Assembly (NCBI GenBank): GCA_027062365.1
Contig: JAMOTK010000038.1
Coordinates: 1-34,555, forward strand
Origin: Sulfurovum sp.
Lineage (GTDB): Bacteria; Campylobacterota; Campylobacteria; Campylobacterales; Sulfurovaceae
Direction of reading: 5' to 3'
Length of the DNA: 34,555 bases
Shown here: piece after piece, positions 1-34,555 of the stretch
Layout: the number at the start of each line of letters is the position of its first letter
Numbering within the stretch: the stretch's first letter is position 1
The notes under the pieces: generated by a model
Told to the model about the DNA's origin: nothing
The model's input: the letters and a program-made list of their open reading frames with translations, nothing else
Database searches by the model: none
Translations under genes and position numbers: made by a program

Positions 1-2
1 CT

Positions 3-121
3 CTCTTAGTGGTGGGGCTAGAGGGAGGGTCATACCCAGCTCCATTCCGAACCTGGAAGTCAAGCCTCCCATCGCCGATAATACTGCAGGCTACGTCTGT
101 GGAAATGTAGGTCGCTGCCAC
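3..121 (+). rRNA. rrf: 5S ribosomal RNA
   Basis: The sequence has the universally conserved 5S core: CCATTCCGAACCTGGAAG near 41-58, CATCGCCGATAATACTGCA near 70-88, and the 3' GTAGGTCGCTGCCACTT. The 5' end (AGTGGTGG) pairs with the 3' end (GCCACTT) to form helix I. The exact ends are uncertain by a few bases. Being at the window edge, it is most likely the last gene of an rRNA operon whose 23S lies upstream of the window. Confidence 0.93.
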
Positions 122-357
122 TTTGAGCTTTTCAACATTACTTATTTCCTTTTCTTTTTATCTATTTACTTACTTTCCAAGAAACTCTTTTATTTTTTTT
201 TACTCGTTATTCTTTTTTATGTCTTTCTTCTCTTCTTAATCAATATTTTTATTTAATTTTTTACACTATTTAAAACTACAACTTTATCCAAAGTTTTTGA
301 TGAGGCTAAAGCTATTGTTTCCAATAGAGTTTATAGCGTATGGTTTAATGTAGGTAT
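122..357. other. AT-rich spacer between 5S rRNA and ribE
   Basis: No gene is seen here. The first part is pyrimidine-rich and would suit the end of the rRNA transcript, with only a weak TTGA/TCAA hairpin near 122-134. Two small stems lie nearer ribE: AACTTT/AAAGTT around 280-297 and CTATTG/CAATAG at 312-327. Either could act in ribE transcript ending, but neither has a convincing U-tract on the minus strand. Confidence 0.4.
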
Positions 358-978
358 TTAATAACCCATTTGTAAATTATCTATATCTTCCCATGAAACA
401 CTCTTTTTTGCATTGGCTTTAGCCGTCAAAATATGGTCAATATATCTGGCAAAGACATCGGTTTCTATATTGATTTTCGTACCTATCTCATAATTTTGCA
501 TCAGCGTATTTTCTAGGGTATGAGGAATAATAGTCAGCCTAAAAGTGTCAAAGTTTACCTCATTTACCGTAAGCGAAATCCCATCAATAGTGATAGAACC
601 TTTGGGGATAATATGTGAAATATATTTTTCATCTACTTTGATAATAAAGTCTGTGGCATTTTCTCCTGCATTTATCTCAACAATCGTCCCCACACAATCC
701 ACATGCCCTTGGACAATATGCCCCTCAAATCTATCTCCCATCATCATAGCAGGTTCGATATGTACTTGCCCAGAGAGTTTGCTCTCATCTATAATAGAAC
801 GGGTCTCATCGGCTACTTCTAAGGCAAAGCCATCTTCATTGACTTCAATTACAGTCAAACACACCCCATTAATGGCAATAGAATCCCCCATTTTGGCAGA
901 ATGCTTGGATGCAATGCTTAGAATATTATTTTGGTAGCTTTTGACGGTGGCAATTTCGCGTATTAGTCCTGTGAACAT
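358..978 (-). CDS. ribE: Riboflavin synthase (alpha subunit)
   Basis: The product (about 206 residues) converts two 6,7-dimethyl-8-ribityllumazine molecules to riboflavin plus 5-amino-6-ribitylaminouracil, the last step of riboflavin synthesis in the cytoplasm. It has the family's two tandem lumazine-binding beta-barrels: the N-terminal MFTGLI start, GDSIAINGVCLTV in the first barrel and GSITIDGISLTV in the second. The reading frame is open six codons further upstream, but I chose the ATG at 978. MFTGLI is the classic N terminus of the family, and GGA lies six bases before this ATG. The gene stands alone on the minus strand, with the rRNA operon to one side and a MITE-like element just upstream of its start. 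Confidence 0.95.
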   Translation of the reverse strand: MFTGLIREIATVKSYQNNILSIASKHSAKMGDSIAINGVCLTVIEVNEDGFALEVADETRSIIDESKLSGQVHIEPAMMMGDRFEGHIVQGHVDCVGTIVEINAGENATDFIIKVDEKYISHIIPKGSITIDGISLTVNEVNFDTFRLTIIPHTLENTLMQNYEIGTKINIETDVFARYIDHILTAKANAKKSVSWEDIDNLQMGY

Positions 979-1041
979 AGTTTTTCCATTTTTCAAAAAT
1001 TTTACATATTATAGCAAAAAATTATCTTCTTAAATACTTAT

Positions 1042-1266
1042 CTTAACTTTCGCACCTCATAATATATCTGAAAGTACCGTATAATAAGGGTTTCCATAGC
1101 ATTTCTCATATATCTTGACATATCATTTTTGCATTTAGAAGCCCCGTATATAGGGGCTTGTTAAATCTAGAAACAGCGTGTCAAGGGATATGAGAATTAT
1201 CTAACAAAGCCCGTAGGTACAGATACTATACAGAACTATTCATTATTTTAAGGTGCGAAAGTTAAG
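1042..1266. mobile_element. MITE-like palindromic element with 16-bp terminal inverted repeats
   Basis: The ends are perfect 16-bp inverted repeats: CTTAACTTTCGCACCT at 1042-1057 and its complement at 1251-1266. They are flanked by a direct repeat TACTTAT at 1035-1041 and 1267-1273, which reads as a 7-bp target-site duplication. Internal arms also pair: TTCTCATATATCTTGACA at 1103-1120 with 1179-1196, and AAGCCCC/GGGGCTT at 1139-1159 near the centre. The 225-bp element could therefore fold as one long interrupted hairpin. It carries no ORF, so it must have been mobilised by a transposase encoded elsewhere. I could not assign the parent IS family. Confidence 0.88.
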
Positions 1267-1275
1267 TACTTATGT

Positions 1276-1281
1276 TATAAT
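1276..1281 (+). promoter_or_regulatory. Likely -10 box of the DUF1566 gene
   Basis: TATAAT lies 24 bases before the ATG at 1306 and only 9 bases beyond the MITE-like element. The spacer and any -35 region would therefore lie inside the element. No TTGACA-like sequence is seen there, which is usual for promoters of this phylum. Confidence 0.5.
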
Positions 1282-1305
1282 CATAAAAAATAGAAAGAAT
1301 TTCTT

Positions 1306-2073
1306 ATGTATCAAATTGTACTTTTTGCACTACTTATTGTTAGCACGATTGTTCATAGTTTTGAACCTATCCCACCTATAGAACCTAGTTTTGAACAGTA
1401 TTATTCTTTTAGACTACGACTTAGCCCTAGCTATGCCAAAGTATGGATTATTAAACCTGAAAAAATGCTCTATACCAATACGATGCTACTTAAAGAACAA
1501 GATTATACGATTCAAGTCACGGCTGATGGGTATGAAGATAAAATTATCGATATTAAAGTGGATTCTCAACATCTATATCCTATTATTTTAGAAAGAGAAG
1601 AAGCTACATATACTTACAAAAAAATGATTAAACGAAATAACATTATATATGAAAACCATCCTTTTAGAAAAAAATATACATGGAATGAAGCACAAGCGTA
1701 TTGTACTAATCTTACTTTAGAAGGCTATGAAGATTGGAGATTACCCACAAGAGAAGAACTACTCACTATAAAGAATATGGATACCTATCCAATATATAGT
1801 GATGGTATTGATTTTATTCAATGGTTTGAAGAAAATGACAAGAATAGAGAGAGGAATAATAGAGGTGAAGCTCATTTTATAGCCACTGAATTTATAGAAG
1901 AGATGCCTCCATTTTATCCATTGTTTTGGACATCAGAAAAAAAGATACTCCCTAAGAATACTTTTAATAAAAATAAGCCAGATAACTTTTTTTGGATTGT
2001 TACTTTTGACTATGGTTATGGTGGTTGGATTAATAGCAGTGCTTATGTTCGTTGTGTGAGAGATTTGATGTGA
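1306..2073 (+). CDS. Secreted PEGA / DUF1566 (Lcl C-terminal) domain protein
   Basis: A 255-residue protein with an N-terminal signal peptide: hydrophobic residues 2-17, probable cleavage after VHS. Residues about 35-95 resemble a PEGA domain, a small surface beta-domain, with the closing pattern YTIQVTADGYEDKIIDIKV. Residues about 115-255 match DUF1566: TWNEAQAYC, then WRLPTREEL, FWTSE, and the closing YVRCVRD. The conserved Cys pair near each end of that domain is present. Proteins of this kind are exported or periplasmic and of unknown activity. The gene is monocistronic, between a MITE-like element and a REP pair. The function is not known; only the domain assignment is offered. Confidence 0.78.
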   Translation: MYQIVLFALLIVSTIVHSFEPIPPIEPSFEQYYSFRLRLSPSYAKVWIIKPEKMLYTNTMLLKEQDYTIQVTADGYEDKIIDIKVDSQHLYPIILEREEATYTYKKMIKRNNIIYENHPFRKKYTWNEAQAYCTNLTLEGYEDWRLPTREELLTIKNMDTYPIYSDGIDFIQWFEENDKNRERNNRGEAHFIATEFIEEMPPFYPLFWTSEKKILPKNTFNKNKPDNFFWIVTFDYGYGGWINSSAYVRCVRDLM

Positions 2074-2117
2074 TAGAGGGGGCTTTTGCGTCTGCTATAT
2101 AAAATATCTCTCCCTTT

Positions 2118-2144
2118 GTAGGTCGGAGTGTCCTCACTCCGACA
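2118..2144 (+). repeat. REP-like hairpin, GTAG-headed (copy 1)
   Basis: GTAG at 2118-2121 is followed by a perfect 9-bp stem, GTCGGAGTG (2122-2130) with CACTCCGAC (2135-2143), around a TCCT loop. A GTAG head plus a GC-rich imperfect palindrome is the hallmark of REP elements mobilised by RAYT (TnpA-REP) transposases. It pairs with the inverted copy at 2187-2212. Confidence 0.8.
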
Positions 2145-2186
2145 CATATTTGAAATCAATGAAAGTTTATTTTTCCTATTGAATGC

Positions 2187-2212
2187 TGTCGGAGTCGGAG
2201 ACTCCGACCTAC
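2187..2212 (-). repeat. REP-like hairpin, GTAG-headed (copy 2, inverted)
   Basis: Read on the minus strand it starts with GTAG (2209-2212) and has a perfect 9-bp stem, GTCGGAGTC (2188-2196) with GACTCCGAC (2200-2208), around a GGA loop. Copies 1 and 2 face each other over a 42-bp AT-rich spacer, a BIME-like arrangement. The pair could also end transcription of the DUF1566 gene. No RAYT gene is in the window. Confidence 0.8.
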
Positions 2213-2311
2213 CCCAAAATAAATCTTACTAAATGCGTATACTATGGCTGAAAATCAAAAATCCTAAACAAACAATAATCACCTAAATATTTCCACTAAA
2301 ATATATTTAGC

Positions 2312-2317
2312 TATAAT
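2312..2317 (+). promoter_or_regulatory. -10 box of mnmG
   Basis: TATAAT lies 26 bases before the mnmG ATG, with AAAGG at 2333-2337 as ribosome binding site. No -35 box is evident. Confidence 0.6.
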
Positions 2318-2343
2318 GCCATTATTAGTTATAAAGGCAAAAA

Positions 2344-4227
2344 ATGAAGTATGATGTAATAGTAATTGGTGGTGGACATGCAGGGATAGAGGCTTCTTTG
2401 GCTTCTGCTCGTATGGGTAGTAAGACATTGATGATAACAATATTGGTAGAGCAGATTGGTGCGTCTTCTTGTAATCCTGCGATTGGGGGATTGGCTAAGG
2501 GGCATTTGGTGCGTGAGGTCGATGCTTTGGGTGGTGAGATGGGGATATGTACAGACACGACTGGTATACAGTTTCGTACGCTCAATGCTTCTAAAGGTCC
2601 AGCAGTGAGAGGTACTAGGGTTCAGATAGATATGGATAAGTATCGTGTGTATATGCGTAATGTCGTGTTATATACTAAAAACCTTGATGTCAAGCAAGAG
2701 ATAGCTGATGGTCTTCTCATAGAAGAAGGAGAGGTTCAAGGAGTCACTACGCAATTAGGCAATAGTTATTTGGCTTCTAAAATAATTATCACTGCTGGTA
2801 CATTTTTGAATGGGTTGATACATATAGGAGATAAAAAGCAAGTAGCAGGGCGACAAGGTGAATTTGCTTCTATCGAATTGGCTGAATATATGAAAGGTTT
2901 GGGTATAGAGATAGGGCGATTAAAGACAGGGACTTGTGCAAGAATTGATGCCAAATCGGTAGATACTTCTGTGATGGAGATACAACCAGGGGATATGCCT
3001 CCACCTCCATTTTCTTTTCGTACAGATAAAAAGAGTTTTAATCCTACACAGTTACCTTGTTATGTGACCTATACCAATGAAACAACCCATGAGATTATAG
3101 AATCAAATTTTTATAGAGCACCTATGTTTTCTGGTCAGATAGAGGGAACCGGCCCTAGGTATTGTCCTAGTATAGAAGATAAGATTAGCCGTTTTAGAGA
3201 TAGACCTCGTCATCAAATCTTTGTAGAGCCACAGACGATGGATGAGACGGAGTATTATATCAATGGTATGAGTACTTCCTTGCCTACAGATGTACAACTT
3301 GATATGGTGCAATCAGTAGTAGGAATGGAAAATGCCAAGATAGTACGCTATGGGTATGCCATAGAATATGACTATGTACAGCCTACAGAACTAAAGCATA
3401 CCTTAGAAACCAAAAAGATAAAAGGTCTTTATACAGCAGGACAAGTCAATGGTACAACAGGTTATGAAGAAGCAGCAGCACAAGGATTGATGGCAGGGAT
3501 AAATGCATCGTTAAAGGTACAAGGCAAAGAGCCATTTATTTTACGTAGAGATGAGGCGTATATTGGTGTATTGATAGATGATTTGGTGACAAAAGGAACA
3601 AAAGAGCCTTATCGTATGTTTACAAGTCGTGCTGAGTATCGACTTCTTTTACGTGAAGACAATGCCGATATGAGACTGAGTAAATATGCAAAACAATTTG
3701 GCTTACTTGATGAGGCATATATGCTTCATTTTGAAGAAAAAGAAGCCAATTTAGAAGAAGCTTTGCTATTTTTAAGAGCAAACTATGTCACGCCTAGTAA
3801 AGATTTTTTAGCGAAACTAGCCTCTATCGGTGCTGTAAAAATAAATGAAAAAATATGTTGGTTAGATGTGATAGGTCGTGGTACGTTTGATAGAGAAAAA
3901 TTAATTACGTTATTGCCAGATTTTGATAGGTATAATGATGAAGTGATAGAACAAATATTAGTAGAAGCAAAATATAGCCGTTACATTGAAAAACAACAAG
4001 CACAAATACTTCAGATGGAAGATATGCTGAAAATCAAAATACCAATAGGCTTTGTGTATGATAATATATCAGGGCTTAGTAATGAAATTGTAGAGAAGCT
4101 TAGTAAAGCCACACCTCCTACACTTTTTTCTGCTTCACAAATATCTGGTGTGACACCAGCAGCGATAGAAATAGTGCATGTTCATATCAAAATGAGACAA
4201 CGAGCAAATCAAAAAGGAAAACAATAA
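2344..4227 (+). CDS. mnmG: tRNA uridine-34 5-carboxymethylaminomethyl synthesis enzyme MnmG (GidA)
   Basis: A 627-residue FAD protein that, with MnmE, installs the carboxymethylaminomethyl group at wobble uridine-34 of certain tRNAs, using methylenetetrahydrofolate. The length is normal. Family signatures run in order: the FAD-binding [10 protein letters not shown] (about 8-17), [32 protein letters not shown] (usually GPAVRxxR), the TGTCARID region, [25 protein letters not shown] and [17 protein letters not shown]. The C-terminal helical MnmE/tRNA-binding region is also complete. The stop codon is followed immediately by the ATG of the next gene, so the two are translationally coupled. Confidence 0.97.
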
Positions 4228-5052
4228 ATGTTATATTATTATGCAAACACAGGACATCAATTAGGGCTTGAAAGACTTAGACGTGGAGTATCATTACTCA
4301 ATGTTTTATCGTCTCAAGGCGAGGATATACAGTTTTTGGTCAATGATTTTCGTGCAGGGTTAGTTGCTCGTGAATTGGGAGTGAGTGAATATGTAACCGT
4401 AGAAGGCGTACAAGATATTGATGCTATTGCTAGTTATGGAGATAGTATCATTATTGATTCTATTGAAGATGACCATGGTCGTTTGGTTAAATATTGTGAA
4501 GATTTCAAAGAGGTGTATCGTTTTGGGCATTCTGTAGAAGACAAGCAAATACATAGTGAAAAGGTATTAGACTTTGACACGGTACTGATAGATGATAGAT
4601 ACTTTGAAGTGAGTGAAAAAGAAGAAAGAGTACTCTTTTTCTTAGGCGATGCTGATTACAATAAAACTATTTTAAATAATGAAGCATTTTTTTCTGCTTT
4701 AGATATGGAACTTTTGCTAGGCAATTACTTTTTTGTCAAATATGAAGATGCTTTGGCTAAATTATTTACAACATTACATGAACCCGAAGAGTATAATGAA
4801 CTCATAAAATCATCTACAACCGTAGTTACAGCATCAGGACAAATAGCATTAGAAGCCAAAGTTTCAGGAGCAAAAGTTATCTATCTAGCATTGGAAGGAA
4901 GAGAGCTTTATGCACAAGAGATGTTAGCCTCTTATGGCATTGTTGTTATTGATGGTTTTGATATAGAAAAAGTACAAGAAGCACTCAAAACTCCTCTATG
5001 CACAACGGCTAAAGAGATAGAAAAAATAGATATAAAGAAGATTTTATTATAA
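4228..5052 (+). CDS. GT-B fold, PseG/MurG-like protein of unknown substrate
   Basis: A 274-residue protein starting on the base after the mnmG stop. The N terminus (YANTGHQLGLERLRRG) resembles the GxGHxxRxxxLA motif of PseG and related GT-B nucleotide-sugar hydrolases and transferases. Next comes an alternating beta/alpha pattern with FLVND and IIIDSIEDD strands. A C-terminal segment at about 195-225 (VVTASGQIALEAKVSGAKVIYL) corresponds to the donor-site G-S-xxxE region of that fold. PseG makes a pseudaminic acid precursor, but no other pse gene is nearby. The chain is shorter than most PseG proteins. I therefore assign only the fold, not the reaction. No signal peptide or membrane segment is seen. 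Confidence 0.5.
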   Translation: MLYYYANTGHQLGLERLRRGVSLLNVLSSQGEDIQFLVNDFRAGLVARELGVSEYVTVEGVQDIDAIASYGDSIIIDSIEDDHGRLVKYCEDFKEVYRFGHSVEDKQIHSEKVLDFDTVLIDDRYFEVSEKEERVLFFLGDADYNKTILNNEAFFSALDMELLLGNYFFVKYEDALAKLFTTLHEPEEYNELIKSSTTVVTASGQIALEAKVSGAKVIYLALEGRELYAQEMLASYGIVVIDGFDIEKVQEALKTPLCTTAKEIEKIDIKKILL

Positions 5053-5097
5053 TTTATAATTATTTACTTTATAATATAGGGCTATAATAGTCTAAAA

Positions 5098-5124
5098 TTA
5101 CCTATTGTAGCACTAAATAGGTAA
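5098..5124. repeat. Perfect 9-bp inverted repeat upstream of petA
   Basis: TTACCTATT (5098-5106) and AATAGGTAA (5116-5124) are separated by 9 bases. A second, looser pair, TATAGGA (5129-5135) and TCCTATA (5172-5178), overlaps the first TATAAT box. The element could be an operator for the pet operon or a Rho-independent-like end of the mnmG transcript. There is no U-tract after it, so an operator or processing site is at least as likely. Confidence 0.45.
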
Positions 5125-5174
5125 AATCTATAGGACAATCTCTTCTGCTAATATCTTTTTAACATCGACTATCC

Positions 5175-5193
5175 TATAATACGGTATTATAAT
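5175..5193 (+). promoter_or_regulatory. Two possible -10 boxes of the pet operon
   Basis: TATAAT occurs at 5175-5180 and again at 5188-5193, upstream of AAGGA and the petA ATG at 5217. The downstream box would give a leader of about 17 bases. Confidence 0.5.
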
Positions 5194-5216
5194 TATAAAC
5201 ACAAAAAGGAATAAAT

Positions 5217-5723
5217 ATGGAAAAAGAACGTAGAGACTTTATGGGTCTTAGTTTAGGACTCTTTACTGCTGCTGGTAGTATTGGTGCCTTATATGCCATG
5301 AAACGAACATGGGATCCATTGCCGTCAGTGAAGGCTGCTGGATTTACTACCATAGAATTGGCGAATGCAAAGCCCAATGAACTGGTTGTTGAAAAATGGA
5401 GAGGAAAACCTATTTTTGTTCTCAAAAAATCAGCAGATATGGAAGCAAATGATAGAGATGTCATTGTAGGTGGAGATAGATTTCATATTTCTATTGGATT
5501 GTGTACACATTTAGGATGTATTCCTGCGTATGAAAAAGACAATCATGAATTTTTCTGTGCTTGTCATGGGGGAAGATTTAATGCTTCTGGTATCAATGAA
5601 CCAGGTCTTCCACCACCGAGTCCTCTTGAAATACCACCATTTAAGATAAATGGTACACAGCTTGTATTGGGCGAAGAAGGTCCAGAGTATAAAAAAATGA
5701 AAATAGATAATCTTATCGCATAA
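5217..5723 (+). CDS. petA: Ubiquinol-cytochrome c reductase, Rieske iron-sulfur subunit
   Basis: A 168-residue [2Fe-2S] subunit of the bc1-type complex, which takes the first electron from quinol at the outer face of the inner membrane. The N terminus has a Tat-type RRDFM motif followed by one hydrophobic helix (about 10-28) that stays as the membrane anchor. The Rieske motifs are CTHLGC (96-101) and CACHGG (114-119). By family knowledge C96, H98, C114 and H117 bind the cluster, and C101 and C116 form the disulfide. The PPPSPL stretch after the cluster is the conserved proline loop. First gene of petABC, 10 bases before petB. Confidence 0.96.
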   Translation: MEKERRDFMGLSLGLFTAAGSIGALYAMKRTWDPLPSVKAAGFTTIELANAKPNELVVEKWRGKPIFVLKKSADMEANDRDVIVGGDRFHISIGLCTHLGCIPAYEKDNHEFFCACHGGRFNASGINEPGLPPPSPLEIPPFKINGTQLVLGEEGPEYKKMKIDNLIA

Positions 5724-5733
5724 GGGGAACAGT

Positions 5734-6969
5734 ATGGCACATTTTGATGAAAACGCTAAACCTTTTAGTAATAAATGGTTAGATGAGCGTATAGGACTTA
5801 ACACACTAAAAAGAGTACTCAACACAGAGTATTGGATTCCAAAAGATATTAACTTCTTATGGGCAATGGGTATGGTACTTGCTGCTACCTTTGGAATATT
5901 GGTTATCTCAGGTATCTTTTTACTGATGTACTATAAACCAGATGCAGATTTGGCATTTGATTCTGTAAACTACACTATTATGTCTGAAGTTGGATTTGGT
6001 TGGTTATGGAGACATGTTCATGGGGTAGGGGCATCTATCGTATTTCTTATCATTTACATTCACATGTTTACAGGTATTTACTATGGTTCTTACAAAAGAG
6101 GTAGAGAGTTAATATGGCTTTCTGGTATGGGGCTTTTCGTTGCCTTTTCTGCTGAAGCCTTTTCTGGATATATGCTTCCATGGGGACAAATGTCTTATTG
6201 GGCAGGTATGGTTATTACCAATCTATTCTCAGGTGGTTCATTAGAAGCCTATGGTTTAGTAGAGTGGATTCGTGGTGATTATGTACCTGGTGATGCGTAT
6301 TTGACACGTTTCTTTATGTTGCATGTATTGCTCATTCCTTTGGCTATTATTGGGCTTATCGTTTTACACTTTGGAACACTACGATTGCCACATGTAAACA
6401 ACCAAGAGGGTGCAGAGATTGACTTTGATGAAGCAGCATCTTTATGGAAAGCAGGAAAAAGAAAAGAGTCTAAAGTAATTCCATTCTCTCCTGTATTTTT
6501 GAGTAAAGATATTTTTGTTATGGGTGTTTATTTTATACTGTTCTTTTACTTAGTATTTTATCACTTTGATTTTGCTATGGACCCTGTAAATTTTGATCCA
6601 GCTAATGGACTGAAAACACCTGCACATATTTATCCTGAGTGGTACTTCTTGTGGTCTTATGAGATTTTACGTCCATTCTCTAAAGATGTTGGACTGATTG
6701 CCTTTGGTATCGCACAAGCTGCATTTGTCTTCTTGCCATTTATTGATAGAAGTCCAAACGTAGCCCCTGCACATAAAAGAGGATTGTTCCAAATTTGGTT
6801 TTGGGTACTACTTATTGATATGATTGTGCTTACAGCGATGGGTAAACTTCCACCAACAGACCCAACCTTTGCATTCATAGGATTGGTATCAGCCATATTA
6901 TTTTTATGTATGGGACCAATACTTGTAGTAATCACAATGTTTGAGAAAAAAATAGAGAAAGGAGCTTAA
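5734..6969 (+). CDS. petB: Cytochrome b of the quinol:cytochrome c oxidoreductase
   Basis: A 411-residue integral membrane subunit holding the two b hemes and both quinone sites. It is full length: N-terminal four-helix heme domain plus C-terminal domain in one chain. Heme ligands read as H96/H110 in helix B and H197/H212 in helix D. The second pair is 15 residues apart, as in cytochrome b6, rather than 14 as in mitochondrial cytochrome b. The Qo-site PEWY motif is in HIYPEWYFLWSYEILR. GAGGAA-like spacing is absent, but GGGGAA precedes the ATG. Its stop is one base from the petC start. Confidence 0.96.
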   Translation: MAHFDENAKPFSNKWLDERIGLNTLKRVLNTEYWIPKDINFLWAMGMVLAATFGILVISGIFLLMYYKPDADLAFDSVNYTIMSEVGFGWLWRHVHGVGASIVFLIIYIHMFTGIYYGSYKRGRELIWLSGMGLFVAFSAEAFSGYMLPWGQMSYWAGMVITNLFSGGSLEAYGLVEWIRGDYVPGDAYLTRFFMLHVLLIPLAIIGLIVLHFGTLRLPHVNNQEGAEIDFDEAASLWKAGKRKESKVIPFSPVFLSKDIFVMGVYFILFFYLVFYHFDFAMDPVNFDPANGLKTPAHIYPEWYFLWSYEILRPFSKDVGLIAFGIAQAAFVFLPFIDRSPNVAPAHKRGLFQIWFWVLLIDMIVLTAMGKLPPTDPTFAFIGLVSAILFLCMGPILVVITMFEKKIEKGA

Positions 6970-6970
6970 C

Positions 6971-7957
6971 ATGAGAGAATTAAAAATATTTGCAATAGTT
7001 GCGTTCTTTTCACTGCTTACATACTACTTGGTAGAGCCGTATGCACACCATGCTATGCATATGAAAGTAGATAAAGATGGCAATGAAATCAAGATTGAGA
7101 GTCATGGTTTTACCTATGATGGTACAGATGATATAGCAGAGGCAAAACGTAAGGGTGATGATGCACTTGTTGCGAAGAAAGAAGCTTTCTGGTCAGATGT
7201 CGTAGTAGTATCTAGTATGACAGGAGATACCGTAGCAGGTGAAGCAGTATTTGCCAATTGTCTAGGATGTCATAGTGGTGCCAATATCAATATGGGTGGG
7301 GTTGTCCCTCCTAATCTTGACCATGCAGGAGCTATCTATGATAAGAATTATCTTATTGCATTGATTAAAGACCCTGCAATGGCATCAAATGTAGACCATA
7401 AATATGCAGATACTTCTATGCACCCAATGGGTTCTATCAAGTTTACAGTAACAGACAATCAACAAATTGCTGATGTCGTTGCCTATATACTTGAGAAAAA
7501 AGTAGGAGAAGTAACAGCCAAAGAAGTCTTTACTGAAGCCTGTGTACGTTGTCATGCTGTACGTTATGCAAAAATGACACAAATAGGAGAAACACCTAAG
7601 TTTAAGCATAGAAAAGACGCATTAGCTCATGAGATTAAAGTGATAGAAGAACAAGACCGTATCAAAGCATATATGGGTAACTTGCCTCCTGATTTATCTA
7701 TGATGATTAGAGCTAGATCTTCACACTTTTTAGAAACATTTGTAGAAAACCCTCAATCAGGACTTCCTGGTACTTCTATGCCAAGAGTAGGTCTCAATCA
7801 AGAGGGATACGAAAAAGTAAAAGAATATCTCACAGAAGCAGGAGACCCTAGCAAAAAAGCCAGAGAAGAACTTGGCCCATGGGTTATTGGTTTCTTTGTT
7901 ATCTTTACGATTTTAGCCTTTTTATGGAAGAAAAGTATGTGGAGAGATTTACACTAA
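6971..7957 (+). CDS. petC: Diheme cytochrome c subunit of the bc complex
   Basis: A 328-residue membrane-anchored periplasmic cytochrome c that takes electrons from the Rieske centre and replaces the usual c1. Two heme-attachment sites are present: CLGCH (97-101) and CVRCH (191-195). M150 or M153 and M270 (GTSMPR) are plausible axial ligands. There is an N-terminal hydrophobic segment (about 5-21) and a C-terminal transmembrane anchor (about 303-320, ending KKSMWRDLH). Two c-type domains in one chain are typical of the epsilonproteobacterial complex. Last gene of petABC, followed by a terminator. Confidence 0.93.
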   Translation: MRELKIFAIVAFFSLLTYYLVEPYAHHAMHMKVDKDGNEIKIESHGFTYDGTDDIAEAKRKGDDALVAKKEAFWSDVVVVSSMTGDTVAGEAVFANCLGCHSGANINMGGVVPPNLDHAGAIYDKNYLIALIKDPAMASNVDHKYADTSMHPMGSIKFTVTDNQQIADVVAYILEKKVGEVTAKEVFTEACVRCHAVRYAKMTQIGETPKFKHRKDALAHEIKVIEEQDRIKAYMGNLPPDLSMMIRARSSHFLETFVENPQSGLPGTSMPRVGLNQEGYEKVKEYLTEAGDPSKKAREELGPWVIGFFVIFTILAFLWKKSMWRDLH

Positions 7958-7990
7958 GCTCTTTGCTTTATAGCACCCTATACTTGGAAG

Positions 7991-8036
7991 GTGTAAATCA
8001 GTCTTAGACTGATTTACACTCCTTTACACTCTTTTT
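7991..8036 (+). terminator. Terminator of petABC
   Basis: A perfect 13-bp stem, GTGTAAATCAGTC (7991-8003) with GACTGATTTACAC (8007-8019), encloses a TTA loop. A short T-rich stretch follows, with TTTTT at 8032-8036. The uridine tract is 12 bases past the stem, so termination may be imperfect. Confidence 0.7.
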
Positions 8037-8132
8037 AATTTCACAAAAAAATCCAATACCTTTACCATCCTTTTACCTACATTTAGATATTCTAAAGAAA
8101 ATTATTTTAATAAATTATAAATTGGATTTTAT

Positions 8133-9110
8133 ATGCTTATAGATGGACATGGACGCGAAGTAAATTATCTTCGTATATCAGTAACAGAACGTTGTAATTT
8201 TAGGTGTCAATATTGTATGCCTGAAAAGCCTTTTTCTTGGGTACCTAAAGAGAATTTACTCTCTTTTGAAGAGCTTTTTTTATTTGTAAAAGTAGCCATT
8301 GATAATGGAGTCAACAAAATCCGTCTTACAGGTGGAGAGCCTCTATTGCGTGAAAATCTTGATGGTTTTATCAAAATGATAAGTGATTATAAACCTGATA
8401 TTGATTTGGCTCTTACGACAAATGCCTATCTCCTCCCTCAATCAGCCCAACAACTCAAAGACGCAGGACTCAAACGCCTCAATATCTCTCTTGATTCTCT
8501 CAAAGCCGATGTGGCAGGAAAAATCGCAGGAAAAGATGTCTTAGGACAAGTCCTTAAAGGCATAGACAAAGCTCTTGAAGTAGGATTAAAAGTCAAAATC
8601 AATATGGTACCTCTCAAAGGGATTAATGATAATGAAATCTTAGATATTATGGAGTATTCTAAAGCAAAAAATATCAAAGTACGCTTTATAGAATACATGG
8701 AAAATGCTCATGCAGACCAAACTCTAAAAGGAATGCACGGCAAAGAAATTCTCTCCAAAGTCAAAGAAAGATACACGATTAGAGCCTTAGGAAGAGAGGG
8801 GGCAAGTCCATCGTTTAATTATCTCATAGAAGAGCTAGACTATGAATTTGGACTCATAGACCCACACAAACATGACTTTTGTGAAAACTGTAACCGTATC
8901 CGACTCACAGCCGAAGGCAATCTCATCCCTTGTCTATACTTTGATGAAGCATTAAGTATCGCAGAAGCCGTCAAAAAAGGCGATATAGAAGGGGCATCAA
9001 AAGTCCTAGCCAAAGTCCTCAAAGACAAACCCAAAGAAAATAGATGGAGCGAAGAAGAGCTAGAAGACAGAGAAATATCTACTAGGGCTTTTTATGAGAC
9101 TGGTGGGTAA
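8133..9110 (+). CDS. moaA: GTP 3',8-cyclase MoaA (molybdenum cofactor synthesis)
   Basis: A 325-residue radical-SAM enzyme that cyclises GTP to 3',8-cyclo-7,8-dihydro-GTP, the first step of molybdopterin synthesis. The N-terminal SAM cluster is C21-x3-C25-x2-C28 ([10 protein letters not shown]), and LTGGEPLLR follows. The C-terminal GTP-binding cluster is C250-x2-C253-x13-C267 ([18 protein letters not shown]). The chain ends in Gly-Gly, as the family does. A GGA precedes the ATG. It is monocistronic: the next gene has its own TATAAT box. The partner moeA is 4.5 kb away on the other strand. Confidence 0.96.
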
Positions 9111-9125
9111 TATATCGTTTTTGGA

Positions 9126-9131
9126 TATAAT
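9126..9131 (+). promoter_or_regulatory. -10 box of the DUF262/ATPase module
   Basis: TATAAT starts 15 bases after the moaA stop. AAAGGAA near 9157-9163 serves as ribosome binding site for the ATG at 9168. The module therefore seems to carry its own promoter. Confidence 0.55.
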
Positions 9132-9167
9132 TTTGAAGTGAAATAATCAAGAAAAAAAGGAAATAGT

Positions 9168-10793
9168 ATGGGTTTATCATTATCAGCAGAAAATAAAACA
9201 TTAATTAAGATATTTAAAATAGAAGAACAATATATAATTCCCCCATACCAAAGAGCTTATTCTTGGGAATATGATGAGTGTTTTACTTTATATAGTGATA
9301 TTATGGAAGCTTTTCAAGATAAAGATAGTCAAGAAGATTATTTTATAGGTAATATTGTAATTGCAAAGAGTTCATCAGATAAAGACAAGTTGGAAGTAAT
9401 AGATGGACAACAAAGACTTACAACACTGTTACTTTTTATCAAAGTATTATCAATCTACAATCCTGATCATAAAGCCCTTAAAGATTGTTTAGAGATAGAA
9501 GATTGGGAGAGTGATCAAATTTCTCCACGAATAGAATCTGAGATTTTTGAATCAGATGATAAAAAAAACTTAAAAGAGGTTTTATCTTTTGATAAAAAAA
9601 AATTTGAAAAAGTATTATTAACGTGCATAAATAAAAAGGGATTAATTAACGAAAAAAAATGTACCAATAGATTTGAAGCTAATATTATGTTTTTTTATAA
9701 TTGGATTAAGTTTTATACTCAAAAAAAAGAGCTTAGAGATTTTATTAAATATCTTTTAACCCAAGTTTATCTACTTCCAATAGAGTTAGAGGGACAAACA
9801 CCACAAGAGGCAAGAGAAAAGGCTTTGAAAATATTTGAAACTATTAATAATAGAGGGAGAGATTTATCTGATTCTGATATTTTTAAGGCGAGACTCTATG
9901 AAAAGGCAGGTAAATTACAAGAAGAAAAAGAGTTTATCTCTATTTGGAGAGAGTTTAAAAATCGTTGTGACTTACAAAATATTAAAATAGATGAAGTTTT
10001 TAGATTTTATTCTCATATTATTAGAGGTAAAAATAATATAACAGGAACAGAAATAAATCTAAGACATTTTTTTATAAGATATGAAAAGTCTCCATTTAAT
10101 GAAAAAAATTATAAAGAAATTTTAGAGGATTTATTTAAAGTTATTGAAGTAATTGAATTTATTAATCAAAAGAGTAATCAAAATACAGTTTTAGCTAAAT
10201 GGTTACAATTAATCATTAGATATACAAATCAATATCCTATGTTTTTATTGGTTGTTTATATATTTAAAAATGGGTTTGAAGATAAAAATATTATAGAATT
10301 TACAAAAAGCTTAGTTAGATATATATACTATAAAGGTGCTACTACTACTATTAAATTTGAAATTTTTAATATGATTTCTAATATTGTGCATAATAGAGAG
10401 ATAGATAAATATATTGAATCAGGTATAAAAATAGAGGATATTAATATCTCAGAAAGGCTTAAAAATGGTTATGCCCTTTTAAGTTTCTATATTATACAAG
10501 ATAAGGCAATATCTAACTATGATATTGATAAATTAGTAACTCATAAAGATAGTTTAAATTGGGATAAAAAAAATATAGAATTTCTACAAAATAGTTTAGG
10601 AAATATAATTATTTTAGATATTCCAAAGAAAAGTATTACTATTGATAAAAAAGCCATTTACTATAAAGAGTCAAAGCTTGAAAATATAAAAGAAATTATT
10701 CCCTTATTAGAATCTTTTACCTATCAAAATTTTTTAGAGAGAGATAAAGAACTTAAAAGTAATCTATTAAAATTTTTTAGAGGTGAATTATGA
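9168..10793 (+). CDS. DUF262 (GmrS-like) protein with degenerate DUF1524-like tail
   Basis: A 541-residue protein of the DUF262 family, which includes GmrSD, SspE and Campylobacter RloF, several of them anti-phage or modified-DNA restriction factors. N-terminal motifs are IPPYQRAYSW (24-33), YFIGNIVI (58-65) and the hallmark IDGQQRLTTL (78-87). FETINNRGRDLSDSDIFKA (223-241) is the second conserved block. The C terminus aligns by eye with DUF1524: SLGNIIIL at 476-483, then KKAIYYKES. The usual EHIxP stretch reads DKLVT (454-458), and no His precedes LGN, so the HNH nuclease looks inactive. Codons are strongly AT-biased: 11 of 60 bases are G or C at 10081-10140. The stop overlaps the next ATG (ATGA), so the pair is coupled. 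It is likely a defence-type ATP- or NTP-dependent sensor; the function is inferred. Confidence 0.85.
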   Translation: MGLSLSAENKTLIKIFKIEEQYIIPPYQRAYSWEYDECFTLYSDIMEAFQDKDSQEDYFIGNIVIAKSSSDKDKLEVIDGQQRLTTLLLFIKVLSIYNPDHKALKDCLEIEDWESDQISPRIESEIFESDDKKNLKEVLSFDKKKFEKVLLTCINKKGLINEKKCTNRFEANIMFFYNWIKFYTQKKELRDFIKYLLTQVYLLPIELEGQTPQEAREKALKIFETINNRGRDLSDSDIFKARLYEKAGKLQEEKEFISIWREFKNRCDLQNIKIDEVFRFYSHIIRGKNNITGTEINLRHFFIRYEKSPFNEKNYKEILEDLFKVIEVIEFINQKSNQNTVLAKWLQLIIRYTNQYPMFLLVVYIFKNGFEDKNIIEFTKSLVRYIYYKGATTTIKFEIFNMISNIVHNREIDKYIESGIKIEDINISERLKNGYALLSFYIIQDKAISNYDIDKLVTHKDSLNWDKKNIEFLQNSLGNIIILDIPKKSITIDKKAIYYKESKLENIKEIIPLLESFTYQNFLERDKELKSNLLKFFRGEL

Positions 10794-12181
10794 TAAAAAA
10801 TCTTACTCTTGAAAGTTTTAAAGCTCACAAAGAGTTAAAAATTAATTTTAATGAAAAAAGTTTTTTACTTTATGGAGATAATGGAGCAGGTAAAAGTTCT
10901 ATCTATGATGCTTTAAAATTAGAATTTTTTAGAAGTAAAATTGAAGATAATATAGAGTCTAGTGATATAGCACAAGAGACTTCACAAGCAGATAAAGATA
11001 ATTTTTTCAAAAAGTATAATAATAGCATTGTAGATAATGATTTTAATATAGTATTGGAAAAAGATACAACTAAAGAGTATCAAGTTTTTATGTTAAATTT
11101 AGAAGATACAGATTTTGATAAATATTTAAATTTTAATACTCTAATAAGTAATGTGTATTTTGATATTTCTAGTATATATAATTATGATGAGATTGAATCT
11201 CATATAAATAAACTTTTGATGAACTTTAAAGAAGATATAATAATTAGAATTGATAGAGAAGATTTTTCTATTAGAATTACAGACACTAAAAGAAAGTTAG
11301 AAGAAATCAAAGACATTAAACAATATTTCAATGAAGCTAAATTAAATTTAGTAGTTTTTGCTATACTTTTTTCTATGATTGAACTCTATCAAGATGAGAA
11401 TAAACATAGAGTATTGATTTTTGATGATTTTATTACAAGTCTTGATATGTCCAATAGAACTTTTTTGATGAAGCATATTTTAGAAACTTTTGATAGTAAT
11501 TTCCAAATTATTATTTTGACTCATAATGTATATTTTTATAATTTGATTATCTATTTAGTAAATGATATTTATAAAGTAAAAGATAGTTGGCAATATGCTA
11601 ATTTATATGAGATAGGTGATGGGCATAAATTATATATGAATGATGATTTAATTAAATTACCTGATTTAAGAAAAGATGTTTATGGACAAAATCCAAATTA
11701 TCAAACTATTGGAAATCAATTAAGACAAAAGTTTGAGAGGTTACTTTATGAGTTTTCTAAAATTTTAATGATTGGTGGAGTTGAAGAGAGTAATAAAATA
11801 TTAGAAATTTTAGATAAAAAAGAGAATCTTTATTTATTGAGATATGAATATAGAGATGCTAAAAATAAGAAGCAATTCATATTTAAAAATAGTAATCATT
11901 TAGTTCTTGAAATTGAAAAACTTATAAATGAAAATAAAAGTATTGAAGATATAAAAAATTTAATATCTAAATATAGTGAAGTTGATAATTTACTTCCTGA
12001 TATTATTAATATAATTAGAGAGTTAAAGTTATATCAAAAAGTTTCAATGCACTCTCTATCACATGGACAAATGGGACAAAATCCAATTAGTCAAAAAGAG
12101 ATTGAAAAATCTTTGGAATTATTAGAGTATTTTCAAGATAAGATGAAAGATTTAGTTAATAAAAAAGTAGATGGTTTATAA
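10790..12181 (+). CDS. SMC/RecF-like AAA (ABC-fold) ATPase, partner of the DUF262 protein
   Basis: A 463-residue ATPase. Walker A is GDNGAGKS (29-36). A signature-like NEAKLN (181-186) sits before an aliphatic helix. Walker B is VLIFDD (208-213), followed by the D-loop SLD (217-219) and the switch histidine in LTHN (243-246). The insert between Walker A and the signature is only about 145 residues with no long coiled coil, unlike Rad50 or RecN, and similar to AAA15/OLD-type and Septu PtuA ATPases. Residues about 290-463 form an extra helical domain containing HSLSHGQMG and ending in a long helix. No Toprim or HNH motif is seen. It starts within the DUF262 stop and ends one base before queE. 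Composition is AT-rich like its partner. Confidence 0.85.
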   Translation: MIKNLTLESFKAHKELKINFNEKSFLLYGDNGAGKSSIYDALKLEFFRSKIEDNIESSDIAQETSQADKDNFFKKYNNSIVDNDFNIVLEKDTTKEYQVFMLNLEDTDFDKYLNFNTLISNVYFDISSIYNYDEIESHINKLLMNFKEDIIIRIDREDFSIRITDTKRKLEEIKDIKQYFNEAKLNLVVFAILFSMIELYQDENKHRVLIFDDFITSLDMSNRTFLMKHILETFDSNFQIIILTHNVYFYNLIIYLVNDIYKVKDSWQYANLYEIGDGHKLYMNDDLIKLPDLRKDVYGQNPNYQTIGNQLRQKFERLLYEFSKILMIGGVEESNKILEILDKKENLYLLRYEYRDAKNKKQFIFKNSNHLVLEIEKLINENKSIEDIKNLISKYSEVDNLLPDIINIIRELKLYQKVSMHSLSHGQMGQNPISQKEIEKSLELLEYFQDKMKDLVNKKVDGL

Positions 12182-12940
12182 ATGTTCTACCTAACAGAAA
12201 AATTTTTCTCTATTCAAGGTGAGGGTAAATATGCAGGTATTCCTTCTTACTTTTTACGTACGGGAGGGTGTAACCTTTCTTGTGCTGGATTTAAATCGTC
12301 CTATCATGTAGAGGGCAAAGAGAAGATGGGGTGTGATACTTATTTTGCTGTAGATAGTCACTTTAGCCCTTCATGGGAGAAGGTAGAAGATGCGTCTATA
12401 CTTATCAAACATCTAAAAGAAGAATTTCATAAAATTGGCTATTTACCTCAAATGGTGATTACAGGGGGTGAACCTTTGATGTATTACCAAGACAAAGTAT
12501 TTTATGCTGTTATTTCGTGGCTTGTATCCCAAAATATTACGGTGACTTTTGAAACCAATGGCACAATAGAGATAGACTTTGAAGCGTATCCACTCTATAA
12601 AGAGACTATTTTTGCCCTCTCTATCAAATTGGCCAATTCAGCTGAACCCCAAGTGAAGCGTATCAAACATAAAGCTATTGGCAATATTATTGAGTATAGT
12701 AAAGATAGTTTTTTTAAATTTACCATAGACAAAGCCTTGACCCAAAGTACAGCCTACCAAGAGATAAAAGAGATTACCCAAAGTTTTACAAATCCCTCTA
12801 TCTACTGTATGCCAGTAGGGGAGAGTCGTGCTAATATTTGGCACAATGACAGAGCAGTATTTGAATTTTGTATGCAACATGGATTTAACTATAGCGATAG
12901 GCTTCATATACGGGTTTTTGATACGACACAAGGGGTATAA
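12182..12940 (+). CDS. queE: 7-carboxy-7-deazaguanine synthase QueE, long-insertion variant
   Basis: A 252-residue radical-SAM enzyme that contracts 6-carboxytetrahydropterin to 7-carboxy-7-deazaguanine for queuosine. [11 protein letters not shown] and the cluster region are clear. The cysteines are C30-x3-C34-x16-C51, instead of the canonical CX3CX2C. The third Cys is in the usual GCDT context, so the change is a 14-residue insertion inside the cluster loop, a variation known from other QueE proteins. ITGGEPL follows. The ATG directly follows the ATPase stop, and no Shine-Dalgarno sequence lies in the preceding 20 bases, so translation probably depends on coupling to the upstream gene. Confidence 0.92.
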
Positions 12941-12975
12941 ATCTTATTTTTAGATAGCTTGGTTAAAATCAATGT

Positions 12976-12981
12976 TATAAA
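12976..12981 (+). promoter_or_regulatory. Possible -10 box of queD
   Basis: TATAAA lies in the 61-base gap between queE and queD, followed by AAGGA at 12991-12995 ahead of the ATG at 13002. Confidence 0.4.
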
Positions 12982-13001
12982 TCCCTAGTTAAGGACAAAA
13001 T

Positions 13002-13583
13002 ATGTTAATACGAAAATTATTTAAATTTGAAAATGCACATATTGTGCGTGATTGTACAACACAGCGTTGTTCTGAAAATATTCATGGGCATTCTTATAAG
13101 ATAGAAGTGCTTTTGGAGTCCAATTATTTGGATGATGGGCAGATGGTGTATGATTTTGGTTTGATGAAGCAGACGATTAAAGAGCTTATTGATGGCTTTG
13201 ACCACGGCATTACGCTTTGGAATGGAGATGATGATGCCTATCTTTTGGCAATGAAAACCCATAGCCATCGTTGGGTAGAGTTGCCTGTTTCTCCTTCTGC
13301 TGAACAGTTTTCTCGTGTGATTTATCTGCTTGTTGAGCGTGTTTTGGCGTGTACTGCTATGCAAAATGGAGAGAGAGAAGTGATGCTTCATAGTATTATC
13401 GTGCATGAGACAGAAACAGGCTATGCCCAAGGGTTTGCCAAAGATGCACATTCTACCCTGATGGGGAAGATTTCTTTAGAAGAGATACGCTTTTCTCCAC
13501 AAGTTCAAAGTGAATGGAGTGACCCTTTATTGTGGAAAAAACTTTTATCTACTACGATGATGCAAAATCCAATATCTGTTTAG
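13002..13583 (+). CDS. queD: 6-carboxy-5,6,7,8-tetrahydropterin synthase QueD
   Basis: A 193-residue enzyme that converts dihydroneopterin triphosphate to 6-carboxytetrahydropterin, the substrate of QueE encoded just upstream. Zinc ligands are probably H13 (NAHIV), H28 and H30 (IHGHSY), with catalytic C23 in CSENIHGH. VYDFGLMK and GFDHG are the other family blocks. It is longer than many QueD proteins (about 120-150 residues) because of an acidic/aromatic insertion after FDHG and a C-terminal extension. It converges on moeA with only 12 bases between the two stop codons. Confidence 0.93.
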   Translation: MLIRKLFKFENAHIVRDCTTQRCSENIHGHSYKIEVLLESNYLDDGQMVYDFGLMKQTIKELIDGFDHGITLWNGDDDAYLLAMKTHSHRWVELPVSPSAEQFSRVIYLLVERVLACTAMQNGEREVMLHSIIVHETETGYAQGFAKDAHSTLMGKISLEEIRFSPQVQSEWSDPLLWKKLLSTTMMQNPISV

Positions 13584-13595
13584 TCGTGAAATAGG

Positions 13596-14816
13596 CTAAA
13601 GTAGGCTAAAGAGGGTGGACTGTGTCTCACTTGTACATTCCCACTTGATAGGTATCATATTGACTTTTGACCCTTTTTCTAATCTCTTTAGCTTAGGGGT
13701 GATGAGTATCAATCCATCGGCTTTTTGCATAGGAGAGACCATCCCAGGCATTTGTGGTCTAAGAGGTGCAAAGGTTTGCCCATCAAAGCTACCTAGTATG
13801 ACGGCATATTTACCACCTCTTACAGAAAAGTCACTCTGCATGGTTGTAGAGATGGTATTGTGATAATAGGCACGACTTCCAGAGAGCTTACGGATGATGG
13901 CACGAACAAAGAGTTCATAGTTTACCATGGAGGCAAGAGGATTACCTGGAAGATTGACGATGATGGTTTGGTTTATTTTTCCTATGATAGTAGGTCGCCC
14001 TGGTTTGATGTCTATAGTATCTATGAGGGTTTGCATGCCTAAGTTCGTAAAAGCTTCTTTCGTAAAATCTTTATCTCCTACACTGACCCCTCCTGAAGTG
14101 ATAATAATATCAGCATCAAGTGTACTTTTGATAGAATTTTCGAGGGCTTCTATCGTATCTGCTGAGGTACGGATAAATCTTACACTACATCCTAACTGTT
14201 TGGAACGTGTCAAAAACATAGGACTATTTGAGTTATAAAGTTGATAGTCTTCTATCTTTTCGTAGTGAGGGCGTAGTTCATCTCCTGTGCCAAAGACAGC
14301 CACTTTTATCTCTCTATAGACCGAGATATGGCTTATCCCCTGACTGGCTAAAGAGGCGATGGTATAGGCATTGATAGTCTCTCCAGCATACAAAAAAGTA
14401 TTACCTTTTTTGATGTCTTCTCCTGCCATACGGATAAAATGATTCTCTTGTATATCTTGGGGTAAGACAATGCCATCTTTTTCTATCTGTACATTTTCTA
14501 TAGGCACGATAGCTTCACAGCCTTTAGGTATGGGCGCCCCTGTCATAATCTTGATAGCCGTGTTGGCTTGGAGGGTCATGCTAGGGTTATCTCCTGCGTA
14601 GATGACTTCATTGCACGTTACTTTTTGATTGCTATTGGCTATTTTGACGGCATAGCCATCCATAGCAGAATTGTTAAATCGTGGAAGATTAAAGGTAGCA
14701 ATAGTATCCTCTGTAACGATACGTCCTACAGACATTTCGATAGGGAGTATCTCTTTATCCAAAGGGGTGATGTGTGTTGCGATAATATCTAATGCTTGAA
14801 GGATAGAACTAGCCAT
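13596..14816 (-). CDS. moeA: Molybdopterin molybdenumtransferase MoeA
   Basis: A 406-residue enzyme that inserts molybdate into adenylylated molybdopterin. Domain order is normal: N-terminal PRFNNSAMDGYAV, the MoCF-binding block SGGVSVGDKDFTKEA, then DIKPGRP and PGNPLASMVNYELFVRAIIRKL, and the C-terminal beta domain. AAGG lies before the ATG at 14816. The final codons sit in a 10-base tandem duplication (TAGGCTAAAG twice at 13592-13611 on the plus strand), which also supplies the stop. It is transcribed toward queD and divergently from the membrane protein gene at 14904. Confidence 0.95.
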   Translation of the reverse strand: MASSILQALDIIATHITPLDKEILPIEMSVGRIVTEDTIATFNLPRFNNSAMDGYAVKIANSNQKVTCNEVIYAGDNPSMTLQANTAIKIMTGAPIPKGCEAIVPIENVQIEKDGIVLPQDIQENHFIRMAGEDIKKGNTFLYAGETINAYTIASLASQGISHISVYREIKVAVFGTGDELRPHYEKIEDYQLYNSNSPMFLTRSKQLGCSVRFIRTSADTIEALENSIKSTLDADIIITSGGVSVGDKDFTKEAFTNLGMQTLIDTIDIKPGRPTIIGKINQTIIVNLPGNPLASMVNYELFVRAIIRKLSGSRAYYHNTISTTMQSDFSVRGGKYAVILGSFDGQTFAPLRPQMPGMVSPMQKADGLILITPKLKRLEKGSKVNMIPIKWECTSETQSTLFSLL

Positions 14817-14844
14817 AGGCGACCTTTTAAATTAAGTTAAGTTG

Positions 14845-14867
14845 ATTATAACTAATTAGGGTATAAT
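14845..14867. promoter_or_regulatory. Divergent -10 boxes of moeA and the membrane protein gene
   Basis: On the minus strand TATAAT is formed by 14845-14850, 29 bases ahead of moeA. On the plus strand TATAAT lies at 14862-14867, 37 bases ahead of the ATG at 14904. The two boxes are 11 bases apart, so the promoters probably compete. Confidence 0.5.
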
Positions 14868-14903
14868 CCATTTTAAAATATAGATAAATTAAAGGAATAA
14901 TAG

Positions 14904-15332
14904 ATGGAAGTAGTACAGATGTTAGCAACACACAGTCTTTTGGTGAAAGCTTTTTTAGGGTTCTTAGTAGGAGGATTGATTATTCCGTTTGTAACGGCTA
15001 AGAATCCATTGGGATTTAGAAAAGCAAATTTTTTTTATACGATGATATTTCAAGCATTGATAACGATGATTGCTTTTGCAGGATTGGTATCTGTCTTTAC
15101 AGGTGATTTGGGATGGTCTGTTACTACTATTATCATGATACTTGTGTGGGCTGTGATGATGTATATCGAAATTCAAAAATATAAAGTGATAAAAATTGCT
15201 AATCTACAAAACCCTGAGACGCATAAAGTGCTTAAATCGGCATTTGTTAAAATCTCATTGGTACAAATATTATTGGTAACACTCATGGTAGTCTTGATGA
15301 TACTTAAAGCAAAAGGCATTGTGAGCTTTTAG
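14904..15332 (+). CDS. Small four-helix inner-membrane protein, unknown function
   Basis: A 142-residue protein I do not recognise. About four hydrophobic segments are visible: 10-32, 43-67, 71-88 and 115-137. Short basic links (KNPLGFRK; KYKVIKIANLQNPETHK) suggest an inside orientation for those loops. No signature residues for a transporter or enzyme are apparent. AAAGGAA precedes the ATG at 14904. The stop is directly followed by the GTG start of rsmE, so the two genes are co-transcribed and coupled. Confidence 0.8.
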   Translation: MEVVQMLATHSLLVKAFLGFLVGGLIIPFVTAKNPLGFRKANFFYTMIFQALITMIAFAGLVSVFTGDLGWSVTTIIMILVWAVMMYIEIQKYKVIKIANLQNPETHKVLKSAFVKISLVQILLVTLMVVLMILKAKGIVSF

Positions 15333-16001
15333 GTGTTATATCTCTATCATGCCCAAGCAGGTCAATCGTCACTCTCTTTAGAGGGGGATGAACATCGGTA
15401 TATCTTTAAGGTGCGTAGGCACAAAGCAGAAGAAAAACTTTACTTACGTAATCTTAATGATAGTATGCTTTATCGCTATCGTATTGCGTATATAGACAAA
15501 AAATCAGTACATCTTATACTTGAAGAATCTAAAGCTCTTGATATAGGAGCATCTAAAAATTTACATATCGCTTGGTGTATTATCGACCCTAAAAGTATCG
15601 AAAAAGTATTGCCCTCTCTTAATGAAATAGGTGTTGAAAAAATCACTTTTATCTATTGTAAACGTTCACAAAAAAGTTTTAAGATAGATTTTAAGCGTTT
15701 GGAAAAAATACTTTTAAACTCATCTCAGCAATCAGGACGAAGTCAAATGATGCAGTTAGAGATGATAAAAGATTTAGAAACGTTCTTAGTGAAATATCCC
15801 AAAAGTAAAATGCTCAATTTTTCACAAGATAATTTTGTCTCTTCTGCTTCTTTTGAAAGCATTGTGATTGGATGTGAGGGTGGTTTTCATGAAGATGAGG
15901 TCGCATTGTTTGAAAAAGATGAGATAATAGGGTTTGATACGCCTTTGGTTTTGAAGTCTGAGAGTGCTGTCTTTGCTGTAGCAAGTAAAATTTTACTCTA
16001 A
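15333..16001 (+). CDS. rsmE: 16S rRNA (uracil-1498-N3)-methyltransferase RsmE
   Basis: A 222-residue SPOUT-class methyltransferase that methylates U1498 of 16S rRNA. It has an N-terminal PUA-like domain (EGDEHRYIFKVRRHKAEEKLYL, about residues 17-38). The C-terminal knotted SAM-binding region reads VIGCEGGFHEDEVALF, then GFDTPLVLKSESAVFAVASKIL. The common IGPEGG is IGCEGG here, and the usual LRxETA is LKSESA. The start codon is GTG at 15333, directly after the previous stop. No alternative ATG in frame fits the conserved N terminus better. Confidence 0.9.
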   Translation: MLYLYHAQAGQSSLSLEGDEHRYIFKVRRHKAEEKLYLRNLNDSMLYRYRIAYIDKKSVHLILEESKALDIGASKNLHIAWCIIDPKSIEKVLPSLNEIGVEKITFIYCKRSQKSFKIDFKRLEKILLNSSQQSGRSQMMQLEMIKDLETFLVKYPKSKMLNFSQDNFVSSASFESIVIGCEGGFHEDEVALFEKDEIIGFDTPLVLKSESAVFAVASKILL

Positions 16002-16112
16002 AAATAATATAAATAAGAGTATTTTTATCTGAATACGCTACAAATTAGAACGAAAGGTATCTATATTATAAAAAATATAAGTTTTGACAATAGATTTATA
16101 ATCAAATTACGC

Positions 16113-16118
16113 TATACT
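16113..16118 (+). promoter_or_regulatory. Likely -10 box of trxA
   Basis: TATACT lies 31 bases before the trxA ATG at 16150. AAAGGAATT at 16137-16145 is the ribosome binding site. Confidence 0.5.
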
Positions 16119-16149
16119 TTTTTAAATTAACAATACAAAGGAATTAAAC

Positions 16150-16467
16150 ATGGCTAAATATGTAGAATTAACAAACGACAATTTTGATGCAACAATCGCA
16201 GAGGGTGTAACAATGGTAGACTTTTGGGCTCCATGGTGTGGACCTTGTAGAATGATTGCTCCAGTGATTGAGGAATTAGCAGAAGATTTTGATGGAAAAG
16301 CAACTATCTGTAAAGTAAATACAGACGAGCAACAAGAAATCGCTGTAAAATATGGTATTAGATCAATCCCTGCAATTATGTTTTTCAAAGATGGTGAAAT
16401 GGTAGACCAAATGGTAGGTGCTGCTTCTAAAGATGCATTTGCTGAAAAGATAAACGCAATACTATAA
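16150..16467 (+). CDS. trxA: Thioredoxin
   Basis: A 105-residue cytoplasmic dithiol reductant of normal length. The active site is W-C30-G-P-C33 in FWAPWCGPCRM, and the conserved cis-Pro loop reads RSIPAIMFFKDGE. A hairpin separates it from the thioredoxin reductase gene 138 bases downstream, so it probably has its own strong transcript. Confidence 0.97.
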   Translation: MAKYVELTNDNFDATIAEGVTMVDFWAPWCGPCRMIAPVIEELAEDFDGKATICKVNTDEQQEIAVKYGIRSIPAIMFFKDGEMVDQMVGAASKDAFAEKINAIL

Positions 16468-16477
16468 ATCACTATGT

Positions 16478-16504
16478 AGTTCAAAGAGAGTTTCTCTTTG
16501 AACT
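16478..16504 (+). terminator. Hairpin after trxA, likely terminator or transcript stabiliser
   Basis: A perfect 12-bp stem, AGTTCAAAGAGA (16478-16489) with TCTCTTTGAACT (16493-16504), around a GTT loop. It is followed by ATACCC and C-rich sequence rather than a T-run, so it is an atypical intrinsic terminator. It may instead protect the trxA mRNA 3' end. Confidence 0.55.
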
Positions 16505-16540
16505 ATACCCAACTTCCCCCATTACTTCTAAAATAAATAC

Positions 16541-16574
16541 TTAATCAAGTTTTAACATTGTATAATTTGATTAA
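16541..16574 (+). promoter_or_regulatory. trxB promoter with -10 box inside an inverted repeat
   Basis: TATAAT at 16561-16566 lies between the perfect 8-bp arms TTAATCAA (16541-16548) and TTGATTAA (16567-16574). The right arm abuts the -10 box, which suits an operator for a dimeric regulator. GAAGGA at 16595-16600 is the ribosome binding site for trxB. Confidence 0.5.
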
Positions 16575-16605
16575 TTATTATATATACTTACTATGAAGGA
16601 TTAAG

Positions 16606-17544
16606 ATGTTAGATTGTGCAATTATCGGTGGAGGACCTGCTGGACTTACAGCAGGACTCTATGCAACACGTGGTGGACTTCAAAATGTAACAATGTTTGA
16701 AATGGGAATGCCTGGTGGTCAGATTACTCAAAGTTCAGAGATAGAGAATTATCCTGGATTTTTTGAACATGATAAAACAGGTATGGACTTCATGGATACA
16801 TGGCAAAAACAATGTTTTTCTTTTGGTTTAAAGCATGAGATGAAAAAGGTTGATGCTGTAGCCAAAACAGGGGAACACTTTACTATTACTTTAGAAGGTG
16901 GAGACACGGTAGAAGCTTTGACGGTTATCGTCTGTACAGGTTCTGTACCTAAAAGAGCAGGATTTAAGGGCGAAGATACCTTTTTTGGTAAAGGGGTAAG
17001 TACCTGTGCTACCTGTGATGGATTTTTTTACAAAAATAAACCAGTGACTGTGTTAGGTGGTGGAGACACGGCACTAGAAGAAGCATTTTATCTTTCTAAT
17101 ATATGTTCAGATGTTTATGTTGTACATAGAAGAGAAGAATTTAGAGCAGCACCTCCAACGCTAGATAGAGTGATGAGAAAAGACAATATTCATCTTGTGA
17201 CCAACTCTGTGATAGAAGAAGCCGTCGGTGATGCAATGGGTCTTTCAGGTGTAGATATCAAAAATAATGATGGTACCATTACACACATGGACAATACAGG
17301 GCTTTTTGTATTTGTAGGGCATGATGTGAGAAATGAAGTACTCAAAGATAGTAAGGGTGACTTTATCTGTGAAATGAATGATTGGGGACAAGTGATTGTG
17401 AATCTTTCGATGAAAACATCAGTAGCAGGTCTTTTTGCAGCAGGAGATATGCGTATAGAAGCACCTAAACAAGTGGTATCAGCAGCAGGTGATGGCTCTA
17501 TCGCAGCACTACAAGTTATCTCATATATTCAAGAGTTGGCATAA
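16606..17544 (+). CDS. trxB: Thioredoxin-disulfide reductase
   Basis: A 312-residue NADPH-dependent flavoenzyme that reduces thioredoxin, here encoded next to it. The N-terminal FAD motif is [19 protein letters not shown]. The redox pair is C134-A-T-C137 (CATCDGFF). The NADPH motif [10 protein letters not shown] and the closing GLFAAGDMR region are present. Length is standard for the low-molecular-weight class. The stop codon is one base from the dapB ATG. Confidence 0.96.
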
Positions 17545-17545
17545 G

Positions 17546-18313
17546 ATGGCAAAAGTAGGTATCGTAGGAAGTACAGGACGCGTGGGTAAATTATTGATTG
17601 ATGCTCTATTGCATGATGATGTATTACCTTTGAGTGTGGTGCATGTATTTGATGAATTGAAACAAGATTTACCAAAAGATGTCTTAGTGACCAATAGCAT
17701 GAAAGTATTATTGGAAAACTGTGATATTGTGATTGATTTTTCTGCACCTACTGCCACACAAGCCTTGTGTGAAGCAGCATTAATCAATCCTACTCCTTTG
17801 GTCATTGCTACCACTGGATTTACAGAACATCAGCAAAATCTTATGCAAGAAGCTTCTGAAAATATGCCTGTACTTTATTCATCAAATATGTCAGCAGGGA
17901 TAGCACTACTCAAACAACTCGTAGAACAAGTCTCCTCAACACTCAATGATTTTGATATAGAAATTGTAGAACAACATCATAAGCATAAAGTAGACGCTCC
18001 ATCAGGGACGGCACTTACTTTGGGTGAATTTGCAGCCAAAGGACGTGGACTTGATTTGGATGCTGTGCGTGTGAGTGGAAGAGATGGACAAATTGGAGTA
18101 AGAACCAAAGATGAAATTGCTGTCATGGCACTTCGTGGTGGAGATATTGTCGGTCGTCACACGGTAGGCTTCTATAATGATGGTGAATTTTTAGAACTCA
18201 ATCATACCGCTACTTCACGTGAGACCTTTTCAAAGGGTGCCATACGTGCTGCAAAATGGCTCGTTACCCAAGAGAGTGGTCTTTACTCTATTAATGACTG
18301 TTTAGGAATATAA
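17546..18313 (+). CDS. dapB: 4-hydroxy-tetrahydrodipicolinate reductase
   Basis: A 255-residue enzyme of the diaminopimelate/lysine pathway that reduces hydroxy-tetrahydrodipicolinate with NAD(P)H. The nucleotide-binding motif VGIVGSTGRVGKLL is at the N terminus. The substrate-site block EIVEQHHKHKVDAPSGTAL contains the catalytic His/Lys cluster, and GTAL closes it. The frame is open 19 codons upstream into trxB, but the ATG at 17546 gives the family N terminus MAKVGIVG. It lies between trxB (1 base) and purF (1 base), so the three form one operon. Confidence 0.96.
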   Translation: MAKVGIVGSTGRVGKLLIDALLHDDVLPLSVVHVFDELKQDLPKDVLVTNSMKVLLENCDIVIDFSAPTATQALCEAALINPTPLVIATTGFTEHQQNLMQEASENMPVLYSSNMSAGIALLKQLVEQVSSTLNDFDIEIVEQHHKHKVDAPSGTALTLGEFAAKGRGLDLDAVRVSGRDGQIGVRTKDEIAVMALRGGDIVGRHTVGFYNDGEFLELNHTATSRETFSKGAIRAAKWLVTQESGLYSINDCLGI

Positions 18314-18314
18314 T

Positions 18315-19685
18315 ATGTGTGCAATTGTTGGTGTGTTTGGTGCAAAAAAAGCGTCTACTGTAGCGTATTATGCCTTGTTTTCTATGCAACATAGAGGACA
18401 AGAAGCTACAGGTATCTCCGTATCCAATGGAGAGAAAATTACTATTTATAAAAAGCGTGGTATGGTCAATGACGTATTTTCACAAGAGACACTCAATAGT
18501 TTAGAGGGGTCTTGTGCTGTAGGGCATAATCGTTATTCTACAGCAGGGAGTGCATCAGCAGGAGATGCACAACCTGTCTTTGCTAAATATAAATTAGGTG
18601 AAATATCGGTTGTCCATAATGGAAACCTTATCAATAAGCAAGAAGTAAGAGATGAACTTATCTCTAATGGTGCTATCTTTCAAACAGATATGGATACAGA
18701 AAATATTATCCATCTTATTGCCAAATCACAAAAAAAATCTCTAGTAAATAGAATTAAAGATATGCTTACTAAAATAGAAGGTGCTTACTGTTTGGCGATT
18801 CAAAGTCGCAAAAAGATGTTTGTTATCCGTGACCGTTTTGGTATCCGACCGTTAAGTTTGGGTAAACTAAAAGATGGTGGATATATGGTATCCTCAGAAA
18901 CTTGTGCCTTCAATCTATCAGGAGCAACCTTTGTCCGTGATATTAAACCAGGGGAGATGCTTACTTTTGAAGAGGGTAAAGAACCCAAATCAGAAATGGT
19001 TTTTGATAATATTGATTTTCATCCTTGTGCCTTTGAATATATATATTTTTCCAGACCTGATAGTATTATCGATGGTACCAATGTGTATCAAGCACGTTTA
19101 GAAACAGGTAAAAGACTCGCAAAAGAGACACCTGCTGATGTAGACTTGGTACTACCTGTTCCTGATTCTGGGGTTGCAGCAGCCCGTGGCTATGCCGAAG
19201 CATTAGGTGTGCCTTTTGAGATGGGTATTGTCCGTAACCACTATGTAGGACGTACATTTATCGAACCTACCCAATCTATCCGTGACATCAAAGTTAAAAT
19301 GAAACTCTCTCCTATACAGCACCTTATAGAGGGCAAAAGAGTAGCGATTATAGATGACTCTTTAGTGCGTGGTACAACCTCCAAGCAAATTGTACGTATG
19401 CTACTTGAAGCAGGAGCCAAAGAGGTACACATGCGTATCGCTGCCCCTGAGATTAAGTATCCTTGTCGTTATGGTATAGATACTCCTACAGAAGAAGAAC
19501 TTATCTCTTCTAGCCATACAGTAGAAGAAGTAAGAGAAATTATTGGTGCAACTTCATTGGGCTTTCTTTCTATAGAAGGACTCAAAGAATCATTAGGAAA
19601 AGAAAGAAATTATTCATTGGTAAGTTTTGATGGAAAATATTTTGCAGGGGGAAGTAAAAATAGCCCTAGTTGTGGAGATTCCTAA
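18315..19685 (+). CDS. purF: Amidophosphoribosyltransferase
   Basis: A 456-residue enzyme catalysing the first committed step of purine synthesis: PRPP plus glutamine to phosphoribosylamine. The N-terminal glutaminase begins MCAIVGVFG; Cys2 is the nucleophile after Met removal, and no propeptide is seen. GHNRYSTAG and VVHNGNL are present. The PRPP-binding loop is VAIIDDSLVRGTTSKQIV. Late cysteines (YPCRYGID and SPSCGDS) fit the Fe-S-like subclass, though I could not confirm a cluster. Last gene of trxB-dapB-purF. Confidence 0.96.
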   Translation: MCAIVGVFGAKKASTVAYYALFSMQHRGQEATGISVSNGEKITIYKKRGMVNDVFSQETLNSLEGSCAVGHNRYSTAGSASAGDAQPVFAKYKLGEISVVHNGNLINKQEVRDELISNGAIFQTDMDTENIIHLIAKSQKKSLVNRIKDMLTKIEGAYCLAIQSRKKMFVIRDRFGIRPLSLGKLKDGGYMVSSETCAFNLSGATFVRDIKPGEMLTFEEGKEPKSEMVFDNIDFHPCAFEYIYFSRPDSIIDGTNVYQARLETGKRLAKETPADVDLVLPVPDSGVAAARGYAEALGVPFEMGIVRNHYVGRTFIEPTQSIRDIKVKMKLSPIQHLIEGKRVAIIDDSLVRGTTSKQIVRMLLEAGAKEVHMRIAAPEIKYPCRYGIDTPTEEELISSSHTVEEVREIIGATSLGFLSIEGLKESLGKERNYSLVSFDGKYFAGGSKNSPSCGDS

Positions 19686-19697
19686 GATTACATAATG

Positions 19698-19775
19698 TAT
19701 CATAATTATTGATGATAATCATATATTTTTTATGATAACTTTAAGGTATGATATGAGATAATGATTCTATCATTT
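19698..19775 (+). promoter_or_regulatory. Promoter region with repeated ATGAT/ATCAT motifs
   Basis: The gap before the small peptide gene holds several ATGAT or ATCAT units in alternating orientation. They include TATCATAA (19698-19705), TTATGATA (19730-19737), the palindrome ATGATAATCAT (19712-19722) and ATGATTCTATCAT (19762-19774). GATAAT at 19757-19762 could serve as the -10 box. The clustering resembles a binding array, for example for Fur-type repressors that prefer GATAAT repeats, but that is only a resemblance. Confidence 0.4.
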
Positions 19776-19791
19776 GAAAAAGGAGAATATC

Positions 19792-19908
19792 ATGAAAAAA
19801 GTTATCGTATTAGCTGCACTTTTTGTAGCTACATTTGCATTTGCATCTGAAGCTGCTGCACCTGCAGAAACAAATACAACTGAAACTGCTGCACCTGCTG
19901 CTGAGTAA
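19792..19908 (+). CDS. 38-residue secreted Ala/Thr/Glu-rich peptide
   Basis: A short ORF of 38 codons with a strong ribosome binding site (AAAGGAG, 8 bases before the ATG) and its own terminator. Residues 1-18 are a textbook signal peptide: MKK, a hydrophobic core, then AFA-S with cleavage likely after Ala18. The mature part is about 20 residues of Ala, Pro, Glu and Thr, with a near-repeat ETAAPA/EAAAPA. I know no function. Comparable short exported peptides occur in this phylum as unannotated ORFs. The gene is bounded by purF and a hairpin. Confidence 0.65.
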   Translation: MKKVIVLAALFVATFAFASEAAAPAETNTTETAAPAAE

Positions 19909-19914
19909 GTTGTC

Positions 19915-19942
19915 TTATATAGAGTTTTTGGACTCTATATAA
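19915..19942 (+). terminator. Terminator of the small peptide gene
   Basis: A perfect 11-bp stem, TTATATAGAGT (19915-19925) with ACTCTATATAA (19932-19942), is followed by a T-rich stretch from about 19954. Since the next gene converges, it may work in both directions. Confidence 0.7.
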
Positions 19943-19995
19943 ACCTAATCCCCTTTCTTTTTCTTTCTCATAAAAATAAATTTTAAACTTTTAAA

Positions 19996-21297
19996 TTACT
20001 TTAACCCCTCTGCAATCAACTCAATAGGATTTTTAAAGATAGTCTCTACTTCTGCATGGTTTAATGCCTCGCTTAGTTGCATTCTACAGGCAGAACATTC
20101 AGCAGATACATAGGTGGCTTTTGTTTCTTCTATCATAGTAGCTTTTGGCATTCCTGCGAGTTGGGCGAAGTGAAATTTCTCTGTTTGCATGGTCACTCCA
20201 CCAAAGCCACAACATCTATCAGAATCAGACATCTCAACCATGGGATAGTTTGCCGAAAGGAGATTACGAGGTTGCTTGTAAATACCTTGTACCTTTTTGG
20301 CATGACAAGGGTCATGATAGGTTACAGCTGTATCAAAGCGTTTGCCTTTTTCTTTGAGCATTGCTTGAAGAGGTGTATTGTCATCTAGCCATGCCGTTGC
20401 CATGTGCATTTTTTGTGAGACTTTTTTGGCTCGTGCTTCCCAGTCTGCCATGTCATGGTTTTTGAAAAATACTGCCCAATCATGCGTCATCATCGCAGAA
20501 CAAGTCGCCTCAGGGATAAGCATGGCATCACAATCGTCCATGAAGCTTTCAAAGTAGGCAATATTTTTTTTAGTCATATACTCCACCGAAGACATATCCC
20601 CCGTAAAATACGCAGGAGCAGAACAACAAAGTTGCTTTTTGGGAATAAAAACATCAATATTGAGCTTGGCTAGAACTTCTACCAAACTATCCCCAATCCC
20701 CGTATAATTATAATTGGCAAGACACCCGATAAACAAGGCAATACGTTGAGGCTTTGCTTCTTGATTTTTAGCTAAAATTTCTTCGGGATAGCTATTGAGA
20801 AAAGAGGTCTTTACCATAGATGGGAGTAAACGACCCTTTTTTATCATAGGCAAGGAAAACCGAGCCTTAAGCCCTCTATCTTGGGGGTCATTTGCCAAAG
20901 CACAAGTCTTGAACATATAACCAAATTTCATTACAAAATCCATAATCTTACGGTTACGCAACAAAAAGAAAAAGCCTTTTTTAAACCATGCAATCCCAAA
21001 TTTATCAGCAATATCAGCACGAACCTCTTCAATCACCATATCCGTAGCCAAAGAGTTCGGACAAACATCAACACAATTTGTACATAAAAAGCAAGATTCA
21101 AATATGTCTTTTGCATTCTTGTCAAGTTCCAAATGCCCCTGTTGATACGCCCCTAAAAGCTCAATAAACCCCCGTGGAGAGGTGGTCTCATCGGGGTGGA
21201 CTTGATGAATAGTACAAACAGGAATACACTTCCCACACTTAATACAATCATCACTCGTAGCTGTAAAATTAAAAATATCTTCTGGTTTTTTGCTCAT
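19996..21297 (-). CDS. GlpC/GlcF/LutA-type iron-sulfur oxidoreductase subunit (two CCG domains)
   Basis: A 433-residue protein. The N-terminal ferredoxin domain has two [4Fe-4S] motifs: C18-x2-C21-x2-C24-x3-C28 and C69-x2-C72-x2-C75-x3-C79. Two cysteine-rich CCG domains follow, with LFIGCLANY...CCSAPAYFTGD and HDPCHAKK...CCGFGG. This is the layout of subunits that pass electrons from glycolate, glycerol-3-phosphate or lactate dehydrogenases, or heterodisulfide reductases, to quinone or other carriers. No flavin subunit is nearby, so the substrate cannot be named. No membrane helix is seen. AGAGGAAA precedes the ATG. Confidence 0.85.
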   Translation of the reverse strand: MSKKPEDIFNFTATSDDCIKCGKCIPVCTIHQVHPDETTSPRGFIELLGAYQQGHLELDKNAKDIFESCFLCTNCVDVCPNSLATDMVIEEVRADIADKFGIAWFKKGFFFLLRNRKIMDFVMKFGYMFKTCALANDPQDRGLKARFSLPMIKKGRLLPSMVKTSFLNSYPEEILAKNQEAKPQRIALFIGCLANYNYTGIGDSLVEVLAKLNIDVFIPKKQLCCSAPAYFTGDMSSVEYMTKKNIAYFESFMDDCDAMLIPEATCSAMMTHDWAVFFKNHDMADWEARAKKVSQKMHMATAWLDDNTPLQAMLKEKGKRFDTAVTYHDPCHAKKVQGIYKQPRNLLSANYPMVEMSDSDRCCGFGGVTMQTEKFHFAQLAGMPKATMIEETKATYVSAECSACRMQLSEALNHAEVETIFKNPIELIAEGLK

Positions 21298-21320
21298 GTT
21301 TCCTCTTGTTCTTTACTTTA

Positions 21321-21593
21321 TTATTTCCAAAATAATTTAGAATGACTACCAACACGCGTTAAAGCCAATTCTAAAATATCAGTTTCAATTCTATAAATCA
21401 ATAGTAAATTAGGTTTAAGATGACACTCTCTACAGCCTAAATAATTACCGATGAGTTGATGGTCTTTATATTTTGTATCTAAACTTTCCCCACTAGCTAA
21501 AAGGATAATGACTTCTTTGAGTATAGATTTATCTGTATGAGATGATTTCTTATAGTCTTTTTTAAAGCTACTGGTTCTAAAAATAGCATACAC
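21321..21593 (-). CDS. YafQ-family (RelE/ParE superfamily) toxin
   Basis: A 90-residue protein with the RelE-like fold pattern: RTSSFKKDYKK at the N terminus, then the YafQ block LKPNLLLIYRIETDILELALTRVGSHSKLF. The C-terminal GSHSxLF matches YafQ-type ribosome-dependent mRNA endonucleases. YafQ's catalytic histidines can be sought in KYKDHQL, ECHLKP and GSHSKLF. The start is GTG at 21593, the base after the antitoxin stop, so translation is coupled and toxin output is held below antitoxin output. Confidence 0.88.
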   Translation of the reverse strand: MYAIFRTSSFKKDYKKSSHTDKSILKEVIILLASGESLDTKYKDHQLIGNYLGCRECHLKPNLLLIYRIETDILELALTRVGSHSKLFWK

Positions 21594-21875
21594 CTAATTG
21601 TCCAAATCATCAAACAAATCATCTACGCTTTTAAATGTCTGACCTTTTTTTGCTTTTAGTTCATCTAGTGCTTTACTTGTTTCTTGATTAGGGGTTTTCA
21701 TACTAAAATTGTTAAAAATATTGTCTTCTTTTACATTGTTTAAGCTATCAAACTCTTTTTTATTTTTATTCTGTTGAAGATTTTTTAAAATAAATTCAGA
21801 AAATGCTTTTATATCAGATTTGCATTCATTGATAAAAAACTGTTCTATTTTTTGGTTATTTATTTCTATAATCAT
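21594..21875 (-). CDS. Antitoxin of the YafQ-type module
   Basis: A 93-residue acidic protein encoded directly before the toxin. The C-terminal part (SKALDELKAKKGQTFKSVDDLFDDLD) is the toxin-wrapping type of tail seen in antitoxins of RelE-superfamily toxins. The N-terminal part (MIIEINNQKIEQFF...) may be the dimer/DNA-binding portion, but I do not recognise a RelB or Phd/DinJ fold with certainty. AAAGGAAC precedes the ATG. Confidence 0.8.
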   Translation of the reverse strand: MIIEINNQKIEQFFINECKSDIKAFSEFILKNLQQNKNKKEFDSLNNVKEDNIFNNFSMKTPNQETSKALDELKAKKGQTFKSVDDLFDDLDN

Positions 21876-21899
21876 TTTTTGTTCCTTTTCTTTATTAAG

Positions 21900-22262
21900 T
21901 CAATCTCTTGTATAAAGTTCTATATCCAAAAACCTAAAATCTTTTTTGTTATGTGTCCAAAGAGGGAGATGATAAATCATACAAGTAGAGGCGATAATAG
22001 AGTCATAGACACCCATATTGTGAGAGAGTCCATATTCCTTCATTAATTCCACTGATAGATTAAATACCTCTTGGTCAATATGGGCTAAATTCCAATTTTT
22101 AAGCACTTTATCAAACTCTCTTAGCTCTTTTTTGTTTAAAGCTCCTACCAAAAACTCTAATTGTACAATGGAGTTGATACAGAGGTCTTTTTTATCATCT
22201 GTGCTAAGAATGATTTTATCTTTGGAGTGGTCTATCAAGATACAAGTATCTACAAATATCAT
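21900..22262 (-). CDS. PIN-domain toxin, VapC family
   Basis: A 120-residue PIN-domain endoribonuclease. The four acidic metal ligands are visible: D5 (FVDTCILID), E36 (VQLEFL), D87 (VYDSIIAST) and D108 (KKDFRFL). VapC toxins usually cut tRNA or rRNA. Its start codon follows the antitoxin stop without a gap. The module sits between hemN and the YafQ-type module, all on the minus strand. Confidence 0.9.
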   Translation of the reverse strand: MIFVDTCILIDHSKDKIILSTDDKKDLCINSIVQLEFLVGALNKKELREFDKVLKNWNLAHIDQEVFNLSVELMKEYGLSHNMGVYDSIIASTCMIYHLPLWTHNKKDFRFLDIELYTRD

Positions 22263-22547
22263 CTACTCTCCATCTCTTCTTAGATTATGGATATACTCAG
22301 CACTATCTTCTATATGAGAGTATAACGCTATACTCTTATCTCTAGGCTCATCTTCATCAGAAGTAATAGTGGATAAGTGTTTAGAGATGTCTCTTTTCTT
22401 ATAGTTTATTTTTTGCTTTTTTTGAAAAGAACCTATAAAACTTTTGAGTGTATCTACAGACAATTCCTCTAACTCTTGTTTCTGTTTTTTTAAAAATGCA
22501 AATAACTCTTTTTCAAATGGACTTGGGTTATCTATTTTTATTGTCAT
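22263..22547 (-). CDS. Antitoxin of the PIN-type module
   Basis: A 94-residue charged protein (Lys/Glu-rich helices at about 10-50, acidic DEDEPRD at about 74-80) directly upstream of the PIN toxin. It has no clear AbrB or RHH motif, so the antitoxin role rests on position, size and coupling. AAAGGA precedes the ATG. It starts 17 bases after the hemN stop. Confidence 0.75.
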   Translation of the reverse strand: MTIKIDNPSPFEKELFAFLKKQKQELEELSVDTLKSFIGSFQKKQKINYKKRDISKHLSTITSDEDEPRDKSIALYSHIEDSAEYIHNLRRDGE

Positions 22548-22563
22548 CTTTTTTCCTTTTTAT

Positions 22564-23931
22564 TTACACCGTCTTAGAAAAAGTCTTCTTACTTTTCACA
22601 TGTTGGTGCATATAGGCATCAAAGGGCATGGCGATATTACGAATGAGTAGTGTGCCTGTGGTGCTTACAGAGATTTTACCATCGTTTATGCTTACAAGTC
22701 CTGCTTCTATAAATTCTTGGAGTTCTTCTAGGGCATCGGCGAAGTATTCTTCAAAGATGATATTGTGTGTTTGGCTAATTCTTGGCATGTCTATAGAAAA
22801 GTTTGCCATGAGTTCCATGATGACGGCTTTGCGTAAGAAGTCGTCATCGCTTAGGTTTACGCCTCTTTCAAAAGGCAATTTACCAGCGTCTAATGAGGCT
22901 TCGTAGGCTTTCATATTTTTGGTATTTTGTGCATAATAATGTGAACCTTCGCCGATGCTTGTGAGTCCTATACCGATGAGGTTTGCCCCACCTTTGGTGG
23001 TGTAGCCTTGGAAGTTTCGGTGTAGTTCGCCTTTTTTTATGGCTGTAAAGAGTTCATCATTGGGCTTTGCAAAGTGGTCCATACCTACCATTTTATAGCC
23101 ATTACGCTCAAAAAAGTCAATAGTATATTGGAAAATCTCTAGTTTAATCTCAGGAGAAGGCAGGGTAGTTTCATCAAATTTTCTTTGCGTTTTCATTAGC
23201 CACGGCACATGGGCATAGTTGAAAACGGCGACTCTATCGGGGTTGAGTTGTGTAGAGAGTTCTAGGGTCTTTTTGAAAGTTTCTAGGGTTTGGTAAGGTA
23301 AGCCATAGATAAAATCTGTGTTGATAGAGCTAATGCCGTACTTTCTTGCCAAATCTACAGCATTTTTGGTGAGTTCCAAGGGTTGCACACGGTGTATTTC
23401 TTTTTGGACTTTTTCATCAAGGTCTTGCACACCAAAAGAAATTCTATTAAAGCCGTGTTTGGCAAAGACTTTCATTTGTTCTTCGTTAAAAAATCGTGGG
23501 TCAATCTCACAGCTTATTTCTGCTTTGTCGCTCCAATTTTTAAATTTAGACTTGATATAAGTTACGATTTCATCAAGCTCAAAAGCCTTATAATAAGTCG
23601 GTGTTCCTCCACCAAAATGAAATTGTATGACTTCACGAGAAGTGTCAATATGCGTGGCTAAAATATCAATTTCTTTTTTGAGATAAGTGATATAGGCAGA
23701 GAGTTTTTCTTCTTTAGAAGTAAAAACGACATTACAGCCACAAAAATAACAAGCACTTCGGCAAAAAGGCAAATGCACATAAAGCGAAATTTGTTCTGTA
23801 GAATTTTCTAAATACTGAATATACTCACCATATTCAAAGGCATCGCTAAACTCCAATGCCGTAGGATAAGAGGTATAACGAGGACCTGCTTTGGAGTATT
23901 TACTAAATTTTTCGAAATCTATATTAGCCAT
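22564..23931 (-). CDS. hemN: Oxygen-independent coproporphyrinogen III dehydrogenase
   Basis: A 455-residue radical-SAM enzyme that oxidatively decarboxylates coproporphyrinogen III in heme synthesis without O2. The cluster motif is C57-x3-C61-x2-C64-x-C66 in [14 protein letters not shown], the true HemN pattern with the fourth cysteine rather than the HemW pattern. [15 protein letters not shown] and [20 protein letters not shown] follow. The length matches HemN and the N-terminal RYTSYPTA arm is present. It overlaps argF by 8 bases. Confidence 0.95.
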
Positions 23932-24850
23932 TTTGTTTCCCTTCTAACCAGACCATAATCCCTTTTTGGGCGTGTAGTCTATTTTCGGCTTCGGTGAAGA
24001 TAACTTCTGCGTGTTTTTCAAAAGTTTCTTCGCTTACTTCATACTCTCTATAGGCAGGAAGACAATGCAAAAATATGGCATCGTCTTTGGCAAGGCTCAT
24101 AAGAGGCTCATCTACCATATATCCCTCAAAGGCTTTCATGCGTACTTCTTTTTCTTCTTCTTGTCCCATTGAAACCCATGTATCGGTGGTCACGACATCA
24201 CAGTCTTTTACAGCGATTTTAGGGTCATTACTAAAGCTAATTTTGGCGTGGCTTTCTTTGGCAAAGGCTAGGGCTTCTTTGACGATAAGCTTATCACATT
24301 CATAGCCTTTTGGTGTGGCAATTCTGAGTTCTAGTCCCAATTTGGCACAGAGCATGAGCCATGAGTGAGCCATATTGTTCCCATCTCCGATATAGGCAAT
24401 CACAGGGTTTTTGTCTTTTCCAAATTCTATCATCGTAAGATAGTCCGTCATGAGTTGGACGGGGTGGTAGCTGTCGGTAAGACCATTAATTACTGGTACT
24501 TTAGAATATTGTGCAAATTCTTCAAGCTTCGTATGTTCAAAGGTGCGTATCATTACCATATCAACCATTCGGCTAATGACTCTAGCCGTATCTTTCATAG
24601 GTTCACCTCGTCCGAGTTGAATATCATTTGAAGACAAAAACAAGCCGATGCCCCCAAGCTGATAAATCCCTGTTTCAAAGCTCACGCGTGTGCGTGTAGA
24701 AGACTTTTCAAATATCATTCCCAAGGTTTGACGTTCCATATAAGGGACGATTTTTTTGGATTTGGTTTGTGTCTTTATTTTCTGTGCTAATGTTATCATC
24801 TCCAAAATTTCATCTTTGCTAAAATCTTTGAGTGTTAAAAAGTGTCTCAT
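23924..24850 (-). CDS. argF: Ornithine carbamoyltransferase
   Basis: A 308-residue enzyme joining carbamoyl phosphate and ornithine to give citrulline in arginine synthesis. Signatures are [10 protein letters not shown] (carbamoyl phosphate site), [25 protein letters not shown] and HCLPAYR (catalytic Cys). The frame is open seven codons further (GTG at 24871, ATG at 24868). The ATG at 24850 has AAGGA at proper spacing and gives the usual MRHFL start, so it is preferred. First gene of argF-hemN. Confidence 0.95.
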
Positions 24851-24982
24851 ACGACTATCCTTATACATCACTATAGTAATGTAAAATTTAAAAGAGATTA
24901 TTCTACCATAAGTTTATTGAGGGTATTCTTTTATGATATATTTAGATATGATGTTCATTAAGATTATTATTAAGGAAAACAA

Positions 24983-25810
24983 ATGTATCTATACAATATA
25001 AAATCTATAAGACTATGGTTTACAAGCATACTTATCACTTTTTTATTTCTTGGGTGTGACACTACCTCAGGAGATTCTACTGACTTTAAAAGTACGCATG
25101 AGTCACAAGTGAGCAGTATCCTCTTTGCTCATGGCTTTATGAGTGATGCTTCAACATGGAACCATTTTAGTGCCATCACAGATGCCTATGATAGTAGAGA
25201 ATGGGTAGTCTATAGAACCAATGTGGCTAAAACAGGGACTATTATCACTAGAGCGAGTCAACTAGCAGATTATATCAATGCTCAAAACCTAGAAGATAAC
25301 TCTCTTTTAGTTGTAGGGCATAGTATGGGAGGATTGGATTTACGTTATATTATTAGTCAAGGAAATCAAAATCAATCTATAAATAATAAATATTATAGAG
25401 CATCTAAAACCATACACCAATTTTATACCATCGCTACACCACATAAAGGAAGTACCATCGCAAGTTTTGTCTCAGGTGATGCAGGAGCTATCCATGACCT
25501 TAGTACCACTCAAATGAAAGAATTTAATCAAGAACATCCTTATAGCCACTCTTGGGTAGATGGTAGGGCTATCCCTATGTTAGCCTTTAGATTTTCATGT
25601 AAAAAAAACAATGTGGATGATGGTGTTGTCGATGTAAACAAACAAATACTAGATGGAGCACCCTATACCGAAGAAATTTTTGATGGTAAACACACCTCAG
25701 GACTAGAAAATCTTTGTACCCAAGATGTGACAGAAGAGCTTTTACAAAACCGTGTGATAGAGAGTATCCTTGATAACAATACACCTAAAGAGGTGATAAA
25801 TGGGATTTAA
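24983..25810 (+). CDS. Lipoprotein alpha/beta-hydrolase (triacylglycerol lipase-like)
   Basis: A 275-residue protein with a lipoprotein signal: hydrophobic core about 12-24 and lipobox FLGC with Cys25, so it is probably anchored to a membrane outside the cytoplasm. The alpha/beta-hydrolase core has an oxyanion HG (H50-G51 in FAHGF), the nucleophile elbow G-H-S114-M-G-G and TPHKGS, as in bacterial lipases and PGAP1-like esterases. Asp in DDGVVD (about 213-218) and His in GKHTSG are likely the other triad members. AAGGA precedes the ATG. The substrate is unknown. Confidence 0.85.
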   Translation: MYLYNIKSIRLWFTSILITFLFLGCDTTSGDSTDFKSTHESQVSSILFAHGFMSDASTWNHFSAITDAYDSREWVVYRTNVAKTGTIITRASQLADYINAQNLEDNSLLVVGHSMGGLDLRYIISQGNQNQSINNKYYRASKTIHQFYTIATPHKGSTIASFVSGDAGAIHDLSTTQMKEFNQEHPYSHSWVDGRAIPMLAFRFSCKKNNVDDGVVDVNKQILDGAPYTEEIFDGKHTSGLENLCTQDVTEELLQNRVIESILDNNTPKEVINGI

Positions 25811-25885
25811 CTATATCTAAATTTTAAAGTAGGTATAGCCCATTAGTCTTTACTTGATAAAATAGACATTCAACAAAGGAAATCT

Positions 25886-27325
25886 ATGAAATTAATGATG
25901 GTATTATTACTAACTACACTCTATTTAAGTGCAGGGACATCACAAGATGATATGACCAAACAAGCTATTGTCAAGATATATGTGACGGCACAAATGCCAA
26001 ACTATAAAGCACCATGGTCAAGTAGCATGAGAAGCAGTACTGGATCTGGGGCTATCATAGATGGTGGGTATATCCTTACCAATGCCCATGTGGTAGCCAA
26101 TCAAGCCTTTATAGAAGTACAACGCTATGGAGAACGTAAGCGTTATATTGCCAAAGTATATGCCGTCTCTCATCAAGCTGATTTGGCACTTTTGAAGGTA
26201 GAAGAAGCCGTATTTTTTAAGGGTGTAACCCCTCTAAATTTTGGAGTGTTACCAGAAGTAGAGCAAAAGATAGTTGTTTATGGCTATCCTATGGGTGGAG
26301 CAACGCTTTCAGCGACTATTGGGGTAGTCTCTCGTGTAGAGCATCATGTATATGCCCATAGTGGAGAAGTTTTTTTAGCTGTTCAAGTCGATGCAGCAGT
26401 GAACCCTGGTAATTCAGGAGGTCCAGCACTCTCCGATGGTCGCATCGTAGGAGTGGTCATGCAAGGGATTCCCAAGTCGCAAAATATTGGCTATCTTGTG
26501 CCTGTCACTATGATCAAGCATTTTATAGAAGATATGAAAGATGGTCAGTATGATGGTATCGCCGATATAGGACTAGGGACACAAAAGCTAGAGAATCCTA
26601 CGATGAAGCGTTACTATGGATTGGATAAAAATGTAACAGGAAAACTTATCAATAGAGTGATAGACAATTCTACCCTATCAGGCATACTAAAAAGAGGAGA
26701 CATCCTTACAGCAGTGGATGGACACTCGATAGAAGATGATGGTACTGTAGAGTTTCGCAAACATGAATATACACATTTTCACTACTTTGTAGATGCCTAT
26801 CAAATGGGAAAAGAGGTAGGACTAGATATTATCAGAGATAAAAAGCCTATGCATGTCAAAGCGTTACTCAAATATACAGCCGATGATATGTACTTAGTCA
26901 AGACCACTCGTTATGATGTGATGCCTACGTATTTTGTCTATGGAGGATATATCTTTTCGCCTCTGACTAGAAACCTCATAGCCTCAACTAGCAGAAACCG
27001 TCTCAAACTTTCAGGACTCGCATCCCAATGGCAAGACAATAACCAAAGTGAAGTAGTCGTACTCCTAAAAGTCCTAGCCTCAGATATGAGCAGAGGAGAC
27101 AACAATTTTGGCATGTGGCCTATCGACAAAGTAAATGGAGAAAGCTTTAAAGATTTTAAAGAGTTCTACAGCAAAGTCAATGCCATCAAAGGAGACTATC
27201 TCATCTTAGAAGACAACGACGGAGTCAAAATCATCATCGACAAAAAAGAAGCACAAATCAAACAAAAAGGCATTTTGAAAAAATACAATATTGAGTACGA
27301 TAGGTCTATAGATTTAAGAGGGTAG
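25886..27325 (+). CDS. Exported trypsin-like serine protease with PDZ domain (Deg/HtrA-like)
   Basis: A 479-residue protein with a short signal peptide (residues 1-16). The catalytic triad is H68 (TNAHVV), D99 (ADLALLKV) and S177 (NPGNSGGP). A PDZ-like domain follows at about 230-320 (GKLINRVIDNSTLSGILKRGDILTAVDG). A further region at about 330-479, including FSPLTRNLI and MWPIDKVNGESF, resembles the C-terminal part of plant-type Deg9 proteases rather than the second PDZ of DegP. Likely a periplasmic quality-control protease. It has its own AAAGGA ribosome binding site and lies 75 bases after the lipase gene. Confidence 0.88.
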   Translation: MKLMMVLLLTTLYLSAGTSQDDMTKQAIVKIYVTAQMPNYKAPWSSSMRSSTGSGAIIDGGYILTNAHVVANQAFIEVQRYGERKRYIAKVYAVSHQADLALLKVEEAVFFKGVTPLNFGVLPEVEQKIVVYGYPMGGATLSATIGVVSRVEHHVYAHSGEVFLAVQVDAAVNPGNSGGPALSDGRIVGVVMQGIPKSQNIGYLVPVTMIKHFIEDMKDGQYDGIADIGLGTQKLENPTMKRYYGLDKNVTGKLINRVIDNSTLSGILKRGDILTAVDGHSIEDDGTVEFRKHEYTHFHYFVDAYQMGKEVGLDIIRDKKPMHVKALLKYTADDMYLVKTTRYDVMPTYFVYGGYIFSPLTRNLIASTSRNRLKLSGLASQWQDNNQSEVVVLLKVLASDMSRGDNNFGMWPIDKVNGESFKDFKEFYSKVNAIKGDYLILEDNDGVKIIIDKKEAQIKQKGILKKYNIEYDRSIDLRG

Positions 27326-27364
27326 GGGTGATGGTGGATTTTTTGTTTATGAATTTTATGACTT

Positions 27365-27386
27365 GTAGGTTTGATTTTGTAGAACA
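27365..27386 (+). repeat. GTAG-headed hairpin upstream of the PIN module (copy A)
   Basis: GTAG followed by an imperfect stem, GTTTGAT / GTAGAAC, around a short T loop. It matches the hairpin at 33174-33195 in 19 of 22 positions. It sits just before the -10 box of the antitoxin gene, where a -35 region would be. Confidence 0.6.
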
Positions 27387-27392
27387 TTCTGA

Positions 27393-27398
27393 TATACT
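27393..27398 (+). promoter_or_regulatory. -10 box of the second PIN module
   Basis: TATACT lies 20 bases before the ATG at 27419, with AAAGGAG at 27406-27412 as ribosome binding site. Confidence 0.5.
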
Positions 27399-27418
27399 AA
27401 TAAACAAAGGAGTTAACC

Positions 27419-27724
27419 ATGCAAGTAGCTCTAAATATTGGAACTATTAATATCAATGACCAAGAGGTCGCTAGGTTTATTCAAAACAAAAATGTTGATG
27501 AGATAAAAGCACTCTTTGTAAATTTTTTAAAAAATCAAATCACAACCCAGCAAACAGCCGACACTTTAGATAGCCGACTTAAAAATTTAAAATTGGTCAA
27601 TCCCCAAAAGAGAAAACGCGTGAGAGAGGCTTTGGACTCACTCAACAAAAAGTTAGAACCATTGAATAACATCAATATAGAGCTAGAAAAAAATAGATAT
27701 CTAAAAGAAAAATTTTCACTATGA
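27419..27724 (+). CDS. Antitoxin of the second PIN module
   Basis: A 101-residue, mostly helical, basic protein upstream of a PIN toxin and overlapping it by four bases (ATGA). The N-terminal half is predicted mixed (ALNIGTININDQEVARFI). The C-terminal half is Lys/Leu-rich and helical, with RKRVREALDSLNKKLEPL. No standard DNA-binding fold is recognised. The role rests on position and coupling. Confidence 0.72.
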   Translation: MQVALNIGTININDQEVARFIQNKNVDEIKALFVNFLKNQITTQQTADTLDSRLKNLKLVNPQKRKRVREALDSLNKKLEPLNNINIELEKNRYLKEKFSL

Positions 27725-28152
27725 GCCTAAAGATATACATTGATACCAATATTTATCTCAACTCTATACTTAACCGAGATAAAGAGATTTCAAAAAAAGT
27801 TTTTAGCTTTCTCGCAGGGGTAGATGTAGAAGTTTATATGAACGATATATCTATTATCAATATCCACTATATTATTAGAAAATCACTTGAAAGAAAAAAG
27901 GTGATAGAGGAGTTACGAACCATACAAAAAGAGAACTATTTAGTTTCAGTTGATGAACAAATTATAGAGAATGCTCTTGATAGTGAATTTAAAGATTTTG
28001 AAGATGCTGTTCAATACTTTTCTGCCAAAAAGATAGACGCTGAACTGATTATTACAGATAATATCAAAGATTTTAAACTTTCTAATATTCGTGTTATCTA
28101 TGCAAAAGATTTTTATAAAGAGTATATTGAACCAAGAGGAGAGGAGAATTAA
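27721..28152 (+). CDS. PIN-domain toxin (second module)
   Basis: A 143-residue PIN-domain protein. Acidic residues are D8 (YIDTNIYLNS), D92 and D95 (KDFEDAVQY), and D113/D117 (TDNIKDFKL). The usual second-position Glu is replaced in SIINIHYIIRK by Asn/His, as in a known PIN subfamily. Metal coordination may therefore rest on the remaining acids. It converges on glnS with 13 bases between the stop codons. Confidence 0.86.
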   Translation: MSLKIYIDTNIYLNSILNRDKEISKKVFSFLAGVDVEVYMNDISIINIHYIIRKSLERKKVIEELRTIQKENYLVSVDEQIIENALDSEFKDFEDAVQYFSAKKIDAELIITDNIKDFKLSNIRVIYAKDFYKEYIEPRGEEN

Positions 28153-28165
28153 TCCTCTTCTTTAT

Positions 28166-30415
28166 CTAATCTTTCAACCTTTCCCCCACCAACAAATTCA
28201 CAACCTTAGGATTCCCCTTACCTTTAGTTGCCTTCAAAACTTGTCCCACAAAAAAGCCCAATAGTTTCGTATTCCCCCCTCTAAATTTCTCTACATTATC
28301 AGGGTTTTTATCGATAATCTCCTCTATAATAGGTAATAATATTTTAGGGTCGCTGATTTGGATTAGTCCTTTACTTTCTACGATTTGTTTTGGATTTTTT
28401 CCACTTTTTGCCATCTCTTCATAGACGACTTTGGCAATTTTGGTTGAGATGAGTTCATCATCTATCATTTTGATAAGTTCGGCTATCTGTTTGGGGCTAA
28501 ATTTAAGCTCATTAATCTCTTTACTTTTTAGCTCTCTTGCTACTTCATTACTGATGATATTTGCTAGATTTATTGGGCTTTTTAGTTCGTTTAGGGCTTC
28601 TTGATAAAATGCTGATAACTTTTTATCTCTTGCTAGAGTATTGGCTACTTCGCTATTTAGTTTATCTTCTTTTGTGTATTTCTCAAAGAGTGCTTCTTGG
28701 TCTTCGCTCATTGCTACGACTTCGCCGTCTATTTGGATTTTTTTGATTTTTTCTACGACTTGTGGGGCTTTTTTCTTTTTGGCTGATGACTCTTTTAGCC
28801 CTACGATTTTGTTAAATACTGGAAATTCACTGCTATAATCTATTGGGTCAGCGTAAAAATATCCTTCTCTTTCAAATTGAAACCTCTCATCGGGTTTGTC
28901 TGTGATGACGGCTGGTTCTATGAGGGCATTTTTGATGATTTGTAGAGAATTTGGGTTTAAGTCTTCTATGCCTTGTGGGGCTTCGTTTTTAAATAATCTA
29001 TCATAAACTCTTACTTCAATCTCTTTGGCAGCGTTTTTTTCTACCCATTGGATAGCACTTTTTACTTTAATGCCACTTTTGTCTTCTCCACTTTTTGAGT
29101 TTGGATAATATTCTGCTTTTATCTCTATTATTTCGCCGTTTTCATCTTTGATAATTTCTTGGCACGAGATGATATAGGCGTATTTTAATCTCACTGCTTG
29201 ATTTGGAGTAAGGCGAAAATATCCTTTATCTGGATTTTGTTTAAAATCGCTTCTATCAATATAAATCTCTTTAGAAAATGGCAACTTACGGCTTCCCTCT
29301 TTTGGGACATCGTGAGGATAATATGAGGCTTCTATCTCTTCACTTCCTTGATAGTTTGTAATAGTCACTTTGAGAGGGTTCATCACACACAAGACTCTTG
29401 GGACTTTGGTGTTCAAATCATCTCTGATAGAAAATTCAAGCTGTGCCACATCTACCATTGAATTGGCTTTGGCGATACCGATACCCTCACAAAAATTTAA
29501 GATAGATTGAGGAGTATATCCTCGTCTTTTGTATCCTGCGATAGTCGGTAATCTTGGGTCGTCCCAACCATTTACAGCATCATTTTCTACCAATTCTAAG
29601 AGTTTTCTTTTGCTCATCATCGTATAATTGATACCCAATCTCGCAAACTCGTGTTGATAAGGTCTAGGAGGATTTAGGCTCAAAGTATCTAGCACCCAAT
29701 TATAAATATCACGATTATTTTCAAACTCTAGCGTACAAATAGAATGCGTCACCCCCTCCATATAATCAGACAAACAGTGAGCAAAATCATACATAGGATA
29801 GATTGCCCATTTGTCTCCTGCTCGGAAATGATGGGCGTGTCTGATGCGATATAAAAGTGGGTCACGCATTTTCATATTTGGCGAACTCATATCAATTTTG
29901 GCTCTTAAAATATGCTTACCCTCGCTAAATTCACCATTTTTCATTTTCTCAAATAGCTCTAAATTCTCAGTAATAGAACGCTCGGCATATTTACTTCTCT
30001 TCCCAACACTTTTGACTGTCCCTCTATACTCTCTAATCTCCTCTTCACCCAAACTATCCACATAAGCCTTGCCCATTTTTATAAGCCTAATGGCATAATT
30101 ATAAATCTCATCAAAATAATCAGAAGTATAACGCACATTCCCCTCCCAATCAAAGCCCAACCACTCCACTGCATCTTTGAGAGCCTCTACATATTGCGTA
30201 TCTTCGGTGGTGGGGTTGGTATCGTCCATTCTTAGGTTACAGTGACCTTGATAATCTTTGGCTATTCCAAAATTGATACTTATTGATTTGGCGTGTCCTA
30301 TGTGGGGGAAACCGTTTGGTTCTGGGGGGAATCTTGTTACGATTTTGTTATATTTGTTTGATTTTAAATCTTTTTCTACTACTCTGCGTAAAAAATCTTT
30401 GCTCTTATTTTCCAT
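28166..30415 (-). CDS. glnS: Glutamine--tRNA ligase fused to a GatB/YqeY tail
   Basis: A 749-residue class I aminoacyl-tRNA synthetase charging tRNA-Gln directly. The HIGH motif is H38-I-G-H41 (FPPEPNGFPHIGHAKS) and the KMSKS counterpart is M267-S-K-R-K271. The catalytic and anticodon-binding domains end near residue 555. After a Lys-rich linker (SSAKKKKAPQ), residues about 590-749 form a GatB/YqeY helical domain, ending FRGGNTKLLGFFVGQV and NLLVGERL. That tail normally gives tRNA affinity to the amidotransferase GatB. Such fusions are known in other bacteria. Many Campylobacterota lack GlnRS and use GatCAB instead, so acquisition by transfer is plausible. Confidence 0.93.
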   Translation of the reverse strand: MENKSKDFLRRVVEKDLKSNKYNKIVTRFPPEPNGFPHIGHAKSISINFGIAKDYQGHCNLRMDDTNPTTEDTQYVEALKDAVEWLGFDWEGNVRYTSDYFDEIYNYAIRLIKMGKAYVDSLGEEEIREYRGTVKSVGKRSKYAERSITENLELFEKMKNGEFSEGKHILRAKIDMSSPNMKMRDPLLYRIRHAHHFRAGDKWAIYPMYDFAHCLSDYMEGVTHSICTLEFENNRDIYNWVLDTLSLNPPRPYQHEFARLGINYTMMSKRKLLELVENDAVNGWDDPRLPTIAGYKRRGYTPQSILNFCEGIGIAKANSMVDVAQLEFSIRDDLNTKVPRVLCVMNPLKVTITNYQGSEEIEASYYPHDVPKEGSRKLPFSKEIYIDRSDFKQNPDKGYFRLTPNQAVRLKYAYIISCQEIIKDENGEIIEIKAEYYPNSKSGEDKSGIKVKSAIQWVEKNAAKEIEVRVYDRLFKNEAPQGIEDLNPNSLQIIKNALIEPAVITDKPDERFQFEREGYFYADPIDYSSEFPVFNKIVGLKESSAKKKKAPQVVEKIKKIQIDGEVVAMSEDQEALFEKYTKEDKLNSEVANTLARDKKLSAFYQEALNELKSPINLANIISNEVARELKSKEINELKFSPKQIAELIKMIDDELISTKIAKVVYEEMAKSGKNPKQIVESKGLIQISDPKILLPIIEEIIDKNPDNVEKFRGGNTKLLGFFVGQVLKATKGKGNPKVVNLLVGERLKD

Positions 30416-30504
30416 TGTTATTGACCCTTTGATTGTGAGACTTTTATAAGGGGTGTATTTTAGCTAATTATTGCTTATAGGCGTTTAGGTTGAAATTATT
30501 TTGC

Positions 30505-30510
30505 TATACT
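30505..30510 (+). promoter_or_regulatory. -10 box of bcp
   Basis: TATACT lies 28 bases before the ATG at 30539, with AAAGGA at 30527-30532. Confidence 0.55.
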
Positions 30511-30538
30511 ACCCAAAACAATTATTAAAGGATAGACC

Positions 30539-31006
30539 ATGTTAGAAGTAGGTACACAAGCCCCAGCATTTTGTCTGGCAAATCAAGATGAAGAAGAGAT
30601 ATGTTTTAGGGATATAAAAGGCAAGTGGATAGTACTGTATTTTTACCCCAAAGACAATACCCCAGGGTGTACGACCCAAGCCTGTGGCTTTACCGAAGCT
30701 TTGCCTGATTTTACTGCACTTGATGCGATTGTCTTGGGGGTAAGTCCAGATTCTCCTAAGAAACATAGAAATTTTATAGAGAAAAAAGACTTAGGCATTA
30801 CACTTTTATCAGATGAAGAGAAAGAACTCTGTAAGCTCTTTGGTATTTGGCAACTCAAAAAGTTTATGGGCAAAGAGTATATGGGCGTGGTGCGTTCTAC
30901 TTTTATCATTAATCCCAATGGAGAGATAGTGGCTACTTGGACAAAAGTACGGGTTAAAAATCATGTGGAAGAGGTGAAAGAAAAACTAGCAGAGTTACAA
31001 AAGTAG
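30539..31006 (+). CDS. bcp: Thioredoxin-dependent peroxiredoxin (BCP family)
   Basis: A 155-residue peroxiredoxin that reduces H2O2 and organic hydroperoxides with thioredoxin. The peroxidatic Cys44 and the second Cys49 are in TPGCTTQACGF, the BCP spacing. YFYPKDNTPGC and the later VRSTFIINPNGEI are family blocks. Transcribed divergently from glnS. Its reductant system, trxA and trxB, is encoded earlier in the window. Confidence 0.95.
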   Translation: MLEVGTQAPAFCLANQDEEEICFRDIKGKWIVLYFYPKDNTPGCTTQACGFTEALPDFTALDAIVLGVSPDSPKKHRNFIEKKDLGITLLSDEEKELCKLFGIWQLKKFMGKEYMGVVRSTFIINPNGEIVATWTKVRVKNHVEEVKEKLAELQK

Positions 31007-31025
31007 CTTTTAACCAATATTTCGA

Positions 31026-31031
31026 TATAAT
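31026..31031 (+). promoter_or_regulatory. -10 box of rpsB-tsf
   Basis: TATAAT begins 20 bases after the bcp stop. Transcription from about 31038 would give a leader of about 139 bases before the rpsB ATG. Confidence 0.6.
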
Positions 31032-31037
31032 CTTGTC

Positions 31038-31160
31038 CCTTATTCATTTGTGAATTTGAAAATACCCATGTAGTTATTCCTTGTATGGTTGTGCTTCGGC
31101 ATTAAGGACTACAGAGGCTCAAACCTAGGTGAAGCTTTGCTTCTAATTAATTTAATATTT
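31038..31160 (+). promoter_or_regulatory. Structured 5' leader of rpsB
   Basis: The leader has an outer stem of GTAGT...TCCTT (31070-31082) with AAGGACTAC (31104-31112). Inside it, TGC-TTCG-GCA (31092-31101) forms a C(UUCG)G tetraloop hairpin. A further GAAGC/GCTTC hairpin lies at 31131-31143. Ribosomal protein S2 is known to repress its own operon through an rpsB leader in other bacteria; that this leader does so is inference. Confidence 0.5.
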
Positions 31161-31176
31161 ATGTCAAGGAGACAAA

Positions 31177-32055
31177 ATGGTAACAATGAAAGACTTACTC
31201 GAATGTGGTGTACACTTCGGACACCAAACTAGAAGATGGAATCCAAAAATGAAGAAATTTATTTTCGGTGCTAGAAAAAATATTTATATTATTGACCTTC
31301 AAAAAACACTTAGATACTTTAAATACACTTACAATGTGGTAAGAGATGCAGCAGCAGAGGGTCAAACAGTATTATTCGTAGGAACAAAAAAACAAGCTAG
31401 ATCAGCAGTGAAAGAACACGCTGAGAGATGTGGTATGCCTTATGTTGCTACTAGATGGTTAGGTGGAATGCTTACCAACTACCCAACAATGAAAAAATCT
31501 ATCAGAAAACTCGAAATCATCGAGCAAATGGAAGAAAACGGTCAACTTGAAATGCTTACAAAAAAAGAAGCATTGATGCTTTTAAGAAAAAAAGCAAAAC
31601 TTTCTTCTTATTTAGAAGGTTTCAGACACATGAAAAAATTGCCTGATATGGTATTTGTTGTGGATGCAGTGAAAGAACACATTGCAGTAAAAGAAGCAAG
31701 AAGAATGGGTATGAAAGTGATTGCTCCACTTGATACGAACTGTGACCCTGATGTGATTGATTACCCAATCCCTGGAAATGATGATGCGATTCGTTCAATC
31801 AACCTTTTCTGTAGAGAAATGGCTGAAGCAATCATCGAAGGTAAAGCAGCGTACGCAGAAGCCAATGGCGAAAATGCAGAAGAAGTATCAGCAGGTGAAA
31901 TGGAAGCAGTGATGGCAGAAGCAGTAGCTGAAGAAGTAGCCGCACCAGCCACAGAAGCAGAAGTAGAGAAATTGGTAGAAGAAAAAGCAACTCCAGCTGT
32001 AGAAGCCACACCTGCTGTAGAAGCAGAAGTAGCAACAGAAGCAAAAGGAGAATAA
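31177..32055 (+). CDS. rpsB: 30S ribosomal protein S2
   Basis: A 292-residue ribosomal protein with the S2 signature: [22 protein letters not shown] at the N terminus, [12 protein letters not shown], and later [16 protein letters not shown] and [11 protein letters not shown]. The canonical part ends near residue 225. It is followed by a low-complexity Ala/Glu/Val tail of some 65 residues with imperfect repeats of TPAVEA. AAGGAG at 31166-31171 fixes the start. It is two bases from tsf, the conserved order. Confidence 0.96.
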
Positions 32056-32057
32056 GC

Positions 32058-33119
32058 ATGGCAAACTTTGGACCAAAAGACATCAAAAAACTCAGAGAGA
32101 TGACTGAGGCAGGAATGATGGATTGTAAAAAAGCTTTGGCTGCGTCTGATGGAAACATGGACGACGCTGTAGCTTGGTTGCGTGACAAAGGTATGGGTGC
32201 AGCTGCTAAAAAAGCAGGAAAAGTAGCCGCTGAAGGTGCAATCGGTGTCAAAGTAGAAGGCAAAAAAGCTTCTATTGTTGAGATTAATTCACAAACAGAC
32301 TTCGTAGCTCAAAACGATAAATTTATCGGACTTATGACCACAGTGGTAGGTCATGCTTTTGACAATGCTATTGCTGATGCTGAAGCGATTAACAACTCTA
32401 CTATCAATGGTGAGCCATTCTCTGAGTACCTTTCTCAAATGACAGCTACTATTGGTGAAAAACTTGTAGTGAGACGTGCCTCTCTTATCAATGCTGATGA
32501 AAATACAGCCGTAAGTGGATATGTACACTCCAACAAACAAAATGGTGTCATCATTGAAGCCAAATGTGATTCTGCCAAAACAGCCGAAGCGATGACTGCT
32601 ATACTCAAAGAAGTAGCAATGCACGCAGCAGCGATGAGTCCATCTACACTTTCTTACAAAGATTTTGATGCCTCATTTGTAGCAGATGAAACCAAAGGTA
32701 GAATTGTAGCGATTGAAAAAGAGAATGAAGAGCTTGGAAGACTAGGAAAAACACTCAAAAATGTACCTGCATACATCTCTATGAGCCAACTTACAGACGC
32801 TGTCATGGCAGAAGTAGAAGCAGCGCTTAAAGACCAACTTGCAAAAGAGGGTAAACCAGAGAAAATTTGGGACAAAATCCTCCCAGGTAAAATCGCAAGA
32901 TTTATCTCTGATAACACTACTCTTGACCAAGAGCAATGTTTACTTGACCAAAAATTTGTAATGGACGACTCTAAAACAGTAGCCCAGTACATAGAAGAAA
33001 AAGCCAAATCATTTGGTGGAACAGCACAAATCACTAACTTCGTAAGACTAGAAGTGGGTGAAGGTATCGAAGTAGCAGAAGAAGATTTTGCTGCCGAAGT
33101 TGCCGCACAAATGGGGTAA
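32058..33119 (+). CDS. tsf: Elongation factor Ts
   Basis: A 353-residue guanine-nucleotide exchange factor for EF-Tu. The N-terminal UBA-like helix bundle reads IKKLREMTEAGMMDCKKAL. The core block EINSQTDFVAQN contains the TDFV motif that contacts EF-Tu. VAMHAAAMSP and the two-subdomain core follow, and a coiled-coil segment lies near 210-250. Length is standard for the phylum. It is co-transcribed with rpsB. Confidence 0.96.
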   Translation: MANFGPKDIKKLREMTEAGMMDCKKALAASDGNMDDAVAWLRDKGMGAAAKKAGKVAAEGAIGVKVEGKKASIVEINSQTDFVAQNDKFIGLMTTVVGHAFDNAIADAEAINNSTINGEPFSEYLSQMTATIGEKLVVRRASLINADENTAVSGYVHSNKQNGVIIEAKCDSAKTAEAMTAILKEVAMHAAAMSPSTLSYKDFDASFVADETKGRIVAIEKENEELGRLGKTLKNVPAYISMSQLTDAVMAEVEAALKDQLAKEGKPEKIWDKILPGKIARFISDNTTLDQEQCLLDQKFVMDDSKTVAQYIEEKAKSFGGTAQITNFVRLEVGEGIEVAEEDFAAEVAAQMG

Positions 33120-33128
33120 ACCCCTTTT
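33113..33128 (+). terminator. Short GC hairpin over the tsf stop, possible terminator
   Basis: GGGG (33113-33116) and CCCC (33121-33124) flank TAAA, which is the tsf stop, and TTTT follows. The stem is only four base pairs, so this is a weak call. Confidence 0.4.
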
Positions 33129-33173
33129 GCCTATCCTCTTTGGGTGGGTATTTTTATGATAAGTTCTAATCTT

Positions 33174-33195
33174 GTAGGTTCGATTTTATCGAACA
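33174..33195 (+). repeat. GTAG-headed hairpin upstream of mcrC (copy B)
   Basis: GTAG at 33174-33177, then a perfect 7-bp stem GTTCGAT (33178-33184) with ATCGAAC (33188-33194) around TTT, then A. It is the better-formed relative of the hairpin at 27365-27386 and lies 27 bases before mcrC. Confidence 0.65.
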
Positions 33196-33222
33196 TAGAT
33201 AAGTGTTTGAAAAAGGTCTAAC

Positions 33223-34353
33223 ATGCACTATCTCATAGAAAATCAAAAAATCCCCCTTGATTTAGAAGATACTATCAAACAAACGCCTAGCTTACACCCT
33301 TATTTTGAAATCAATTTTAACGGCATCAAGCCCAAAAATTATTGTGGCTTTCTCTCTATCCATGGGCAAAGCTATTTTATCTCTCCTAAAATCAGCACTT
33401 CTAATACACAAAATCATAATACTTTTATCTATATGCTACTCTATGCCTATGATATAAAGCTCAAAAATGAAGACTTCATGCAAGGGGAAAGAGAAGTTCA
33501 TAGCATTTTTGAAATTTTTATTCGTCTTTTTTCTGATAGATTGTTGGCTGAATTAAAAAAAGGGGTATTTAAGCAATATATCACGCTTCAAGAGAATATA
33601 AAAGTCTTAAAAGGGAAGTATATTATAGAGAAAAATTTCAGTAATTTTTACCATCAAAACCTTTATTGTGAGTTTGATGAGTTTAGCATGGACAATGAGC
33701 TAAACCGTTTTTTGCTCTATGCTTTGCGTTATTTAAAAAAGTTTAGCACTTATGCCAATCTCTATAAGTGTGAAGCTATACTTGATGAAGTGCGTACCAT
33801 GCCTATAGATATTCAAACGCTTCATATCCCTTTTGACCGAATGAATCGCCGATATGAACATAGTTATGAGATAGCCTTGATGATATTACAAAAGCTTGTG
33901 CCGATGACCAATAAAAGTAATGAAAAGAGTTTTGCCTTTTTGTTTGATATGGCTGTGGTGTTTGAAAAATTTGTGGGTAAACTCTATCAAGGCTTAGACC
34001 CAAGTACTGTATTACAAAAACGAGGTGTGTTTGGAAGTTTGGTTTTAAAACCTGATATATTCACAAAATCGTTGATTATTGATACCAAATACAAAAAAAT
34101 AAGTACTAGAGGCGATTTATCTGTCCAAGATAAGTATCAAATGTTTGTCTATGGGGTAAACTTTGGGGTAAAAGACACCATGCTTTTATATCCTAAATAC
34201 ACAGAAGAGATTAACGATAATTTAGAATTAGGAAAAGGGGAAGATTTGATACGCTTAAATTTGAGAAGTTTAGATTTGAATTTTGATGCTGGGTATAGTG
34301 CCTTTATTTGTGAGATTGAGAAGAGATTGGAGGGGTTAGATGATAGAAATTAA
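33223..34353 (+). CDS. McrC-family restriction endonuclease subunit, without McrB
   Basis: A 376-residue protein of the McrC family, the nuclease subunit that works with the GTPase McrB to cut DNA bearing modified cytosines. The N-terminal half carries the beta/helical McrB-binding part. FDMAVVFEKFV (241-251) is a family block. The PD-(D/E)xK site reads D278 (LKPDIF), D287-T-K289 (IIDTKY), and the later QDKYQMFVYG block is present. The nuclease therefore looks intact. mcrB, normally directly upstream, is absent: tsf lies there instead. It is either an orphan or paired with a distant motor. Confidence 0.85.
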   Translation: MHYLIENQKIPLDLEDTIKQTPSLHPYFEINFNGIKPKNYCGFLSIHGQSYFISPKISTSNTQNHNTFIYMLLYAYDIKLKNEDFMQGEREVHSIFEIFIRLFSDRLLAELKKGVFKQYITLQENIKVLKGKYIIEKNFSNFYHQNLYCEFDEFSMDNELNRFLLYALRYLKKFSTYANLYKCEAILDEVRTMPIDIQTLHIPFDRMNRRYEHSYEIALMILQKLVPMTNKSNEKSFAFLFDMAVVFEKFVGKLYQGLDPSTVLQKRGVFGSLVLKPDIFTKSLIIDTKYKKISTRGDLSVQDKYQMFVYGVNFGVKDTMLLYPKYTEEINDNLELGKGEDLIRLNLRSLDLNFDAGYSAFICEIEKRLEGLDDRN

Positions 34354-34435
34354 AATAGGAGAATTTGTTCAAGAACATAGGGAAAAAATAGTTGAACTTT
34401 GTTCTAATGATTTAGAGGAATTTAATAATTTGTAA
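34340..34435 (+). pseudogene. 31-codon ORF overlapping the mcrC end, probable gene remnant
   Basis: An ATG inside the last codons of mcrC opens a 31-codon frame (MIEIKIGEFVQEHREKIVEL, then CSNDLEEFNNL). It looks like the start of a longer protein translated by coupling to mcrC, stopped abruptly at 34433. Ten bases further on a minus-strand gene ends, so an insertion may have cut it. I do not recognise the full-length family. Confidence 0.45.
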
Positions 34436-34445
34436 CCATTCAGCA

Positions 34446-34555
34446 TCAAACAAAAACAGGTAGATAAACTTCATTTTTCAATACATTACCCAACTCCTCA
34501 AGCACCGAACGATTGTTCTTTTTCATGGTAGAGATGAATCCTCTAATTCTGTTAA
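34446..34555 (-). CDS. 3' end of an unrecognised gene, cut by the window edge
   Basis: On the minus strand the frame is open from the window end to a TGA at 34446-34448, giving about 35 residues that include NRIRGFISTMKKNN, RSVLEELGNVL and YLPVFV. Lys/Asn-rich composition and its place beside a truncated ORF suggest a transposase tail, but the fragment is too short to be sure. Confidence 0.4.
   Translation of the reverse strand, partial: NRIRGFISTMKKNNRSVLEELGNVLKNEVYLPVFV

Follow-up and report, generated by a model that had tools for sequence, protein, structure and literature searches.

Background

Enzymes of the DUF262 family are taken to be sensors of modified DNA in which the protein's own HNH domain does the DNA cutting. 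The family is recognised by the motif set QR, DGQQR and FxxxN (PMC12137116). DUF262 proteins without a DUF1524 region were found in the multi-gene defence systems Menshen, Dazbog and PD-T4-2, and the partner in Menshen is an OLD nuclease (PMC10952713). An RNase-type domain was earlier linked to DUF262 by computation in haloarchaeal VNG7073, where HEPN is fused to DUF262-HNH (PMC3710099).

The anticodon nucleases RloC and PrrC contain the conserved triad Arg-x3-Glu-x36-52-His, often with a Ser before the His (Davidov and Kaufmann, PMC2610378), and each of the three triad residues was found to be essential for tRNA cleavage by RloC (PMC2610378). The anticodon-nuclease domains of both proteins have been placed in the HEPN superfamily (Anantharaman et al., PMC3710099). 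In the family described here, the loss of the cutting site in one clade of DUF262 proteins was found to coincide exactly with the gain of an ATPase that carries an RNase-like triad.

Gene pair, insertion site and base composition

The analysed window, a stretch of 34,555 nucleotides of Sulfurovum sp. DNA, contained a real, intact and foreign gene pair at positions 9168-12181 of the + strand. The first gene (9168..10793, 541 aa) overlapped the second (10790..12181, 463 aa) by ATGA, as the sequence-only reading had described, and its naming of a DUF262 protein followed by an SMC-like ATPase was borne out by Pfam, with PF03235 (GmrSD_N) at E 1.2e-34 in gene 1 and AAA_23 at E 2.8e-12 and SMC_N at E 3e-12 in gene 2. 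The position between moaA and queE was likewise found to be correct; moaA (8133..9110, + strand; TIGR02666, E 9e-108, 360 bits) was present on one side, and queE-like (12182..12940, + strand) and queD-like genes were present on the other. The ATG of the queE-like gene was found immediately 3′ of the ATPase stop, and no terminator-like site was found between the ATPase gene and queE.

The leader between the moaA stop and the DUF262 gene (9111..9167, + strand; 57 bases, read from the sequence) contained an AGGA ribosome-binding site at 9158-9161 and an isolated TATAAT at 9126-9131 without a -35 partner. The earlier claim of one promoter shared by both genes was not upheld, since the consensus scan gave promoter-like sites near the chance level (32 vs 25.2 +/- 5.8 expected from shuffled sequence) and no consensus promoter on the + strand of the moaA-DUF262 gap. 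The pair was found to be AT-richer than its neighbours, as had been claimed, with a GC content of 0.237 in gene 1 and 0.216 in gene 2 against a mean of 0.377 (sd 0.023, lowest 0.325) across the window's remaining 20 genes; at third codon positions the values were 0.140 and 0.129 against 0.293 (sd 0.050) in the same 20 genes.

The moaA and queE genes were adjacent in 5/5 same-genus genomes read. The moaA stop and the queE start overlapped by 1 bp (TGATG or TAATG) in four of these genomes, and a short spacer was found in the fifth. The ATPase was found in 0/10 other same-genus genomes of the phylum-wide sample.

Two further elements were found in the window. A YafQ-type toxin gene at 21324-21875 on the - strand (PF15738, E 5.8e-29) was accompanied by a small partner ORF upstream, which on these matches is a probable type II toxin-antitoxin pair. 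A second toxin-antitoxin pair is probably formed at 27419-28152 on the + strand by a PIN-domain gene (PF13470, E 3.9e-13) and the 101-aa ORF that overlaps it. PtuA-like ATPases were found elsewhere in the genome of the window (G000:C31:22590-23330 and G000:C22:108083-108787).

The DUF262 protein

Gene 1 was found to contain the DGQQR nucleotide-pocket motif at residues 79-83 (9402..9416, + strand), and the other DUF262 motifs were also intact, as Y27-Q28-R29 and F223-E-T-I-N227. The QR, DGQQR and FxxxN motifs, the last through its residues F223 and N227, were invariant in alignment A3 (15 paired DUF262 proteins) and in alignment A5 (39 DUF262 proteins, 29 unpaired and 10 paired).

The region of residues about 440-541 (10485..10790, + strand) was found to be a degenerate DUF1524/HNH region in which D454-K455-L456 replaces E-H-I/V, so that K455 is found where the HNH His stands in unpaired relatives. 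The E-H-[I/V] motif was conserved in 29/29 unpaired proteins of A5 and in 0/10 paired ones, and GmrSD_C (PF07510) matched 29/39 proteins of A5 and 0/15 paired proteins of A3. Most of the DUF1524 region was deleted at L036, where the pair was still kept. The HNH catalytic site is lost in every paired DUF262 protein examined.

The AlphaFold2 model of gene 1 was confident across the whole length (pLDDT 92.1). It matched DndI (9jfl) with Z 18.7 over 481 aa, BrxU with Z 12.3, and SspE with Z 20.3 and a large rmsd. As the predicted fold stays like that of DndI and SspE as far as the C-terminus, the C-terminal DUF1524 fold is probably still present in gene 1.

The ATPase and its C-terminal domain

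Gene 2 was found to encode an SMC/Rad50-type ABC ATPase with a C-terminal helical domain, and its ATP motifs are intact. The Walker A motif GDNGAGKSS occupied residues 29-37 (10874..10900, + strand), with G, N, G, G, K, S and S invariant in 15 pair ATPases. It was followed by the presence of N-E-A-K at residues 181-184 (11330..11341, + strand) at the ABC signature position, where hhalign paired FNEAKL of gene 2 with LSEGEK of the AAA_13 proteins. The Walker B residues D212-D213 with the D-loop S-L-D at 217-219 (11423..11446, + strand) and the H-loop T244-H245 (11519..11524, + strand) were invariant in alignment A4. A truncated or decayed ATPase in the window was rejected, as close relatives have 462-477 aa and all motifs.

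The C-terminal domain was found to contain R312-x3-E316 (11723..11737, + strand), the first half of a putative ribonuclease triad, followed by the presence of S424-H425 (12059..12064, + strand; E-x108-H), which would supply its last residue. The triad residues are present without exception, R-x3-E being invariant in 15/15 pair ATPases and H being found in 15/15, and the preceding Ser was found in 14/15 (T in L060). The spacing from E to H was 58-113 across the pair ATPases. R and E of R-x3-E, and H, were the only invariant residues among 163 well-filled C-terminal columns of the 15 ATPases.

In the profile comparison with AAA_13 (RloC/PrrC-like), hhalign gave 98.0% and E 1.6e-13, and the alignment, which ended beyond R-x3-E, paired both of these residues with their AAA_13 equivalents. 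The profile of the C-terminal domain only gave a non-significant match to RloC C-termini (E 0.41, few template rows). The C-terminal domain alone had no Pfam match and no PDB sequence match, and no HEPN match was found for it by sequence or among solved structures. No zinc-hook CXXC was found in 14/15 pair ATPases, and the single one of L046 sits at residue 56. The AlphaFold2 model of gene 2 had a pLDDT of 71.9 overall, with medium confidence in the C-terminal domain; the head domain (residues 1-276) matched SMC3 and Rad50 heads with Z 14-17, and the VIA-align structure comparison covered in effect these residues. On the strength of the conserved residues, the effector is likely to be the ATPase's own C-terminal RloC/PrrC-like triad.

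Occurrence, mobility and co-evolution

The phylum-wide profile search for the ATPase covered 397 genomes, and 16 of them were found to contain it. In every complete copy above 400 bits the ATPase gene was preceded by a DUF262 gene like gene 1; two copies were interrupted by contig ends and one was decayed. Further pairs were found by the GTDB scan in Poseidonibacter, Sulfurovum, Sulfurimonas (the decayed one), a Sphingobacteriales genome, Prevotella and another Prevotellaceae, along with another Campylobacterales genome that contained two pairs in tandem. Across Campylobacterota and Bacteroidota the gene order was constant and the overlap was nearly always present, and the sites were unrelated.

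The 16 paired members of a 43-protein DUF262 tree fell into one clade (SH-aLRT 100), and the paired or unpaired state changed only once on that tree. The ATPase was found directly 3′ of every DUF262 gene of this clade, usually overlapping, and about 110 DUF262 proteins of lower score from the fetched loci were not directly followed by it. The DUF262 protein of the window grouped with one Sulfurovum and one Sphingobacteriales protein, crossing phyla. The partner distance matrices were correlated (r 0.74; Mantel, 0/5000 permutations) and the two trees mirrored each other.

The genes next to relatives of the pair were topA/bioB, trpA/dcd, trpB, galE, uvrA, tilS and Tn7-like tns genes (uvrA and trpA named from sequence reading; trpB, galE and tilS narrowed down by reading from a broader Pfam match; all others by Pfam), so that the relatives are not always found beside moaA and queE, as a housekeeping gene of that operon would be. 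Tn7-like TnsA/TnsB/TniB/TniQ genes adjoined the pair in two genomes (L036 and L037 of G327; L039 of G369), and G327 contained two identical copies of the pair at different places. Most Campylobacterota loci contained the pair among housekeeping genes and not in a recognisable defence island. The tblastn search of the ATPase against plasmids and phages gave no match, the DUF262 matches listed in plasmids were all less than 30% identical, and no pair was found in the fetched IMG/VR loci; carriage of the pair by phages or plasmids was rejected on these results.

The foreign GC content, the Tn7-like cargo, the cross-phylum clade and the absence from 10 other same-genus genomes together mark the pair as mobile. 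The pair is firmly established as a conserved mobile two-gene module, and the sequence-only reading was right to treat it as a genuine unit, which was found to be spread horizontally and not tied to moaA/queE.

Several individual loci were also noted. At L035, L041, L046, L054, L055, L057 and in the window the pair lay only a few bases from, or overlapped, the gene that follows in the same direction, in many cases a core gene, and no mobility gene was in view at these junctions. Two different tandem pairs were found at L057:5577-11687, directly followed by an overlapping trpB-like gene, and the E-to-H spacing of the second ATPase was shortened to E-x58-H. The Walker A region of the ATPase was lost by internal deletion at L059:8665-9501 (= L042), where the DUF262 gene was intact. 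ATPases of the compact subgroup were found directly upstream of the tRNA wobble-modification genes queE (window 12182) and tilS (L035:624), which, with two cases only, may be chance.

Sister ATPases in restriction-modification-like operons

The sister ATPases (L044, L045, L047, L249, L250 and L251) form the other readable lineage of the phylum-wide search, present in six genomes, and in 6/6 cases lay directly behind two large genes, one of HKD-helicase type and one of methylase type. The methylase was of the Eco57I type in the two cases checked by Pfam (L044 and L045), and the helicase contained PLD/HKD and SNF2-type domains in the one checked. The R-x3-E...S-H form was shared by the sister ATPases where intact. 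The sister system was compared with Hma, which has a DUF499 ATPase as its basis (PMC12839542), and this assignment was dropped in favour of an HKD-SNF2 helicase with an Eco57I-type methylase. Judged by their gene content, the sister loci represent a restriction-modification-like operon, possibly with an RNase back-up. This linkage of ATPase and restriction genes parallels PrrC, which is guarded by the EcoprrI restriction enzyme.

Proposed mechanism and alternative explanations

The pair is likely to be an anti-phage defence system. We give somewhat more than even credence to a mobile two-component defence module in which a disarmed GmrSD/DndI-type DNA sensor gates a PrrC/RloC-like ribonuclease ATPase. 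The DUF262 protein, its HNH site lost, would act as an NTP-dependent sensor like GmrSD, DndI or SspE and respond to DNA that is invading or modified, a role assigned to it because its relatives sense invading DNA. The signal would be handed to the co-translated SMC/Rad50-like ATPase, presumably through physical contact of the two proteins, and nucleotide-driven dimerisation of the ATPase would activate a C-terminal ribonuclease with a site of the RloC/PrrC type, Arg-x3-Glu...His. The predicted outcome is the cleavage of RNA, most likely in tRNA anticodon loops, by which translation and then the phage would be stopped. Several features count against this reading, namely the E-to-H spacing of the pair ATPases, which exceeds the 36-52 of RloC, the replacement of the ABC signature by N-E-A-K, the negative sequence and profile comparisons of the C-terminal domain taken alone, the medium confidence of its model, and the setting of most Campylobacterota pairs among housekeeping genes. 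The change of sites suggests that the alarm was rewired from cutting of invader DNA to translation shut-off. A wider claim is put forward more tentatively, that a type IV restriction-type sensor without DNA cleavage triggers RNA (tRNA) cleavage and that the ATPase-RNase lineage is an exchangeable effector which also serves restriction-modification-like operons.

An unlikely alternative with some merit is a toxin-antitoxin system, with the ATPase as toxin and the DUF262 protein acting chiefly as inhibitor or antitoxin; the module would stabilise mobile DNA, and protection from phages would be secondary or absent. The overlap of two genes with the regulator in front, the Tn7-like cargo and the tandem copies are consistent with it, and PrrC is kept silent by its restriction enzyme (PMC2610378, PMC3710099); however, the full NTPase pocket and the large DndI-like fold of the DUF262 protein exceed the needs of an antitoxin, and the restriction-modification-like genes linked to the sister ATPases also argue against it.

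It is rather improbable that R, E and H are structural residues, with the ATPase regulating while bound to DNA or sensing DNA ends, and with a DNase activity of either protein, or a host nuclease, as effector. The three invariant polar residues in the RloC arrangement, in an otherwise free domain, speak against this, as do the loss of the HNH site and the lack of matches to TOPRIM, REase and HNH families in both proteins, whereas the SMC/Rad50-like head domain, the spacing unlike RloC and the fact that Pfam recognises no RNase domain would agree with it. A housekeeping or tRNA-metabolism accessory role in the moaA/queE operon is highly improbable and was rejected by synteny and GC. The pair does lie inside the operon and abut the queE start, and one relative adjoins tilS, but the same junction is found without the pair in same-genus genomes, the GC is foreign and the neighbours elsewhere are unrelated.

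Comparison with known systems

The pair was not covered by any PADLOC 2.0.0 model, a check proposed by the sequence-only reading; the DUF262 half was recognised as HEC-06/Orf5-type only, and the ATPase half was matched only weakly. MADS was rejected as the closest system, as mad3 was the best PADLOC match for several relatives with only 36-48 bits, and no paper of use was found for it. No pair of DUF262 with an ABC ATPase, HEPN or anticodon nuclease was found in the full-text searches, which covered open-access papers.

The pair was found to differ from both Septu and GmrSD, as had been proposed. Septu (PtuA and PtuB) also consists of two genes and has a compact SMC-like ATPase with an alignable Walker A region, whereas PtuA relatives are without the C-terminal R/E/H domain and keep L-S-D-G and D-E, and the pair has no HNH gene as partner. 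A Septu-like reading was rejected, the PtuA profile aligning only at Walker A and lacking the C-terminal domain. Gene 1 resembles GmrSD, BrxU, SspE and DndI in its three DUF262 motifs and whole-length fold, and the window family differs from them in the lost HNH site, with no GmrSD_C in the 15 paired proteins, and in its constant ATPase partner.

GrwAB of Vibrio cholerae is likewise a two-gene DUF262-based system in which GrwA contains DUF262 and DUF1524 (PMC12137116), whereas GrwB is a second DUF262 protein and not an ABC ATPase, and the HNH of GrwA is active and required. Menshen, Dazbog and PD-T4-2 are similar in having a DUF262 protein without DUF1524 in a multi-gene setting. Menshen is set apart by description, as OLD proteins carry TOPRIM, for which gene 2 gave no hit at E up to 1. 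VNG7073 shares the joining of an RNase-type domain with DUF262, but the protein described in PMC3710099 is a fusion that includes an HNH domain and has no ABC ATPase.

PrrC and RloC were found to be alike in the N-terminal ABC ATPase and the C-terminal R-x3-E...(S)H, and PrrC with EcoprrI is alike in that an ATPase of this type is linked to a DNA sensor of the restriction type. Gene 2 differs from them in the longer E-to-H spacing, the N-E-A-K signature and the absence of a zinc hook. The pair also differs in being without a type I restriction-modification system, the partner being a DUF262 protein; the window pair was linked to no type I locus, its neighbours being moaA and queE. The family offers a natural test of DUF262 as a stand-alone sensor and of the wiring of a DNA alarm to translation shut-off, and the idea behind PrrC, in which a DNA restriction enzyme keeps guard over an RNase, would be widened to a compact, mobile two-gene form.
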